The position numbers and the translations under genes are program-made. 64,000 bases of DNA, from positions 130,447 to 194,446 of the forward strand of contig CAJNCS010000006.1 in NCBI GenBank assembly GCA_905221325.1, in the 5' to 3' direction. Each line of letters starts with the position of its first letter. Within the stretch, counting starts at the first letter, position 1. Source of the DNA: a bacterium (lineage in GTDB: Bacteria > Bacillota > Bacilli > Lactobacillales > Streptococcaceae). Positions 1-64,000 of the stretch are shown one piece after another. The notes beneath the pieces are model-generated. The model searched no databases, was not told where the DNA came from, and worked only from the letters and a program-made list of their open reading frames with translations.

Positions 1-1356
1 TTCCTCTAGAGCAGCTTCAGAGAAATGAACATCTTTGCGTTGGAGGTAGTCTGTTAGGTTGAGCAAGCCTTCTGCGTGGTCCCCAATCCGTTCCAAATCA
101 CGAGATGAATCAAGGATGTTAGTCAACACTTCGCTTTCCTTTTGGCTCAAGGATTCGCTTGAGAGCCTGATGAGGTAACGAGTGAGTTTTTCATCAATGG
201 TGTTGATGGCTTCCTCTGTCTTGTGCCCTTTTTCAGCTACCTTTTCATCCAAACCGATGATATAGTTATAAGAAAGGTCAAAAGCTTTTGCTGCATAGTT
301 CCCCAAGTGCAAAAGTTCTTTTTTGGCATTTCCTAGAGCGATAGAAGGAGATTGTTGGATAAGTTGTTCGTCGAGATAAAGGGGCTCGTACTTGACAACC
401 TCGTCTTCACCAGGGATGAGCTTGGTTACAAAGTAGGCCAAGGCTCCGATGAATGGAAATTGTACAATGGTGTTACTTACGTTAAAGGCACCGTGCGAGA
501 AGGCGATGGTCATCTCAGGTGAGAGGTGAAGGAGTGCCTGGAAGTACTCGATCATAGCAGTAAAGGGGCCTAATAAGATTAAGCAAAGAATAGTCCCTAA
601 AACGTTAAAGGTAACGTGGGTTGCTGCAACGCGTTTCGCAGAGACATTGGCTCCAGCTGCGGCAATGATAACGGTTAAGGTTGTCCCGATATTATCCCCG
701 AAGAGAACTGGTAGTGAACCTTTAAGATCAAGGAACCCACCTGCATAGAGGCCTTGCAAAATCCCGATTGTAGCCGAGGAAGCCTGGATGAGGACGGTAA
801 TCACTGCACCAGCTACCACTCCTAAAATAGGATTTTGTCCCAAGGTTACCATATATTCCTTGAATTGTGGTAAATCTTTAAGCGGGCTCATACCGGCACT
901 GATGAGGTTGAGGGCGTAGAAGATTCCCCCGACACCAAACAGGATGCGCCCGATATTGTTTGCTGTTCTGTTTTTTGTAAAGAAGAGGAACATGGTTCCA
1001 AGGAAAATCAAGGGTAAAGCATACTCACCAAGCTTGAAACCGATGATAAAGGAAGTAACGGTGGTTCCGATGTTGGCTCCCATGATAATTCCGATAGCCT
1101 GTCTAAGAGTGAGAAGACTAGCGCTGACCAGCCCGACCGTGATAACTGTAACCCCTGTACTTGACTGAATCAGGGCAGTTACGACAATCCCGACTAGAAC
1201 ACCTAAAAAGGGATTGCTGGTATACTTGTCAATGTAAAAACGAAGGCGATCTCCAGCAGCTTGTTGCAAACCGTCTCCCATGGTCTTGATACTGTATAAA
1301 AACAGTCCTAGACCTCCTAAAAAGTGAAATAAAATTTCCTGCCAATTAATGGACAT
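1..1356 (-). CDS. Na/Pi cotransporter family protein (partial, C-terminus outside window)
   Basis: Read on the minus strand, an open frame starts at the ATG at 1356 (MSINWQEILFHFLGGLGLF...) and runs off the left edge of the window. Upstream of the ATG, 1360-1369 reads as an AGGAGG-type ribosome binding site. The protein is rich in small and hydrophobic residues with repeated membrane segments. The part nearest the window edge is charged and helical, as in the PhoU-like C-terminal domain of NptA/YjbB-type sodium-dependent phosphate transporters. The expected role is phosphate uptake or homeostasis at the membrane. The family call rests on the N-terminal motif around 'FLGGLGLFLYSIKTMGDGL' and the membrane layout. 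The C-terminus cannot be judged. Confidence 0.85.
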   Translation of the reverse strand, partial: MSINWQEILFHFLGGLGLFLYSIKTMGDGLQQAAGDRLRFYIDKYTSNPFLGVLVGIVVTALIQSSTGVTVITVGLVSASLLTLRQAIGIIMGANIGTTVTSFIIGFKLGEYALPLIFLGTMFLFFTKNRTANNIGRILFGVGGIFYALNLISAGMSPLKDLPQFKEYMVTLGQNPILGVVAGAVITVLIQASSATIGILQGLYAGGFLDLKGSLPVLFGDNIGTTLTVIIAAAGANVSAKRVAATHVTFNVLGTILCLILLGPFTAMIEYFQALLHLSPEMTIAFSHGAFNVSNTIVQFPFIGALAYFVTKLIPGEDEVVKYEPLYLDEQLIQQSPSIALGNAKKELLHLGNYAAKAFDLSYNYIIGLDEKVAEKGHKTEEAINTIDEKLTRYLIRLSSESLSQKESEVLTNILDSSRDLERIGDHAEGLLNLTDYLQRKDVHFSEAALEE

Positions 1357-1568
1357 TTCTTTTTCCTCCGAAAAATAATAACGGAATTTCTCCTATTCTA
1401 TTTTAAAGGATAAAAGTAAATCTCACAAGTGTTTAGCTGAAATTTTCATAAGAAACAAGAACTTTCTTTTAAAATGAGAGATAGATTCCCTTTAAGATAG
1501 ATGATTTATAGGATTGTGTCCAAATTTTACTGATTATTATCCTAGTTATAGTTTTTATGTTAAATAGA

Positions 1569-1596
1569 TTGACATCGCTTTCATATAGGATAAAAT
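1569..1596 (+). promoter_or_regulatory. Promoter of the endoglycosidase gene with overlapping cre site
   Basis: TTGACA (1569-1574) and TAAAAT (1591-1596) are separated by 16 bp. The stretch 1570-1583 (TGACATCGCTTTCA) matches 12 of 14 positions of the catabolite-responsive element TGAAAGCGCTTTCA and covers the -35 box and spacer, so repression by CcpA is expected. A second, weaker cre-like palindrome with core AAGCGCTT lies at 1653-1666. The remainder of the 333 bp gap 1357-1689 shows no further gene. Confidence 0.7.
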
Positions 1597-1689
1597 GAAG
1601 ATTATCCTGTTCAGGTGGCGTACACTGAGAACAGTTACTTTTTATCAAAAAAGTGAAGCGCTTACTTTATATTTTATTAGGAGGATAAG

Positions 1690-4600
1690 ATGAAAGATCT
1701 ATTTTTTGAAAAACGTTGCCGTTACAGTATTCGTAAGTTGTCAATCGGGGCTTGTTCCTTGATGATTGGTTCAGCTCTATTTGCGAGCCCAGCTCTTGCC
1801 GAACAAGTCGCAGTCCCTGAAACAGCTGCAAATACGAGCGCCCAAGCTACAAGTACTAGTGAGACAACTAATCCAGATACTGCAGCTATCGAAAAACAAT
1901 TATCGGAAACAGAGAACAAAGTAGCTGAGCAACCAATTTCAGAAAACACTCCAGCAATAGCTGATTTGGTCAATGAAAAAGAAGAGGCAAAACCCGCTCC
2001 GGCAGATAAAGCTGAAAAACCTGCTCAACCAACTGAAAAAGAAGAAACCAAACCAGAGGAAGCTCCTCCAGTAGCTGAGAAGAAAGCCGATAAACCAACT
2101 CTAGCAGACGTTCCTAAAAATGAAGAAAAGAGTCTCCGACCTAAAGAAATCAAATTTGATACATGGGAAGATTTGTTGAAATGGGAACCGGGTGCGCGTG
2201 AGGACGATCCCATCAACCGTTCCTCAGTTGAACTTGCCAAGCGCCATAGAGGTCAGTTGGTTAACGAAAAAGCAAGCAGAAGAGCCAAGGTTCAGGCGCT
2301 AGCAAATACCAACTCAAAGGCTAAAGACCACGCTTCTGTTGGTGGCGAAGAATTTAAAGCTTACGCCTTTGACTATTGGCAATACTTGGATTCAATGGTC
2401 TTCTGGGAAGGTCTAGTTCCAACTCCCGATGTCATTGATGCAGGGCACCGCAACGGAGTTCCCGTTTATGGAACCTTGTTCTTCAACTGGTCAAATAGCA
2501 TTGCCGACCAAGAGAAATTTGCCGCTGCCTTGAAACAAGATGCAGATGGTACCTTCCCTATCGCACGAAAACTTGTCGATCTTGCTAAGTATTACGGCTT
2601 TGATGGCTATTTCATCAACCAGGAAACAACGGGTGATTTGGTAGAACCTCTTGGTGAAAAAATGCGCCAATTCATGCTCTATACAAAAGAATACGCAGCC
2701 AAAGTCAACCATCCAATCAAGTATGCTTGGTACGATGCCATGACCTACAAATACGGTCGTTACCACGAAGATGGTCTAGGTGATTACAACTATCAGTTCA
2801 TGCAAAAAGAAGGCGACAAAGTCCCTGCAGATCAATTCTTTGCCAACTTCAACTGGAACAAGGAAAAGAATGACCACTCCGTAGAGATGGCAAAATGGCT
2901 AGAACGTAGCCAATATGATGTCTTTGCAGGCTTGGAATTGCAACAAGGTGGTTCTTATAAGACCAAAGTCAAATGGGATGCCCTCTTAGATGAAAAAGGC
3001 AAGTTGCGTTTGTCATTGGGACTCTTTGCGCCAGATACGATTACCAGTCTAGGGAAAACAGGAGAAGACTACCACAAGAACGAAGACATCTTCTTTACAG
3101 GTTATCAAGGAGATCCGACGGCTCAAAAACCAGCGGACAAAGAGTGGTATGGGATTGCTAATTTAGTTGCGGACCGGACACCAGCAGTGGGCCGGACCTT
3201 CACTACCTCTTTTAATACAGGTCATGGTAGAAAGTGGTTTGTAGACAGCAAAGTTTCTAAGGATTCTGAGTGGAACTACCGTTCTGTTTCTGGTGTCTTG
3301 CCAACATGGCGCTGGTGGCAGACTTCAACGGGGGAAAAACTTCGTGCAGAATACGACTTTACAGACGCCTATAATGGTGGGAACTCCCTTAAATTCTCAG
3401 GTGATGTAGCTGGCAAGACAGACCAGGATGTGAATTTGTATTCTACTAAACTAGAAGTGACTGAGAAAACCAAACTCCGTGTTGCCCACAAGGGAGGAAA
3501 AGGCTCTAAAGTTTATATGGCCTTCTCTACAACACCAGACTACAAATTTGAGGATGCAGACGCATGGAAAGAACTAACCCTTTCTGATAACTGGACGAAT
3601 GAAGAATTTGACCTCAGCTCACTAGCTGGAAAAACCATCTATGCAGTCAAACTCTTCTTCGAGCATGAAGGAGCTGTAAAAGATTATCAGTTCAACCTAG
3701 GACAATTAACTATCACGGACAATCACCAAGCGCCACAAGCACCTACAGGTCTCTCTGTGGTGAAGCAATCTCTTAAGAATGCCCAAGAAGCTGAAGCAGT
3801 GGTTCAATTTTCGGGTAACCAAGATGCGGATTTCTATGAAGTCTACGAAAAAGATGGAGATAACTGGCGCTTATTGACAGGTTCATCTGCTTCAACCATC
3901 TACTTGCCAAAGGTTAGCCGTTCTGCTAATGCGACTGGTAGGACTCAAGAATTGAAAGTCGTTGCAGTTGGTAAAAATGGACTCCGTTCTGAGGCTGCAA
4001 CTGCGTCATTCAACTGGGGCATGACTGTTCAGGATACAACTCTCCCAAGACCTTTGGCTGAAAATATTGTTCCAGGTGCAAAGGTTATCGGTAGCACTTT
4101 CCCGAATACTGAAGGCGGGGAAGGCATCGAAGGTATGTTGAACGGTACCATTACAAGTCTGTCAGACAAGTGGTCTTCAGGACAATTGAGCGGTAGTGTC
4201 GATATTCGTTTGACCCAACCACGTCGTGTTGTTAGATGGGTCATGGATCATGCAGGAGCTGGTGGTGAGTCTGTTAACGATGGTTTAATGAATACTAAGG
4301 ACTTTGATCTTTACTACAAGGATACAGATGGTGAGTGGAAACTAGCTAAGGAAGTCCGTGGTAACAAAGCGCACGTTACGGATATCACTCTTGATAAACC
4401 AATCACCGCTCAAGACTGGCGCCTAAAAGTTATCACCTCAGATAACGGAACACCTTGGAAGGCCATTCGTATCTACAACTGGAAGATGTACGAAACCTTG
4501 GACACGGAAAGTCAAAATATTCCAATGGCTAAGGTAGCTGCTCGTTCACTTGGAAATCATCAAGTTCAACTTGGCTTCTCTGCTGTTCCAGCAGGTGCAA

Positions 4601-6414
4601 CCATCACCGTTTACGACAAGGCAGATTCACAAACGCCAATTGCAACCTTGAAGTCTGAAAATGGTGGCGACTTGGCAACAGCACCATTGGCCTTTGACAA
4701 GCAACCAAATCTTCTCTACTATCGTACCCAACTACCGGGCAAAGAAATCAGTAACACCTTGGCAGTAGCGATTCCACAGGATGAGAGAAAAATTGCTGCA
4801 GTTAGCCTTGAAAAAGGACCTAAGAAGACGATTTACAAAGAGGGAGAAAAACTTGACCTCAGAGGGGGAACCCTCCGTGTTCAATACGAAGGGGGACAAG
4901 CCGATGAACTGATCAACCTTACTCACTCAGGTGTGACTGTATCTGGATACGATGCTCATCAAAAAGGGGAACAAAAGCTCACAGTCAGCTACCTTGGACG
5001 TCCTGTTACTGGTGACTTAAAGGTACAAGTGACAGGTCAAGATGAAGGAAAACCAAAAGAAGTAGCAGGATTGTACATTACTCAGAAACCGAAAATGGAC
5101 TATCTAGTAGGAGAGCAACTGGATCTTGCAGAAGGTCGCTTCGGCGTTCTCTATGATGATGAGACAGAAGAGACTCACAGCTTTACTGATAAAGGTGTTG
5201 AAATCACGGGCTACGATGCTCAAAAGACTGGCCGTCAAACCTTGACCTTGCATTACAAGGGGCACACTGCTGAGTTTGATGTCTTAGTTTCTCCAAAAGC
5301 AGCTGTCAACGATGAGTACCTCAAACAAGAAATCACTGCTGCCCAAGGCCGTCAGTCAACCCTTGACTACACCTTCTCAAGTGAGGACAAACAAGCAGCA
5401 CTAGTAGAGAAGCTCACTGCAGCCAAAGCTGTAGCAGAAAACCACAATGCTAGTCAAGAAGAAGTCAACCAGGCTTTGAATGAGTTGAAACAAGCAGGAG
5501 CAGACCTGAATGGAAATCAACGTTATCAAACTGCTAGAGAAGAACTGGAAGACTTGTTGACAAAAGTTCGTGAAAAAGGTCCTCAAGCTGAGTTGATTGC
5601 CCAAGCAGAAGCTTTGTTAGCTTCACAAACGCCAACTCCACAAGCTTATGCGGACATGAAAGAAAAGCTGAATAAGAAACTTGCCCCTGTGGAAGAAAGC
5701 CACCATGTTGGCAGCATGGATCCAAATGAAGTGGCCCCAACGGTTGAGGCCCTCCCTGAACTAGTTGTTGAAACTGAAACAACAGCCTTTGAACTTCAGG
5801 AGCGACCAAACGCCGAACTTCTCAAAGGTCAACGCCGTCTTGTGCAAGCTGGTGTGGAAGGCCAAGTTCGTCGCTTTATAGAAGTAGATACCCAAGGCAA
5901 ACGCACTCTTCGTTCGACTGAGGTAGTCAAGGAAGCAATCCCAGAAATCACCGAAGTTGGAACAAAAGTTCTATCGAGTAACCAACCAGCTGAAGGTGTG
6001 AAAGATTTAGTTCTCGAGAAACCAACTCTTGAAATTGAAGAAAAACCACTTGCCTTCGAACGTCAAGAACGACTAAATTCAGCTCTCCTTAAAGGCCAAC
6101 GTCGTGTTGTGAAATCAGGAGTTGAAGGCCAAGTTCGTCACTTTGTAGAAGTAGATGCCCAAGGCAAACACGCCCTTCGTTCAACAGAAGTTCTCAAGGA
6201 AGCAATCCCAGAAATTGTTGAAGTAGGAACGAAAGAAGAGCAAGTCTCACAAACAAGGGATCAAGCGCTTTTAGCTGCACCAGCAAAAGTTGAAGAAGCA
6301 AGCAAACAACTGCCAAATACTGGGGCAGAAATAGATGCCGGTCTAGTAGCGCTGGGACTCCTCGGAGTAATGAGTGGCTACGGCTTGCTTGCTGGAAAGA
6401 AGAGAGAAGACTAA
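1690..6414 (+). CDS. endoD: Cell-wall anchored endo-beta-N-acetylglucosaminidase (GH85, Endo-D type)
   Basis: A 1574-residue surface enzyme expected to cleave the chitobiose core of N-glycans on host glycoproteins. It has a YSIRK-type signal peptide (about residues 11-38), a low-complexity A/E/P/K-rich stretch to about 150, then a GH85 catalytic domain. That domain holds the motif YFINQETTG with N310 and E312, the pair that forms the active site in Endo-D. Carbohydrate-binding and Ig-like (Big_3-type) modules follow in the middle, then a helical region, then two G5-like repeats (about 1360-1430 and 1450-1510). The C-terminus has LPNTG at 1541-1545, a hydrophobic segment and a KKRED tail for sortase. 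The start has a GGAGG six bases upstream. The gene stands alone with its own promoter and terminator, and the cre site suggests sugar-dependent repression. The length fits the pneumococcal homologue, and no truncation is seen. Confidence 0.93.
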   Translation: MKDLFFEKRCRYSIRKLSIGACSLMIGSALFASPALAEQVAVPETAANTSAQATSTSETTNPDTAAIEKQLSETENKVAEQPISENTPAIADLVNEKEEAKPAPADKAEKPAQPTEKEETKPEEAPPVAEKKADKPTLADVPKNEEKSLRPKEIKFDTWEDLLKWEPGAREDDPINRSSVELAKRHRGQLVNEKASRRAKVQALANTNSKAKDHASVGGEEFKAYAFDYWQYLDSMVFWEGLVPTPDVIDAGHRNGVPVYGTLFFNWSNSIADQEKFAAALKQDADGTFPIARKLVDLAKYYGFDGYFINQETTGDLVEPLGEKMRQFMLYTKEYAAKVNHPIKYAWYDAMTYKYGRYHEDGLGDYNYQFMQKEGDKVPADQFFANFNWNKEKNDHSVEMAKWLERSQYDVFAGLELQQGGSYKTKVKWDALLDEKGKLRLSLGLFAPDTITSLGKTGEDYHKNEDIFFTGYQGDPTAQKPADKEWYGIANLVADRTPAVGRTFTTSFNTGHGRKWFVDSKVSKDSEWNYRSVSGVLPTWRWWQTSTGEKLRAEYDFTDAYNGGNSLKFSGDVAGKTDQDVNLYSTKLEVTEKTKLRVAHKGGKGSKVYMAFSTTPDYKFEDADAWKELTLSDNWTNEEFDLSSLAGKTIYAVKLFFEHEGAVKDYQFNLGQLTITDNHQAPQAPTGLSVVKQSLKNAQEAEAVVQFSGNQDADFYEVYEKDGDNWRLLTGSSASTIYLPKVSRSANATGRTQELKVVAVGKNGLRSEAATASFNWGMTVQDTTLPRPLAENIVPGAKVIGSTFPNTEGGEGIEGMLNGTITSLSDKWSSGQLSGSVDIRLTQPRRVVRWVMDHAGAGGESVNDGLMNTKDFDLYYKDTDGEWKLAKEVRGNKAHVTDITLDKPITAQDWRLKVITSDNGTPWKAIRIYNWKMYETLDTESQNIPMAKVAARSLGNHQVQLGFSAVPAGATITVYDKADSQTPIATLKSENGGDLATAPLAFDKQPNLLYYRTQLPGKEISNTLAVAIPQDERKIAAVSLEKGPKKTIYKEGEKLDLRGGTLRVQYEGGQADELINLTHSGVTVSGYDAHQKGEQKLTVSYLGRPVTGDLKVQVTGQDEGKPKEVAGLYITQKPKMDYLVGEQLDLAEGRFGVLYDDETEETHSFTDKGVEITGYDAQKTGRQTLTLHYKGHTAEFDVLVSPKAAVNDEYLKQEITAAQGRQSTLDYTFSSEDKQAALVEKLTAAKAVAENHNASQEEVNQALNELKQAGADLNGNQRYQTAREELEDLLTKVREKGPQAELIAQAEALLASQTPTPQAYADMKEKLNKKLAPVEESHHVGSMDPNEVAPTVEALPELVVETETTAFELQERPNAELLKGQRRLVQAGVEGQVRRFIEVDTQGKRTLRSTEVVKEAIPEITEVGTKVLSSNQPAEGVKDLVLEKPTLEIEEKPLAFERQERLNSALLKGQRRVVKSGVEGQVRHFVEVDAQGKHALRSTEVLKEAIPEIVEVGTKEEQVSQTRDQALLAAPAKVEEASKQLPNTGAEIDAGLVALGLLGVMSGYGLLAGKKRED

Positions 6415-6452
6415 TCGGATTTACGAATCTTGGATTTTCTCATAAAAACTAA

Positions 6453-6491
6453 AAAACAAGGTTTGACGGCAAATCAGTCAGACCTTGTTTT
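6453..6491 (+). terminator. Rho-independent terminator after the endoglycosidase gene
   Basis: AAAACAAGGTTTGAC at 6453-6467 pairs with GTCAGACCTTGTTTT at 6477-6491, with one mismatch. The T-rich arm ends the hairpin, and A-rich flanks could also serve the opposite strand. Confidence 0.8.
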
Positions 6492-6654
6492 GACTAGTAG
6501 AAATCAGTGAAAGAATGATTAAATGAGCTAGTCTTTCTTTCAATAATCAGTTATTTAACAAGGTTTTTCTAGATTTTATTTTAAAAATGTTAGTTTCAGT
6601 TGCAAGAATGAACTCGAAAAGTTTAGGGTTTTGCTATCTCTTTTGCTGATTTTG

Positions 6655-6663
6655 TGATATAAT
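6655..6663 (+). promoter_or_regulatory. Extended -10 promoter of pgk
   Basis: TGA immediately precedes TATAAT (6658-6663), giving a TGn-TATAAT extended -10. No good -35 is placed 17 bp upstream. The distance to the pgk ATG is 33 bp. Confidence 0.65.
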
Positions 6664-6696
6664 TAACACGTATAAAAAAAGAAGGAGTCATATCTA

Positions 6697-7896
6697 ATGG
6701 CAAAATTGACTGTTAAAGACGTTGACTTGAAAGGGAAAAAAGTTCTCGTTCGTGTTGACTTCAACGTACCTGTTAAAGATGGCGTGATTACCAATGACAA
6801 CCGTATCACTGCAGCTCTTCCAACTATCAAGTACATCCTTGAACAAGGTGGACGTGCAATCCTCTTCTCTCACCTTGGACGTGTAAAAGAAGAAGCAGAT
6901 AAAGAAGGTAAATCACTTGCTCCTGTAGCTGCTGACTTGGCTGCTAAATTGGGACAAGAAGTTAAATTTATCCCAGGTGTTACACGTGGTGCTGAATTGG
7001 AAGCCGCTGTTAACGCTCTTGAAGATGGACAAGTTCTCTTGGTTGAAAACACTCGTTTCGAAGATGTTGACGGCAAGAAAGAATCTAAAAACGATCCTGA
7101 ACTTGGTAAATACTGGGCATCTCTTGGAGATGGTATCTTCGTAAACGATGCATTCGGTACAGCTCACCGTGCACACGCATCTAACGTTGGTATCTCAGCA
7201 AACGTTGAAAAAGCTGTTGCTGGATTCCTTCTTGAAAATGAAATTGCCTACATCCAAGAAGCAGTTGAAGCTCCAGAACGTCCATTCGTGGCTATCCTTG
7301 GTGGTTCAAAAGTTTCAGACAAGATCGGTGTTATCGAAAACTTGCTTGAAAAAGCTGATAAAGTTCTTATCGGTGGTGGTATGACTTACACATTCTACAA
7401 AGCACAAGGTATCGAAATCGGTAACTCACTTGTAGAAGAAGACAAATTGGATGTTGCCAAAGCTCTTCTTGAAAAAGCAAACGGTAAATTGATCTTGCCA
7501 GTTGACTCAAAAGAAGCAAACGCATTTGCTGACTACACTGAAGTGAAAGACACTGAAGGTGAAGCAGTGGATCCAGGCTTCCTTGGATTGGATATCGGTC
7601 CTAAATCTATCGCTAAATTCGACGAAGCTTTGACTGGTGCGAAAACAGTTGTATGGAACGGACCTATGGGTGTATTTGAAAACCCTGACTTCCAAGCTGG
7701 TACAATCGGTGTGATGGATGCTATCGTGAAACAACCAGGTGTGAAATCAATCATCGGTGGTGGTGACTCAGCTGCCGCAGCGATCAACCTTGGTCGCGCA
7801 GACAAGTTCTCATGGATCTCTACTGGTGGTGGAGCATCAATGGAACTTCTTGAAGGTAAAGTATTGCCAGGATTGGCTGCACTTACAGAAAAATAA
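6697..7896 (+). CDS. pgk: Phosphoglycerate kinase
   Basis: A 399-residue enzyme (family length 390-400) that transfers the acyl phosphate of 1,3-bisphosphoglycerate to ADP in glycolysis, in the cytoplasm. The N-terminal substrate-binding motif is near residues 13-27 ([12 protein letters not shown]). The middle holds the family motif [11 protein letters not shown], and the C-terminal nucleotide site includes GGGDSAAA and [11 protein letters not shown]. The start is preceded by AGAAGGAG. It is monocistronic between two terminators, and its strongly biased codons fit a highly expressed gene. Confidence 0.98.
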
Positions 7897-7917
7897 TCTT
7901 TCGTAAATGAAACGATG

Positions 7918-7943
7918 AAAAGAGGAACTTTGTTTCCTCTTTT
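7918..7943 (+). terminator. Terminator of pgk
   Basis: AAAAGAGGAA (7918-7927) pairs with TTCCTCTTTT (7934-7943) and is followed by a T-rich tract. Confidence 0.85.
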
Positions 7944-8033
7944 TCTTGTAGCTTGAATTAAAAACGTTTCCGATTGATTTTGGCTCATAAAATCAACTAA
8001 ATTATGATAAAATGGAAATAGAAAGTTGAGATT

Positions 8034-8561
8034 ATGGGTTATTTTAAAAAATATAAATTTGATAAGTCACAGTTCAAGCTTGGTCTACGAACCTTTAAAA
8101 CCGGAATTGCTGTTTTTTTAGTTCTCTTGATTTTTGGATTCTTTGGTTGGAAGGGGCTTCAAATTGGGGCTTTGACAGCAGTTTTCAGTTTGCGAGAAAG
8201 CTTTGATAAGAGCGTCCATTTTGGAACTTCACGTATCTTAGGAAATAGCATCGGAGGTTTTTATGCTCTTGTCTTTTTCCTCTTAAATACCTTATTTCAA
8301 GAAGCCTTTTGGGTGACCTTACTGATTGTGCCAATTTGCACCATGTTAACCATTATGACAAATGTTGCTATGAACAACAAGGCAGGAGTTATCGGTGGTG
8401 TAGCAGCTATGTTGATTATTACCCTATCAATACCGAGCGGAGAAACATTTTTGTACGTGTTTGCTCGTGTATTTGAAACTTTTATGGGTGTTTTTGTCGC
8501 AATACTCGTAAATTATGATATTGATCGCTTCAGAAATCTTTTTGAGAAAAAAAGAAAATAA
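8034..8561 (+). CDS. FUSC/aromatic-acid-exporter family membrane protein
   Basis: A 175-residue integral membrane protein of the DUF939/ArAE type, with about four to five membrane helices (roughly residues 20-45, 60-85, 90-125 and 140-160). The short loop with LRESFDKSVHFGTSRILGN resembles the conserved FUSC signature region. Family members are implicated in export of small organic acids; the substrate is unknown here. The gene sits between pgk and glnR, as in pneumococcus, and its stop falls just before the GlnR operator. An extended -10 (TGATAAAAT) lies just upstream. The Shine-Dalgarno sequence is weak. Confidence 0.75.
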   Translation: MGYFKKYKFDKSQFKLGLRTFKTGIAVFLVLLIFGFFGWKGLQIGALTAVFSLRESFDKSVHFGTSRILGNSIGGFYALVFFLLNTLFQEAFWVTLLIVPICTMLTIMTNVAMNNKAGVIGGVAAMLIITLSIPSGETFLYVFARVFETFMGVFVAILVNYDIDRFRNLFEKKRK

Positions 8562-8578
8562 TGTTATATTTTGTGACA
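8562..8578 (+). promoter_or_regulatory. GlnR operator
   Basis: TGTTA-N7-TGACA fits the GlnR/TnrA consensus TGTNA-N7-TNACA exactly and lies eight bases upstream of the -35 box of glnRA. This predicts autorepression of glnRA by GlnR when glutamine is plentiful. Confidence 0.88.
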
Positions 8579-8585
8579 TTATCAA

Positions 8586-8614
8586 TTGACGTATGTATTT
8601 TTTTAGACTATAAT
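8586..8614 (+). promoter_or_regulatory. glnRA promoter
   Basis: TTGACG (8586-8591), a 17 bp spacer, then TATAAT (8609-8614), placed directly after the GlnR operator. Confidence 0.88.
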
Positions 8615-8637
8615 AGACAGAAAGAAGGAAATTGTGA

Positions 8638-8994
8638 ATGAAGGAAAGAGAATTTCGCCGAAATATGGCTGTTTTTCCTATCGGCAGTGTGATGAAGTTG
8701 ACCGATCTATCGGCGCGTCAGATTCGTTATTATGAAGATCAAGAGTTGATAAAGCCTGATCGAAACGAAGGGAACCGTCGTATGTATTCTTTGAATGACA
8801 TGGATCGTTTGCTTGAAATCAAAGATTACATTTCTGAAGGTTTCAATATCGCTGCCATTAAGAAGAAATATGCTGAACGTGAGGCGAAATCCAAGAAAGC
8901 AGTGAGCCCAACGGAAGTGCGTCGTGCGCTTCATAATGAGCTCCTCCAACAGGGACGCTTTGCTTCAGCGCAGTCACCTTTTGGTCGCGGTTAG
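8638..8994 (+). CDS. glnR: Nitrogen regulator GlnR (MerR family)
   Basis: A 118-residue MerR-type repressor. The winged-helix DNA-binding domain covers about residues 12-80 with the motif LSARQIRYYEDQELIKPDR. The short C-terminal tail is the part that in Bacillus and Lactococcus senses feedback-inhibited glutamine synthetase. It should repress its own operon and other nitrogen genes through the TGTNA-N7-TNACA operator just upstream. It is co-transcribed with glnA, which starts 36 bp downstream. The ATG follows GAAGGAAATTGTGA; length is normal for the family. Confidence 0.96.
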   Translation: MKEREFRRNMAVFPIGSVMKLTDLSARQIRYYEDQELIKPDRNEGNRRMYSLNDMDRLLEIKDYISEGFNIAAIKKKYAEREAKSKKAVSPTEVRRALHNELLQQGRFASAQSPFGRG

Positions 8995-9030
8995 GCAACC
9001 GCAAGTAGTCAGATATTAAGGAGAAAAACC

Positions 9031-10377
9031 ATGCCAATCACAGCTGCAGATATTCGTCGTGAAGTCAAGGAAAAAAATGTTACCTTTATTCGTCTCATGT
9101 TTTCAGATATCTTGGGGACGATGAAAAACGTCGAAATTCCTGCTACAGATGAACAGTTAGATAAAGTCTTGTCAAACAAGGCTATGTTTGATGGATCTTC
9201 TATTGAAGGTTTTGTACGTATCAATGAGTCAGATATGTACTTGTACCCAGACTTGGATACATGGACAGTCTTCCCTTGGGGAGATGAGAATGGAAGTGTT
9301 GCAGGTTTGATCTGTGATGTCTATACAACAGAGGGTGAGCCATTTGCAGGTGACCCTCGTGGTAATCTGAAGCGTGCGCTTCGTCATATGGAGGAAGTGG
9401 GATTCAAATCCTTCAACCTTGGTCCAGAACCAGAATTCTTCCTATTTAAATTGGATGAAAATGGGGACCCGACACTTGAAGTAAATGACAAGGGTGGCTA
9501 CTTTGATTTGGCACCTACTGACCTTGCAGACAATACGCGTCGTGAAATCGTGAATGTCTTGACCAAAATGGGATTTGAAGTAGAAGCGAGTCACCATGAA
9601 GTTGCGGTTGGTCAACATGAAATTGACTTCAAGTATGATGAAGTTCTCCGCGCTTGTGATAAGATTCAAATCTTTAAGCTCGTTGTAAAAACCATTGCTC
9701 GCAAACATGGCCTTTACGCAACCTTTATGGCAAAACCAAAATTTGGTATCGCTGGATCAGGTATGCACTGTAATATGTCCTTGTTTGATGAGAATGGAAA
9801 TAACGCCTTCTTTGATCCAAGCGATCCAAGAGGAATGCAGTTGTCTGAAACGGCCTATCATTTCCTTGGTGGTTTGATCAAGCATGCCTACAACTATACT
9901 GCCATCATGAACCCAACGGTTAACTCATACAAACGTTTGGTTCCAGGATACGAAGCGCCTGTTTACATTGCTTGGGCTGGTCGTAACCGTTCACCACTTG
10001 TGCGCGTGCCTGCTTCACGCGGTATGGGAACTCGTCTTGAGTTGCGTTCAGTAGACCCAATGGCAAACCCATACATCGCTATGGCGGTTCTTTTGGAAGT
10101 TGGTTTGCATGGTATTGAAAACAAAATCGAAGCACCAGCTCCTATTGAAGAAAATATCTACATCATGACAGCAGAAGAGCGTAAGGAAGCTGGAATCACT
10201 GATCTTCCATCAACTCTTCATAACGCCTTGAAAGCTTTGACAGAAGATGAAGTGGTCAAGGCAGCCCTAGGTGAACACATCTACACTAGCTTCCTTGAAG
10301 CCAAACGTATCGAGTGGGCTAGCTATGCAACCTTTGTTTCACAATGGGAAGTTGATAATTATTTAGATCTTTACTAA
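9031..10377 (+). CDS. glnA: Glutamine synthetase type I
   Basis: A 448-residue class I-alpha enzyme that makes glutamine from glutamate, ammonia and ATP. The beta-Grasp N-domain covers about residues 15-100 ([10 protein letters not shown]), followed by the catalytic domain with the motif [17 protein letters not shown] and the substrate loop in the middle of the chain. The length matches the firmicute type that lacks adenylylation and is controlled through GlnR. It is preceded by AAGGAG, is the second gene of glnRA, and is closed by a terminator. Confidence 0.97.
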
Positions 10378-10385
10378 TATAGAAG

Positions 10386-10413
10386 AAAGATTGCCTGAGG
10401 GTGATCTTTTTTT
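10386..10413 (+). terminator. Terminator of glnRA
   Basis: AAAGAT-TGCC pairs with GGTG-ATCTTT (two wobble pairs, four-base loop), followed by a run of seven T. Confidence 0.75.
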
Positions 10414-10469
10414 GCATTTTATATCGAGCTGTGATATAGTTTATATAACGAGGTGCGATATATCGAGCT
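10412..10469 (+). promoter_or_regulatory. Promoter and repeated operator of the PadR gene
   Basis: TTGCAT (10412-10417), 17 bp, then TATAGT (10435-10440) preceded by TGA. The decamer ATATCGAGCT occurs at 10421-10430 in the spacer and at 10460-10469, with a degenerate copy ATAACGAGGT at 10445-10454. These repeats bracket the start of transcription and are plausible binding sites for the adjacent PadR regulator. Confidence 0.65.
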
Positions 10470-10488
10470 AAATAGGAGGTGGGGTTAA

Positions 10489-10809
10489 ATGGAATTGACG
10501 GATAAGATTCGTCGGGTTTATCTTCCCATGACGGAAACGGGTTTTTATATCTTGTTTTGTCTGCAGAAGGAGAACCATGGATATGGTATTACACAAAAGG
10601 TCAAGGAGATGACAGATTCGCAAGTTTCGATTAGTCCTGGGACTATGTATGGGACCTTGTCAAAGATGGAAAAGGATGGCTTGATTTCCTTTGTTCGCGA
10701 AGAGGAAAAACGTAAAATCTATCAGATCACAGACTTGGGACGAAAAGTCTTAGATATTGAATTGAAGCGTATTGAACGGCTCTACAGAAACAGTCAAGAG
10801 GAATTATGA
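10489..10809 (+). CDS. PadR family transcriptional regulator
   Basis: A 106-residue winged-helix protein. The motif YGITQKVKEMTDSQVSISPGTMYGTLSKMEKDG (about residues 27-59) is typical of PadR recognition and wing helices, and a short C-terminal helix serves for dimerisation. Members repress nearby genes in response to small molecules or stress. The start is preceded by AGGAGGTGG. Its stop overlaps the next start (ATGA), so it is translated together with two DUF2812 proteins, a common pairing in Firmicutes. The upstream ATATCGAGCT repeats are its probable operator. Confidence 0.9.
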   Translation: MELTDKIRRVYLPMTETGFYILFCLQKENHGYGITQKVKEMTDSQVSISPGTMYGTLSKMEKDGLISFVREEEKRKIYQITDLGRKVLDIELKRIERLYRNSQEEL

Positions 10810-11384
10810 TGGAAAAGAAAAATGTTTATCGAATTGTTACAATAGCGGATTATGAGAGGGAGGCAGTTTTTCTAGGGGAAATGCATGCTAAGGGCTGGAA
10901 GCTTAGGAAAGTAAGCTATTCTATCTTATTGGTTGCGGTTAAGTATACCTTTGAAAAGTGTCAACCTGAGCAGGTGTCTTATCAGTTGGACTTTTATCCC
11001 ATGAAAAAATCAGAGAGAGCCTCCTATTTACAACTATTTAAAGACTGTGGATGGGAGCATATTATAGATTTTAATGGTTTTTCCTACTTTAGAAAGCTTC
11101 ATTCTGGAATTGAGTTGGATACTGAGTTTGAAATCTATAATGACGCTACTGGGAAGTTAGCCATGGTCAAACGGATTTTAATAATGCGGATGCTTCCTAT
11201 TTTGCTTCTCTTTTTAGCTCTACTACCGGTTTTCTCAAAGTTTCTCAGTGGAGGTAGTAATTTCAGTTGGGTAATGTTTTTGATTGTTATTATGGATTGT
11301 GTTTTATTGATAGTTTTTGCGATTCAGATTTCTTATATTTTTTGGAGCTTGTTTCAAAAATGGAAAGAATTATCTGAAAAATAA
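10806..11384 (+). CDS. DUF2812 domain membrane protein
   Basis: A 192-residue protein. The N-terminal soluble region of about 110 residues carries the DUF2812 pattern (EREAVFLGEMHAKGWKL and FEKCQPEQVSYQLDFYP). Two membrane helices follow, near residues 128-148 and 155-178. The biochemical role is unknown. DUF2812 genes are usually paired with a PadR regulator, as here, and may respond to envelope stress. The start ATG overlaps the PadR stop, with GAGGAATT as ribosome binding site. Confidence 0.8.
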   Translation: MMEKKNVYRIVTIADYEREAVFLGEMHAKGWKLRKVSYSILLVAVKYTFEKCQPEQVSYQLDFYPMKKSERASYLQLFKDCGWEHIIDFNGFSYFRKLHSGIELDTEFEIYNDATGKLAMVKRILIMRMLPILLLFLALLPVFSKFLSGGSNFSWVMFLIVIMDCVLLIVFAIQISYIFWSLFQKWKELSEK

Positions 11385-11418
11385 AACCATGTATGTTTTC
11401 TGATTTGGAGGTAAGGCA

Positions 11419-11931
11419 ATGAATAGCAAAGTACAATTTCGGATTTTCACCATTGTTGATTTGGACAAGGAGGAAGAATATTTGCATGAGATGCATTTGA
11501 AAGGTTGGAGATATAGAACTAGTCGTTTGGGCTTTTTCTATTTTGAGAAATGTCAACCGGACGATGTCATCTACTGTATCTATGATTCTAGATTTCTTAA
11601 AAAGTATAAGCATGAACTGCAAGATTTTAGAAATAGAGGTTGGGAATCAATAGAAAGAGGTTCTTGTTTAATTCTTCGTAAACCAGCTTCCGATATACTT
11701 TCAGATGATCAAATCTATATGAGTAATGACCTCAGGTGGGAAGTTATGCGGTCTAGACTTCGTTCCTGTACAGCTGCTTTCTTAGGTAGTTTTGTTGTTT
11801 GTATGAGTTTGTTTCGAGAAAACTTGTCTCAATCTTTCTTTGTTATTTTTGTTTTATATGTTTTCCTGATTTCTTATCTAATCTATGGTTTTTTCAGACT
11901 TAAAAGGAAATACCAAATTGATGAAAAGTAA
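11419..11931 (+). CDS. DUF2812 domain membrane protein, second copy
   Basis: A 170-residue paralogue of the preceding gene. The signature DKEEEYLHEMHLKGWRY and FEKCQPDDVIYCIYD is followed by two predicted membrane helices (about 112-132 and 136-158). It is read as the third gene of the PadR operon, 34 bp after the previous stop, with GGAGGTAAGGC before the start. The tandem copies have diverged widely, so they may form a hetero-oligomer or act on different partners. No function can be stated. Confidence 0.78.
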   Translation: MNSKVQFRIFTIVDLDKEEEYLHEMHLKGWRYRTSRLGFFYFEKCQPDDVIYCIYDSRFLKKYKHELQDFRNRGWESIERGSCLILRKPASDILSDDQIYMSNDLRWEVMRSRLRSCTAAFLGSFVVCMSLFRENLSQSFFVIFVLYVFLISYLIYGFFRLKRKYQIDEK

Positions 11932-11955
11932 GTTTCTAGGTCCTCAGACTGATTT

Positions 11956-11982
11956 TTAGCACTCTTGATAAAAGAGTGCTAA
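11956..11982 (+). promoter_or_regulatory. CIRCE operator 1 of the hrcA operon
   Basis: TTAGCACTC-N9-GAGTGCTAA is an exact CIRCE palindrome lying 18 bp upstream of the -35 box. Six T residues follow it, so it could also act as a weak terminator for the DUF2812 operon. Confidence 0.9.
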
Positions 11983-11999
11983 TTTTTTGAGTTTTTGTC

Positions 12000-12065
12000 T
12001 TGACATTCTCTTCTAAGGGTGTATAATAGAACCATGAGTTAGCACTTGGGTACATAGAGTGCTAA
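12000..12065 (+). promoter_or_regulatory. hrcA promoter with CIRCE operator 2
   Basis: TTGACA (12000-12005), 16 bp, TATAAT (12022-12027), then a CIRCE element at 12039-12065 (TTAGCACTT-N9-GAGTGCTAA, one mismatch in the palindrome). The operator overlaps the transcribed region, as expected for HrcA repression. Confidence 0.92.
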
Positions 12066-12091
12066 TCGATCAGACAGAGAGGAGTGATGAG

Positions 12092-13126
12092 ATGGTTACA
12101 GAGCGTCAGCAGGATATTTTAAATCTGATCATTGACATCTTTACCAAAACGCACGAACCTGTCGGATCCAAAGCCTTGCAAGAATCTATCAATTCTAGCA
12201 GTGCTACCATTCGTAATGATATGGCGGCTCTAGAAAAGCAAGGTTTGCTTGAAAAGGCTCATACTTCAAGTGGTCGGATGCCAAGTGTTGCTGGTTTTCA
12301 GTACTATGTGAAACACTCACTGGATTTTGACCGACTGGCTGAAAATGAGGTCTATGAGATTGTCAAAGCCTTTGATCAGGAATTCTTCAAACTGGAAGAT
12401 ATTCTACAAGAGGCTGCTAATGTCTTGACAGACTTAAGTGGTTGCACAGTTGTAGCGCTAGATGTTGAGCCGAGCAGGCAACGGTTGACAGCCTTTGATA
12501 TCGTTGTTTTGGGACAACATACTGCTCTTGCAGTTTTTACGCTTGATGAGTCTCGAACGGTTACCAGTCAGTTTTTGATTCCAAGGAACTTCTTGCAGGA
12601 GGATTTGCTGAAACTGAAGGCAATCATTCAGGAACGTTTCCTCGGCCACACCGTTCTAGATATTCACTACAAGATTCGGACAGAGATTCCGCAGATTATC
12701 CAGCGCTACTTCACAACGACGGACAATGTCATCGATCTCTTTGAACACATCTTTAAGGAAATGTTCAACGAAAACATTGTGGTGGCGGGCAAGGTCAATC
12801 TCTTGAATTTTGCCAATCTAGCAGCCTATCAGTTCTTTGACCAACCACAGAAAGTGGCTCTGGAGATTCGTGAGGGTCTGCATGAAGATCAGATGCAAAA
12901 TGTCCGTGTTGCAGATAGTCAAGAGTCTTGTCTGGCAGACCTAGCAGTGATTAGCAGTAAATTCCTCATCCCTTATCGAGGATTTGGAATTCTGGCGATT
13001 ATCGGTCCGGTCAATCTGGATTACCAGCAATTGGTCAATCAACTCAATGTTGTCAATCGAGTCCTAACTATGAAACTCACAGATTTCTATCGCTATTTGA
13101 GTAGTAATCATTATGAGGTGAGTTGA
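12092..13126 (+). CDS. hrcA: Heat-inducible transcription repressor HrcA
   Basis: A 344-residue repressor of class I heat-shock genes. The N-terminal winged helix ([35 protein letters not shown]) binds CIRCE, and a GAF-like middle domain and C-terminal dimerisation region follow. The open frame extends 11 codons further upstream, but the ATG at 12092 has GAGAGGAG eight bases away and matches the family N-terminus. The upstream start would also lie inside the CIRCE element. It is the first gene of hrcA-grpE-dnaK and controls this operon and groESL at 58 kb, where the same operator occurs. Confidence 0.96.
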
Positions 13127-13164
13127 ACATGAAATTACATAAATTCCTAAAAAGGAGGCGAAAA

Positions 13165-13680
13165 ATGTCTGAGGAAATAAAAAACGAAGAAGTAAAAGAA
13201 GAGGAAGTTGTTGAAACAACTGAAGAAACAACTCCTGAAAAGTCAGAGCTAGACTTGGCAAATGAACGTGCGGACGAGTTTGAAAATAAATACCTTCGTG
13301 CTCATGCAGAAATGCAAAATATCCAACGCCGTGCCAATGAAGAGCGTCAAAACTTGCAACGTTATCGTAGCCAGGATTTGGCAAAAGCAATCTTACCATC
13401 GCTCGACAATCTAGAGCGTGCGCTTGCCGTTGAAGGATTGACAGATGATGTGAAGAAGGGCTTGGAGATGGTGCAAGAAAGCTTGGTTCATGCTTTGAAA
13501 GAAGAAGGAATCGAAGAAATTGCAGCTGACGGTGGATTTGACCATAACTATCATATGGCCATCCAAACTCTCCCAGCAGACGATGAACATCCAGCAGATA
13601 CCATCGCCCAAGTCTTCCAAAAAGGCTATAAACTCCATGACCGCATCCTACGCCCAGCAATGGTCGTTGTCTACAACTAG
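13165..13680 (+). CDS. grpE: Nucleotide exchange factor GrpE
   Basis: A 171-residue DnaK co-chaperone. The N-terminal acidic stretch (residues 1-35) is followed by a long coiled coil with [21 protein letters not shown], then the four-helix region and the C-terminal beta domain ending [10 protein letters not shown]. The frame is open from 13123, overlapping the hrcA end, but AAAAGGAGG directly precedes the ATG at 13165 and the family begins there. It drives ADP release from DnaK. It is followed by a 251 bp gap holding a structured element. Confidence 0.95.
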
Positions 13681-13761
13681 GCTAGAGAACTTAAAAACTT
13701 GTCCGAAACGACAATAAACTATGAAGAAAGAGTAAGAGGCAAGCCGGAGGCTTGCAAGGAA

Positions 13762-13896
13762 GATATTTCCCACCGTGGTGAAAGTTTCAGTAGCTTTTGC
13801 TACTGAAACAGGGGATTTTTGAGACAATAGGCTCAAAAATAAGTGATGAAATCCCGAAGGGAGTTGCTCACGTCCCCACCACTTAAGGGAAATATC
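13762..13896 (-). ncRNA. Structured repeat element, copy A (grpE-dnaK gap)
   Basis: This element is closed by GATATTTCCC (13762-13771) pairing with GGGAAATATC (13887-13896), and by GTGGTG (13775-13780) pairing with CACCAC (13877-13882). Inside are three hairpins: GTTTCAGTAGC/GCTACTGAAAC, ATTTTTGAG/CTCAAAAAT and TCCC-GAA-GGGA. The reverse complement aligns along its whole length with 43702-43835 downstream of infB. There the stems have different sequences but still pair. Wobble pairs in that copy favour the minus strand here as the RNA strand. A separate hairpin, GCAAGCC/GGCTTGC, lies at 13739-13755. I do not recognise the family; it does not look like BOX. Confidence 0.6.
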
Positions 13897-13916
13897 AAAA
13901 ATAGAAAATTAACTAA

Positions 13917-15755
<1,839 letters not shown>

Positions 15756-15767
15756 GGGGCTAGTGTT

Positions 15768-16121
15768 ATGAGTGTTAATAAAAATAATCTTTCTGACATT
15801 GCAGATTATCATGAAAAGATAAAGTTTTTTGAAGAATTATTTAATTTGGATTATAATCCAACAGAAATGATGGTAACTGTGGAAAGAAATGGGAATGTCA
15901 TTTATAAAGAATTTACAGAAGTAGCTGTTGGTAAGAGTAAATATGACTACACTTCTGTGTTTAAAGATATTATGATTTACTTTTCAGATCATATATGTCA
16001 GGAATTACACCTATATAAAACACAAGACCCACACTATAATAAATTTGAATTTGATTTAGCTAAAAAGTCTTTGAAGATTACTACTAGAGATAATACAACC
16101 ATTTTTATTTCAAATGAATAA
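15768..16121 (+). CDS. Hypothetical protein between dnaK and dnaJ
   Basis: A 117-residue acidic, soluble protein with no signal peptide or membrane helix. Predicted mixed alpha/beta structure includes MMVTVERNGNVIYKEF and LKITTRDNTTIFISNE strands. I do not recognise a family. It starts 12 bp after the dnaK stop and is followed by a terminator, so it may be a read-through member of the dnaK operon. Its base composition is clearly more AT-rich than dnaK, suggesting later acquisition. Confidence 0.6.
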   Translation: MSVNKNNLSDIADYHEKIKFFEELFNLDYNPTEMMVTVERNGNVIYKEFTEVAVGKSKYDYTSVFKDIMIYFSDHICQELHLYKTQDPHYNKFEFDLAKKSLKITTRDNTTIFISNE

Positions 16122-16129
16122 TCGAAATC

Positions 16130-16157
16130 CAGAGGTTGCAACCCAGCCTCTGTTTTT
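16130..16157 (+). terminator. Terminator after the dnaK operon part
   Basis: CAGAGG (16130-16135), extended by wobble pairs, matches CCTCTG (16147-16152), followed by five T. Confidence 0.75.
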
Positions 16158-16180
16158 CGGTAAAATAGAGGATGTTGCGT

Positions 16181-16813
16181 ATGAAAAAAGTACTTTGTAT
16201 CATTTATCCTAATTTTTCTCTTTATGAGATAACCGCTTTAACAAGTACTTTAGCTCTGTCTTTTGATATCACGATTGATTATGTCGCTTCAGATTATTCG
16301 ATAGTTATATCTGAGGATGGCTTACCTTGTCAACCTACAAAAACATTGGATCAAATCTGTATAGAAGAGTATTCTTGTATCATTTTACCAGGAATGGTAA
16401 ATATAGGGCCTGCTCTACAGGATGAGAAATTGATCTCGTTTTTGAGAAGTCTCGATGAGCAAGATATCCTAATTGCAGCCGTTTCTTCAGCGCCACTTTT
16501 ATTGGCGAAAGCAGGTTTGTTGAACGACACGAAATTTACAGGTGGAATTTGGCAAAACTTCTTTGACTATTTTGAATTTCTTCCACGTGAAAATTTCCAA
16601 CCGAAAGTTCTTGTGCAAGATAAACAAATCATTACGGCTATCGGTTTTGCACATCAAGAGTTTGCAAGAAAAGTGATTCTAGGTTTAGGATTGGCAGAGA
16701 ATACGGACAACTATTTTAAAGAACAGAACGAGCATGCTGAAGAGGATTTGATATTTACTCTATCAGATGAAGAGTTTGATCAAGTGAAGCAGAGTATAGA
16801 AAATAGCCTCTAA
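16181..16813 (+). CDS. DJ-1/PfpI family protein
   Basis: A 210-residue protein of the class I glutamine amidotransferase-like superfamily: KKVLCIIYPNFSLYEITAL at the N-terminus, CIILPGMVNIGPAL in the middle, then AAVSSAPLLLAKAGLLND where the nucleophile elbow normally reads A-x-C-x-G/A. Here Ser stands where the DJ-1/PfpI cysteine is expected, so catalytic activity is doubtful. The ATG at 16181 is favoured over the in-frame ATG at 16172 because GAGG lies nine bases before it. The substrate is unknown. It is inserted between dnaK and dnaJ, behind a terminator. Confidence 0.75.
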   Translation: MKKVLCIIYPNFSLYEITALTSTLALSFDITIDYVASDYSIVISEDGLPCQPTKTLDQICIEEYSCIILPGMVNIGPALQDEKLISFLRSLDEQDILIAAVSSAPLLLAKAGLLNDTKFTGGIWQNFFDYFEFLPRENFQPKVLVQDKQIITAIGFAHQEFARKVILGLGLAENTDNYFKEQNEHAEEDLIFTLSDEEFDQVKQSIENSL

Positions 16814-16917
16814 AGATTTACATGAAAATTATAGAAAGGAACAAGGGTGTTCGAGAAATTGAACTCGAGCTCTGAGCTTTCTTACTAAATATAAAAGAAA
16901 GGAATTGAACCCGACCT

Positions 16918-16992
16918 AAATTCTCGGAAAAAAGATAAATCTGCCTAGGAGCATCGCTCCAGCGTCAGATTTCCTATTTTTCAGTCGAATTT
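16918..16992 (+). ncRNA. Long segmented hairpin in the dnaJ leader
   Basis: Nested arms pair in order: AAATTC/GAATTT (16918-16923 with 16987-16992), GAAAAA/TTTTTC (16927-16932 with 16977-16982), AAATCTG/CAGATTT (16937-16943 with 16966-16972) and GGAGC/GCTCC (16948-16952 with 16956-16960). Short internal loops separate them. It ends 19 bases before the dnaJ ATG. It may control dnaJ translation or be a mobile repeat; the family is unknown. Confidence 0.5.
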
Positions 16993-17011
16993 TACGGTCT
17001 TGGTATCTTGT

Positions 17012-18148
17012 ATGAACAATACTGAATTTTATGATCGTCTGGGGGTGTCAAAAAACGCTTCGGCAGACGAGATCAAAAAGGCTTATCGTAAGCTTTCTAA
17101 AAAATATCACCCAGATATCAACAAGGAGCCTGGTGCTGAGGAAAAGTACAAGGAAGTTCAAGAAGCCTATGAGACTTTGAGTGACGACCAAAAACGTGCG
17201 GCCTACGACCAATATGGTGCTGCAGGTGCCAACGGTGGCTTTGGTGGTGCCGGTGGTTTTGGCGGTTTTGACGGAGCAGGTGGCTTCGGTGGTTTTGAAG
17301 ATATCTTCTCAAGTTTTTTCGGCGGAGGCGGAGCTTCACGCAATCCTAACGCTCCTCGTCAAGGGGATGACCTCCAGTACCGTGTGAACTTAACCTTTGA
17401 AGAAGCTATTTTCGGAACTGAAAAAGAAGTTAAATACAACCGTGAAGCCAGCTGTCGTACATGTAACGGATCTGGTGCTAAGCCAGGGACAAGTCCAGTC
17501 ACTTGTGGACGCTGTCATGGCGCTGGTGTCATTAACGTCGATACGCAGACTCCACTTGGTATGATGCGCCGCCAAGTAACCTGTGATGTCTGTCATGGTC
17601 GCGGAAAGGAAATCAAAGATCCATGTACAACTTGTCACGGAACAGGCCATGAAAAACAAGCTCATAGCGTACATGTGAAAATCCCTGCCGGAGTAGAAAC
17701 AGGTCAACAAATCCGCCTAGCGGGTCAAGGTGAAGCAGGCTTTAATGGTGGTCCTTATGGTGACTTGTACGTGGTGGTTTCAGTTGAAGCTAGTGATAAG
17801 TTTGAACGCGAAGGAACAACCATTTTCTACAAGCTGAACCTTAATATTGTCCAAGCAGCTCTAGGAGATACTGTGGAAATTCCAACAGTGCATGGAGATG
17901 TTGAATTGGTTATCCCAGAAGGAACTCAGACTGGCAAGAAATTCCGTCTACGTGGTAAGGGCGCACCGAGCCTTCGTGGCGGTGCCGTTGGTGATCAATA
18001 TGTTACAGTTAATGTCGTGACTCCGACAGGTTTGAACGACCGTCAAAAAGCAGCCTTGAAGGAATTTGCAGCTGCAGGTGACTTGAAAGTCAATCCAAAG
18101 AAAAAAGGCTTCTTTGACCACATAAAAGATGCCTTTGAAGGAGAATAA
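17012..18148 (+). CDS. dnaJ: Chaperone protein DnaJ
   Basis: A 378-residue type I J-protein that delivers unfolded proteins to DnaK and stimulates its ATPase. The J-domain (residues 1-70) contains the HPD tripeptide (YHPDINK). A Gly/Phe-rich linker (75-115) follows, then four CxxCxGxG-type zinc-binding repeats (about 145-210) and the C-terminal substrate-binding domains. The frame is open to a TTG at 17000, but the family starts [11 protein letters not shown]. The region upstream of the ATG has no clear Shine-Dalgarno sequence (GTCTTGG at most) and follows a long hairpin, which may matter for translation. Confidence 0.97.
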
Positions 18149-18151
18149 AGT

Positions 18152-18176
18152 AAAAAGAGCCGATTGGCTCTTTTTT
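18152..18176 (+). terminator. Terminator of dnaJ
   Basis: AAAAAGAGCC (18152-18161) pairs with GGCTCTTTTTT (18166-18176) around a four-base loop. Confidence 0.9.
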
Positions 18177-18227
18177 GTGTAATCTTTGGAAATTTAGCAC
18201 CGAGAAAATCATTCTTTAGCTGGTTGG

Positions 18228-18881
18228 CTATTTAGCTCTTTGAGTGAGCAAGCCAACCGCATCCATCTCCTGAATGAGTTGCTTGATTTCTGCTTCTTTG
18301 CCAGGCTTAACGGTGATGGTATCAATGTGGTTGATTGCCGAGTTATCCTGAATATCCACTAAGGTCAAAGCTTTTTCATAGAATGCAATTCCCTTTTTTA
18401 GACTTTCCTGATCATTCCAAAAGAGAATTGAGTAATTGGGATTAAATTTCTTTCCGATTTTTTGGAGATACTTCTCGCTTTCTTTCTCTAAAAACTGCAA
18501 TAAACCATGATTGAACAAGTTATCCCCTACTTTATAGTAGGAAATCTCTCCTGTCTGGAGGACACAGACTTCGAGTTGATTTTTGGTGAGTTTTGGACTT
18601 TCTTTTAGGACGGTGCGACTATTGATAACCTCATCTGAGAAAGTAACATAAAAATTTAAGCCTCCACCCTCGAATTGATACCTCCCATTTGATTCTACTC
18701 TCTCAGGAGGGAGGTCAAGGGAGATAAAGATTTGTTTTAAGGTTTCATTCCCTTTTTGGATGTCACTCGGTGAGGCCTTGAAAAGATTCATCAGTAGTAG
18801 AAATGCCAAGGCTGCAAGCAGGCAGAGGCAACCACAAGGGATCGCGATGACCTTCGCTAGAACTTTTAAAGACTGTTTCAT
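18228..18881 (-). CDS. Hypothetical membrane-anchored protein
   Basis: A 217-residue protein with a single N-terminal membrane segment (VIAIPCGCLCLLAALAFLL) and a hydrophilic remainder on the outer side. The open frame begins at 18920, but AAAGGAGG lies eight bases before the ATG at 18881 (MKQSLKVLAK). The Cys residues in the membrane segment do not form a clear lipobox. No enzyme motif is visible, and I do not recognise a family. It is the last gene of a minus-strand group with the two genes that follow on this map. Confidence 0.6.
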   Translation of the reverse strand: MKQSLKVLAKVIAIPCGCLCLLAALAFLLLMNLFKASPSDIQKGNETLKQIFISLDLPPERVESNGRYQFEGGGLNFYVTFSDEVINSRTVLKESPKLTKNQLEVCVLQTGEISYYKVGDNLFNHGLLQFLEKESEKYLQKIGKKFNPNYSILFWNDQESLKKGIAFYEKALTLVDIQDNSAINHIDTITVKPGKEAEIKQLIQEMDAVGLLTQRAK

Positions 18882-18950
18882 TTTCATCCCCTCCTTTTTC
18901 TGCTCAAACCTAGTATCCAAAAAAGAGTCTAAGGAAAGTTGAATGCTCTC

Positions 18951-19229
18951 TTATCCTTGATTTTCTTCTTGGAGGACCGCCATTCTGGTTTGGAAATCTT
19001 TTTCCAAGACTTTGAATTTATAGGTCAAATCTTTTTGGTATTCCTTGATAAGGGCTTTTTGTTGGTCGATGATTTGTAGGCTGTTTTGGATGATATCCAA
19101 ATCATCCTTGATAGCTTGGACGCGGTCAGTTGTATCTAGCACTTCATCCTGAATGGCTTGGCGATTTTTCACGACAAAATAACTTCCAGCTGCAGCTCCT
19201 GCGAAGAGCAGTAGATTTGATAGCTTCAT
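18951..19229 (-). CDS. Small membrane-anchored coiled-coil protein
   Basis: A 92-residue protein: a membrane segment at residues 4-20 (NLLLFAGAAAGSYFVV), then a heptad-rich coiled coil for most of the chain (DTTDRVQAIKDDLDIIQNSLQII...). The shape resembles YtxH-like small envelope proteins, but the match is only one of layout. It is nine bases downstream of the HIT gene stop and read in the same direction, so the two are probably co-transcribed. Function unknown. Confidence 0.7.
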   Translation of the reverse strand: MKLSNLLLFAGAAAGSYFVVKNRQAIQDEVLDTTDRVQAIKDDLDIIQNSLQIIDQQKALIKEYQKDLTYKFKVLEKDFQTRMAVLQEENQG

Positions 19230-19238
19230 GGTATCTCC

Positions 19239-19649
19239 TTAAGCGTTTTTAATGGTTTCAGCGACTTGGGCAAGTTTGTCAAAGTCAGGTTCGTGGGCGA
19301 TAAAGTCAATCTTGAGGTCATCTTCTGCACTGTAGCGCGGTACGAGGTGCACGTGAGTATGAAAGACCGTTTGACCAGCGACTTCCTCACAGTTGGCGAT
19401 GATATTCATACCAGCAGCTTTGGTGGCTTTCATAACTTTTTGAGCCACTGTTGGCACTTGGGCAAAGAGTTGGCTGGCACTAGTAGCGTCCATTTCTAAA
19501 AGATTGCGATAGTGTTCTTTTGGTACGACTAACGTGTGTCCAGGCGTTACTTGAGAGATATCAAGAAAGGCAAGAACCTGCTCATCTTCGTATACCTTTG
19601 AAGCAGGAATCTCCCCTGCGATAATCTTACAAAAAATGCAATCTGACAT
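19239..19649 (-). CDS. HIT family nucleotide-binding protein
   Basis: A 136-residue histidine-triad protein of the HINT/Hit type, expected to hydrolyse nucleotide phosphoramidates or AMP-linked substrates. It shows CIFCKIIAGEIP at the N-terminus and the catalytic triad HTHVHLVPR near residue 98. The open frame reaches a GTG at 19658, but the ATG at 19649 has AGAGGTGG in front and matches the family start. It is divergently transcribed from the EcsAB-like transporter 67 bp away. In Firmicutes hit and ecsA are commonly neighbours in this arrangement. Confidence 0.93.
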   Translation of the reverse strand: MSDCIFCKIIAGEIPASKVYEDEQVLAFLDISQVTPGHTLVVPKEHYRNLLEMDATSASQLFAQVPTVAQKVMKATKAAGMNIIANCEEVAGQTVFHTHVHLVPRYSAEDDLKIDFIAHEPDFDKLAQVAETIKNA

Positions 19650-19716
19650 AAAATCCACCTCTACTGTATTGAATTTTGATATAATATAGCTACATTATAC
19701 CAGATTCGGAGAAAAT

Positions 19717-20445
19717 ATGTTAGAAATTAAAAACTTGACAGGTGGCTATGTTCACGTCCCTGTTTTGAAAGATGTGTCCTTTACAGTTGAAAGTGGGAAG
19801 TTAGTCGGTTTGATTGGTCTCAACGGTGCTGGGAAATCAACGACAATCAATGAGATTATTGGTCTGTTGACACCTTACAGTGGGGAAATCAAGATTAACG
19901 GTCTCACCTTGCGAGAAGATGCGACCAATTACCGCAAGCAGATTGGCTACATCCCAGAAACGCCTAGCCTGTATGAGGAATTGACTCTCAGAGAACATAT
20001 CGAGACGGTTGCTATGGCTTATGGTATCGATCAGAAAGTGGCTTTTGAGCGTGTAGAACCTTTGTTAAAAATGTTTCGTCTGGATCAAAAATTAGACTGG
20101 TTTCCTGTCCATTTCTCCAAAGGAATGAAGCAGAAGGTTATGATTATCTGTGCTTTTGTGGTAGATCCAAGTCTTTTCATCGTAGATGAGCCTTTCCTTG
20201 GTCTTGATCCCTTGGCGATTGCCGACTTGATTCAGCTTTTAGAAGTGGAAAAGCAAAAAGGCAAGTCCATCCTCATGAGTACCCATGTGCTGGACTCTGC
20301 AGAAAAGATGTGTGACGCCTTTGTTATCCTTCACAAGGGAGAGGTGCGGGCTCAGGGCAACCTCCAGCAACTGCGCGAGGCCTTTGATATGCCCGAAGCT
20401 AGCTTGAACGACATTTACTTGGCTCTGACCAAAGAGGAGGAGTGA
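19717..20445 (+). CDS. ecsA: ABC transporter ATP-binding protein, EcsA type
   Basis: A 242-residue ATPase. Walker A is GLNGAGKST (about residues 34-42), the signature region is VHFSKGMKQKVMI (variant of LSGGQ), and Walker B is LFIVDEPFLGLDP, followed by the H-loop STHVLDSAEKMCD. The following gene encodes its membrane partner, with the stop and start overlapping. In Bacillus EcsAB affects secretion and intramembrane proteolysis by RasP; in pneumococcus the role is less clear. An extended -10 (TGATATAAT, ending 19686) lies 30 bp upstream. Confidence 0.9.
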   Translation: MLEIKNLTGGYVHVPVLKDVSFTVESGKLVGLIGLNGAGKSTTINEIIGLLTPYSGEIKINGLTLREDATNYRKQIGYIPETPSLYEELTLREHIETVAMAYGIDQKVAFERVEPLLKMFRLDQKLDWFPVHFSKGMKQKVMIICAFVVDPSLFIVDEPFLGLDPLAIADLIQLLEVEKQKGKSILMSTHVLDSAEKMCDAFVILHKGEVRAQGNLQQLREAFDMPEASLNDIYLALTKEEE

Positions 20446-21494
20446 TGAAAGACTTGTTTTTAAGGAGAAAGCAGGATTTTCGTAAGGAGTGTGTCGGTTA
20501 TCTGCGTTATGTTCTCAACGACCACTTTGTCTTGTTCCTGCTGGTTCTCATCGGTTTTCTAGCTTACCAGTACAGTCAACTCTTGCAAGATTTTCCTGAA
20601 AATCATTGGCCCATCCTCTTGCTTTTAGGGATTGTATCTGTCTTACTTATGGCTTGGGGAGGAATCGCAACCTACATGGAAGGGCCTGACAAGCTCTTTC
20701 TCTTAGTCAGTGAAGAGGAGGTTAAGTCCCACCTCAAAGGGCAGACAGTGCGCTCGCTAGTTTTTTGGCTCTTTGTCCAAACCCTTTTCTTGCTTTTGTT
20801 TGTACCCTTGTTTTTAGCCATGGGCTATGGTTTTCCAGTCTTTCTCATCTATGTGGTTTTATTGGGAGCTGGAAAATATCTCCTCTTTCGCCAAAAAGCC
20901 AGTAAATTTTATACTGAGACTGGCCTCAACTGGGATTATGTGATTGCCCAAGAAAGCAAACGCAAGCAAGTTTTGCTTCGTTTCTTTGCTCTCTTTACTC
21001 AGGTCAAGGGCATTTCAAATAGTGTCAAACGTCGCTCTTATCTAGATTTCATCCTAAAGACTGTTCAAAAGGTGCCTGGGAAGATTTGGCAAAACCTCTA
21101 TCTCCGTTCTTACTTGCGAAATGGAGACCTCTTTGCCCTCAGTCTCCGTCTCCTCTTCCTATCCTTGTTAGCTCTAGTCTTTATCGAACAAGCTTGGATA
21201 GCGACGGCAGTGGTGGTTCTATTTAACTACCTCTTGCTTTTCCAGTTGCTGGCCCTTTATCACGCCTTTGATTACCAATACTTGACCCAGCTTTTCCCAC
21301 TAGACAAGGGACAAAAGGAAAGAGGGTTGCAGGCTATAGTCAGAGAATTGACCAGTTTCGTCTTGATAGTGGAATTAGTCGTCGGCCTTGTGACTTTCCA
21401 AGAAAAACAGGCCCTCCTAGCCTTGCTGGGTGCTGGTTTAGTTTTACAAGTCTTGTATCTCCCTTATCAGGTGAAACGTCAGATGCAGGACTAA
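20445..21494 (+). CDS. ecsB: ABC transporter permease, EcsB type
   Basis: A 349-residue membrane protein starting MKDLFLRRKQDFRKECVGYLRYVLNDHFVLF, typical of EcsB. Six or more helices occur in two groups (about 25-130 and 235-345), separated by a charged cytosolic stretch. It is the membrane component for the ATPase just upstream; the ATG overlaps that gene's TGA. A GTG one codon earlier is also open. The stop is immediately followed by a BOX element. Confidence 0.88.
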   Translation: MKDLFLRRKQDFRKECVGYLRYVLNDHFVLFLLVLIGFLAYQYSQLLQDFPENHWPILLLLGIVSVLLMAWGGIATYMEGPDKLFLLVSEEEVKSHLKGQTVRSLVFWLFVQTLFLLLFVPLFLAMGYGFPVFLIYVVLLGAGKYLLFRQKASKFYTETGLNWDYVIAQESKRKQVLLRFFALFTQVKGISNSVKRRSYLDFILKTVQKVPGKIWQNLYLRSYLRNGDLFALSLRLLFLSLLALVFIEQAWIATAVVVLFNYLLLFQLLALYHAFDYQYLTQLFPLDKGQKERGLQAIVRELTSFVLIVELVVGLVTFQEKQALLALLGAGLVLQVLYLPYQVKRQMQD

Positions 21495-21584
21495 TACTCT
21501 TCGAAAATCTCTTCAAACTACGTCAGCTTTATCTGCAACCTGCGGCTAGCTTCCTAGTTTGCTCTTTGATTTTCATTGAGTATA
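21494..21584 (-). repeat. BOX repeat element 1
   Basis: Read on the minus strand the sequence runs from the boxA start TATACTCAATGAAAATCAAA through CAAACTAGGAAGCTAGCCGC to the boxC end GAAGAGATTTTCGAAGAGTA, as in pneumococcal BOX elements. It lacks a multi-copy boxB centre. It abuts the ecsB stop. Confidence 0.9.
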
Positions 21585-21604
21585 ACATTACTTATATGAC
21601 ACTA

Positions 21605-21642
21605 AAAAAGAAGTTGAGTTCAGTTTGTCTCAGCTTCTTTTT
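21605..21642 (+). terminator. Bidirectional terminator between ecsB and blpT
   Basis: AAAAAGAAGTTGAG (21605-21618) pairs with CTCAGCTTCTTTTT (21629-21642), with one wobble pair. A and T runs on both sides allow use on both strands. Confidence 0.85.
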
Positions 21643-21677
21643 AGGTACTACAGGATAATGGTTGGTCCGTAGAGACT

Positions 21678-21784
21678 TATACTCTTCAAAAATCAAATTC
21701 AAACCACGTCAGCTTCGTCTTGCCGTACTCAAGTACAGCCTGCGACTCGCTTCCTAGTTTGCTCTTTGATTTTTATTGAGTATT
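21678..21784 (-). repeat. BOX repeat element 2, forming the end of blpT
   Basis: A second BOX in the same orientation, with boxA-type TCAATAAAAATCAAAGAGCA next to blpT and a boxC-like end at 21678. It includes a small extra hairpin, GTACTTGAGTAC (minus strand). Its first 31 bases encode the last codons and the stop of blpT. Confidence 0.88.
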
Positions 21785-22083
21785 AACTTGGTTTTGACTT
21801 GGTCAAAGTGGAAGCGGTCATAGGCCCGCCAAGCGGCGCGAGTAGGAGCATCTGGATCAAGAGCGCTGAGTCCCATGAGAAGACTGGAAGTTTGGTAAAA
21901 TTTTTCCAATTCAATCAAGAATTGATTATCCACTGTCTCAGCCTTGGCTAGAAAGCCAAGAATAGAGTTTAATTGCTCCTGAAAGCGGACGTCGTCAGCG
22001 GTTGTCTGTTTGCATGCTTGGTAGGCTTTGTTTAAGTCAGTAATCAAAGTCTGAGCTCTTTTGATAGGGTCTGTATCTGTCAT
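21754..22083 (-). CDS. blpT: BlpT-like protein of the blp regulon
   Basis: A 109-residue helical, acidic soluble protein beginning MTDTDPIKRAQTLITDLNKAYQACK. In pneumococcus a gene of this sequence and position (upstream of blpS, opposite strand) is named blpT; its role is not established. AAAGGAGG precedes the ATG. A BlpR-type operator at 22181-22213 faces this gene, so it should be induced by the pheromone. The C-terminal tail (about ten residues, ending NKNQRAN) and the TAG are read from an inserted BOX repeat, so the native end has been replaced. Confidence 0.85.
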   Translation of the reverse strand: MTDTDPIKRAQTLITDLNKAYQACKQTTADDVRFQEQLNSILGFLAKAETVDNQFLIELEKFYQTSSLLMGLSALDPDAPTRAAWRAYDRFHFDQVKTKLILNKNQRAN

Positions 22084-22180
22084 GATGATTCCTCCTTTAA
22101 TCTGGGTGCTAGTCTTGTTTCTAGCAACTGTGTTTTGATACTGTCAGTCTATCACTTTTATCTCCTTTTTCAGCTTCAAA

Positions 22181-22213
22181 TATTTAATTGTCATTGAAAT
22201 TTCCTGAATGGTA
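22181..22213 (-). promoter_or_regulatory. BlpR operator facing blpT
   Basis: Read on the minus strand: ACCATTCAGGA, then ten bases, then ACAATTAAATA, i.e. two half-sites 21 nt apart, as in the other blp boxes of the island. A -10-like TAGACT sits about 40 bases after the second half-site. Confidence 0.75.
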
Positions 22214-22274
22214 ATAGCGGGATTTTATGATAAAATACTTGTAAGGTTATCATGGTTATTTAGTAAAAACTTCA

Positions 22275-22306
22275 ACACTTTAGGAATTTTTGAGAACCGT
22301 TTAGGA
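22275..22306 (+). promoter_or_regulatory. Operator upstream of blpSRH (BlpR/ComE type)
   Basis: ACACTTTAGGA (22275-22285) and ACCGTTTAGGA (22296-22306) are direct repeats 21 nt apart. They differ from the TTCAAGA half-sites of the bacteriocin genes and look closer to ComE-type repeats. TATCCT at 22337-22342 could be the -10. Confidence 0.65.
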
Positions 22307-22362
22307 TTTGGTGAAAAATAGTTTCTAGACTTATGGTATCCTCTTTTTAGGAGGTTTTATCC

Positions 22363-22701
22363 ATGAACTATATCATCATCCAAAAAGAGAAAGAAATTTT
22401 CAAATTAAACATAAAGGATATCTACTATATCCAAACGCATCCAAGCAAAGCCCATACCATGCATATTGTTACAGAAAACGCTAGCTTTGATCTATTTCAA
22501 AATTTAAGTAATCTTGAGAAACAATATGGGGAAACCTTAACGAGATGTCATCGAAATTGTCTGGTTAACCTTGAACAAGTAAGATCCATGGATATCCAAT
22601 CAAAGACCCTCTTTCTTGGAGAAGAAGGTCAATATGCTGTCAAGTATGCCAGACGTCGCTATAGAGAGATTCGTCAAAAATGGTTGAAAGAAGGAGAGTA
22701 A
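22363..22701 (+). CDS. blpS: BlpS, LytTR DNA-binding protein
   Basis: A 112-residue protein consisting almost only of a LytTR DNA-binding domain (NIKDIYYIQTHPSKAHTMHI ... CHRNCLVNLEQVRSMD ... YARRRYREIR), without a receiver domain. In pneumococcal blp loci blpS stands first in blpSRH and is thought to modulate regulon expression; its exact role is not settled. AGGAGG lies before the start, and blpR begins four bases after the stop. The operator at 22275-22306 makes the operon part of the autoinduction loop. Confidence 0.9.
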   Translation: MNYIIIQKEKEIFKLNIKDIYYIQTHPSKAHTMHIVTENASFDLFQNLSNLEKQYGETLTRCHRNCLVNLEQVRSMDIQSKTLFLGEEGQYAVKYARRRYREIRQKWLKEGE

Positions 22702-22705
22702 GAAG

Positions 22706-23443
22706 ATGAGAATATGTGTTTTAGAAGATGATTTTTCCCAACAAGCTAGGATTGAAACGACGATTGAGAAACTCTTGAAGAAACATTATATCACTCCCAG
22801 CTCTTTTGAAGTCTTTGGCAAGCCAGATCAACTGCTGGCAGAGGTGCATGAGAAGGGAGCACATCAGCTATTCTTTTTGGACATTGAGATTCGAAATGAA
22901 GAAATGAAAGGTCTGGAAGTGGCTAGAAAGATTCGGGATCGGGATCCTTATGCCCTGATAGTCTTTGTGACGACTCACTCGGAGTTTATGCCCCTCTCCT
23001 TTCGCTACCAAGTGTCTGCTTTGGACTACATTGATAAGGCCCTTTCGGTAGAGGAGTTTGAATCTCGGATTGAGACAGCCCTTCTCTATGCCAATGGTCA
23101 AGATAGTAAAAGCCTGGCGGAAGATTGCTTTTACTTTAAATCAAAATTTGCCCAATTCCAATATCCTTTTAAGGAGGTTTACTATCTCGAAACGTCACCC
23201 AGACCCCATCGTGTTATTCTCTATACCAAGACAGACAGGCTGGAATTTACGGCGAGTTTAGAGGAGGTTCTCAAGCAGGAACCCCGTCTCTTGCAGTGCC
23301 ACCGCTCCTTTCTCATCAATCCAACCAATGTAGCTCGTTTGGATAAAAAAGAAAAACTCCTTTTCTTTCCCAATGGTGGAAGCTGTCTGATCGCGCGTTA
23401 TAAGGTCAGGGAAGTGTCTGAGGCTATCACTAACTTGCACTGA
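22706..23443 (+). CDS. blpR: Response regulator BlpR
   Basis: A 245-residue response regulator of the AgrA/ComE class. The receiver domain covers about residues 1-125 with acceptor Asp in FFLDIEIRNEEMKG (D58 region) and conserved Lys in YIDKAL. The LytTR DNA-binding domain covers about 145-245 (YLETSPRPHRVILYT ... CHRSFLINPTNVARLD). When phosphorylated by BlpH it should bind the 21-nt-spaced repeats upstream of the blp promoters. It is part of blpSRH, four bases after blpS and 13 before blpH. Confidence 0.95.
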   Translation: MRICVLEDDFSQQARIETTIEKLLKKHYITPSSFEVFGKPDQLLAEVHEKGAHQLFFLDIEIRNEEMKGLEVARKIRDRDPYALIVFVTTHSEFMPLSFRYQVSALDYIDKALSVEEFESRIETALLYANGQDSKSLAEDCFYFKSKFAQFQYPFKEVYYLETSPRPHRVILYTKTDRLEFTASLEEVLKQEPRLLQCHRSFLINPTNVARLDKKEKLLFFPNGGSCLIARYKVREVSEAITNLH

Positions 23444-23456
23444 GCTAGGAGAGTTT

Positions 23457-24797
23457 ATGTATATTGTTTGGATATTGTTGTATACACTTGTTTCTAATGG
23501 ACTAGAAATTGTCATTTTCTTTAAGGTAGATGGAATTGATCTTACTTTCGAGAGGATTTTTAAGGCCTTTCTTTTTAAGATACTGTTGGCCTTTGTTTTT
23601 GTAATGATTAGCTATATAGTAGGAAATACTTACCTATCTTATTTTATGGAACCCTTGTATGGCATAGGCTTATCTTTCTTATTGTTAAGAGGGCTTCCTA
23701 AAAAACTCCTTTTCTTTTATGGTCTCTTTCCAATGATATTAGTGAATCTCTTTTATAGAGGAGTTTCTTATTTTGTGCTTCCATTTTTGGGGCAAGAGCA
23801 AGTATATAATGACTACTCATTTACTGGGTTATGTATCATAATTTTCAATTTCTTCATTTCTCTAGCCTTTTTGAAATGGTTGGACTATGATTTTACTAAC
23901 TTGAGAAGGGAGATCTTAGATAAAGCCTTTCAAAAGTCCCTGACTCATATTAACTGGATAATGGGGGCTTACTATTTGGTTATACAAAGTCTGTCCTACT
24001 TTGAATATGAACAGGGGATTCAATCAACGACTGTTCGCCATCTCATCCTAGTGTTTTACCTACTCTTTTTTATGGGGGTTATCAAGAAGCTGGATACCTA
24101 TTTGAAGGACAAACTTCATGAGAGATTGAACCAAGAGCAGGACTTGCGCTATAGAGATATGGAACGCTATAGTCGGCATATAGAGGAACTTTACAAGGAA
24201 GTACGGAGCTTTCGCCATGACTACACCAACCTCTTAACAAGCTTACGTCTGAGTATTGAAGAGGAGGATATGGAGCAGATAAAAGAGGTCTACGACTCCG
24301 TCTTGAAGGAGTCCAGTCAGAAATTGCAGGACAATAAATATGACATTGGACGATTGGTGAATGTTCGGGACCGTGCCCTTAAAAGTCTCCTAGCGGGAAA
24401 ATTTCTAAAAGCTAGAGAAAAGAACATTATCTTTAATGTCGAAGTTCCTGAGGAGATTCAAGTCGAGGGGATGAGCCTACTTGATTTTCTAACCATTGTG
24501 TCTATCCTTTGTGACAATGCTATTGAAGCCAGTGCAGAGGCCAGTCAACCTCATGTTTCAATCGCCTTTTTTAAAAATGGGGCACGGGAGACCTTTATCA
24601 TTGAAAACTCCATCAGAGAAGAGAGCATAGATATTTCTGAAATCTTCTCCTTCGGAGCAAGTTCTAAAGGGGAGGACCGAGGAGTTGGTCTCTATACCGT
24701 CATGAAGATTGTGGAAAGTTATCCCAATGTCAGTCTCAATACCACCTGTCAAGATCAAGTCTTTCGTCAGATGCTTACTGTGATACATGCAGAATGA
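23457..24797 (+). CDS. blpH: Pheromone receptor histidine kinase BlpH
   Basis: A 446-residue HPK10-type kinase. Six or seven membrane helices fill about residues 1-205, a dimerisation segment carries the phospho-acceptor in VRSFRHDYTNLLTSL, and the ATPase domain has the N-box LCDNAIEASAEAS and G-box GEDRGVGLYTV. It senses exported BlpC and phosphorylates BlpR. It starts 13 bp after blpR with AGGAGAG before the ATG, and is closed by a terminator shared with blpC. No frameshift is visible, so signalling should be functional. Confidence 0.95.
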   Translation: MYIVWILLYTLVSNGLEIVIFFKVDGIDLTFERIFKAFLFKILLAFVFVMISYIVGNTYLSYFMEPLYGIGLSFLLLRGLPKKLLFFYGLFPMILVNLFYRGVSYFVLPFLGQEQVYNDYSFTGLCIIIFNFFISLAFLKWLDYDFTNLRREILDKAFQKSLTHINWIMGAYYLVIQSLSYFEYEQGIQSTTVRHLILVFYLLFFMGVIKKLDTYLKDKLHERLNQEQDLRYRDMERYSRHIEELYKEVRSFRHDYTNLLTSLRLSIEEEDMEQIKEVYDSVLKESSQKLQDNKYDIGRLVNVRDRALKSLLAGKFLKAREKNIIFNVEVPEEIQVEGMSLLDFLTIVSILCDNAIEASAEASQPHVSIAFFKNGARETFIIENSIREESIDISEIFSFGASSKGEDRGVGLYTVMKIVESYPNVSLNTTCQDQVFRQMLTVIHAE

Positions 24798-24799
24798 TA

Positions 24800-24840
24800 A
24801 AAAATAAGACCGAGAGTGATTGTTTCTCGGTCTTATTTTT
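24800..24840. terminator. Bidirectional terminator between blpH and blpC
   Basis: AAAAATAAGACCGAGA (24800-24815) and TCTCGGTCTTATTTTT (24825-24840) pair perfectly over 16 bases. The right arm touches the blpC stop codon. Confidence 0.92.
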
Positions 24841-24995
24841 TATAGTTGTATTGGCTGATGAAGTCCTTTCGTATTGTTATACTTAATTATATTAAGACCA
24901 TATAAGATATCTTCCCACCATCCTCCACCTGTGATTTGATTGAGTTCAGTAGTTGTTAGTTCTTGAAATGAAGTTAGGTTTTGATTCTTATCCAT
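24840..24995 (-). CDS. blpC: Peptide pheromone precursor BlpC
   Basis: A 51-residue precursor: MDKNQNLTSFQELTTTELNQ followed by ITGG, a double-glycine leader, and a 27-residue mature peptide beginning GWWEDILYGLNII and ending GLHQPIQL. The mature part resembles the long BlpC pheromone types of pneumococcus, especially the one I remember from TIGR4, with several substitutions. AAAAGGAG precedes the ATG. It is the last gene of blpA-blpB-blpC: BlpAB should cleave and export it, and BlpH should sense it. Confidence 0.93.
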   Translation of the reverse strand: MDKNQNLTSFQELTTTELNQITGGGWWEDILYGLNIIKYNNTKGLHQPIQL

Positions 24996-25051
24996 GTTAC
25001 AATTCTCCTTTTTGATAAGATAATAAATAGTTGCAGAGTGTTATCTGAAAA

Positions 25052-26413
25052 TTAATCAGAATGTGTTAAAATTTTATCTTTGAAGTAATCAAAATATGTT
25101 TTCTTTGCAGTTACACTAGTAACGCGACCTTGTAAGCCATATTGGATGAGCTTACTGTCTTCGTTAGATAGTTTTGCAAGAGCGGTTAATTTAAAGAGAT
25201 TTCCTTGCTCTGTTCTGGTCGGAGTTTGATCAATTGTCTGAAGTTGGCCGATGATGGTAATGCCGTGATTTCCAATCTTCTCCAGTTTTAATCTTACAGT
25301 TTGTCCTTTATCTAGTAGCGGTAGATAGTCAGAAGATACGTAGTAAGTGATTAGTACTTCTCTTGTATCTGTGATGACAGGGAATATTTGAGCAATTTCT
25401 GTACCAGTTGGAATTCTATTTTTACCTTCAAATTCGCTGTTCAGATGAACGATACCTTTACTTGGAGCGGTTAAAGTATTATTTTCTAAGCGCTGTGTCG
25501 CTTGATCTAGCTGTACTTTTAATTCTGTTAATTGGTTCTCCACGGTTAGTTGCTGTTGTGAGGCTGTCTGTAAAAACTGAGTGCGAAGTACTTCAATTTT
25601 AGTTTCTAAACTATTATCATAAGTTGCTACACTTCCAATCCCAGCTTGCTGAATTTTGAGGCTTGCGATAGATGATTCAAGACCTGCAATACTTTGATTT
25701 ATTTGAGATAAAAATGGCTCCTCTGCAGTTCCTTGTGTTTGTCCTTGTGAGGTTACAAGATAACGATTTAAAATTGACTGGTGCGGATTGCCAGTTGGTA
25801 AGCGTACTCTTTTATTTATGATAGCATCTCTCAGTTCTTCATATTCTCCAATTTGTTGTTGAACTTTTGTAATTTCTTGTTCGATGGCTGATGAACTGCT
25901 ATTGGCAAGATTAGCTTGATTTGAAACCTCGGTGTTAGTCTTTGTGATACCCAGTTCAATATCACGAGCTTGTTTGGTAAAATTCATAAAGGTATTATGG
26001 TAGCCAAATTCATCCTCGCCAGAAAAAAGATCAGTCGCTTTTTCTAAGCTTTGTTTCAAAATTCCAAGTCCTTCTTTTTGCTTCTCAAGTCTTTGTAATT
26101 GAGTTTCTAAGGCAGTTTTCTGACTTTCTTCCATTGTTTCAGAGTATTTGATAAGTAAGTCCCCTTTTTCAACTACTTGATTTGCCACTAAATGATTAGC
26201 AAGGATAGGATTATCACTGGTTGACTGAATGGATGCAATGACACTTGTAGGGGCGATTTCTCCTTGGGAAGTAACAGTAATTTCTTTTGTGGCAACAAGG
26301 GAGAAAATCAAGATGAAAGTAAACAGTAATGAAAGAGGTATAATTAACACTGTCGCATAGTTATGGTAACGTCTCTGATAAAACTCGACGCTTCTAAAAA
26401 GATTAGGATTCAT
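25052..26413 (-). CDS. blpB: Bacteriocin/pheromone export accessory protein BlpB
   Basis: A 453-residue HlyD/ComB-type membrane-fusion protein. The N-terminal membrane segment (about 20-42, LIIPLSLLFTFILIFSLVA) is followed by a biotinyl-lipoyl-like half motif, a long coiled coil (about 95-330) and a C-terminal beta domain containing TAPSKGIVHL. It assists the BlpA ABC transporter in secretion of pheromone and bacteriocins. The ATG has AAGGAG upstream and sits ten bases after the blpA stop. Full family length (ComB 449), with no interruption. Confidence 0.94.
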   Translation of the reverse strand: MNPNLFRSVEFYQRRYHNYATVLIIPLSLLFTFILIFSLVATKEITVTSQGEIAPTSVIASIQSTSDNPILANHLVANQVVEKGDLLIKYSETMEESQKTALETQLQRLEKQKEGLGILKQSLEKATDLFSGEDEFGYHNTFMNFTKQARDIELGITKTNTEVSNQANLANSSSSAIEQEITKVQQQIGEYEELRDAIINKRVRLPTGNPHQSILNRYLVTSQGQTQGTAEEPFLSQINQSIAGLESSIASLKIQQAGIGSVATYDNSLETKIEVLRTQFLQTASQQQLTVENQLTELKVQLDQATQRLENNTLTAPSKGIVHLNSEFEGKNRIPTGTEIAQIFPVITDTREVLITYYVSSDYLPLLDKGQTVRLKLEKIGNHGITIIGQLQTIDQTPTRTEQGNLFKLTALAKLSNEDSKLIQYGLQGRVTSVTAKKTYFDYFKDKILTHSD

Positions 26414-26423
26414 GACATTCTCC

Positions 26424-28577
26424 TTATTTATTGAATAGATGATGGTAGAAGCCTTGCGCCTGCATTAACTCTTGGTGACTGCCAACTTCAATGATTTTCC
26501 CCTGGTCAAGAACAATGACACGGTTAGTCCGTTCGGCTATACTTAGACGATGGGCTACAAAGAGAATGGTTTTATCAGTTAGGGACATAAGATTATCTAT
26601 AACCTTTTTCTCAGTCAAAACATCGAGAGCACTAGTAGCTTCATCTAGTATTAAAACAGGAGATTTAGTTAGGAGAGCACGAGCGAGGGCTATTCGTTGC
26701 TTTTGTCCTCCTGATAGACCAGCTCCATCAGAGAGCTGAGTTTGATAGCCCATAGGCATTCTTTCAATGTCTTGACGGATTTCAGCTAATTCACAAGCTT
26801 TTAGAATATCTTCTTGGCTAATCATATTATTACCACCCAAGGTTAAGTTTTCCAAGATAGAGCCATTAAAGATATAGGCTTGTTGGGGCAGGTAATTAAT
26901 ATGACGGCGCAAGACTTTTTTATCAATATTTTTAATATCCTGATGATTGATGGAAATATGTCCTTTGTAGGGTTCAAAGAAATTGACAATCATTTTGGCT
27001 AAAGTTGTTTTACCAGAACCGCTAACTCCAACTAGGCTAACCTTATCTCCTTGTTTAATCGTGAGATTAATATCTGTTAAGGTATCTCGTCCAAAACCAT
27101 ACTTATAAGAAAGGTCATCAAATTCAATATCGCCCATCAAAAAATGTGAATGAACAGGGTTTTCTTGAACTTGAAATTCAGATTCGACTAGATAGACTTC
27201 GTTCAAACGGTTATTAGCGACCTTTGCAGATTGGAGTTTGGTTTGGAGGTTGATAATATTTTCCATAGGAGTTGTAAAGTAAGAAAGAAGTGTGTTAAAG
27301 GTAATCAGCTGACCGATAGAAATTTTACTAGACATAACTAATTGAGCCCCAAACCATAGGATAAGGACATTCAGAACTAACTTTGTTCCTTGTTTTAAAT
27401 TAGTTTGTAAAATAGAATATTTAGTAAGTTTAAAGGATTTTTCCAAATAATCTACAAATTCACTGTCTATATTTTGGTAGCGATTTTCTTCACTTGTGAG
27501 TGACTTGATGGTTTCAATCCCATTGATATCTTCGATAATGGCAGAACTAACCATAGAATTACTTTGCATGACATCGTGGTTCATTTTTTCAAAAGGCTTC
27601 ATAAAAGAAAAGATGATGAACATGTATATAGGAACGGAAATAAGAGAAAGAAGGAAGAGATTAGGGTTTTGTGCCAGTAAGACGCTCCCTACAAGGATCA
27701 GAATGGAAACATCAAGAAGAAGAGAGAGAATGGTAGAAGCTAAGGCATCTATAATAGAGTTGGCATCTGTGAAGCGTGAAATGATTTCTCCTGTACGACG
27801 TGTCGCAAAGAAAGACATAGGAAGTTCAAAGATATGACGAATATAGGCCAAAATTACATCAATGCTTAATCTCTGACTCAGAACAGTTAGGAGATAATCT
27901 CTGGAGAAGCTCATGGCTTGTTGGAGGATATAGGTGATAATTAGACCAATTGAGATAATTCCTAAAGTTGATTTCATCTGATTTGGAATGTACTCATCCA
28001 AGATTCCTTGGAGATAATAAGAACCACCGATATTGATAATAGTGACTAATAAGCTTGAGAGAACAATGTAAGCAATGAGAGATTTTTGTTTGAAAATCAG
28101 AGGGAGGAAGCTCAGTAGACCATTCTTTTTATCTTTATGGGGTTGATAGCTGGGTTTGGGAGCTAGAAAAATAGCTACTCCAGTCCATTCAGAGAAAAAG
28201 CGTTCTTTTGACATTTTGGTGATTTTTACAGAAGGGTCAGGATCACCAATAATCAGATAGTCTTTCTTTGTTTGATAGACAACATAGTAATGTTGGAGTT
28301 TCCCTTCTTTGTTAACGTGAACGATAAATGGATAGGGGACATCGCTCATATCAAAGAGCGTTTTATCTGCTTGAACAGGCCTTGTTTCAAATCCCATTTC
28401 ATTTGCGGCTTTTACAATGCCAAGAGCAGTCGTCCCTTCTTTATTGGTCTTTGCAAGTTCTCTCAAGTGAGCTAGAGAAAAATCTGAACCATAGAATTTG
28501 GCAATCGAGGCTAAGGCAGCGACACCACAGTCTCTAGCATCTATTTGAGGAACAAATGTACGTTTATAAGAAGTCAT
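26424..28577 (-). CDS. blpA: Peptide-cleaving ABC exporter BlpA (intact)
   Basis: A 717-residue transporter that removes double-glycine leaders and exports the peptides. The N-terminal C39 peptidase has the catalytic Cys in QIDARDCGVAAL and His in HVNKEGKLQHYYVV. Six membrane helices lie at about 160-440. The ATPase has Walker A GVSGSGKTT, signature LSGGQKQRIALARAL and Walker B VLILDEAT. The frame is open from a TTG at 28583, but AAAGGA is seven bases before the ATG at 28577. That length equals ComA. In many pneumococci blpA carries a frameshift; none is seen here. Confidence 0.95.
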   Translation of the reverse strand: MTSYKRTFVPQIDARDCGVAALASIAKFYGSDFSLAHLRELAKTNKEGTTALGIVKAANEMGFETRPVQADKTLFDMSDVPYPFIVHVNKEGKLQHYYVVYQTKKDYLIIGDPDPSVKITKMSKERFFSEWTGVAIFLAPKPSYQPHKDKKNGLLSFLPLIFKQKSLIAYIVLSSLLVTIINIGGSYYLQGILDEYIPNQMKSTLGIISIGLIITYILQQAMSFSRDYLLTVLSQRLSIDVILAYIRHIFELPMSFFATRRTGEIISRFTDANSIIDALASTILSLLLDVSILILVGSVLLAQNPNLFLLSLISVPIYMFIIFSFMKPFEKMNHDVMQSNSMVSSAIIEDINGIETIKSLTSEENRYQNIDSEFVDYLEKSFKLTKYSILQTNLKQGTKLVLNVLILWFGAQLVMSSKISIGQLITFNTLLSYFTTPMENIINLQTKLQSAKVANNRLNEVYLVESEFQVQENPVHSHFLMGDIEFDDLSYKYGFGRDTLTDINLTIKQGDKVSLVGVSGSGKTTLAKMIVNFFEPYKGHISINHQDIKNIDKKVLRRHINYLPQQAYIFNGSILENLTLGGNNMISQEDILKACELAEIRQDIERMPMGYQTQLSDGAGLSGGQKQRIALARALLTKSPVLILDEATSALDVLTEKKVIDNLMSLTDKTILFVAHRLSIAERTNRVIVLDQGKIIEVGSHQELMQAQGFYHHLFNK

Positions 28578-28608
28578 TGGCAAATCCTTTCATATAAAAT
28601 ATGAATTT

Positions 28609-28676
28609 ATTATACCATGATACTAAGTTCATATTTTATAAAATCTTGAATTGTCATTGAAACTTCCTGAATGGTA
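28609..28676 (-). promoter_or_regulatory. BlpR operator and promoter of blpABC
   Basis: Minus-strand ACCATTCAGGA and ACAATTCAAGA (within 28641-28676) are spaced 21 nt apart. TATAAT at 28614-28609 serves as -10 about 40 bases after the second half-site. Confidence 0.85.
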
Positions 28677-28737
28677 AAAAAGTGATTAGAAACTATCTTT
28701 TTTTAAAAAATTTAGAGGTGGTTTCAAATAAAAAGCT

Positions 28738-28802
28738 AATTCAAGACGTTTCGATGACAATTCAAGATTTGGATGAAAAACTTTAACAAATAATGATATA
28801 CT
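28738..28802 (+). promoter_or_regulatory. BlpR operator and promoter of the first bacteriocin cassette
   Basis: AATTCAAGACGTTTCGATG followed by ACAATTCAAGA (28738-28769) gives two direct half-sites 21 nt apart. TATACT lies at 28797-28802. It is divergent from blpABC, only 60 bp away. Confidence 0.88.
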
Positions 28803-28859
28803 AAACTTGTCAAGGTTACAACAGGACAAAAATTAAAAATAAAAAAAGGAGTATTTGTC

Positions 28860-29087
28860 ATGAATACAAAAACGATGTCACAATTTGAAATTATGGATAC
28901 TGAGATGCTTGCGAAAGTTGAAGGAGGTTTCGGAGGTTGGGGAGATATGATTGCTGGTTTATTGGGTGGGCTAGCACCTTCTCCAACTTTGGATCAATTA
29001 AATGGTAAGTGGCCTATTATACATTTTTCAAAACCATGTGGTCCTTATGGTATAGGGGGAACTCCAAACTCATGTAATGGTATTTAA
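28860..29087 (+). CDS. Blp-type bacteriocin with double-glycine leader (Cys/Gly/Pro-rich tail)
   Basis: A 75-residue precursor. The 23-residue leader MNTKTMSQFEIMDTEMLAKV ends in EGG; the mature peptide has about 52 residues. It begins FGGWGDMIAGLLGGL, a short amphipathic Gly-rich helix, then becomes polar with PSPTLDQLNGKWPIIHF and a tail holding two Cys (KPCGPYGIGGTPNSCNGI). That tail is unlike the GxxxG-rich peptides elsewhere in the island. It is the first gene of a three-gene cassette under its own BlpR operator, with AAAGGAG before the start. Target and partner unknown. Confidence 0.82.
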   Translation: MNTKTMSQFEIMDTEMLAKVEGGFGGWGDMIAGLLGGLAPSPTLDQLNGKWPIIHFSKPCGPYGIGGTPNSCNGI

Positions 29088-29101
29088 AAAGGATTGAAGC
29101 T

Positions 29102-29422
29102 ATGAAGGCAAAATATGGGAATCAAATTGTTGATGTTTGGGAAATTGGTCAAGCAACTCCTAAACCAAGTTGGGTAGAGGAAGCTTTTCAAAAAAATTAT
29201 ATGGTTTGGTTGGATAATCATGTGCGCATTCTAATGGCAGGTCTCAACACTTCTCTCGCAACGAATATCAAGTTTGGTCTAGTTGGAACAGTTGGAGGAG
29301 GATTCGCTGGTTATGGAATGTATGTTCTTGGTTATCCAGGTGATTATATAGATATCACCAATCATAGAGTTGTTTCTGCTAAAACATTTCACAAAAGTTA
29401 TCAAATTTTAGAAAATGATTAG
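29102..29422 (+). CDS. PGDYG-like protein in a bacteriocin cassette
   Basis: A 106-residue protein starting MKAKYGNQIVDVWEIGQATPKPSW and ending GDYIDITNHRVVSAKTFHKSYQIL. The N-terminal 'VDVWE' strand and the late PGDYI-...-F-xxx-Y pattern resemble the small PGDYG-type proteins common in phage genomes. A Gly-rich segment between them (FGLVGTVGGGFAGYGMYVLGY) might be membrane-active. It is 14 bp after the bacteriocin gene, so it is either an immunity protein, a tailoring partner or a second peptide. No double-glycine leader is seen. Confidence 0.6.
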   Translation: MKAKYGNQIVDVWEIGQATPKPSWVEEAFQKNYMVWLDNHVRILMAGLNTSLATNIKFGLVGTVGGGFAGYGMYVLGYPGDYIDITNHRVVSAKTFHKSYQILEND

Positions 29423-29450
29423 ATGTCATTTAATTGTAATGGAGAAAGCA

Positions 29451-29855
29451 ATGAAAAAAATATTTTTAAAAAAACGGACCATCTTCCTTGCGAGATTGTT
29501 CCTAGGGCAGTTGCCCTTGCTTGTCTCTACTTATCTATTTCTATCTCGTCAATTTTTAAATTTTTCCTTAGTTTTCCAATTTCTTTTAGTGGTTATTAAC
29601 TTGGCTTCTATTTTGGTTACTGTTTACCTTACTAGGGAAATGAGGATAAGAGAGTTTGAAGATGATGATTTGGTTAGTCCTAGAACCAATCAACTCATGT
29701 TCATCGGCTTGACAGGCTTTATGTCTATTATCTGTTTGTATAGAGGTATCACAGCAGGAGAATCTTACCAACAACTAATCGCTTATATTGGCGCGGTTCT
29801 ATGCTTGCTTATCATGCTTTTGCTTATTTGGGGTTTGAAGTATTATAAAAAGTAG
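29451..29855 (+). CDS. Membrane protein, candidate immunity protein
   Basis: A 134-residue protein with four predicted membrane helices (about 10-27, 33-55, 80-98 and 105-130) and a charged cytosolic loop (TREMRIREFEDDDLVSPRTN). The frame is open from 29415, but GGAG stands before the ATG at 29451 (MKKIFLKKRTIF). That layout is typical of blp immunity proteins that protect the producer membrane. It closes the first cassette and is followed by a strong terminator. Confidence 0.7.
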   Translation: MKKIFLKKRTIFLARLFLGQLPLLVSTYLFLSRQFLNFSLVFQFLLVVINLASILVTVYLTREMRIREFEDDDLVSPRTNQLMFIGLTGFMSIICLYRGITAGESYQQLIAYIGAVLCLLIMLLLIWGLKYYKK

Positions 29856-29868
29856 AGGTTAATGAAGT

Positions 29869-29907
29869 ATAAAAGGGTAAGTGTTTTCGAAATACTCACC
29901 CTTTTAT
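29869..29907. terminator. Terminator closing the first bacteriocin cassette
   Basis: ATAAAAGGGT (29869-29878) pairs with ACCCTTTTAT (29898-29907), extended inward by AGT/ACT and TTT/AAA. It is symmetric and could act on both strands. Confidence 0.85.
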
Positions 29908-29920
29908 AATGAAGTTTTTG

Positions 29921-29986
29921 CAATTCAAGACGTTTCGATGACAATTCAAGATTTGGATGAAAAATTTTAAAAAACAATGATATACT
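29921..29986 (+). promoter_or_regulatory. BlpR operator and promoter of the class IIa cassette
   Basis: CAATTCAAGA at 29921-29930 is repeated exactly at 29942-29951 (21 nt spacing). TATACT lies at 29981-29986, 40 bases after the second repeat begins. Confidence 0.9.
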
Positions 29987-30041
29987 AAACTTGTCAAGGT
30001 TGCAACAGGACAAAAATTAAAAATAAAAAGGAGTATTTGTC

Positions 30042-30263
30042 ATGAATGCAAAAATGATGTCACAATTTGAGGTTATGGATACAGAGATGCTTGCGAGTAA
30101 AGTAGGAGGAAAAACAATATATTACGGTAATGGTTTATATTGTGATAACTCTAAAGGTTGCTGGGTAAACTGGCCTGAAGCTATAAATAAAATTCTTACT
30201 AATTCTATTGTTAATGGATTTTCAGGTGGGAATGCAGGTTGGAATTCGGGGGGACCTCTATAA
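30042..30263 (+). CDS. Pediocin-like (class IIa) bacteriocin precursor
   Basis: A 73-residue precursor with a Blp-type leader (MNAKMMSQFEVMDTEMLASK, VGG) and a 50-residue mature peptide starting KTIYYGNGLYC. The YGNGL box, the cysteine pair, WVNW and the C-terminal GGNAGWNSGG are hallmarks of class IIa peptides, which target the mannose-PTS of Listeria, enterococci and relatives. Five residues (DNSKG) lie between the two Cys, where the class IIa peptides I recall have four. The leader is that of the neighbouring Blp peptides, so BlpAB should export it. The immunity gene overlaps the stop. Confidence 0.93.
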   Translation: MNAKMMSQFEVMDTEMLASKVGGKTIYYGNGLYCDNSKGCWVNWPEAINKILTNSIVNGFSGGNAGWNSGGPL

Positions 30264-30559
30264 TGAGAGGTTTAAAGTGGTTTTCTGGAGGAGTTGAAAG
30301 ACGCCGTGAAGCTATCATCATATTAGAAAAACTTATTCAAAATATAAAATGTGATTCTCAACTTCTCCCTTTGAAAAATATATTGATTTCTTACGAATAT
30401 GAATTAAAGAAAGGAAGTATATCGATTCCTTATACCCTTAGTAGAATGAACATTGAAATTTCGAATGTATTAATTGAAAATGCACTACATTTGTCTGAAA
30501 TTCAGTCTGATCAGATAAAAAAATTAAGAGAATTATCTAATATTAGATATGGATACTAG
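30263..30559 (+). CDS. Class IIa bacteriocin immunity protein
   Basis: A 98-residue protein starting MRGLKWFSGGVERRREAIIILEKLI, helical throughout and without a membrane segment, as in the four-helix immunity proteins (enterocin A immunity family) that guard the mannose-PTS from class IIa peptides. Its ATG overlaps the bacteriocin TAA (TAATG), so the two are translationally coupled. The open frame extends eight codons further upstream into the bacteriocin gene, but that start is not needed. Family assignment rests on the N-terminal motif, length and position. Confidence 0.85.
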   Translation: MRGLKWFSGGVERRREAIIILEKLIQNIKCDSQLLPLKNILISYEYELKKGSISIPYTLSRMNIEISNVLIENALHLSEIQSDQIKKLRELSNIRYGY

Positions 30560-30609
30560 GGTGTAGTCCAAGTGATATGTTAATTATAGTTTATGTATTC
30601 CTAATATTT

Positions 30610-30658
30610 TTATTGTGACTCTGGATTTGAGTGAAAAAAATTAAAACAGTGCTATACT
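30610..30658 (+). promoter_or_regulatory. Promoter of third cassette with decayed BlpR operator
   Basis: TATACT at 30653-30658 and the standard downstream leader are kept. The upstream region keeps only a weak second half-site (TGACTCTGGATTTGAGTG), and no first half-site is recognisable. Confidence 0.55.
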
Positions 30659-30721
30659 AAACTTGTCAAGGTTGCAACAGGACAAAAATTAAAAATTAAA
30701 AATAAAAAAGGAGTATTTGTC

Positions 30722-30949
30722 ATGAATACAAAAATGATGTCACAATTTAAGATTATGGATACTGATATGCTCGCTTGCGTTGAAGGTGGAGATACAGTAG
30801 GGGCTGGAGAAGTTGTTCAAGCATTGGGAGTTTGTACAATAGGAGGTGCAGCTCTGGGGAGTGTTATCCCAGTTGTGGGAACTCTTGCTGGAGGGATTTT
30901 AGGAGCACAGTTCTGTACAGCAGTTTGGGGAGCTTTGAGGGCAAGTTAA
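30722..30949 (+). CDS. Blp-type class II bacteriocin (Gly-rich, two Cys)
   Basis: A 75-residue precursor. Leader MNTKMMSQFKIMDTDMLACV-EGG is followed by a hydrophobic, Gly/Ala-rich mature peptide beginning DTVGAGEVVQALG with repeated GxxxG-like spacing (GGAALGSVIPVVGTLAGGILG) and two Cys (CTIGG, FCTAV). Such peptides insert into membranes, often in pairs. AAAAGGAG precedes the ATG. It heads a cassette with 31091-31465 and perhaps 31471-31689. Its promoter carries a degenerate BlpR site, so induction may be reduced. Confidence 0.87.
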   Translation: MNTKMMSQFKIMDTDMLACVEGGDTVGAGEVVQALGVCTIGGAALGSVIPVVGTLAGGILGAQFCTAVWGALRAS

Positions 30950-31090
30950 ATTTTTAGAGATATAGCAGATTAAAATATAATAGTAACAAATTGATTAAGA
31001 GAATTTAAAGCAATTTCTAAAAATGCTTTAGAAACGACATTGTGCGATGCTAGATTCAATTTACTATAGTAGTAAAAGGAGGTGATTTAT

Positions 31091-31465
31091 ATGAGATACA
31101 GGTTATTTCTTGTTATTTTCTTGACTAGTATTTTGGATATTCTTTTAGGGACATTTTTGCAAATCTCTAATGTATCGATTGGGTGGATTGTTCTCTACAG
31201 TGGCTTGTTCGAAGTAGGAGTTTTCCTTCTTGCTAATAAAGGAGTAACGGTAAAAATCAAGGAAGTAGAAATTCGAAATCGCTTTAAATTTATTTTTGGA
31301 AAAACGTTATGGTTTCAAATCCTTTTGCTTATCTTTGCGATGGTCAAACTGTATCTTGGTTTGGATGCGAAGTTGATTTTATTTTACGGACATATTTTCA
31401 TTATCTTTAATGCCTTAATCTATCTTTTATCTACTAGCCAAATTAATTTAATAAAGAAAGTGTGA
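31091..31465 (+). CDS. Membrane protein, candidate immunity protein
   Basis: A 124-residue protein with four predicted helices (about 5-22, 28-48, 72-92 and 97-117) and a basic loop in between. The ATG at 31091 is preceded by AAAGGAGGTG at ideal distance; a GTG three codons earlier is also in frame. It follows the bacteriocin at 30722 and precedes another small leader peptide, so it is best read as an immunity protein. No family motif is recognised. Confidence 0.7.
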   Translation: MRYRLFLVIFLTSILDILLGTFLQISNVSIGWIVLYSGLFEVGVFLLANKGVTVKIKEVEIRNRFKFIFGKTLWFQILLLIFAMVKLYLGLDAKLILFYGHIFIIFNALIYLLSTSQINLIKKV

Positions 31466-31470
31466 AAAGA

Positions 31471-31689
31471 ATGGAACAATCAGTCAATAATTTCTTCATT
31501 TTATCCGATGAAAAACTAACAACGATAACAGCTGGTGATAAACAACTTGCAGATGCATTTTTAAGTGGAGTAGGTGGTGCAGTTGAGGGGATTTCGCTTT
31601 GTATGCAGACAATCCCTTTTCCAACTCCTCAGATTTATTTGATTTGCGCAGCTGGTGGGGCAGCAGCTTCAGTTTTATGGCCACATTAG
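31471..31689 (+). CDS. Bacteriocin-like peptide with an Ala-Gly processing site
   Basis: A 72-residue peptide. The leader differs from the other Blp leaders (MEQSVNNFFILSDEKLTTIT) and ends AG rather than GG, still compatible with C39 peptidases. The mature part, starting DKQLADAFLSGVGGAVEG, is Gly/Ala-rich with two Cys. A GTG at 31462 overlapping the previous stop is an alternative start; neither has a strong ribosome binding site. It could be the second peptide of a two-peptide bacteriocin with 30722-30949. The unusual leader suggests a different origin. Confidence 0.68.
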   Translation: MEQSVNNFFILSDEKLTTITAGDKQLADAFLSGVGGAVEGISLCMQTIPFPTPQIYLICAAGGAAASVLWPH

Positions 31690-31700
31690 AGGATTGAGTT

Positions 31701-31753
31701 AGTATAGAGAGTTATTAATCTGGGTATTTCTTTGAGTTTATACTCTCTATACT
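31701..31753. repeat. Perfect 12-bp inverted repeat
   Basis: AGTATAGAGAGT (31701-31712) and ACTCTCTATACT (31742-31753) enclose a 29-base loop. No T run follows, so it is a poor terminator. It lies between the peptide gene and the next membrane protein. Confidence 0.6.
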
Positions 31754-31768
31754 GTATAGGAATATATC

Positions 31769-32017
31769 ATGTATAAACACTTATTTTTCCCATATTCAAA
31801 AACCTTAGATTGGTTGACACCCTATATTCTAGTCTTGGCTTCCGACACCATTGCCTTCAATGTTTTTGTGCTAACCTTTGTGTCCGTTGTGATCTTCTAT
31901 TTCTTGAATCCCATGATAGCTTTTATAGCTATATTCTTTGGTGCTGGCTATGTTGTCGGATTTTGGTTATTAAAATGGTTTGTTTTAGAGAGATTGGAGG
32001 TAAAGAATGGCTTGTAG
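31769..32017 (+). CDS. Small membrane protein of the blp island (BlpZ/BlpL-like)
   Basis: An 82-residue protein with two or three membrane helices (about 16-36, 38-55 and 57-75) and a short charged C-terminus (ERLEVKNGL). Very similar short proteins occur at the end of pneumococcal blp loci next to the CPBP proteases and are treated as immunity proteins; I cannot fix which named gene it matches. No clear ribosome binding site stands before the ATG (AGGAATATATC). Confidence 0.65.
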   Translation: MYKHLFFPYSKTLDWLTPYILVLASDTIAFNVFVLTFVSVVIFYFLNPMIAFIAIFFGAGYVVGFWLLKWFVLERLEVKNGL

Positions 32018-32050
32018 GAAGGCTTACTTAGTGTTTAAGTGATTACCCTT

Positions 32051-32149
32051 ATGGCTGTTTTCAATAAAGATTATACCTTGTTTTTTGATTTTTATTATAA
32101 AAATGTCAAATGCATCTCCTTACATTCATTCCTGATTCCTAAAAACTGA
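32051..32149 (+). pseudogene. Fragment of a CPBP/PncP-like gene (32 codons)
   Basis: The frame starts MAVFNKDYTLFFDF and stops after 32 residues. The first twelve residues match the start of the protease gene at 36302 (MAIFNKCHALFF), also at DNA level including the T-run, and then the two diverge. This is a leftover N-terminus of a homologous gene. Confidence 0.6.
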
Positions 32150-32151
32150 AT

Positions 32152-32194
32152 CACTGTTTTCCTCAGGTTTATCTGGGGGAGGCAGTGCTTTTTT
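32152..32194 (+). terminator. Terminator upstream of the CPBP protease gene
   Basis: CACTG (32152-32156) and CCTCAG pair with CTGGGGGAGG and CAGTG (ending 32187), followed by six T. Confidence 0.75.
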
Positions 32195-32240
32195 GAAATA
32201 AAGACATAGATATTCCTGTTTTCCAATTTCCCTTATTTTA

Positions 32241-32308
32241 ACCATTCGGGAAATCTCAAGCACTACTTAAGATTTAGAGTAAGGATTTAGGGAAATATGG
32301 TTTATATT
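32241..32308 (+). promoter_or_regulatory. BlpR operator and promoter of the CPBP protease gene
   Basis: ACCATTCGGGA (32241-32251) and ACTACTTAAGA (32262-32272) are 21 nt apart, degenerate forms of the blp half-sites. TATATT at 32303-32308 fits the usual -10 position. The wider gap 32018-32341 otherwise holds only the gene fragment and a terminator. Confidence 0.7.
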
Positions 32309-32341
32309 AGAGATGTTCCGAGTTTATAAAGGAGGGATTAC

Positions 32342-33031
32342 ATGAAAAAGTATCAGCTTCTATTCAAAACAAGTGCAATTTTATCCTACCTATTTTTCGT
32401 ATTTGGTCTTTCTCAGCTGACGCTTATCGTCCAAAACTATTGGCAATTTTCTTCTCAGATAGGCAATTTATTCTGGATTCAAAATATCTTGAGTTTACTT
32501 TTTATTGGAGTCATGATTGTGGTTCTTGTTAAGACAGGCCATGGTTATCTCTTTCGCATTCCAAGAAAAAAATGGCTTTGGTATTCGATTTTGACAATAT
32601 TAGTGGTAGTGTTCCAGATCTCTTTTAACGTTCAGACAGCTAAACATGTTCAGTCAACTGCGGAAGGTTGGGCTGTATTGATTGGTTATAGTGGGACTAA
32701 CTTTGCAGAGCTAGGTATTTATATAGCCCTGTTCTTTCTGGTTCCACTGATGGAAGAGTTAATCTATAGAGGATTACTGCAACACGCTTTCTTTAAGCAT
32801 TCGCGATTTGGTCTTGATTTGCTTCTTCCTTCTATTTTATTTGCTCTCCCTCATTTTTCAAGCCTGCCTAGTCTGTTAGATATCTTCGTCTTTGCAACAG
32901 TTGGAATCATCTTTGCTGGTTTGACCCGCTATACCAAGAGCATTTATCCATCCTATGCGGTGCATGTGATTAATAATATTGTAGCGACATTACCATTTTT
33001 GCTGACTTTTTTACACAGGGTATTTAGCTAA
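32342..33031 (+). CDS. blpY: CPBP family intramembrane metalloprotease (BlpY-like)
   Basis: A 229-residue membrane protein, seven or eight helices, with the CPBP (Abi/CAAX) motifs: EELIYRG (about residue 139), FALPHFSS (about 172) and HVINNIV (about 215). In pneumococcus BlpY is needed for full bacteriocin immunity, though its substrate is unproven. It starts with AAAGGAGG and its own BlpR-type operator. Its last codons (GVFS, TAA) and the following 300 bases are repeated at 34.4 kb, the footprint of a recombination event. Confidence 0.85.
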   Translation: MKKYQLLFKTSAILSYLFFVFGLSQLTLIVQNYWQFSSQIGNLFWIQNILSLLFIGVMIVVLVKTGHGYLFRIPRKKWLWYSILTILVVVFQISFNVQTAKHVQSTAEGWAVLIGYSGTNFAELGIYIALFFLVPLMEELIYRGLLQHAFFKHSRFGLDLLLPSILFALPHFSSLPSLLDIFVFATVGIIFAGLTRYTKSIYPSYAVHVINNIVATLPFLLTFLHRVFS

Positions 33032-33064
33032 AAATAGTAGATTAAAAATAATTATCGATTATGA

Positions 33065-33116
33065 GAAGTGAATAAGATTAGATTTCTGAATAATAGAATT
33101 TAATTTTATTCACTTC
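33065..33116. terminator. Terminator after blpY
   Basis: GAAGTGAATAAGATT (33065-33079) pairs with AATTTTATTCACTTC (33102-33116), with one wobble pair. Confidence 0.8.
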
Positions 33117-33150
33117 TTATTAGTTGACTAAGGAAATTGTGCTCTTTGAG

Positions 33151-33216
33151 CAATTCAAGACGTTTCGATGACAATTCAAGATTTGGATGAAAAATTTTAA
33201 AAAACAATGATATACT
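33151..33216 (+). promoter_or_regulatory. BlpR operator and promoter of the 33.3 kb cassette
   Basis: CAATTCAAGA at 33151-33160 is repeated at 33172-33181 (21 nt spacing), with TATACT at 33211-33216. Confidence 0.9.
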
Positions 33217-33272
33217 AAACTTGTCAAGGTTGCAACAGGACAAAAATTAAAAATAAAAAAGGAGTATTTGTC

Positions 33273-33458
33273 ATGAATACAAAAATGATGTCACAATTTG
33301 AGATTATGGATACTGATATGCTTGCTTGCGTTGAAGGTGGTAGAAAATTTGGTGATTGTGAAACTGCAATTTCCGCTGGAATTGGTGTAGGTGCTGTTTT
33401 TGCAGGCCCGTGGGGAGCGGTTGGTTTAGGCATGGTAGCAGCCGCTTATTACTGTTAA
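33273..33458 (+). CDS. Blp-type class II bacteriocin, peptide A
   Basis: A 61-residue precursor: leader MNTKMMSQFEIMDTDMLACV-EGG, then a 38-residue mature peptide beginning RKFGDCETAISAGIGV and ending AAAYYC. A Gly-rich hydrophobic core (AGPWGAVGLG) is shared with the next gene, also at DNA level, which suggests a two-peptide (class IIb) bacteriocin made from related halves. Two Cys near the ends could form a disulphide. Ribosome binding site AAAAGGAG; BlpR-controlled. Confidence 0.88.
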   Translation: MNTKMMSQFEIMDTDMLACVEGGRKFGDCETAISAGIGVGAVFAGPWGAVGLGMVAAAYYC

Positions 33459-33514
33459 TAATCATTTGGATATTAGTATTTATAGTGATACCAAACTTAA
33501 TTTGGAGGTAAAAA

Positions 33515-33709
33515 ATGAATAAGAATAATATTAAGAAATTTGAAGTTGTTGATGTAGAACTACTATCAACTATTAATGGTGGTGATTGGCGTTGTGTGGT
33601 AGGAACAGCAGGAGGTGCGATATTTGGAGGTGCACTTGCAGGTCCGTGGGGAGCGGTTGGTTTAGGCACGGTTACTAATATGTTTTTTTGTGCTACCCCT
33701 GTTAGTTAA
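33515..33709 (+). CDS. Blp-type class II bacteriocin, peptide B
   Basis: A 64-residue precursor with a divergent leader (MNKNNIKKFEVVDVELLSTI-NGG) and a 41-residue mature peptide beginning DWRCVVGTAGGAIFGGAL and ending ATPVS. It shares GPWGAVGLG with peptide A and has two Cys. It starts 56 bp after peptide A without its own operator, behind TTGGAGGTAAAAA, so the two are probably co-expressed as a two-peptide bacteriocin. Confidence 0.85.
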   Translation: MNKNNIKKFEVVDVELLSTINGGDWRCVVGTAGGAIFGGALAGPWGAVGLGTVTNMFFCATPVS

Positions 33710-34017
33710 TGCCTAATGAAAATCAGAGATTAAACTAGTAGACTAGTTACAAATAGCTCAAAGCACTGTTTTGAGAAGTATAAGCGACAAATAATTTATA
33801 GGCTAATGTAAAAAATTAGAGTTCTTATGAAAGTTTTTAAATTTTTGAAGTATATGCTAAGTAATATCAATATCGATGAATAGTTTAAATATAGGTTAGT
33901 TAATAGATAATACTACAGTATTCTTGTCTAGAGCAGAGGGAACGTTAGTCAGTATTAGAATTGAAAACTCACTTATTTAGTATATATTAAAGTAAGAGTG
34001 AAGGAGAAACTAGAAAT
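33710..34017. other. 308 bp gap with a possible BOX remnant
   Basis: No gene is visible. TAGCTCAAAGCACTGTTTTG near 33755 resembles the inner part of a BOX element, but the boxA and boxC ends are missing. The remainder is AT-rich without recognised signals. Confidence 0.35.
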
Positions 34018-34227
34018 ATGAAAAAATACGTATATTTTTTAGATTTGTTTGCCCGAGTTTTATTAATATTGGCGTCTATTTTTCTTTGTATAAGAGTATT
34101 CATGATTTCAACGGAACTCTGGAGAAATATTTTGGTACTGGTAAGTACTCCTATTACAATCTATAGTCTGATAAAACATAGATTAGATAATAAGCTATAT
34201 AAAAATCATAGTAAGAAAAAGTTATGA
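34018..34227 (+). CDS. Small membrane protein, candidate immunity protein
   Basis: A 69-residue protein with two membrane helices (about 8-30 and 35-55) and a very basic tail (NKLYKNHSKKKL). GAAGGAGAAAC lies before the ATG. It follows the two-peptide bacteriocin at a distance of 308 bp, and is the only gene there that could provide immunity. No family is recognised. Confidence 0.6.
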   Translation: MKKYVYFLDLFARVLLILASIFLCIRVFMISTELWRNILVLVSTPITIYSLIKHRLDNKLYKNHSKKKL

Positions 34228-34350
34228 AACTATTGATCTATAGAACTGGTTTACGTGATTTGTAAAAAACAGAATAAATAGTAGGTATTCTCAAGTATTC
34301 ATCTTTTAAATAGACTTTTGTTTTAGTAAAAGAATATTAAAAAGTAGTGC

Positions 34351-34398
34351 TATAATAAACCTGTCAAGGTCGCAACAGGACAAAAATTAAAAATAAAA
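34351..34398 (+). promoter_or_regulatory. Orphan bacteriocin promoter and leader without a gene
   Basis: TATAAT (34351-34356) and the standard leader (CTGTCAAGGTCGCAACAGGA) are present, but instead of a ribosome binding site and leader peptide the sequence runs into the end of blpY copied at 34399. No BlpR half-sites are recognisable upstream. It is a recombination scar. Confidence 0.65.
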
Positions 34399-34448
34399 AC
34401 AGGATATTTAGCTAAAAATAGTGGAGTAAAAATAATTATCGATTATAA

Positions 34449-34500
34449 GAAGTGAATAAGATTAGATTTCTGAATAATAGAATTTAATCTTATTCACTTC
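34449..34500. terminator. Terminator, second copy
   Basis: GAAGTGAATAAGATT (34449-34463) pairs perfectly with AATCTTATTCACTTC (34486-34500). Confidence 0.8.
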
Positions 34501-34535
34501 TTATTAGTTGACTGAGAAAATTGTGCTCTTTGAGC

Positions 34536-34600
34536 AATTCAAGACGTTTCGATGACAATTCAAGATTCGGGTGAAAAATTTTAAAAAACAATGATATACT
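34536..34600 (+). promoter_or_regulatory. BlpR operator and promoter of the 34.7 kb bacteriocin
   Basis: Two CAATTCAAGA half-sites 21 nt apart (from 34535 and 34556), with TATACT at 34595-34600. Confidence 0.9.
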
Positions 34601-34657
34601 AAGTTTGTCAAAGTTGCAACAAGACAAAAATTAAAAATAAAAAAGGAGGTATTCATC

Positions 34658-34888
34658 ATGAATACAAAAATGATGGAACAATTTGAGATTATGGATACTG
34701 ATATGCTTGCTTGCGTTGAAGGTGGTGGCTGCAATTGGGGAGATTTTGCCAAAGCAGGTGTTGGAGGAGGAGTAGCAAGAGGTCTTCAACTAGGCATTAA
34801 AACAGGAACATGGCAAGGCGCTGCAACTGGTGCTGTGGGTGGAGCTATACTTGGAGGTGTAGCCTATGCAGCAACATGTTGGTGGTAA
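34658..34888 (+). CDS. Blp-type class II bacteriocin (BlpI-like)
   Basis: A 76-residue precursor: leader MNTKMMEQFEIMDTDMLACV-EGG and a 53-residue mature peptide beginning GCNWGDFAKAGVGGG and ending AYAATCWW, with GxxxG-like repeats and two Cys near the termini. As I remember, it is close to pneumococcal BlpI, but I leave the symbol open. Ribosome binding site AAAAGGAGG. It pairs with a 39-residue ORF that starts three bases after its stop. Confidence 0.9.
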   Translation: MNTKMMEQFEIMDTDMLACVEGGGCNWGDFAKAGVGGGVARGLQLGIKTGTWQGAATGAVGGAILGGVAYAATCWW

Positions 34889-34890
34889 TT

Positions 34891-35010
34891 ATGGATTTTA
34901 AAAGTTTTATAATTGGTTTAGTAGTTGGTATATTTGGTCCTTATATGGATGATTTAATTAGAAAAATATTTTCAAAATCTCCCAAAAAGGATACGGATAG
35001 TACCCCGTAA
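34891..35010 (+). CDS. Small membrane peptide next to the BlpI-like bacteriocin
   Basis: A 39-residue peptide: MDFKSFIIGLVVGIFGPYMD, one membrane helix, then a charged tail (RKIFSKSPKKDTDSTP). No double-glycine leader. It starts three bases after the bacteriocin stop and is followed by a terminator, so the two share an mRNA. It may be the immunity peptide or a regulator of the bacteriocin. It is close to the lower limit of what can be called a gene; the coupling is the main support. Confidence 0.6.
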   Translation: MDFKSFIIGLVVGIFGPYMDDLIRKIFSKSPKKDTDSTP

Positions 35011-35021
35011 AAAATAAATTT

Positions 35022-35056
35022 CTCCCCTGTATTTGCTAGCTTAATTTACAGGGGAG
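35022..35056 (+). terminator. Terminator after the BlpI-like cassette
   Basis: CTCCCCTGTA (35022-35031) pairs with TACAGGGGAG (35047-35056), followed by a T-rich stretch. Confidence 0.85.
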
Positions 35057-35185
35057 TTTCTTTAATTTTGTTTAGCATGTCAAAATAATATGTGATAGCA
35101 GGATGAAAAGTCTACAAACAAGTTGGTATCAATACAATATAAAGAGGAAAGTATGTTTTTCATGCTTGCTTTTTTAATTTTTTTA

Positions 35186-35251
35186 CAATTCAAGACGTTT
35201 CGATGACCATTTAAGATTTAGATGAATTTGTAATTTTAAATAAGGTAAGAT
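35186..35251 (+). promoter_or_regulatory. BlpR operator of the wall-anchored thioredoxin-like gene
   Basis: CAATTCAAGA (35186-35195) and CCATTTAAGA (35207-35216) are 21 nt apart. TAAGAT at 35246-35251 is at the -10 position. Confidence 0.82.
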
Positions 35252-35280
35252 AAAGACAACAAATGTAAAGGAGTATTCTT

Positions 35281-36249
35281 ATGAAGAAACAAAAGATAAA
35301 ATCGCTATTACTTGTACCACTTGTATTTGCATCTATTATTACAGGTGTTGTATATGCAGAAGAGCAGACTACTTCTTCCTCTATACAGACTAATGATAGT
35401 TCTCTTGTGGCACCAGATTTACCATCGACTAAGGAAAATATGGAGCATAAATCTTCCGTTGTGACTCCCGAAGAGTATGAACAGAATGTTGAGAACTTTA
35501 AAAAGATAGATATTGAAGCTGTACGTCAATCTTTTACAGAGGATCAATTGGAACATACCATTTATTTTGGTAGAAAAACTTGCTCTCATTGTCGTCAATT
35601 TTCTCCTGAATTGAAAGAATTTAATAACTTGATTGAAAAGAAGTTAGAGTATTATGATTTGGATGGCAAAGATTTTGATGGGGAGGCGAGAGAGTTTCTA
35701 TTTAAAAAAGTCGGGATTCCAGGAACACCAACAATTTTGTATTTAAGAAACGGACATCCGATATCTGGATGGGTTGGTGGGGGAGCGACTGCACAACAGG
35801 TTTATGATTATATGTACTCTAGAAACTCACCTAAGCAAACGGAGACAGTGGCATCTTCTGAGGATACAGTAACTGGAAGTGTCCGTGATGATAAAACAGG
35901 AGAGGTGAAGAATTCAAAGGAAAATTCGACTAATAACAGTGATAACAGAGAGCCATTGAAGAATAATATTCCTCATTCTGACACTATAACTGTTCAGTCT
36001 GAAGATTTGGTAATGATAGATAAGAAGAAGCAAGGGGAGTCATCTCAGACGATTTCTGAAAATACTGAGAAGTTACAAACTCCTTTATCCAAGGTTGAGG
36101 GGAATGATTCTCCCTCCAAAACCAGTCATTTGAGTAAACAATTACTACCTAATACAGGAGTGGAAGAAAGTTACAATCTATTACGTCTAGCGGTTGCACT
36201 CTTAATTACTTCAGGTATGATTAAGTGGAGACAAAGAATTCATAAATAA
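35281..36249 (+). CDS. LPXTG-anchored thioredoxin-like bacteriocin accessory protein
   Basis: A 322-residue secreted protein. The signal peptide (residues 1-26, ending VVYA), a Ser/Thr-rich linker and a thioredoxin-like domain (about 60-180) with active site [12 protein letters not shown] (CSHC) and the cis-Pro loop [11 protein letters not shown] are followed by a polar repeat-poor region. LLPNTG stands near residue 290, then a hydrophobic segment and a basic end for sortase. The domain matches the 'bacteriocin transport accessory protein' group, which is usually not wall-anchored. Controlled by a BlpR operator, it probably supports disulphide formation in exported bacteriocins. Confidence 0.85.
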
Positions 36250-36301
36250 AAATTCTTGAATCCTTATTTTGATTGACTCTAATCGGAGAGAGGTTGTATT
36301 T

Positions 36302-36913
36302 ATGGCCATTTTTAATAAATGTCATGCCTTGTTTTTTTGATTCTTAGTATTTGCAATCGTTGGTGCAGCGGGGTATTCCATCAATCAAGGGGATTATTTT
36401 CAACACCAGTATACATTCATTGTTGTAAAGAGTCTCTTGCTTTTCCTTAGTTTTGGCTATGCGAAATGGTTTGACATGATTTCTTTTGGGATTTTAAGCA
36501 AGAAACAACTCTTGCTGTTCATTGGAATCTTTCTTTTTACTGTGCTGGTAAATATAGGTTATCATACCTTTTTCTCAGTTTCTTCTGGTGCAGCAACCCA
36601 ACACCTTGAGGAAACTAGTAACGGACTTTCGCTTTCCTTTATTGTAAGTGTCACAGTTTTGGCACCTATCCAGGAGGAATTTATTTTTAGAGGAATCCTG
36701 CAAGGTGCGATTTTTGAAAATTCTTGGCTAGGGCTTGTACTGACTTCCTCTCTCTTTTCTTTTCTGCATGCTCCTTATGATTTTCCTTCGTTTTTCTATT
36801 ATCTACTTGGAGGCTTGTTGCTGGGGGTTGCTTACAAAAAGAGCCAAAACCTATGGGTTTCCACTTTAGTCCACATGTCTTACAACAGTTTACCACTCTT
36901 AACTTATTTATAA
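36302..36913 (+). pseudogene. pncP: CPBP family protease gene with a premature stop (PncP-like)
   Basis: A frame opens at the ATG at 36302 behind GAGAGG, reads MAIFNKCHALFF, meets TGA at 36338-36340 (codon 13) and then continues in the same frame (FLVFAIVGAAGYSINQ...) to 36913. The downstream part keeps the CPBP motifs QEEFIFRG, FLHAPY and HMSYNS. A single base change could therefore have created the stop. Reinitiation at TTG 36437 would give 158 residues lacking the first helices. It is an immunity-type protease in pneumococcal blp loci. Confidence 0.78.
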
Positions 36914-36921
36914 AAATCATG

Positions 36922-36954
36922 AAAAGGTAAGCAGACGATGATGCTTGCCTTTTT
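36922..36954 (+). terminator. Terminator at the end of the blp island
   Basis: AAAAGGTAAGC (36922-36932) pairs with GCTTGCCTTTTT (36943-36954), with one mismatch, and T follows. Confidence 0.8.
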
Positions 36955-37017
36955 CTTTTCATAATAATGGCTCAAGCCGATCCAGAGGCTTTTCTTTGAA
37001 AATCGGGTATGGACTGG

Positions 37018-37046
37018 TTGACGAATAGACCAAAAACTAGTAGAAT
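37018..37046 (+). promoter_or_regulatory. Promoter of ccrZ-trmB
   Basis: TTGACG (37018-37023), 17 bp, TAGAAT (37041-37046). Confidence 0.8.
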
Positions 37047-37075
37047 AGTAAGGAAACTTTATACGGAGGAAAGAA

Positions 37076-37870
37076 ATGGACTTGGGTGATAATGAGCTAA
37101 CGCTGACCCCTATCCCTGGGAAGAGCGGCAAGGCTTATATGGGAAGCTACCCTGATGGGAAGCGCGTCTTTGTAAAAATGAACACCTCTCCAATCCTACC
37201 TGGCCTAGCCAGAGAACAAATCGCTCCTCAATTACTATGGACTCGTCGTTTGCCAGATGGTCGTGATATGTGTGCCCAGGAATGGTTGACGGGTAAAATC
37301 TTGACACCGCACGATATGAACCGCAAGCAGATCATCAATATCTTGACACGTCTTCACCGCTCACGTCCCTTGATGAAGCAGTTGAGCCGTTTGGGATATA
37401 CCATGGAGACGCCAGTAGACTTGTTGAAGTCTTGGAGGCAGGAAGCACCCGAAGTCTTGAAACGACATCAGTACTTAAACTCGGTGATTGATGATTTGCG
37501 CAGGACGGTTCCAGGATTTAGGGAAGACCATGCAACGATTGTGCATGGTGATCTTCGCCATAGTAATTGGATTGAGACAGAGAGTGGACTCGTTTATCTA
37601 GTGGATTGGGATTCGGTTCGTCTGACGGATCGTATGTTTGATGTAGCGCATATGTTGTGTCATTATATTCCAGAGCAACATTGGCATGATTGGCTAACTT
37701 ATTACGGTTATAAGTACAATCAGACAGTGTTAGATAAATTGTATTGGTATGGTCAGTATTCTTACTTGAGCCAGATTGCCAAATACTTTGTAAATCAAGA
37801 TTTAGATAATGTAAACCGGGAGATTTATGCCTTGCGTGTCTTCCGTGACAAGTATGGAAAGAAGAGATGA
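37076..37870 (+). CDS. ccrZ: Cell-cycle regulator CcrZ (aminoglycoside-phosphotransferase-like kinase)
   Basis: A 264-residue protein of the choline/aminoglycoside kinase fold. The N-lobe has VFVKMNTSP with the ATP-binding Lys, the catalytic loop is [13 protein letters not shown] (about residues 158-170), and the metal-binding motif is [10 protein letters not shown]. In pneumococcus the equivalent gene, beside trmB, is CcrZ, which links division to DnaA-driven replication initiation; older annotations call it YtmP. It overlaps trmB by four bases (ATGA). The start has GGAGGAAAG upstream. Confidence 0.88.
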
Positions 37871-38502
37871 GAGTTAGAAATCGTAAAGGGGCGACAGAAT
37901 TACTAGAGGCCAATCCTCAGTATGTGGTCCTCAATCCCTTGGAAGCAAAAGGGAAATGGCGAGACTTGTTTGGAAATGATCATCCTATTCATGTTGAAGT
38001 TGGAAGTGGGAAAGGGGCCTTCGTATCAGGAATGGCCAAGCAAAATCCTGACATCAACTACATCGGGATTGACATCCAAAAGTCGGTATTGAGTTATGCC
38101 TTGGACAAGGTGCTTGAAGTTGGAGTGCCCAACATCAAGTTGCTGTGGGTAGATGGTTCAGATCTGACCGACTACTTTGAAGACGGTGAAATTGATCGTC
38201 TCTACCTAAACTTTTCAGATCCCTGGCCTAAAAAACGCCATGAAAAACGTCGTTTGACTTACAAGAGTTTCTTGGATACCTTCAAGCGTATTTTGCCTGA
38301 GAATGGGGAGATCCATTTCAAGACAGATAACCGTGGTTTGTTTGAGTACAGCTTGGTAAGCTTTTCTCAGTATGGGATGAAACTCAATGGGGTTTGGCTA
38401 GACTTGCATGCCAGTGATTTTGAAGGTAATGTCATGACGGAATATGAGCAAAAATTCTCCAGCAAAGGTCAAGTGATCTACCGAGTTGAGGCAGAATTTT
38501 AA
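37867..38502 (+). CDS. trmB: tRNA (guanine-N7-)-methyltransferase
   Basis: A 211-residue Rossmann-fold enzyme that methylates G46 of tRNA using S-adenosylmethionine. Motif I is [16 protein letters not shown], the [16 protein letters not shown] segment follows, and the family motif [17 protein letters not shown] lies at about residues 117-132. Normal length. Translation is coupled to ccrZ through a four-base overlap. Confidence 0.96.
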
Positions 38503-38539
38503 GAAATAGCTTGAAAACCAGCTGTTTGAGTGCTTATAC

Positions 38540-38628
38540 TTTACATAAATTGACAAACGTGCTATACTGATAGTAAGAATATGAGAAAGAGAGGCGGGGA
38601 AATATCTTCGCCTCTTGCTTATGAGGAG
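38540..38628 (+). promoter_or_regulatory. rimP-nusA operon promoter and leader
   Basis: TTTACA (38540-38545), 17 bp, TATACT (38563-38568). The leader forms AGAGGCG/CGCCTCT (38589-38614). An alternative pairing of CCTC with GAGG (near 38611 and 38623) would cover the rimP ribosome binding site. It corresponds in place to the rimP leader described in Lactobacillales. Confidence 0.7.
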
Positions 38629-39108
38629 GTGGACACAATCGCAACAATCGTAGAATTAGTCAGAGAAGTTGTAGAACCTGTCATCCAAGCACCTTTCGAA
38701 CTCGTGGATATCGAGTATGGAAAGATTGGCAGTGACATGATTCTCAGTATTTTTGTAGATAAACCCGAAGGAATTACCTTGAACGACACGGCAGATTTGA
38801 CAGAAATCATCAGTCCTGTCCTAGATACCATCAAGCCTGATCCCTTCCCAGAACAATATTTCCTAGAAATCACCAGTCCAGGCTTGGAACGTCCTTTGAA
38901 AACCAAGGATGCTGTCGCTGGAGCAGTTGGGAAATACATTCATGTCGGGCTCTACCAAGCCATCGATAAGCAAAAAGTCTTTGAAGGAACCTTGGTATCC
39001 TTTGAAGAGGATGAGTTGACTATGGAGTATATGGACAAGACACGTAAGAAAACCGTCCAAATTCCATACAGTTTAGTATCAAAAGCACGTTTAGCAGTAA
39101 AACTATAG
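38629..39108 (+). CDS. rimP: Ribosome maturation factor RimP
   Basis: A 159-residue 30S assembly factor. The N-terminal alpha/beta domain ([13 protein letters not shown] ... [14 protein letters not shown]) and C-terminal SH3-like domain ([21 protein letters not shown] region) are both present. The GTG at 38629 gives the usual family length. However, GAGGAGGTG runs straight into it, so the true start is not certain; the frame is open back to an ATG at 38581, only a few bases after the predicted transcription start. First gene of rimP-nusA-ylxR-ylxQ-infB. Confidence 0.9.
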
Positions 39109-39150
39109 AAAAGAAAGGATAGCTTTTGAGGATTCAAAAGTGAAGAAAAC

Positions 39151-40287
39151 ATGAGTAAAGAAATGCTAGAGGCCTTCCGCATTTTGGAAGAAGACAAGGG
39201 AATCAAAAAAGAAGACATCATCGACGCAGTAGTAGAGTCGCTTCGTTCCGCTTATCGCAGACGCTATGGTCAATCAGACAGCGTAGCTATCGACTTCAAT
39301 GAAAAAACAGGAGACTTTACAGTTTATACTGTCCGTGAAGTTGTTGATGAAGTATTTGATAGCCGTTTGGAAATCAGCTTGAAAGATGCTCTTGCCATTA
39401 ATTCAGCCTATGAGCTTGGTGACAAAATCAAGTTCGAGGAAGCACCAGCTGAGTTTGGTCGTGTAGCAGCCCAATCTGCTAAACAAACCATCATGGAAAA
39501 AATGCGCAAGCAAACACGTGCCATCACTTACAATACTTACAAAGAACATGAACAAGAAATCATGTCTGGTACAGTAGAACGTTTTGATAACCGTTTCATC
39601 TATGTCAATCTCGGCAGCATTGAAGCCCAATTGTCAAAACAAGACCAAATCCCTGGAGAAGTCTTTGCTTCTCACGATCGTATCGAAGTTTATGTCTACA
39701 AGGTTGAAGACAATCCTCGTGGTGTCAATGTATTTGTTAGCCGTAGCCATCCAGAGATGATTAAGCGTTTGATGGAGCAAGAAATTCCAGAAGTCTACGA
39801 TGGAACTGTTGAAATCATGAGCGTAGCTCGTGAAGCAGGTGACCGTACCAAGGTTGCTGTTCGTAGCCACAATCCAAATGTGGACGCTATCGGTACAATC
39901 GTTGGACGAGGTGGTGCAAACATCAAGAAGATCACCAGCAAATTCCACCCAGCTCGTTACGATGCCAAGAGTGACCGCATGATTCCTGTCGAAGAAAACA
40001 TCGACGTTATCGAGTGGGTAGCGGATCCAGCTGAGTTTATCTATAATGCCATCGCACCTGCAGAGGTTGACCAAGTTATCTTTGATGAAAACGACAGCAA
40101 ACGTGCCTTGGTCGTTGTGCCTGATAACAAGCTTTCTCTTGCAATCGGTCGTCGTGGACAAAACGTTCGCTTGGCGGCTCACTTGACGGGTTACCGTATC
40201 GATATCAAGTCTGCCAGTGAGTTTGAAGCTATGGAAGAAGCAGGTCAAGTGGATTACGCAGCTGCAGACGAATTGATCGAAGAATAA
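39151..40287 (+). CDS. nusA: Transcription termination/antitermination factor NusA
   Basis: A 378-residue protein binding RNA polymerase and RNA. Domains in order: N-terminal polymerase-binding domain (1-125), S1 (about 133-198, GTVERFDNRFIYVNLG), KH1 (about 230-280), KH2 (about 300-350, LSLAIGRRGQNVRLAA), and a short acidic end. The absence of the C-terminal acidic repeats is normal for Firmicutes. Second gene of the rimP operon, 42 bp after rimP. Confidence 0.97.
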   Translation: MSKEMLEAFRILEEDKGIKKEDIIDAVVESLRSAYRRRYGQSDSVAIDFNEKTGDFTVYTVREVVDEVFDSRLEISLKDALAINSAYELGDKIKFEEAPAEFGRVAAQSAKQTIMEKMRKQTRAITYNTYKEHEQEIMSGTVERFDNRFIYVNLGSIEAQLSKQDQIPGEVFASHDRIEVYVYKVEDNPRGVNVFVSRSHPEMIKRLMEQEIPEVYDGTVEIMSVAREAGDRTKVAVRSHNPNVDAIGTIVGRGGANIKKITSKFHPARYDAKSDRMIPVEENIDVIEWVADPAEFIYNAIAPAEVDQVIFDENDSKRALVVVPDNKLSLAIGRRGQNVRLAAHLTGYRIDIKSASEFEAMEEAGQVDYAAADELIEE

Positions 40288-40308
40288 AAGCTGCTAGAGG
40301 AGGGAAAG

Positions 40309-40602
40309 ATGAAAATAAGAAAAATCCCTTTGCGCAAGTCTGTTGTATCCAACGAAGTGATTGATAAGCGTGATTTGCTCCGTATTGTCAAGAACAAAGA
40401 AGGACAGGTCTTTATCGATCCGACAGGCAAGGCCAATGGCCGTGGCGCTTATATCAAGCTAGACAATGCAGAAGCCCTAGAGGCAAAAAAGAAGAAAGTC
40501 TTTAACCGCAGCTTTAACATGGAAGTTGAAGAAAGCTTTTATGACGAGTTAATCGCTTATGTTGATCACAAAGTGAAAAGAAGAGAGTTAGGACTTGAAT
40601 AA
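40309..40602 (+). CDS. ylxR: YlxR/RnpM family RNA-binding protein
   Basis: A 97-residue DUF448 protein. It shows RKIPLRKSVVSNEVIDKRDLLRIV, then the GRGAYI motif (about residue 44) that lines the RNA-binding cleft. Bacillus YlxR (RnpM) modulates RNase P. GAGGAGGGAAAG stands before the ATG. Between nusA and ylxQ, as in most Firmicutes; its end overlaps the ylxQ start by eight bases. Confidence 0.95.
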   Translation: MKIRKIPLRKSVVSNEVIDKRDLLRIVKNKEGQVFIDPTGKANGRGAYIKLDNAEALEAKKKKVFNRSFNMEVEESFYDELIAYVDHKVKRRELGLE

Positions 40603-40894
40603 GCAAAAGATAAGCAATCTCTTGGGACTTGCTCAGCGAGCAGGACGGGTCATATCGGGTGAGGAATTGGTGGTCAAGGCCATCCAAGACCAGAAAGCCA
40701 AGCTAGTCTTTCTAGCCCATGATGCTGGTCCCAATCTGACCAAGAAGATTCAAGATAAAAGTGACTATTATCAAGTAGAAGTTATAACCGTGTTTTCAAC
40801 ACTGGAATTAAGCATAGCAGTCGGAAAATCGAGAAAGGTTTTGGCTGTGACCGATGCTGGATTTACAAAGAAAATGAGGTCTCTTATGGAATAG
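40595..40894 (+). CDS. ylxQ: YlxQ, L7Ae-family ribosomal-type protein
   Basis: A 99-residue K-turn RNA-binding protein of the L7Ae/L30e/YlxQ group ([16 protein letters not shown] ... [18 protein letters not shown] ... [11 protein letters not shown]). The start is a TTG inside the end of ylxR ([10 protein letters not shown]), as in relatives. No strong Shine-Dalgarno sequence is present, so translational coupling is likely. The cellular role is unproven; it belongs to the nusA-infB operon. Confidence 0.93.
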
Positions 40895-40910
40895 AAGAGG
40901 AGGACATGAT

Positions 40911-43694
40911 TTGTCTAAGAAAAGATTGTACGAAATCGCAAAAGAACTTGGAAAAGAAAGTAAAGAAGTTGTAGCGCGTGCAAAAGAGTTGGGCTTGGAT
41001 GTAAAAAGCCACTCATCGAGCGTGGAAGCTGCTGCTGCTGAACAAATCGCAGCTAGCTTTAAACCTGCTGCTCCGAAAGCAGAAGAAAAACCTGCGACAC
41101 CAAAAGCAAGTGTAGAAAAGAAAGCAGAAAAGTCTGTATCAGCTAAACCAGTAGCCGCTAAGGAAGAAAGCAAATCAGCTACACCTGCAGCTCCTAAGGA
41201 AGAAAAAGTAGTGGCCGCAAGACCACAGAGTCGAAACTTCAAGGCGGAGCGTGAGGCGCGTGCCAAAGAGCAGGCAGAACGACGCAAACAAAACAAGGGC
41301 AACAACCGTGACCAACAACAAAACGGCAACCGTCAGAAAAACGACGGCCGTAATGGTGGCAAACCTGGTCAAGGGAACCGCGAAAATCGCCGATTTAACG
41401 ACCAAGGGAAAAAACCACAAGGTCAAGGAAATCGTGGCAATGATCGCCGTCAGCAACAAGACTTCCAGCCCAAGCAAGTTGGCCCACGTGTTGACTTTAA
41501 AGCCCGTGCAGCAGCCCTAAAAGCAGAGCAAAATGCAGAATACGCACGATCAAGCGAGGAGCGCTTCAAACAATCGCAAGCTGCCAAAGAAGCCTTGGCT
41601 CAAGCTAACAAACGCAAGGAGCCAGAGGAAATCTTTGAAGAAGCTGCTAAGCTAGCTGAACAAACGCAGCCAGCCGTAACAGTAGCTCCTGTAGCTAAGG
41701 AAGCGCCAGTGGATACACGTCGTAAAAAACAAGCTCGACCAGACAAAGAACGTGATGATTATGATCACGAAGAAGATGGTCCTAGAAAACAACAAAAGAA
41801 TCGAAGTAGTCAGAATCAAGTGAGAAATCAAAGAAATAGTAACTGGAATAACAACAAGAAAAATAAAAAAGGGAACAAGCAAAACAACCGTAACCAGGCT
41901 CCAAAACCTGTTACAGAGCGTAAGTTCCACGAATTGCCAACAGAATTTGAGTATACAGATGGTATGACTGTTGCGGAAATCGCAAAACGTATCAAACGTG
42001 AACCAGCAGAAATCGTTAAGAAACTCTTTATGATGGGTGTGATGGCCACACAAAACCAATCCTTGGATGGGGAAACAATTGAACTCCTCATGGTGGATTA
42101 CGGTATCGAAGCCAAACAAAAGGTTGAAGTGGATAATGCCGACATCGAACGATTCTTTGTCGAGGATGGCTATCTTAATGAAGATGAATTGGTTGAGCGT
42201 CCACCAGTTGTAACCATCATGGGACACGTTGACCATGGTAAGACAACCCTTTTGGATACCCTTCGTAATTCTCGTGTTGCGACGGGTGAAGCGGGTGGTA
42301 TCACTCAGCATATCGGTGCCTACCAAATTGTGGAAAATGGCAAGAAGATTACCTTCCTTGATACACCAGGACACGCGGCCTTTACATCTATGCGTGCGCG
42401 TGGCGCCTCTGTTACCGACATTACCATCTTGGTTGTAGCGGCAGACGACGGGGTTATGCCTCAAACTATCGAAGCCATCAACCACTCAAAAGCAGCGAAC
42501 GTTCCAATCATCGTAGCCATCAACAAGATTGATAAACCAGGTGCTAATCCAGAACGTGTTATCGGTGAATTGGCTGAACACGGTGTCATGTCAACTGCCT
42601 GGGGTGGAGATTCTGAGTTTGTAGAAATCTCAGCTAAATTCAACCAAAATATCGATGAACTTTTGGAAACAGTCCTTCTTGTAGCAGAAATTCAAGAACT
42701 CAAGGCAGACCCAACAGTTCGTGCGATCGGTACAGTTATCGAAGCTCGCTTGGATAAAGGAAAAGGTGCGGTCGCAACCCTTCTTGTTCAACAAGGTACC
42801 TTGAATGTCCAAGATCCAATCGTTGTCGGAAATACCTTCGGTCGTGTCCGTGCTATGACCAATGACCTTGGTCGTCGTGTTAAGGTTGCAGGCCCATCAA
42901 CACCAGTTTCTATCACAGGTTTGAACGAAGCGCCAATGGCGGGTGACCACTTTGCCGTTTACGAAGATGAAAAATCTGCGCGTGCAGCCGGTGAAGAGCG
43001 TGCAAAACGTGCCCTCATGAAACAACGTCAAGCTACTCAACGTGTCAGCCTTGAAAACCTCTTTGATACACTTAAAGCTGGTGAGCTTAAGTCAGTTAAC
43101 GTTATCATCAAGGCCGACGTACAAGGTTCTGTTGAAGCCCTTTCTGCCTCACTTCAAAAAATTGATGTGGAAGGTGTGAAAGTTACTATCGTTCACTCGG
43201 CAGTCGGTGCTATCAATGAATCTGACGTGACCCTTGCGGAAGCTTCAAATGCCTTTATCGTTGGTTTCAACGTACGCCCTACACCACAAGCTCGTCAACA
43301 AGCCGAAGCTGATGATGTAGAAATCCGTCTCCACAGTATTATCTACAAGGTTATCGAAGAGATGGAAGAAGCCATGAAAGGGATGCTTGACCCAGAATTT
43401 GAAGAAAAAGTTATCGGTGAAGCAGTTATCCGTGAAACCTTCAAGGTATCTAAAGTGGGAACCATTGGTGGATTTATGGTTACTAGCGGTAAGGTTACTC
43501 GTGACTCTAAAGTTCGTGTTATCCGTGACGGTGTCGTTATCTATGACGGCGAACTCGCAAGCTTGAAACACTACAAAGACGACGTGAAAGAAGTTACGAA
43601 CGGTCGTGAAGGTGGATTGATGATTGAAGGCTACAATGATATCAAGATGGATGATGTGATTGAGACCTATATCATGGAAGAAATCAAGCGATAA
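40911..43694 (+). CDS. infB: Translation initiation factor IF-2
   Basis: A 927-residue GTPase that places fMet-tRNA on the 30S subunit. The N-terminal IF2-N helix ([26 protein letters not shown]) is followed by a long A/K/Q/N/R-rich linker to about residue 340, a second IF2-N-like segment, the GTP-binding domain with GHVDHGKTT (about 437), DTPGHAAF and [10 protein letters not shown], then beta-barrel and fMet-tRNA-binding domains. The start is TTG behind AGAGGAGGAC. Last gene of the nusA operon before a structured gap. Confidence 0.97.
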
Positions 43695-43701
43695 GATTTT
43701 T

Positions 43702-43835
43702 GCTCCTTTCTTAGGTGGTGAGGGACGCAGGCAAACCGATGGTTTCATTGCTTATTTTTGAGGCTAGTGTCTTAAAAATCCCTTGTGATGGGACTGATAA
43801 ATCAATTCCATCACTTTCACCACAGCGAAAGAAGC
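43702..43835 (+). ncRNA. Structured repeat element, copy B (infB-rbfA gap)
   Basis: Closed by GCTCCTTTC (43702-43710) pairing with GAAAGAAGC (43827-43835), and by GTGGTG (43715-43720) pairing with CACCAC (43818-43823). Inside are AAACC-GAT-GGTTT, ATTTTTGAG pairing with CTTAAAAAT (one G-U), and GTGATGG pairing with CCATCAC with an inner TGAT/ATCA. The whole aligns with the reverse complement of 13762-13896: CTTATTTTTGAG and AAAAATCCC are shared, while the closing stem and two hairpins differ yet still pair. I do not recognise the family. Confidence 0.62.
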
Positions 43836-43894
43836 GGATGAGTTCAAATTGAACTTCGTTTCAATTTGAGCTGAAAATCAATAAATTTAAAAAT

Positions 43895-43919
43895 AGCTAG
43901 GTCTGCTGGCCTAGCTTTT
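43895..43919 (+). terminator. Hairpin before rbfA, possible weak terminator
   Basis: AGCTAGG (43895-43901) pairs with CCTAGCT (43910-43916), with only four T in the tail. A further hairpin (CAAATTGAA/TTCAATTTG) lies near 43845-43870. Confidence 0.5.
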
Positions 43920-43944
43920 GGTTCAAAGTAGAGAAAGGAATATC

Positions 43945-44295
43945 ATGGCAAATCATTTCCGAACGGATCGTGTGGGCATGGAAATCAAGCGTGAAGTCAA
44001 TGAGATTTTGCAAAAGAAAGTCCGTGATCCGCGTGTCCAAGGTGTGACCATTACAGATGTTCAGATGCTAGGTGACTTGTCTGTTGCCAAGGTTTACTAC
44101 ACCATTTTGAGTAACCTTGCTTCGGATAATCAAAAAGCTCAAATCGGGCTTGAAAAAGCAACTGGTACGATCAAACGTGAACTTGGTCGCAATTTGAAAT
44201 TGTACAAAATCCCAGATTTAACCTTCGTCAAAGATGAATCCATCGAATATGGAAACAAGATTGACGAGATGCTACGCAATCTGGATAAAAACTAA
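43945..44295 (+). CDS. rbfA: Ribosome-binding factor A
   Basis: A 116-residue KH-like factor for maturation of the 16S rRNA 5' end. The N-terminus [22 protein letters not shown] and the motif [22 protein letters not shown] are typical. The open frame reaches back to 43918, but GAAAGGAATATC lies directly before the ATG at 43945. It is separated from infB by 250 bp holding the structured repeat, so it may have a separate transcript. Confidence 0.95.
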
Positions 44296-44296
44296 G

Positions 44297-44320
44297 AAAG
44301 AGGGGGTGCCCCTCTTTTTT
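44297..44320 (+). terminator. Terminator of rbfA
   Basis: AAAGAGGGG and CCCCTCTTT enclose a three-base loop, with six T in the right arm and tail. Confidence 0.9.
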
Positions 44321-44391
44321 AGTGTTTGCTAGTCAGGCTTATGGTATAATAAAAGTAGCAAAGTCATTTTAGAACATACATGGAGGTCGTC

Positions 44392-44625
44392 ATGGATAAT
44401 ATCATCGATGTGTCAATTCCCGTTGCAGAAGTGGTGGATAAGCATCCAGAAGTCTTGGAAATCCTAGTGGAGCTGGGTTTTAAACCACTTGCTAATCCCT
44501 TGATGCGAAATACAGTCGGTCGCAAAGTATCGCTTAAGCAGGGTTCTAAACTTGAAGGAACGCCTATGGACAAGATTGTCCGCACGCTAGAAGCGAACGG
44601 CTATGAAGTGATTGGATTAGACTAA
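44392..44625 (+). CDS. DUF1858 domain protein
   Basis: A 77-residue protein matching the DUF1858 pattern: IIDVSIPVAEVVDKHPEVLEILVELGFKPLANPLMRNTVG. The domain is often linked to hybrid-cluster or hemerythrin-type proteins; its function is not established. The ATG at 44392 has TGGAGGTCGTC before it; an ATG four codons earlier is in frame. The stop overlaps the next start (TAATG), so it is coupled to the DUF438 gene. Confidence 0.88.
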   Translation: MDNIIDVSIPVAEVVDKHPEVLEILVELGFKPLANPLMRNTVGRKVSLKQGSKLEGTPMDKIVRTLEANGYEVIGLD

Positions 44626-45959
44626 TGGCAGATGAACGGATTCATATCCTACGGGATATTTTGTTAGAATTGCACAACGGCGCCTCTCCCGAGTCGGTTC
44701 AGGAGCGTTTTGATGCGACCTTTACGGGTGTTTCAGCCATCGAGATTTCCCTCATGGAGCACGAGCTGATGAACTCAGACTCAGGTGTCACCTTTGAAGA
44801 TGTCATGGAGCTCTGTGATGTCCATGCCAATCTTTTTAAAAACGCTGTTAAGGGCGTCGAAGTGGAAGATACCGAGCATCCTGGTCACCCAGTTCGCGTC
44901 TTCAAGGATGAAAATCTGGCTCTCCGTGCAGCCTTGATTCGCATTCGGAGATTGTTAGATACCTATGAGTCTATGGAAGACGAGGAAATGCTGGCAGAGA
45001 TGCGTAAGGGTTTGGTTCGTCAAATGGGGCTGTTGGGGCAATTTGATGTTCACTACCAGCGCAAGGAAGAGCTCTTCTTTCCTATCATGGAGCGCTATGG
45101 ACACGATTCACCTCCTAAAGTCATGTGGGGAGTGGACGACCAGATCAGGGAACTCTTTCAGACAGCTCTAGCGACGGCTAAGGCACTACCAGAAGTGTCG
45201 ATTAGTAGTGTAAAGGAAGCTTTTGAAGCTTTTGCGACAGAGTTTGAAAGTATGATTTTCAAGGAAGAGTCCATCCTCCTCATGATTCTCCTTGAGTCTT
45301 TCACTCAGGATGACTGGCTTCAGATTGCGGAGGAGAGTGATGCTTATGGCTATGCCATCATCCGTCCGTCTGAAAAATGGGTGCCAGAACGTCAGAGTTT
45401 CGTTGAGGAAAAGAGTGCAGAGGAGCCAGTACAACTAGACACGGCTGAAGGCCAAGTTCAGCAAGTTATCGATACACCAGAAGGCCAGTTTACTATTACC
45501 TTTAATCCTAAGGAAAAGGAAGCAGTGCTGGATCGCCATAGTCAACAGGTATTTGGCAATGGCTATCTCTCCGTCGAGCAGGCCAACCTCATCCTCAATC
45601 ACCTCCCTATGGAGATTACTTTTGTCAATAAAGACGATATTTTCCAGTATTACAATGACAATGCGCCAGCTGATGAGATGATTTTCAAACGGACGCCGTC
45701 CCAAGTTGGACGCAATGTTGAACTCTGCCATCCGCCCAAGTACTTAGACAAGGTGAAGGCCGTTATGAAAGGTCTTCGTGAAGGGGTCAAGGACAAGTAT
45801 GAAATGTGGTTCAAGTCAGAGTCGCGAGGCAAATTTGTCCACATCACCTATGCTGCGGTACACGATGAAAACGGGGAATTCCAAGGCGTGTTGGAGTATG
45901 TTCAGGATATCCAGCCCTACCGTGAGATTGATACGGACTACTTCCGTGGATTAGAATAA
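44625..45959 (+). CDS. DUF438 protein with hemerythrin and PAS domains
   Basis: A 444-residue protein. The N-terminal DUF438 part (DERIHILRDILLELHNG ... EISLMEHELMNSDSGVTFEDVMELCDVHANLF) is followed by a hemerythrin-like helical bundle with HPGHPVRVFKDENLALR, QFDVHYQRKEELFFPIMERYGH and EEES-type ligands. A C-terminal PAS domain (about 310-440, MEITFVNKDDIFQYYND) completes it. The combination suggests sensing of oxygen, nitric oxide or redox state; the target is unknown. It is coupled to DUF1858, a known partner arrangement. Confidence 0.88.
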   Translation: MADERIHILRDILLELHNGASPESVQERFDATFTGVSAIEISLMEHELMNSDSGVTFEDVMELCDVHANLFKNAVKGVEVEDTEHPGHPVRVFKDENLALRAALIRIRRLLDTYESMEDEEMLAEMRKGLVRQMGLLGQFDVHYQRKEELFFPIMERYGHDSPPKVMWGVDDQIRELFQTALATAKALPEVSISSVKEAFEAFATEFESMIFKEESILLMILLESFTQDDWLQIAEESDAYGYAIIRPSEKWVPERQSFVEEKSAEEPVQLDTAEGQVQQVIDTPEGQFTITFNPKEKEAVLDRHSQQVFGNGYLSVEQANLILNHLPMEITFVNKDDIFQYYNDNAPADEMIFKRTPSQVGRNVELCHPPKYLDKVKAVMKGLREGVKDKYEMWFKSESRGKFVHITYAAVHDENGEFQGVLEYVQDIQPYREIDTDYFRGLE

Positions 45960-45968
45960 GGAGAATCA

Positions 45969-46223
45969 ATGAGTTACGAACAGGAATTTATGAAGGAATT
46001 TGAAGCCTGGGTCAATACCCAGATCATGATCAACGACATGGCGCACAAGGAAAGTCAAAAAGTTTACGAAGAAGATCAAGACGAGCGTGCCAAAGATGCC
46101 ATGATTCGCTACGAAAGTCGCTTGGATGCTTACCAGTTCTTGCTTGGTAAGTTTGAAAACTTCAAGGCAGGTAAGGGATTTCATGATTTGCCAGAGGGAT
46201 TGTTTGGCGAGCGAAATTATTAA
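45969..46223 (+). CDS. DUF1912 family protein
   Basis: An 84-residue helical, acidic protein, MSYEQEFMKEFEAWVNTQIMINDMAHKES, typical of streptococcal DUF1912. No motif hints at a function. It starts nine bases after the DUF438 stop behind AAGGAGAATC and probably belongs to the same operon. Confidence 0.85.
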   Translation: MSYEQEFMKEFEAWVNTQIMINDMAHKESQKVYEEDQDERAKDAMIRYESRLDAYQFLLGKFENFKAGKGFHDLPEGLFGERNY

Positions 46224-46276
46224 AATAGTGATACTTTCTTGATTTTTTCCCAAAATCTTGATAGAATATCTTTATT

Positions 46277-46303
46277 AAATCCTTGTCAGAGCAGGGATTT
46301 TTT
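46277..46303 (+). terminator. Terminator before the HhH protein gene
   Basis: AAATCC...TG (46277-46285) pairs with CA-GGGATTT, followed by T residues. Confidence 0.65.
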
Positions 46304-46320
46304 ATTGAAAGGATTTTATC

Positions 46321-46716
46321 ATGTCAAAGAAACTCCAACGTAAAAAACAATTGCGAAATAGCCTTCGTCGTTCAGGTGCATTTTCAACTACAGTGACCAA
46401 GGTTGTAGAAGAGACTAAGAAAGTTGTGAAACATGCAGAGAAGTCTGCCAGCGAAGCAGGAAAAGTTGTCTCTAAAAAAGTGGAACAAGCAGTAGAAGCG
46501 ACCAAGGAACAAGCTCAAAAAGTAGCCAATTCAGTAGAAGATTTCGCAGCGACTTTAGGTGGTCTCTCAGTAGATCGTGCGAAGACTTTCTATGATGAAG
46601 GCATCAAGTCGGCTGCTGATTTTAAAAACTGGACTGAAAAAGAACTCCTTGCCTTGAAAGGAATTGGCCCAGCTACCATCAAGAAATTAAAAGAGCACGG
46701 AATCAGCTTCAAGTAA
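46321..46716 (+). CDS. Helix-hairpin-helix domain protein
   Basis: A 131-residue basic protein. The N-terminal half is a Lys/Ala/Val-rich helix resembling histone-like sequences (KVVEETKKVVKHAEKSASEAG). The C-terminal 50 residues form a helix-hairpin-helix (KNWTEKELLALKGIGPATIKKLKEHGI) that should bind DNA without sequence preference. It stands alone between two terminators. Function unknown; a nucleoid or repair role is inferred from the domain. Confidence 0.75.
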   Translation: MSKKLQRKKQLRNSLRRSGAFSTTVTKVVEETKKVVKHAEKSASEAGKVVSKKVEQAVEATKEQAQKVANSVEDFAATLGGLSVDRAKTFYDEGIKSAADFKNWTEKELLALKGIGPATIKKLKEHGISFK

Positions 46717-46729
46717 TTTTTCTTGTTCC

Positions 46730-46758
46730 TTGCATTTCTGTGAAAAACTTGTTACAAT
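46730..46758 (+). promoter_or_regulatory. Promoter of the T-box operon
   Basis: TTGCAT (46730-46735), 17 bp, TACAAT (46753-46758). Confidence 0.8.
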
Positions 46759-46764
46759 AAAGCC

Positions 46765-46950
46765 ATTAGAGGTGTTTTGAATCCCACATTTTACAGAAAG
46801 TGGCGGAGCTGAGAAGTCCACAAATGTGTCAAAACTGGTTGCTGATGGATGAAAATGAAATAAACAAAGATGCGGGCTTGGCCCGAAATTGGGTGGTACC
46901 GCGGATAAACACATTCGTCCCTGTCATGTAGATGGCAGGGGCGATTTTTT
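46765..46950 (+). promoter_or_regulatory. T-box riboswitch (valine operon)
   Basis: The leader has a Stem I region (CAGAAAGTGGCGGAGCTGAG ... CTGGTTGCTG), then the T-box core GGGTGGTACCGCGG at 46891-46904 and the terminator CGTCCCTG-xCAT/ATGxCAGGGGCG (46916-46943) with six T. Uncharged tRNA should stabilise the antiterminator. I could not fix the specifier codon with certainty; valine is inferred from valS downstream. Confidence 0.93.
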
Positions 46951-46970
46951 GTAGAAAGCGAGGTAGAAGG

Positions 46971-47540
46971 ATGACAAGAGCAACATTACCAGAACGAATA
47001 GAGACCGAGCGTCTGGTCTTGCGAGTCCGAACAGTGGCTGATGCCGAGGATATCCATGCCTACGCTAGTCTCCCAGAGGTCGCTTATCCAGCAGCATTTC
47101 ACCCCGTCAAGACCTTGGAAGATGAGATTTATTATCTGGAGCATATTCTGCCCGAGCGTAATAAAAAGAACAATCTCCCAGCGGGCTATGGAATTGTCGT
47201 TAAAGGAACCGATAAAGTCATTGGTTCTGTTGACTTCAATCACCGCCACGAAGATGATGTGCTTGAGCTTGGCTATACCTTGCACCCAGACTATTGGAGA
47301 CGTGGTTATGTGCCAGAAGCGGCGCGTGCCTTGATTGACCTAGGTTTTAAGGATTTGGGGCTTCACAAGATTGAACTGACCTGCTTTGGCTATAACCTTC
47401 AAAGTCAACGAGTCGCAGAGAAACTTGGCTTTACCCTCGAAGCTCGCATCCGAGACCGCAAGGATACCCAAGGAAACCGCTGTGACAGTCTGATATATGG
47501 CTTGTTGAGGAGTGAGTGGGAATTAGAAATTGGTAGTTGA
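46971..47540 (+). CDS. GNAT family N-acetyltransferase (RimJ/RimL type)
   Basis: A 189-residue acetyltransferase: ERIETERLVLRVRTVADAEDIH at the N-terminus, the acetyl-CoA signature ELGYTLHPDYWRRGYVPEAARALID (about residues 95-120) and a C-terminal KLGFTLEARIRDR. It resembles enzymes that acetylate ribosomal-protein N-termini or amino compounds. The ATG at 46971 follows AGGTAGAAGG. It is the first gene after the valine-type T-box, so its expression should rise when valyl-tRNA is scarce. Confidence 0.9.
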   Translation: MTRATLPERIETERLVLRVRTVADAEDIHAYASLPEVAYPAAFHPVKTLEDEIYYLEHILPERNKKNNLPAGYGIVVKGTDKVIGSVDFNHRHEDDVLELGYTLHPDYWRRGYVPEAARALIDLGFKDLGLHKIELTCFGYNLQSQRVAEKLGFTLEARIRDRKDTQGNRCDSLIYGLLRSEWELEIGS

Positions 47541-47602
47541 ACTGTTTGAGAATTTCGAACAGATGGGATGTATTGAAGAATTTTGAAAGAGAGGTGAGAA
47601 GA

Positions 47603-48412
47603 TTGGAAATAAGCCAGATTATTACTCTAATTAGTGGAGCAGGTATAGGAGCTGTACTAAGTGCACTTTTAACGTTCATAAATAGTAGCAAAAAGAATAA
47701 ACTTGATTTTATAACTAAAGAACGTTCAGAGTGGAGAAAAGATATCCAAGCTATTTTAGATGACTTGGGTAAAGTAGGTAAACGTTCAGAAGCTATTCAA
47801 CGCTTAAAATCACGAATTAATCCATATGGAAAGAATTTAACTGCTGAAGACAAAGACTCTTTTTATTTGCATGACGGTCATATATGGAGGTTGATTAAAA
47901 AAATTGATATATCTAATACTGAACAGGTAGAAGAGTTAGCCGATTATGTTCGTTTGCTTTGGAAGTACGACTGGGAGAGGTCTAAGTATGAGATAAGATT
48001 TGACATTATTAATAGCTTTATATACTTTTTACTTGTTGTTGAACCTATATCCAATTCTTTATTAATTCTGATTAAATTTGAAGAGCTGTGGGTTCAAGTT
48101 GAACTGTTCTGTATATCTATTTTAATGATATTAGGTACCTTCCACTTCAAAGAATTCACTAAAAAAATTAAAGAATGGACAAGATATGAATTCGTATATT
48201 TTGGTTTGTTAACTTCGGCAATGAGTATTAGCTCAGGGTTTATGTTGTATTGGATAATTCCTACTAGCATAAGCATATTGAAGCTTATTATTTTGAATCT
48301 TTTGGTGATGTCACCAATAGCAGGTGCAATTATAACTATTATTTTAAAAGGTAGTGGTGAAGAAGAAAAATATATTGGTACTTTAAAGAAAATTGGAAAT
48401 AAGGAGAACTAA
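47603..48412 (+). CDS. AT-rich membrane protein of unknown function in the valS operon
   Basis: A 269-residue protein, read from a TTG with GAGAGGTGAG eight bases upstream; TTG at 47537 and GTG at 47594 are alternatives. One membrane helix at about 5-25 ([19 protein letters not shown]) is followed by [20 protein letters not shown], a motif seen in several phage- or defence-island membrane proteins, then a helical cytosolic part and four more helices (about 135-265). It is much more AT-rich than its neighbours, so probably a late insertion between the GNAT gene and valS. Confidence 0.65.
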
Positions 48413-48413
48413 A

Positions 48414-51059
48414 ATGAAAGAACTTTCACCTAAATACAATCCAGCCGAGGTTGAGGCTGGTCGTTACCAAAAATGGCTTGACGAAGATGTTTTCAAGCCT
48501 TCAGGCGATCAAAAGGCTAAGCCTTATTCGATCGTGATTCCACCACCAAACGTTACAGGTAAACTTCACCTTGGCCACGCTTGGGACACAACCTTGCAGG
48601 ATATCATCATCCGTCAAAAACGCATGCAAGGTTTCGATACGCTTTGGCTTCCTGGTATGGATCACGCGGGGATTGCCACTCAGGCTAAGGTTGAGGAGCG
48701 CTTGCGTGGTGAGGGCATTACGCGTTACGACTTGGGTCGCGAGAAATTCCTTGAGAAAGTCTGGGAATGGAAAGACGAATATGCCACTACCATCAAGGAA
48801 CAATGGGGCAAGATGGGCCTCTCTGTAGATTACTCTCGCGAGCGTTTCACCCTTGACGAAGGCTTGTCAAAAGCTGTTCGCAAGGTCTTTGTGGAACTTT
48901 ACAAGAAAGGCTGGATCTACCGTGGTGAGTTTATCATCAACTGGGACCCAGCAGCTCGCACAGCCCTTTCTGATATCGAGGTGATTCACAAGGATGTCGA
49001 AGGTGCCTTCTACCACATGAACTATATGTTGGAAGACGGTTCACGTGCCCTTGAAGTTGCGACAACTCGTCCTGAGACCATGTTTGGGGACGTTGCCGTT
49101 GCGGTCAATCCAGAAGACCCACGCTACAAGGACTTGATTGGTAAAAACGTCATCCTTCCAATTGCTAATAAACTCATCCCAATCGTTGGAGATGAGCACG
49201 CTGACCCTGAGTTTGGTACTGGTGTCGTGAAAATCACGCCTGCCCACGATCCAAACGACTTCTTGGTTGGTCAACGCCATAACTTGCCACAAGTCAACGT
49301 TATGAATGACGACGGAACCATGAATGACTTGGCCTTTGAATTTGCAGGCATGGACCGTTTTGAAGCACGTAAGGCAGTCGTTGCTAAGTTGGAAGAAATC
49401 GGTGCCCTTGTTAAAATCGAAAAACGTGTCCATAGTGTTGGTCACTCAGAGCGTACTGGTGTCGTAGTTGACCCACGCTTGTCTACTCAGTGGTTCGTCA
49501 AGATGGACCAATTGGCTAAGAATGCCATTGCCAACCAAGACACAGACGACAAGGTAGAATTCTACCCACCTCGTTTCAACGATACCTTCCTCCAATGGAT
49601 GGAAAATGTCCATGACTGGGTTATCTCTCGTCAGCTCTGGTGGGGTCACCAAATCCCTGCTTGGTACAATGCTGAGGGTGAAATGTATGTCGGCGAAGAA
49701 GCTCCAGAAGGTGACGGATGGACTCAGGACGAAGACGTCTTGGATACGTGGTTCAGTTCAGCCCTTTGGCCATTCTCAACTATGGGCTGGCCTGATGTCG
49801 ACTCAGAAGACTTCAAACGTTACTTCCCAACTTCAACCTTGGTAACAGGTTACGACATCATCTTTTTCTGGGTGTCTCGTATGATCTTCCAATCCTTGGA
49901 ATTCACTGGCCGTCAACCATTCCAAAACGTCCTTATCCACGGTCTCATCCGTGATGAGCAAGGACGCAAGATGTCTAAATCTCTCGGTAACGGGATTGAC
50001 CCGATGGATGTCATCGAGAAATACGGTGCCGATGCCCTTCGTTGGTTCCTTTCAAACGGTTCTGCACCAGGGCAAGACGTGCGCTTCTCTTATGAGAAAA
50101 TGGATGCGTCTTGGAACTTCATTAACAAGATTTGGAACATCTCTCGCTACATTCTCATGAACAATGAAGGTTTGACTCTTGAGCAAGCAACTGCTAATGT
50201 CGAAAAAGTTGCAAACAAAGAAGCCGGAAACGTTACAGACCGCTGGATTCTCCACAACCTCAATGAAACGATCGGAAAAGTTACTGAAAACTTTGACAAG
50301 TTTGAGTTTGGTGTCGCTGGACACATTCTCTACAACTTCATCTGGGACGAGTTTGCGGACTGGTACGTTGAGTTGACCAAGGAAGTCCTTTATAGCGACA
50401 ACGAAGAAGAGAAAGTCATCACACGTTCTGTTCTCCTTTACACTTTGGACAAGATCCTTCGTCTCCTCCACCCAATCATGCCATTCGTGACCGAGGAAAT
50501 CTTTGGACAAATCTCAGAAGGCTCTATCGTTACAGCGGAATACCCAACTGTCAACCCAGCCTTTGAAGACCTTGCTGCTCACACTGGTGTCGAAAGTCTC
50601 AAAGACTTGATCCGTGCTGTTCGTAATGCGCGTGCGGAAGTAAACGTAGCACCAAGCAAGCCTATCACAATTCTTGTCAAGACAAGCGATAGCGACTTGG
50701 AAGCCTTCTTTAACAGCAATGTCAACTACATCAAACGCTTCACAAATCCAGAACACTTGGAAATCGCTTCAAACATTCCTGCACCTGAACTCGCTATGTC
50801 AAGCGTCATCACAGGAGCAGAAATCTACCTGCCGCTGGCAGACCTCCTCAATGTCGAAGAAGAACTGGCTCGTCTTGACAAGGAACTAGCTAAATGGCAA
50901 AAAGAACTGGATATGGTCGGCAAGAAGCTCTCTAACGAACGCTTCGTAGCTAACGCCAAACCAGAAGTCGTCCAAAAAGAACGCGACAAACAAGCCGACT
51001 ACCAAGCCAAATACGACGCGACCGTAGCGCGTATTGATGAGATGAAGAAGTTGGTATAA
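48414..51059 (+). CDS. valS: Valyl-tRNA synthetase
   Basis: An 881-residue class I synthetase that charges tRNA-Val. The HIGH-like motif is KLHLGHAWD near residue 50, the CP1 editing domain covers about 190-330, and KMSKS occurs in [14 protein letters not shown] (about 525). The anticodon-binding domain (about 600-750) and the C-terminal coiled coil typical of ValS follow. The frame is open seven codons further upstream, but AAGGAGAACTAAA precedes the ATG at 48414. Controlled through the T-box 1.5 kb upstream. Confidence 0.97.
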
Positions 51060-51064
51060 GTTGA

Positions 51065-52066
51065 ATGAATTACTTTAATAAGTTTACAGACTTTTTAAAA
51101 AACTATTTTGAACATTGTAAAAATCAAGGATGGAAGAAATTTTTTGCTTTCTTCCTCCTGCGTTTTGCAGTTTATTTAGTGCCAGTTTTGTTAGCTTTTC
51201 CTAAAATTAGTGATATAGTTAATCAGCATTGGTGTTATATTGTTTTATTCTGTATTTTCAATTTAATTTTATTTGTTCTGATGGAGTATGTGTCCACAAA
51301 GAAAATCTTTGATGAAGAAGAAAAAATTATTGAAAAATATAAACAGGATATTGAGGATATTGAAAACATACATAGTGTTGATTTGAAGAAAGCAGAGGAT
51401 GACATTATTTCTCTGAACGATGAGGTTGAAGAAAAACAAGATCAGATAAATGATCTTGAATCGAGTCTTCAATATTACATAAAACAACATGATAAGCTTA
51501 CAGAGACAATAGGAATGTATTCTGGTATAATAGACTCTAATATTCAAAAATTTATCTTTCAACTTTTTAAAAGTTTGAAGTTAGGACATCATGACAGAAT
51601 TTCATTATATAGACGTGACGAGATTAAGTCTGATTTTGTCATTTTAACTCGATACAGTAAAAATGAAGAATATAAAAAGCAAGCTCGAAAAACTTATCCT
51701 CATGATGAGGGGTTTATTTCTAAATGTTGGGGAAGTGAACCGATTTTTTATATTGATATGATGGATGAATTTCCCAATGTAGAAGACGAGGATGAATTCA
51801 ATACTTATTTCGAAAAATACTATTCAAATCAAGGGATAAAATTTAGTCCGGATGTTTTAAGAAATATTTCGATGAAAAGTCGTTCTTTTTACGTAAGGAA
51901 TATTTATGATGAATCTCAAGAGAGGACATTTGGTGTTTTAGTAATTGAGTCAATTGATCCCAAAATAGGAAACTTTTCATCAGAAGAGGAAATCACTAAG
52001 CGTTTAGATGATGATCCGTTGATTATGCCGTATCTCTATTATCTGATGAATAATAATTTGAATTAG
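51065..52066 (+). CDS. Membrane-anchored coiled-coil protein with GAF-like C-terminus (partner of the Panacea gene)
   Basis: A 333-residue protein. Two membrane helices (about 27-45 and 57-76) are followed by a strongly charged coiled coil (about 80-150: EEEKIIEKYKQDIEDIENIH...) and a globular domain (about 155-330). That domain's pattern (RISLYRRDEIKSDFVILTRYS, FYVRNIYDESQERTFGVLVIES) resembles GAF sensor folds. AT-rich. It lies 5 bp after valS without a good ribosome binding site and 10 bp before the Panacea gene. The pairing suggests a toxin- or effector-like membrane protein, but no toxic activity is shown. Confidence 0.62.
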   Translation: MNYFNKFTDFLKNYFEHCKNQGWKKFFAFFLLRFAVYLVPVLLAFPKISDIVNQHWCYIVLFCIFNLILFVLMEYVSTKKIFDEEEKIIEKYKQDIEDIENIHSVDLKKAEDDIISLNDEVEEKQDQINDLESSLQYYIKQHDKLTETIGMYSGIIDSNIQKFIFQLFKSLKLGHHDRISLYRRDEIKSDFVILTRYSKNEEYKKQARKTYPHDEGFISKCWGSEPIFYIDMMDEFPNVEDEDEFNTYFEKYYSNQGIKFSPDVLRNISMKSRSFYVRNIYDESQERTFGVLVIESIDPKIGNFSSEEEITKRLDDDPLIMPYLYYLMNNNLN

Positions 52067-52076
52067 GAGGTGTCAT

Positions 52077-52547
52077 ATGAATAAAATCATTGATAACGTA
52101 GTGAGATATTTGGTTAGATACTATCCTGAGTCTTCGGAATTAAATAAAACCAAACTTACTAAGTTAGTGTACTTGGTTGATTGGAAATCTGCTCAAAAGT
52201 ACCGTAAGCAAGTAACTAATATAAATTGGAAATTTGATCACTATGGGCCGTATGTTTCGGATGTTATTGAAACTGTTAAAGCAGATAAAGATCTTTCGAT
52301 CAATGAGACATACTCTGCATTTGGTACAGCTAAATATATAATAAATTCTAATATTAATAAAGAGCTATTAGATTATAGTTCGTTAACTCCACTACAAATA
52401 TCAATTATTGATGAGGTGATATTGGAGACAAAATCATTGTACTGGAACGATTTCATAGATCACGTTTATTCAACATATCCTATTGTTCACTCTGAAAGAT
52501 ATTCTGATTTAAATTTAGTAAGTTTAGCAGAGGAAGAAAGCAGGTAA
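52077..52547 (+). CDS. Panacea (DUF4065, SocA-like) domain protein
   Basis: A 156-residue protein with the Panacea pattern: NKTKLTKLVYLVDWKSAQKY, then WKFDHYGPYVSDVIETVK. Panacea domains act as the antitoxin part of many unrelated toxin-antitoxin pairs, and some are found in phages. TAGGAGGTGTC gives it a much stronger ribosome binding site than its upstream partner, as expected for an antitoxin. AT-rich like its partner. Together they form a two-gene insert between valS and rpoE. Confidence 0.85.
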   Translation: MNKIIDNVVRYLVRYYPESSELNKTKLTKLVYLVDWKSAQKYRKQVTNINWKFDHYGPYVSDVIETVKADKDLSINETYSAFGTAKYIINSNINKELLDYSSLTPLQISIIDEVILETKSLYWNDFIDHVYSTYPIVHSERYSDLNLVSLAEEESR

Positions 52548-52721
52548 CTACATGACAAATTCTGTAAGTTCGAACCGCTCTTAGAAGTACGATATTGTAT
52601 CTTAATTTTCATATGTAACTGCAACGAATTCATCTGGATTGATACCGAAAACCCACCTAGCGATGCTATCGGCTGGGTAGTAAAGAAATAAAAAGTCCTG
52701 TCACTTTCTCCCATTTAACCT
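52548..52721. other. Gap between the Panacea gene and rpoE promoter
   Basis: It holds an ACCCA/TGGGT hairpin with an inner TAGC/GCTA (about 52650-52678). No gene is supported. Confidence 0.4.
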
Positions 52722-52750
52722 TTGACTATTCCGTAAAATTATCGTAAAAT
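52722..52750 (+). promoter_or_regulatory. rpoE promoter
   Basis: TTGACT (52722-52727), 17 bp, TAAAAT (52745-52750). The leader then forms GTCAGAG/CTCTGGC (about 52773-52794). Confidence 0.85.
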
Positions 52751-52822
52751 AAAGAGTAAATGATAAAATGAGGTCAGAGTCTGTTCGCTCTGGCGATAGT
52801 AGTATAAATGAGGAGAAACGCT

Positions 52823-53413
52823 TTGGAATTAGAAGTATTTGCTGGGCAAGAAAAAAGTGAACTATCTATGATTGAGGTAGCGCGTGCTATCTTGGAACTT
52901 CGTGGTCGCGATCATGAGATGCATTTTAGCGATCTTGTAAATGAAATTCAAAACTACCTTGGAACATCAAACAGCGATATCCGCGAAGCTTTGCCTTTGT
53001 TCTACACAGAGTTGAACTTTGACGGTAGCTTCATCTCACTTGGAGACAACAAATGGGGGCTTCGTTCATGGTATGGTGTGGACGAAATTGACGAAGAAAT
53101 CATCGCTCTTGAAGAAAGTGACGACGATGAAGTAGCACCAAAAGCTAAGAAAAAACGCGTCAATGCCTTTATGGATGGCGATTCAGATGCCATTGACTAC
53201 AATGCGGATGATCCAGAAGATGAAGATGCATACGAAGCTGATCCAGCTCTTTCATATGATGATGAAAATCCAGATGATGAGAAAAATGAAGTGGAAGCTT
53301 ACGATGCAGAAATCAACGAAATCGCTCCTGATGACTTGGGTGAAGATGTAGAACTCAACGAAGAAGACGACGAGTTTTCAGATGATGACGCTGAAACGAG
53401 TGAAGAAGAGTAA
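52823..53413 (+). CDS. rpoE: DNA-directed RNA polymerase delta subunit
   Basis: A 196-residue protein. The N-terminal HARE-HTH domain ([23 protein letters not shown] ... [24 protein letters not shown]) binds polymerase. The C-terminal half is nearly all Asp and Glu and mimics nucleic acid. Delta increases polymerase recycling and promoter selectivity in Firmicutes. The start is TTG at 52823 behind GAGGAGAAACG, as in relatives; the frame is open five codons more. Closed by its own terminator, then pyrG. Confidence 0.96.
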
Positions 53414-53425
53414 AAGACTTCACAG

Positions 53426-53449
53426 AGGAGATCGTAAGATCTCCTTTTT
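53426..53449 (+). terminator. Terminator of rpoE
   Basis: AGGAGATC (53426-53433) pairs with GATCTCCT (53438-53445), followed by T. Confidence 0.9.
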
Positions 53450-53539
53450 CGTTCCTTGAACAAGTCATCTGTTTGGATGTGGATCTTTAGTTGGTTTTCT
53501 GAAAGTAATCTTCTTATTTTCAGGTTTTACCGATTCGGG

Positions 53540-53632
53540 TTGACAAATGTTCTGCTTTAAGGTATTATATTGTTCGGGCACCTCTTTTAGAGGTCGGGGC
53601 TCCCTAGTTACTAGGGAGCTATTTTTGTTTTT
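53540..53632 (+). promoter_or_regulatory. pyrG promoter and CTP-sensing attenuator
   Basis: TTGACA (53540-53545), 17 bp, TATTAT (53563-53568), and a GGGC start at 53576. A terminator GCTCCCTAG/CTAGGGAGC (53599-53607 with 53611-53619) with a T tract follows. This is the layout of the B. subtilis/L. lactis pyrG mechanism: at low CTP the polymerase adds extra G at the start and the poly-G pairs with the CTCCC arm, preventing termination. Confidence 0.88.
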
Positions 53633-53719
53633 TCAGGAAGTTTTTCTTGAAATGTCGTTATTCATAAGGGTCTTGTTTTCTATCTCCCCTCGTAGTTAAC
53701 AAGGCCTTGAGCATTTTAG

Positions 53720-55339
<1,620 letters not shown>

Positions 55340-55348
55340 TTATCTTCT

Positions 55349-55378
55349 AATCTCTGAGAGCAATTTCAGAGATTTTTT
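55349..55378 (+). terminator. Terminator of pyrG
   Basis: AATCTCTGA (55349-55357) pairs with TCAGAGATT (55366-55374), followed by T. Confidence 0.88.
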
Positions 55379-55485
55379 AATTCATTCAGGAACTCAGGCG
55401 CTTGGCAATAAGAATTAGACTCACTGAGGGAAGAGATTTTCCTTGTTCGTATACGGCTTCCCTATTTGTCCTAGAGCCCTTTTTG

Positions 55486-55494
55486 TGTTACAAT
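55486..55494 (+). promoter_or_regulatory. Extended -10 promoter of the DUF4651 operon
   Basis: TG-T-TACAAT at 55486-55494. The predicted start of transcription coincides with the ATG at 55502 or is one base off, giving a leaderless mRNA. Confidence 0.65.
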
Positions 55495-55501
55495 GAATGG
55501 T

Positions 55502-55792
55502 ATGAAAGCTAAGAAATTATGGATGACTGGCTTGACTGTGGCTGGTCTAAGTGCCCTCGCTTTGGGTGCCAAAAAAGCAGCAGATAACCACAAACTGATG
55601 AAGACGCAAGAAGAGTTGACCGCTATCGTGAGCGAACTTTTCTCAGATATGGGTGAGATTGCGACTCTCTATGTTCAAGTCTACGAAAGTAGCCTAGAGC
55701 GACTCGTCGGAGGCGTCATTTTCGAGGATGGCCGTCACTATACCTTTGTCTATGAAAATGAAGACCTGGTCTATGAGGAAGAAGCCTTATGA
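55502..55792 (+). CDS. DUF4651 domain membrane-anchored protein
   Basis: A 96-residue protein: MKAKKLWMTGLTVAGLSALA, an N-terminal membrane segment, then a helical and beta part (TAIVSELFSDMGEIATLYVQVYESSLERLVGGVIFEDGRHYTFVYENEDLVYEE). It is of the DUF4651 type found next to thioredoxin genes in streptococci. No ribosome binding site is seen and the -10 box lies nine bases upstream, so it may be leaderless. The frame has an ATG three codons earlier, inside the -10. Its stop overlaps the thioredoxin start (ATGA). Confidence 0.78.
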   Translation: MKAKKLWMTGLTVAGLSALALGAKKAADNHKLMKTQEELTAIVSELFSDMGEIATLYVQVYESSLERLVGGVIFEDGRHYTFVYENEDLVYEEEAL

Positions 55793-56106
55793 TTATTCCC
55801 AGTAGTATAGAAGAGCTAGCAGGTTTTGTCGAGCAAGATGGCAAGAAGGTCTTTCTTTTTGTGGCGGATTGGTGCGGTGATTGTCGTTATATCTATCCTG
55901 CCTTGCCAGAGATTGAGGAGACAAATCCAGAGTTCACCTTTATTCGAGTGGACCGAGATCAGTATCTGGATCTGGCCAAAATCTGGGATGTTTACGGGAT
56001 TCCTAGCCTTGTTGTTCTAGAAAAGGACAAGGAAATCGGTCGTTTTGTCAATCGCGACCGTAAAAGCAAGGAACAAATTAACGACTTTTTAGCAGGACTG
56101 AAATAG
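55789..56106 (+). CDS. Thioredoxin family protein
   Basis: A 105-residue thioredoxin-fold protein with the active site ADWCGDCRYIYPAL (CGDC) near residue 29 and the cis-Pro in VYGIPSLVVLEKD. CGDC instead of CGPC suggests reductase or bacilliredoxin-like behaviour rather than the main thioredoxin. It is translationally coupled to the DUF4651 gene and followed 15 bp later by the YtpR gene, a group that recurs in streptococci. Confidence 0.9.
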   Translation: MIIPSSIEELAGFVEQDGKKVFLFVADWCGDCRYIYPALPEIEETNPEFTFIRVDRDQYLDLAKIWDVYGIPSLVVLEKDKEIGRFVNRDRKSKEQINDFLAGLK

Positions 56107-56121
56107 GAGAAAAGGGAAACA

Positions 56122-56748
56122 ATGATTTTTACATATAACAAAGAGCATGTCGGCGATGTCCTTATGGTCATCGTGAAAAATAGCGGAGATGCCAAACTGG
56201 ACGTGGAGCGCAAAGGCAAAGTAGCCCGTGTTTTCCTCAAAGAAAATGGAGAAACAGTGGCTTGGAATATTTTCGAAGTTTCAAGTTTGTTTGAAATTGC
56301 AGAGCGTGGTCAAGTCTTTTTGACAGATGAACAAGTAGAACGTTTGAACCAAGAATTGCGAGCGGAAGGCTTTGCAGAAGAAATTGTCAATGACAAAGAA
56401 CCTAAGTTTGTTGTCGGTGAGATTATCGAGATGGTAGCTCATCCAGATAGTGACCACCTCAACATCTGCCAAGTTGCAGTCGCAAGTGACAAGACAGTGC
56501 AAATCGTGGCAGGAGCACCTAATGCGCGTGTTGGGTTGAAAACCATTGTAGCTCTTTCTGGAGCGATGATGCCAAAAGGCAATCTCATTTTTCCAGGCGA
56601 GCTTCGTGGTGAAAAGAGTTTTGGCATGATGTGTAGCCCTCGTGAATTGCATTTGCTAAATGCTCCGCAAAAACGTGGGATTATTGAATTATCAGAAGAC
56701 CAAGTTGTTGGAACTCCATTTGACCCAGCTAAACACTGGACTGCCTAG
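56122..56748 (+). CDS. ytpR: YtpR family tRNA-binding protein
   Basis: A 208-residue protein with an N-terminal YtpR domain and a C-terminal OB-fold tRNA-binding domain of the EMAP/PheT-N type (about 95-200: VVGEIIEMVAHPDSDHLNICQVAVAS ... GEKSFGMMCSPRELHL). Such free-standing domains bind structured RNA; the exact partner is unknown. Third gene of the operon, preceded by AGGAGAAAAGGG. Confidence 0.92.
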   Translation: MIFTYNKEHVGDVLMVIVKNSGDAKLDVERKGKVARVFLKENGETVAWNIFEVSSLFEIAERGQVFLTDEQVERLNQELRAEGFAEEIVNDKEPKFVVGEIIEMVAHPDSDHLNICQVAVASDKTVQIVAGAPNARVGLKTIVALSGAMMPKGNLIFPGELRGEKSFGMMCSPRELHLLNAPQKRGIIELSEDQVVGTPFDPAKHWTA

Positions 56749-56789
56749 GAAATTGTCAGTATCTGATACACCAGATAGAGGGGGATAAG

Positions 56790-57551
56790 ATGGCGAAAAA
56801 TGTAGTGATTACAGGAGCGACCTCAGGAATCGGTGAAGCGATTGCGCGTGCTTATCTGGAGCAGGGGGTGAATGTCGTCCTAACTGGGCGACGGACAGAC
56901 AGACTAGAAGCCCTCAAGTCGGAATTTGCAGAAACTTTTCCAAATCAAACAGTTTGGATCTTTCCACTGGATGTCACGGATATGACCATGGTCAAGACTG
57001 TCTGCTCCGATATTTTGGAAACGATAGGTAAGATTGATATCTTGGTCAATAACGCCGGACTGGCTCTTGGCTTGGCTCCCTATCAAGACTATGAAGAATT
57101 GGATATGCTGACCATGTTGGATACCAATGTCAAGGGTTTGATGGCAGTTACTCGCTGTTTCTTGCCTTCTATGGTAGCAGCCAATCAAGGTCATATTATC
57201 AATATGGGATCGACCGCAGGAATCTATGCCTATGCTGGGGCAGCTGTTTACTCAGCCACCAAGGCTGCAGTCAAGACTTTTTCAGATGGACTGCGAATTG
57301 ATACCATTGCGACAGATATCAAGGTGACCACCATTCAGCCTGGAATTGTTGAAACAGATTTTTCTGCGGTACGTTTTCATGGTGACAAAGAGCGTGCTGC
57401 GACCGTCTATCAGGGAATTGAAGCCTTGCAAGCTCAGGATATCGCAGACACTGTTGTCTATGTGACCAGTCAACCCCGTCGGGTGCAGATTACAGATATG
57501 ACTATTATGGCCAATCAACAGGCGACAGGTTTCATGGTTCATAAAAAATAA
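56790..57551 (+). CDS. SDR family oxidoreductase
   Basis: A 253-residue short-chain dehydrogenase. The NADP site is VVITGATSGIGEAIA (about 5-19) with Arg in TGRRTDRLE, then NNAG at about 87, the catalytic Ser in NMGSTAG and YSATK (Tyr-x-x-x-Lys) near 154-158. The sequence resembles YdfG-like 3-hydroxy acid/serine dehydrogenases; the substrate is not determined. AGGGGGATAAG precedes the ATG. It ends at a terminator. Confidence 0.93.
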   Translation: MAKNVVITGATSGIGEAIARAYLEQGVNVVLTGRRTDRLEALKSEFAETFPNQTVWIFPLDVTDMTMVKTVCSDILETIGKIDILVNNAGLALGLAPYQDYEELDMLTMLDTNVKGLMAVTRCFLPSMVAANQGHIINMGSTAGIYAYAGAAVYSATKAAVKTFSDGLRIDTIATDIKVTTIQPGIVETDFSAVRFHGDKERAATVYQGIEALQAQDIADTVVYVTSQPRRVQITDMTIMANQQATGFMVHKK

Positions 57552-57563
57552 AAAATTTTCTCG

Positions 57564-57591
57564 AAAAGTTACAAATTTTTGTAACTTTTTT
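57564..57591 (+). terminator. Terminator of the SDR operon
   Basis: AAAAGTTAC (57564-57572) pairs with GTAACTTTT (57581-57589), followed by T. It abuts the competence box of ssbB. Confidence 0.88.
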
Positions 57592-57599
57592 TGATTGTC

Positions 57600-57607
57600 T
57601 GCGAATA
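57600..57607 (+). promoter_or_regulatory. Competence (SigX/ComX) cin-box of ssbB
   Basis: TGCGAATA matches the cin-box TACGAATA with one change and has a T-rich region upstream. It lies 21 bp before the ssbB start. No sigma-A promoter is seen. Confidence 0.82.
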
Positions 57608-57627
57608 GATAAGTAGGAGGATGAAAA

Positions 57628-58023
57628 ATGTATAATAAAGTTATCTTGATCGGGCGTTTGACGTCTACACCAGAACTGCACAAAACCAACAATGACAAGT
57701 CAGTGGCGCGTGCAACTATCGCTGTGAACCGTCGTTACAAAGACCAAAATGGGGAACGTGAAGCTGACTTTGTCAATCTGGTTCTTTGGGGAAAATTAGC
57801 TGAAACCATGGCAAGTTACGCAACCAAAGGTAGTCTTATTTCTGTTGATGGGGAGTTGCGTACCCGTCGCTTTGAGAAAAATGGTCATATGAACTATGTG
57901 ACTGAAGTTCTCGCCACAGGATTCCAACTCTTGGAAAGTCGTGCCCAACGTGCTATGCGTGAAAATAATGCAGGACAGGATTTGGCAGACCTGGTCTTGG
58001 AAGAGGAAGAATTGCCATTTTAA
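57628..58023 (+). CDS. ssbB: Competence-induced single-stranded DNA-binding protein SsbB
   Basis: A 131-residue single-domain SSB (MYNKVILIGRLTSTPELHKT ... VNLVLWGKLAETMASYATKGSLISVDGELRTRRFE), shorter than the housekeeping SsbA because the linker is cut, and ending EEEELPF-like (DLVLEEEELPF), the tip that recruits partner proteins. The cin-box upstream shows it is a late competence gene. It coats incoming single strands during transformation. AGGAGG stands before the ATG. Confidence 0.95.
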   Translation: MYNKVILIGRLTSTPELHKTNNDKSVARATIAVNRRYKDQNGEREADFVNLVLWGKLAETMASYATKGSLISVDGELRTRRFEKNGHMNYVTEVLATGFQLLESRAQRAMRENNAGQDLADLVLEEEELPF

Positions 58024-58029
58024 GTAGTG

Positions 58030-58057
58030 AAAAGTCTGAGTTGGTCTCAGGCTTTTT
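58030..58057 (+). terminator. Terminator of ssbB
   Basis: AAAAGTCTGAG (58030-58040) pairs with CTCAGGCTTTTT (58046-58057), with one wobble pair. Confidence 0.88.
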
Positions 58058-58082
58058 ATCTTGAGAAATTCAAACTTTTTTC

Positions 58083-58148
58083 TTGACTATTTCTGACCAA
58101 GTGATACAATAGAACTATAAATTAGCACTCGGTTACAAAGAGTGCTAA
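58083..58148 (+). promoter_or_regulatory. groESL promoter with CIRCE operator
   Basis: TTGACT (58083-58088), 16 bp, TACAAT (58105-58110), then an exact CIRCE TTAGCACTC-N9-GAGTGCTAA at 58122-58148, for repression by HrcA. Confidence 0.95.
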
Positions 58149-58178
58149 TAATATGTAGTTCATCATGGAGGAAAACAG

Positions 58179-58463
58179 ATGTTGAAACCATTAGGAGACC
58201 GTGTGGTCTTGAAAATCGAAGAAAAAGAACAAACTGTTGGAGGCTTTGTCCTTGCAGGATCAGCTCAAGAAAAAACAAAAACAGCCCAAGTTGTAGCTAC
58301 TGGACAAGGTGTTCGTACCTTGAATGGTGACTTGGTGGCTCCAAGCGTTAAGCCTGGAGACCGTGTCTTAGTTGAAGCCCACGCAGGTCTTGATGTCAAA
58401 GATGGCGATGAAAAGTACATTATCGTAGGCGAAGCTAACATTTTGGCTATCATTGAAGAATAG
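58179..58463 (+). CDS. groES: Co-chaperonin GroES
   Basis: A 94-residue cap of the GroEL folding chamber. It shows [22 protein letters not shown], the mobile loop [19 protein letters not shown], and [16 protein letters not shown] at the end. Normal length. Behind a CIRCE-controlled promoter, 15 bp before groEL. Confidence 0.97.
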
Positions 58464-60101
<1,638 letters not shown>

Positions 60102-60121
60102 AAGTAACTTATAAAAAACAC

Positions 60122-60150
60122 AAAAGGAGGGAACATGCATCCCTCCTTTT
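60122..60150 (+). terminator. Terminator of groESL
   Basis: AAAAGGAGGGA (60122-60132) pairs perfectly with TCCCTCCTTTT (60140-60150). Confidence 0.93.
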
Positions 60151-60226
60151 ATGGTTTTCTCTTCTAAAATTGATTTGAGCTCTCCTAACTTATATGATAA
60201 AATAAGACTAGAAGAAGGAGAAGAAC

Positions 60227-60994
60227 ATGATTGATGTAGAAGAAATTCTGAGCAAGATGAATCCCAACCAGAAGATTAATTATGACCGTGTTATGCAAAA
60301 AATGGTTCAAGTTTGGGAGAAAAATGAGCAACGTCCCGCTATTCTCATGCATGTTTGCTGTGCTCCTTGTAGTACCTATACCCTAGAATATCTGACCAAG
60401 TACGCTGATGTGACCATCTATTTTGCCAATTCCAATATCCATCCCAAGGCAGAATACCACAAGCGGGCTTACGTCACCAAGAAATTTGTCAGTGATTTCA
60501 ATGAGCAAACAGGAAATACGGTCCAGTACATAGAAGCGCCTTATGAACCCAATGAATATCGGAAGTTAGTCAGAGGACTGGAAGAAGAACCAGAAGGTGG
60601 TGATCGTTGCAAGGTTTGTTTTGATTACCGTTTGGACAAAACAGCACAGGTAGCTATGGACTTGGGCTTTGACTACTTTGGTTCAGCTTTGACCATCAGT
60701 CCCCATAAGAATTCTCAAACCATCAACAGCATCGGAATTGATGTACAAAAGATTTATACGACCCACTATCTTCCAAGTGATTTCAAGAAAAATCAAGGCT
60801 ACAAGCGCTCGGTGGAGATGTGCGAGGAGTATGATATTTATCGTCAATGTTATTGTGGATGCGTCTATGCAGCTCAAGCCCAGAACATTGATCTTGTTCA
60901 GGTTAAGAAGGATGCCACGGCTTTCTTGTTGGATAAGGATGTTGAAAAAGACTATTCCCACATCAAGTTTACTGTTACTAAATTAGATATATAG
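60227..60994 (+). CDS. queH: Epoxyqueuosine reductase QueH
   Basis: A 255-residue enzyme of the QueH (DUF208) type that reduces epoxyqueuosine to queuosine in tRNA. Paired cysteines expected to hold an iron-sulphur cluster are seen in HVCCAPCSTY, RCKVCFDYRL and CYCGCVYA. GAAGGAGAAGAAC precedes the ATG. It stands alone between terminators. No other queuosine gene is in the window, so salvage of precursor from outside is possible. Confidence 0.93.
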   Translation: MIDVEEILSKMNPNQKINYDRVMQKMVQVWEKNEQRPAILMHVCCAPCSTYTLEYLTKYADVTIYFANSNIHPKAEYHKRAYVTKKFVSDFNEQTGNTVQYIEAPYEPNEYRKLVRGLEEEPEGGDRCKVCFDYRLDKTAQVAMDLGFDYFGSALTISPHKNSQTINSIGIDVQKIYTTHYLPSDFKKNQGYKRSVEMCEEYDIYRQCYCGCVYAAQAQNIDLVQVKKDATAFLLDKDVEKDYSHIKFTVTKLDI

Positions 60995-61000
60995 AAAGCA

Positions 61001-61025
61001 ACCCAGCTGAAAAGCTGGGTTTTTC
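61001..61025 (+). terminator. Terminator of queH
   Basis: ACCCAGCT (61001-61008) pairs with AGCTGGGT (61013-61020), followed by five T. Confidence 0.9.
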
Positions 61026-61028
61026 AAA

Positions 61029-61056
61029 TAAAAAAACCAGGGCTCTCACCCCAGTT
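61029..61056 (-). terminator. Terminator of the DUF402 gene
   Basis: On the minus strand AACTGGGG (61056-61049) pairs with the GCCCTGGTT arm (two wobble pairs), followed by a T run. Confidence 0.65.
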
Positions 61057-61064
61057 TGACAACT

Positions 61065-61598
61065 TTACCGATTCTTTAGTTCTATGTAGCGTTTGTACCA
61101 AATGTTGACATAGGCCTCTGAGAAAGGACCGCGTCCATTGTTAATCCAATCAACAAGGATTTTAACATGCTCTTTCAAAATATAGTCTAAATCATCAGGA
61201 TACTTCATTTTGCGTTTATGGCGCTCATACTCTTCAACGTCCAAGAGACGCTTTTCGCCATCAGTGAAGACCTTGACATCCAAATCATAATCAATGTATT
61301 TCAGGGCTTCCTCATCTAGATAGTAGGGGCTGGCCATATTGCAATAGTAGGAAATCCCATTATCACGAATCATGGCAATGATATTAAACCAATATTTTTT
61401 GTGAAAGTAAACAATAGCCGGTTCTCGAGTTACCCAACGACGACCGTCACTTTCGGTAACAAGTGTGTGGTCGTTGACGCCAATAATAGCGTTCTCTGTT
61501 GTTTTTAGTACCATGGTGTCCCGCCAAGTACGGTGGAGACTCCCATCATGCTTATAACTTTGAATTGTAATAAAGTCGCCTTCTTTTGGAAGTTTCAT
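61065..61598 (-). CDS. DUF402 nucleoside tri/diphosphate phosphatase
   Basis: A 177-residue protein of the DUF402/Ntdp type: [74 protein letters not shown] and a C-terminal helical tail. The Asp cluster (IDYDLDVKV) fits a metal-binding site. Homologues such as staphylococcal Ntdp hydrolyse nucleoside tri- and diphosphates. AAAAGAAGG precedes the ATG. It is read towards queH and probably shares a transcript with recX upstream, 88 bp away. Confidence 0.88.
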
Positions 61599-61686
61599 AA
61601 CTAACCAACTTTCTACAATTTATAAGTTTATCATCTACTATTATATCATAAATTGGTCTAATTTTTTTGAATTTTACACGAAAATG

Positions 61687-62463
61687 TTAAAGATATTCTC
61701 TGAGAGCGCTTGCTATATCCGAAAAATCATAGCCTTTTCTAGCTAAAACTTGAGTCAATCGTTGCTTTAGTTCGTAACCTTCATATTTGCGAGCGTATTT
61801 AGTATATTGTTTGTCTAACTCTTTAAAAATGAGTTCTTGAGTTGTTTCTTGATCAACTTGACTGTCCAAGTCATCAAAGGCACTTTTAGCATCAGCATAG
61901 GAGAAGCCCTTGTTAGTTAAGTTTTGAATAATCTTATCTTGCAAAGCGCGAGCAGGAAGCTTTCCCGTGTATTTTTTAAGTAGTTTTTCCGCCACACGTT
62001 GAGCGACCTCTGTAAGATCAAAATCCTTTAGAACATCTTCAATAGTTGATTTAGCAACTCCTTTTTGAGACAGTTTCTGAGCCAGCATATAAGGCCCCTT
62101 ATCTCCAGAAAGTTGATTGGCATTGACGATAGAGTAGGCATACTGACGATCATTAATCCACTTATCTTCTTTAAGATTAGCGATAACTTGACTAGTGATT
62201 TTTTCATCAAGATCATACTTTTTCAGATACTCTCTCACTTCCTTTTCAGTACGAGCCTTGAAGGATAAATGGTAGAGAGCGAGGTTCTTACCATAAGAAA
62301 ACTGAGCAAAGTCCTGAATCTCGGTAAGTTCTTCTTTACTAATGGCCTTATCTCGAGTTAGCATAAAACGGACAATGGTATCCTCCGTGATATAAGAGGT
62401 TTGCTGTCCATCTAGTTCCATCAAGTAGAAACGTTTTTTCTTTTCAAGTTTTGTGATTTTCAT
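61687..62463 (-). CDS. recX: Recombination regulator RecX
   Basis: A 258-residue protein made of tandem three-helix RecX repeats (for example [30 protein letters not shown] and [29 protein letters not shown]). It binds the RecA filament groove and tunes its activity. The frame is open from 62556, but the family starts [12 protein letters not shown] at 62463. TATAAT ends only six bases before that ATG, so the mRNA may start at the initiation codon. Divergent from rlmD, 37 bp apart. Confidence 0.94.
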
Positions 62464-62500
62464 AGTTCTATTATACCCTAAAATGTGATAAGATAGGGGT

Positions 62501-63883
62501 ATGAATCTGAAAGTTAAACAAAAAATACCTTTAAAAATCAAGCGGATGGGTATCAATGGTGAGGGAATCGGTTTCTACCAGAAAACCCTCGTTTTTGTGC
62601 CAGGCGCCCTCAAAGGAGAAGACATCTATTGTCAGATTACTTCTATTAAACGAAACTTTGTTGAAGCAAAATTACTAAAGGTTAATAAGAAGTCGAAATT
62701 TCGAGTCGTACCGGCTTGTACGATTTATAATGAATGTGGCGGTTGCCAGATCATGCATCTTCATTACGATAAACAGCTAGAGTTCAAAACGGATTTGCTC
62801 CATCAAGCCCTGAAAAAATTTGCTCCTGCAGGATATGAAAACTATGAAATCCGTCCAACTATCGGAATGCAGGAACCAAAGTACTACCGTGCTAAGTTGC
62901 AATTTCAAACTCGGAAATTTAAAAATCAGGTCAAAGCAGGTTTGTATGCGCAAAACTCTCATTATCTCGTAGAGTTGAAAGACTGTTTGGTACAAGATAA
63001 GGAAACCCAAGTGATTGCGAATCGCCTAGCTGAGCTTCTCACTTATCATCAAATTCCCATCACCGATGAGAGAAAAACGCTCGGTGTTCGCACCATCATG
63101 GTACGCCGAGCGAGAAAAACGGGTCAAGTTCAGATTATCATTGTCACAAATCGCCAGCTTAATTTAAATCAACTGGTCAAAGACTTAGTCAATGATTTTC
63201 CAGAAGTTGTCACGGTTGCTGTCAATACAAATACATCAAAAACAAGTGAAATCTATGGTGAAAAGACGGAAATTATCTGGGGTCAAGAGAGTATTCAAGA
63301 AGGAGTACTTGGCTATGAGTTTTCTCTCTCCCCTCGAGCTTTCTATCAGCTTAATCCTGAGCAGACAGAAATTCTCTATAGTGAAGCAGTTAAAGCTCTG
63401 GATGTCAGCGAAGAGGATCATCTGATTGATGCCTATTGCGGTGTTGGGACGATCGGATTTGCCTTCGCAAATAAGGTCAAGAGTCTCAGAGGGATGGATA
63501 TTATTCCAGAAGCCATAGAAGATGCCAAGCGAAATGCTCAAAAAATGGGGTTTGACAATACCCATTACGAAGCGGGGACAGCAGAAGAGATTATTCCACG
63601 CTGGTATCAAGAAGGCTACCGAGCGGATGCCTTGATAGTCGATCCTCCTCGTACAGGCTTAGATGATAAGCTACTGGATATCATTCTGACCTATGTTCCA
63701 GAAAAAATGGTCTATGTATCTTGCAATGTTTCGACCTTGGCACGAGATTTGGTTAAACTAGTAAAAGTCTATGACCTCCAGTATATCCAGTCGGTCGATA
63801 TGTTTCCCCACACTGCACGAACAGAAGCAGTGGTTAAGTTAGTGAAGAAAAGAAAAATCAACTTCACTGAAAAAAGTTCTTGA
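62501..63883 (+). CDS. rlmD: 23S rRNA (uracil-5-)-methyltransferase RlmD type
   Basis: A 460-residue RumA/TrmA-family enzyme. The N-terminal TRAM domain (about 5-60) is followed by an iron-sulphur motif with [10 protein letters not shown] (about 75-84) and a C-terminal methyltransferase domain with [27 protein letters not shown] and the catalytic Cys in [13 protein letters not shown]. It methylates a uridine of 23S rRNA; which of the streptococcal paralogues (RlmCD) this is cannot be settled here. Ribosome binding site AGGGG. Its stop lies within the tRNA promoter. Confidence 0.9.
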
Positions 63884-63907
63884 CAAAGGTAAAAAAGTAG
63901 GTATAAT
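63880..63907 (+). promoter_or_regulatory. Promoter of tRNA-Glu
   Basis: TTGACA (63880-63885) overlaps the rlmD stop codon; 16 bp later TATAAT stands at 63902-63907. Confidence 0.9.
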
Positions 63908-63928
63908 AGAAAGAGTTGAAAAGCTCAA

Positions 63929-64000
63929 GGTCCGTTGGTCAAGGGGTTAAGACACCGCCTTTTCACGGCGGTAACACGGGTTCGAATCCCGTACGGACTA
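63929..64000 (+). tRNA. tRNA-Glu (anticodon TTC)
   Basis: A 72-base cloverleaf reaching the window edge. The acceptor stem GGTCCGT pairs with ACGGACT (one G-U), the anticodon arm is CCGCC-TTTTCAC-GGCGG with anticodon TTC, and the T arm is CGGGTTCGAATCCCG. CCA is not encoded before the window ends. Confidence 0.96.

What the first reader, a model, noticed from the sequence alone, without database searches (positions are those of the whole stretch)
30042..30559. A pediocin-like (class IIa) bacteriocin and immunity pair inside a blp locus
The mature peptide starts KTIYYGNGLYC, continues WVNW and ends with GGNAGWNSGGPL, i.e. class IIa, but it carries a Blp-type leader and a BlpR operator. A 98-residue class IIa-type immunity gene overlaps its stop (TAATG). 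blp loci are known for two-peptide and Gly-rich peptides, so a pheromone-controlled anti-listerial type peptide here is unusual. The cysteine loop has five residues (DNSKG) instead of the four I recall for the class.
Basis: partly seen in the sequence, partly recalled or inferred. Interest (0 to 1): 0.78.

Follow-up and report, generated by a model that had tools for sequence, protein, structure and literature searches.

The report
Pediocin-type bacteriocin in streptococcal blp locus
A mitis-group-like Streptococcus carries a small pediocin-like killing peptide and its self-protection gene inside its pheromone-controlled bacteriocin locus; the same peptide has already been printed from a dental probiotic strain, so this is an ordinary but correctly spotted find.

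Summary
Bases 30042-30263 encode a 73-aa double-glycine precursor with a 50-aa mature class IIa (pediocin-like) bacteriocin (PF01721, E 6.9e-10). Bases 30263-30559 encode a 98-aa class IIa-type immunity protein (mundticin KS immunity protein, E 8.9e-22). The genes overlap by one base. An exact BlpR-type repeat lies upstream, in a locus with blpS, R, H, C, B and A. The surprise does not hold up. The mature peptide is identical, 50 of 50 residues, to ORF37 of Streptococcus oralis subsp. dentisani 7746 (PMC6476965, 2019), there labelled BlpJ-like. InfE of S. infantarius LP90 (PMC7058333) is a published class IIa peptide in a similar multi-bacteriocin cluster. The five-residue cysteine loop recurs in 21 of 107 readable relatives, 3 of these being near-copies of this peptide. 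Six of 100 mitis-group-like genomes carry it, all six behind this operator. Most likely mechanism: BlpC-induced expression, export and trimming by BlpAB, disulfide formation perhaps helped by a co-regulated surface thioredoxin, pore formation through the man-PTS. None of these steps was measured here. The new part is mainly a corrected class for a published probiotic peptide.

The parts
29923..29951 (+). BlpR-type operator, two ATTCAAGA repeats 21 bp apart (29923 and 29944)
   Evidence: exact match; same geometry in L018-L021, with one mismatch in L018. The name BlpR box is recalled.
29981..29986 (+). putative -10 box TATACT, 37 bp from the start of the second repeat
   Evidence: 37-bp spacing in 5 of 5 loci compared (window, L018-L021)
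30030..30033 (+). putative ribosome-binding site GGAG
   Evidence: read from sequence
30042..30110 (+). 23-aa double-glycine leader MNAKMMSQFEVMDTEMLASKVGG
   Evidence: weak PF10439 hit over residues 6-33, E 0.0058, under cut-off
30111..30263 (+). 50-aa mature class IIa bacteriocin plus stop codon
   Evidence: PF01721 E 6.9e-10; PDB sequence hits enterocin HF, sakacin P, curvacin A; 50/50 identical to ORF37 of S. dentisani 7746
30263..30559 (+). 98-aa EntA/PisI-type immunity protein, overlaps the stop by one base
   Evidence: PF08951; 2zrr E 8.9e-22, 2k19 E 6.4e-21
22363..22701 (+). BlpS-like LytTR protein
   Evidence: PF04397 E 1.7e-18
22706..23443 (+). BlpR-like response regulator
   Evidence: Response_reg + LytTR
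23457..24797 (+). BlpH-like histidine kinase
   Evidence: GHKL domain
24840..24995 (-). BlpC pheromone precursor
   Evidence: NF033215 E 4.7e-34, over cut-off
25052..26413 (-). BlpB-like secretion accessory protein
   Evidence: TIGR01000 E 4.1e-122
26424..28583 (-). BlpA-like peptide cleavage/export ABC transporter, uninterrupted 719-aa frame
   Evidence: TIGR01193 1112 bits; PF03412 C39 peptidase
35281..36249 (+). thioredoxin-like protein, possible helper for disulfide formation; operator at 35188 with 1 mismatch
   Evidence: Thioredoxin PF00085 E 1.4e-6; PedC/BrcD TIGR01295 E 6.4e-19, 68 bits but under its cut-off of 120; LPXTG anchor PF00746 only 17 bits, under its cut-off of 20; operator

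Best explanation
The two genes form one BlpR-driven bacteriocin-immunity unit. BlpC sensed by BlpH activates BlpR, which switches on the 29923 promoter (inferred). BlpAB exports the precursor and cuts after the double glycine (inferred from the leader and the C39 transporter). The mature peptide folds as a three-stranded sheet closed by one Cys-Cys bridge plus a helix, binds the man-PTS of target bacteria and opens a pore, as other class IIa peptides do (inferred from family). The co-transcribed protein protects the producer by acting on the peptide-occupied man-PTS (inferred from family). The peptide is an existing class IIa member, identical to a published S. dentisani peptide (shown).
Confidence: 0.88

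Rival explanations
1. It is one half of a two-peptide (class IIb) Blp bacteriocin, as the 2019 paper labelled its twin (BlpJ ortholog, among nine BlpIIb-like bacteriocins).
For: The leader is Blp-type and five neighbouring precursors hit PF10439 over its cut-off; printed label in PMC6476965.
Against: PF10439 does not reach its cut-off on this peptide while PF01721 does. It has its own overlapping class IIa immunity gene and the class IIa fold prediction. The mature part carries YGNG, CX5C and WVNW.
Confidence: 0.05
2. The peptide is a non-functional relic kept for its immunity gene.
For: Immunity-like genes, mostly near 57% identical, occur without any PF01721 match in 44 of 100 mitis-group-like genomes, so defence alone seems to be kept. 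A copy with an altered C-terminus exists (P0002).
Against: The mature peptide is identical to the S. dentisani copy, all five mitis-group-like precursors compared (window, L018-L021) are 73 aa without an inner stop, and promoter geometry is kept.
Confidence: 0.06
3. The unit is driven mainly by competence (ComE) rather than BlpR, as proposed for strain 7746.
For: The 2019 paper found comCDE far from the cluster and concluded that expression is regulated by competence (passages).
Against: Here blpRHC-like genes lie in the same locus and the operator is the repeat shared with the other blp promoters. ComE cross-talk was not tested.
Confidence: 0.07

Closest known systems
ORF37 of Streptococcus oralis subsp. 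dentisani 7746 (PMC6476965, Table 2; passages seen)
   Same: Mature peptide identical, 50 of 50; an immunity gene there, ORF36, is described as identical to an enterocin A immunity gene. Of the 11 printed bacteriocins of that cluster, ORF42 and ORF50 are also identical in the window and ORF45 is 96% identical.
   Different: Leader differs at 3 of 23 residues. Labelled BlpJ/class IIb-like there, not class IIa. Of the other printed bacteriocins ORF34 is only 82% identical over 38 residues and six of the 11 have no match in the window at E 1e-3.
InfE of Streptococcus infantarius LP90 (PMC7058333; passages seen)
   Same: Called subclass IIa there; followed by a 98-aa immunity protein, in a multi-bacteriocin cluster with BlpJ/BlpK-like peptides, response regulator, kinase and ComC-family gene.
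   Different: Four-residue cysteine loop (NANK); differs at several positions after the WVNW motif (by eye).
Ubericin A of Streptococcus uberis (P0044; review PMC3546714, passages seen)
   Same: Mature parts 65% identical over 49 columns, with YGNGLYC, CWVNW and GGNAGW. The review calls it the first characterised streptococcal class IIa bacteriocin.
   Different: Four-residue loop; whole precursor 51% identical in the alignment; its genomic setting was not examined here.
Mundticin KS and piscicolin 126 immunity proteins (2zrr, 2k19)
   Same: Same family; match over 98 and 96 of 98 residues of the immunity protein.
   Different: From Enterococcus and Carnobacterium (hosts recalled).

Membership tests
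Class IIa (pediocin-like) bacteriocins | YGNG(V/L) pediocin box near the mature N-terminus | tested here: met
   KTIYYGNGLYC; PF01721 39.2 bits over a 24.5 cut-off
Class IIa (pediocin-like) bacteriocins | Two N-terminal cysteines for a disulfide | tested here: met
   C34 and C40 present and invariant in the chosen 49-row alignment; that the bond forms was not tested
Class IIa (pediocin-like) bacteriocins | Four residues between those cysteines (usual, not defining: the review says 'most') | tested here: not met
   Five here; of 120 homologues held, 85 have four, 21 five, 1 three, 13 could not be read by the pattern
Class IIa (pediocin-like) bacteriocins | Three-stranded sheet followed by a helix | tested here: met
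Class IIa (pediocin-like) bacteriocins | man-PTS-dependent killing, typically of Listeria | not testable with these tools
   needs peptide and indicator strains
Class IIa immunity proteins (EntA_Immun) | Sequence family membership and coupling to the bacteriocin gene | tested here: met
   PF08951 over cut-off, 2zrr E 8.9e-22, TAATG overlap
blp locus unit | BlpR-type operator and blpRHCBA in the same locus | tested here: met
blp locus unit | Induction by BlpC | not testable with these tools
   needs transcription measurement; shown for most blp genes tested in other S. mitis/oralis strains in PMC11921387
Class IIb (two-peptide) Blp bacteriocins | Bacteriocin_IIc domain (PF10439) over cut-off | tested here: not met
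   17 bits against 27.1, residues 6-33, mostly leader

The most novel reading that the evidence does not exclude
The five-residue-loop peptides of the mitis group are a branch of class IIa bacteriocins, under BlpC control, whose changed loop shifts man-PTS recognition from Listeria or Enterococcus towards other oral streptococci, and the common EntA-type immunity genes found without a class IIa peptide in mitis-group genomes protect against them.
Probability: 0.12. Interest if true: 0.5.

Novelty: already known. Interest (0 to 1): 0.2.

Why it matters
It corrects a label. A peptide of an oral probiotic strain (S. dentisani 7746, AB-Dentisanium in PMC6476965), printed as a class IIb-like BlpJ, is by sequence a class IIa bacteriocin, so man-PTS-dependent activity should be looked for. 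It also adds mitis-group examples to the published case of a class IIa peptide in a blp-like pheromone cluster.

Tried and rejected
Chance match: rejected (PF01721 and PDB E-values).

Mobile element origin: no match to the peptide in 50,697 phage records, and one distant match in 72,556 plasmid records, 45% identity in Leuconostoc.

Recent transfer of the cassette as a unit: not decided. Cassette identity to the window against other shared blp-locus stretches is 90.9% against 92.4% (regulatory/export part) for L018; 96.2% against 93.9-99.6% for L019; 93.6% against 89.8-94.3% (regulatory/export part) for L020; 95.4% against stretches of 77-94% for L021.

Single origin of the five-residue loop: a tree of 49 precursors (the window and 48 of 120 homologues held) needs 9 changes of the X5 label (shuffled mean 13.8) and starred branches force at least 4, but there are few columns and the bootstrap had not settled.

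NCBIfam gave no hit to either protein at E<=1. Papers on mitis-group bacteriocins with no hit for the class IIa terms tried: PMC5729180, PMC6722419, PMC11921387. Angicin and ubericin K (passages) are streptococcal peptides of the bovicin 255/garvicin Q kind in pheromone-controlled loci, not class IIa.

That I found no paper calling this peptide class IIa rests on searches of an open-licence library only; subscription papers and supplementary files were not covered.

Full report

Setting. The window holds BlpS-, BlpR- and BlpH-like regulators, a BlpC precursor (NF033215 over cut-off), a BlpB-like accessory protein and an uninterrupted BlpA-like transporter with a C39 peptidase. Direct repeats ATTCAAGA-N13-ATTCAAGA with at most one mismatch occur at six places, all between 28.6 and 35.2 kb; the other sites listed have three or four mismatches. 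One of the six, exact, lies upstream of this gene, its second repeat starting 37 bp before a TATACT box. The same spacing is seen in the four named mitis-group-like relatives (L018-L021). The name BlpR box is recalled, though a 2025 paper also reports BlpR-binding sequences in S. mitis/oralis blp loci and induction of most genes tested by BlpC (PMC11921387, sections 7 and 8 read). A gene at 35281-36249 with the same kind of operator (one mismatch) encodes a thioredoxin-like protein resembling PedC/BrcD disulfide isomerases, below that family's cut-off, with a weak C-terminal LPXTG anchor match, also below cut-off. In S. gallolyticus a surface thioredoxin of the gallocin locus is needed for killing by a disulfide-bearing bacteriocin (PMC10100652, passages). 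The gene is a candidate helper here; nothing links it to this peptide beyond the shared kind of operator and locus.

Species. The window's own assembly is not held, and the species was not determined.

Distribution. PF01721 was found in 16 of 284 Streptococcus genomes, and all 16 also have a match to the immunity protein. Using nusA identity of at least 89% as a rough mitis-group limit (100 genomes, the next one 84%, recounted), 6 of 100 carry PF01721. All 6 have the operator upstream (L001, L006-L010; the L008 copy has one mismatch). None of the other 11 PF01721 loci, each held with about 1.5 kb or less of flank on either side, shows it at up to two mismatches, nor do the longer loci of S. 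henryi, S. caballi and S. gallolyticus (L022-L024). Among the loci examined this operator type is thus limited to the mitis-group-like ones; whether the others are under a differently shaped BlpR box was not examined. Named carriers at 95-96% identity are S. pseudopneumoniae 843, S. oralis subsp. dentisani Y_5914_11, Streptococcus sp. oral taxon 431 S46 and Streptococcus sp. Marseille-Q5986 (15 related loci in all from that scan). Immunity proteins at 95-99% identity occur in the same six genomes. A more distant relative, mostly near 57%, occurs in other mitis-group-like genomes: 50 of 100 have some match and 44 of these have no PF01721 match; one of the 44 (G096) is a partial match with a stop inside.

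The cysteine loop. Of 120 class IIa homologues held (from; one search listed the best 120 of 135), 107 could be read by the motif pattern: 85 have four residues between the cysteines, 21 have five and one has three; 13 were not readable. Three of the 21 (P0001, P0002, P0004) are near-copies of this peptide. Five-residue loops occur in S. henryi, S. caballi and Streptococcus sp. ZJ373, in a protein named from S. merionis (P0022) and in one named from Liquorilactobacillus (P0100). A tree with few columns suggests several changes. The loop is a real but recurrent variation.

What is already known. Table 2 of PMC6476965 (passages seen) lists ORF37 of S. dentisani 7746 with a mature peptide identical to this one in 50 of 50 residues. 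It is labelled a BlpJ ortholog and counted among nine BlpIIb-like bacteriocins. ORF36 there is described as identical to an enterocin A immunity gene. Of the other ten printed bacteriocins of that cluster, ORF42 and ORF50 are identical in the window, ORF45 is 96% identical, ORF34 is 82% identical over 38 residues, and six have no match at E 1e-3. The two loci thus share a part of their content. PMC7058333 (passages) describes InfE, a subclass IIa peptide followed by a 98-residue immunity protein in a cluster of S. infantarius with BlpJ/BlpK-like peptides and regulatory genes; calling that cluster blp-type is my reading. The review PMC3546714 (passages) calls ubericin A the first characterised streptococcal class IIa bacteriocin. 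NCBI names several streptococcal relatives 'leucocin A/sakacin P family class II bacteriocin'.

Verdict. The peptide and the kind of arrangement are already in print, so the interest is modest. What remains useful is the corrected class of a probiotic strain's peptide and a clear set of bench tests. Shown here: gene structure, family, operator, distribution and identity to the printed peptide. Inferred: induction by BlpC, export by BlpAB, disulfide formation, man-PTS killing and the action of the immunity protein.

Noticed in passing
35281-36249 (+), operator at 35188: Thioredoxin-like protein, perhaps surface-anchored, under a BlpR-type operator, resembling PedC/BrcD (below cut-off), possibly the counterpart of S. 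gallolyticus BlpT.
   Followed up: partly
   Followed up: partly
30722-30949 (+): Blp peptide gene without an intact operator: no repeat with 4 or fewer mismatches is listed between 29944 and 32244 on the + strand.
   Followed up: no
P0010 (metagenomic protein): A 161-aa frame in which the class IIa precursor and the immunity protein are fused.
   Followed up: no
31474-31689 (+): Peptide whose C-terminal 36 residues are identical to the 'bovicin-like' ORF42 of S. dentisani 7746; no Pfam family over cut-off.
   Followed up: no
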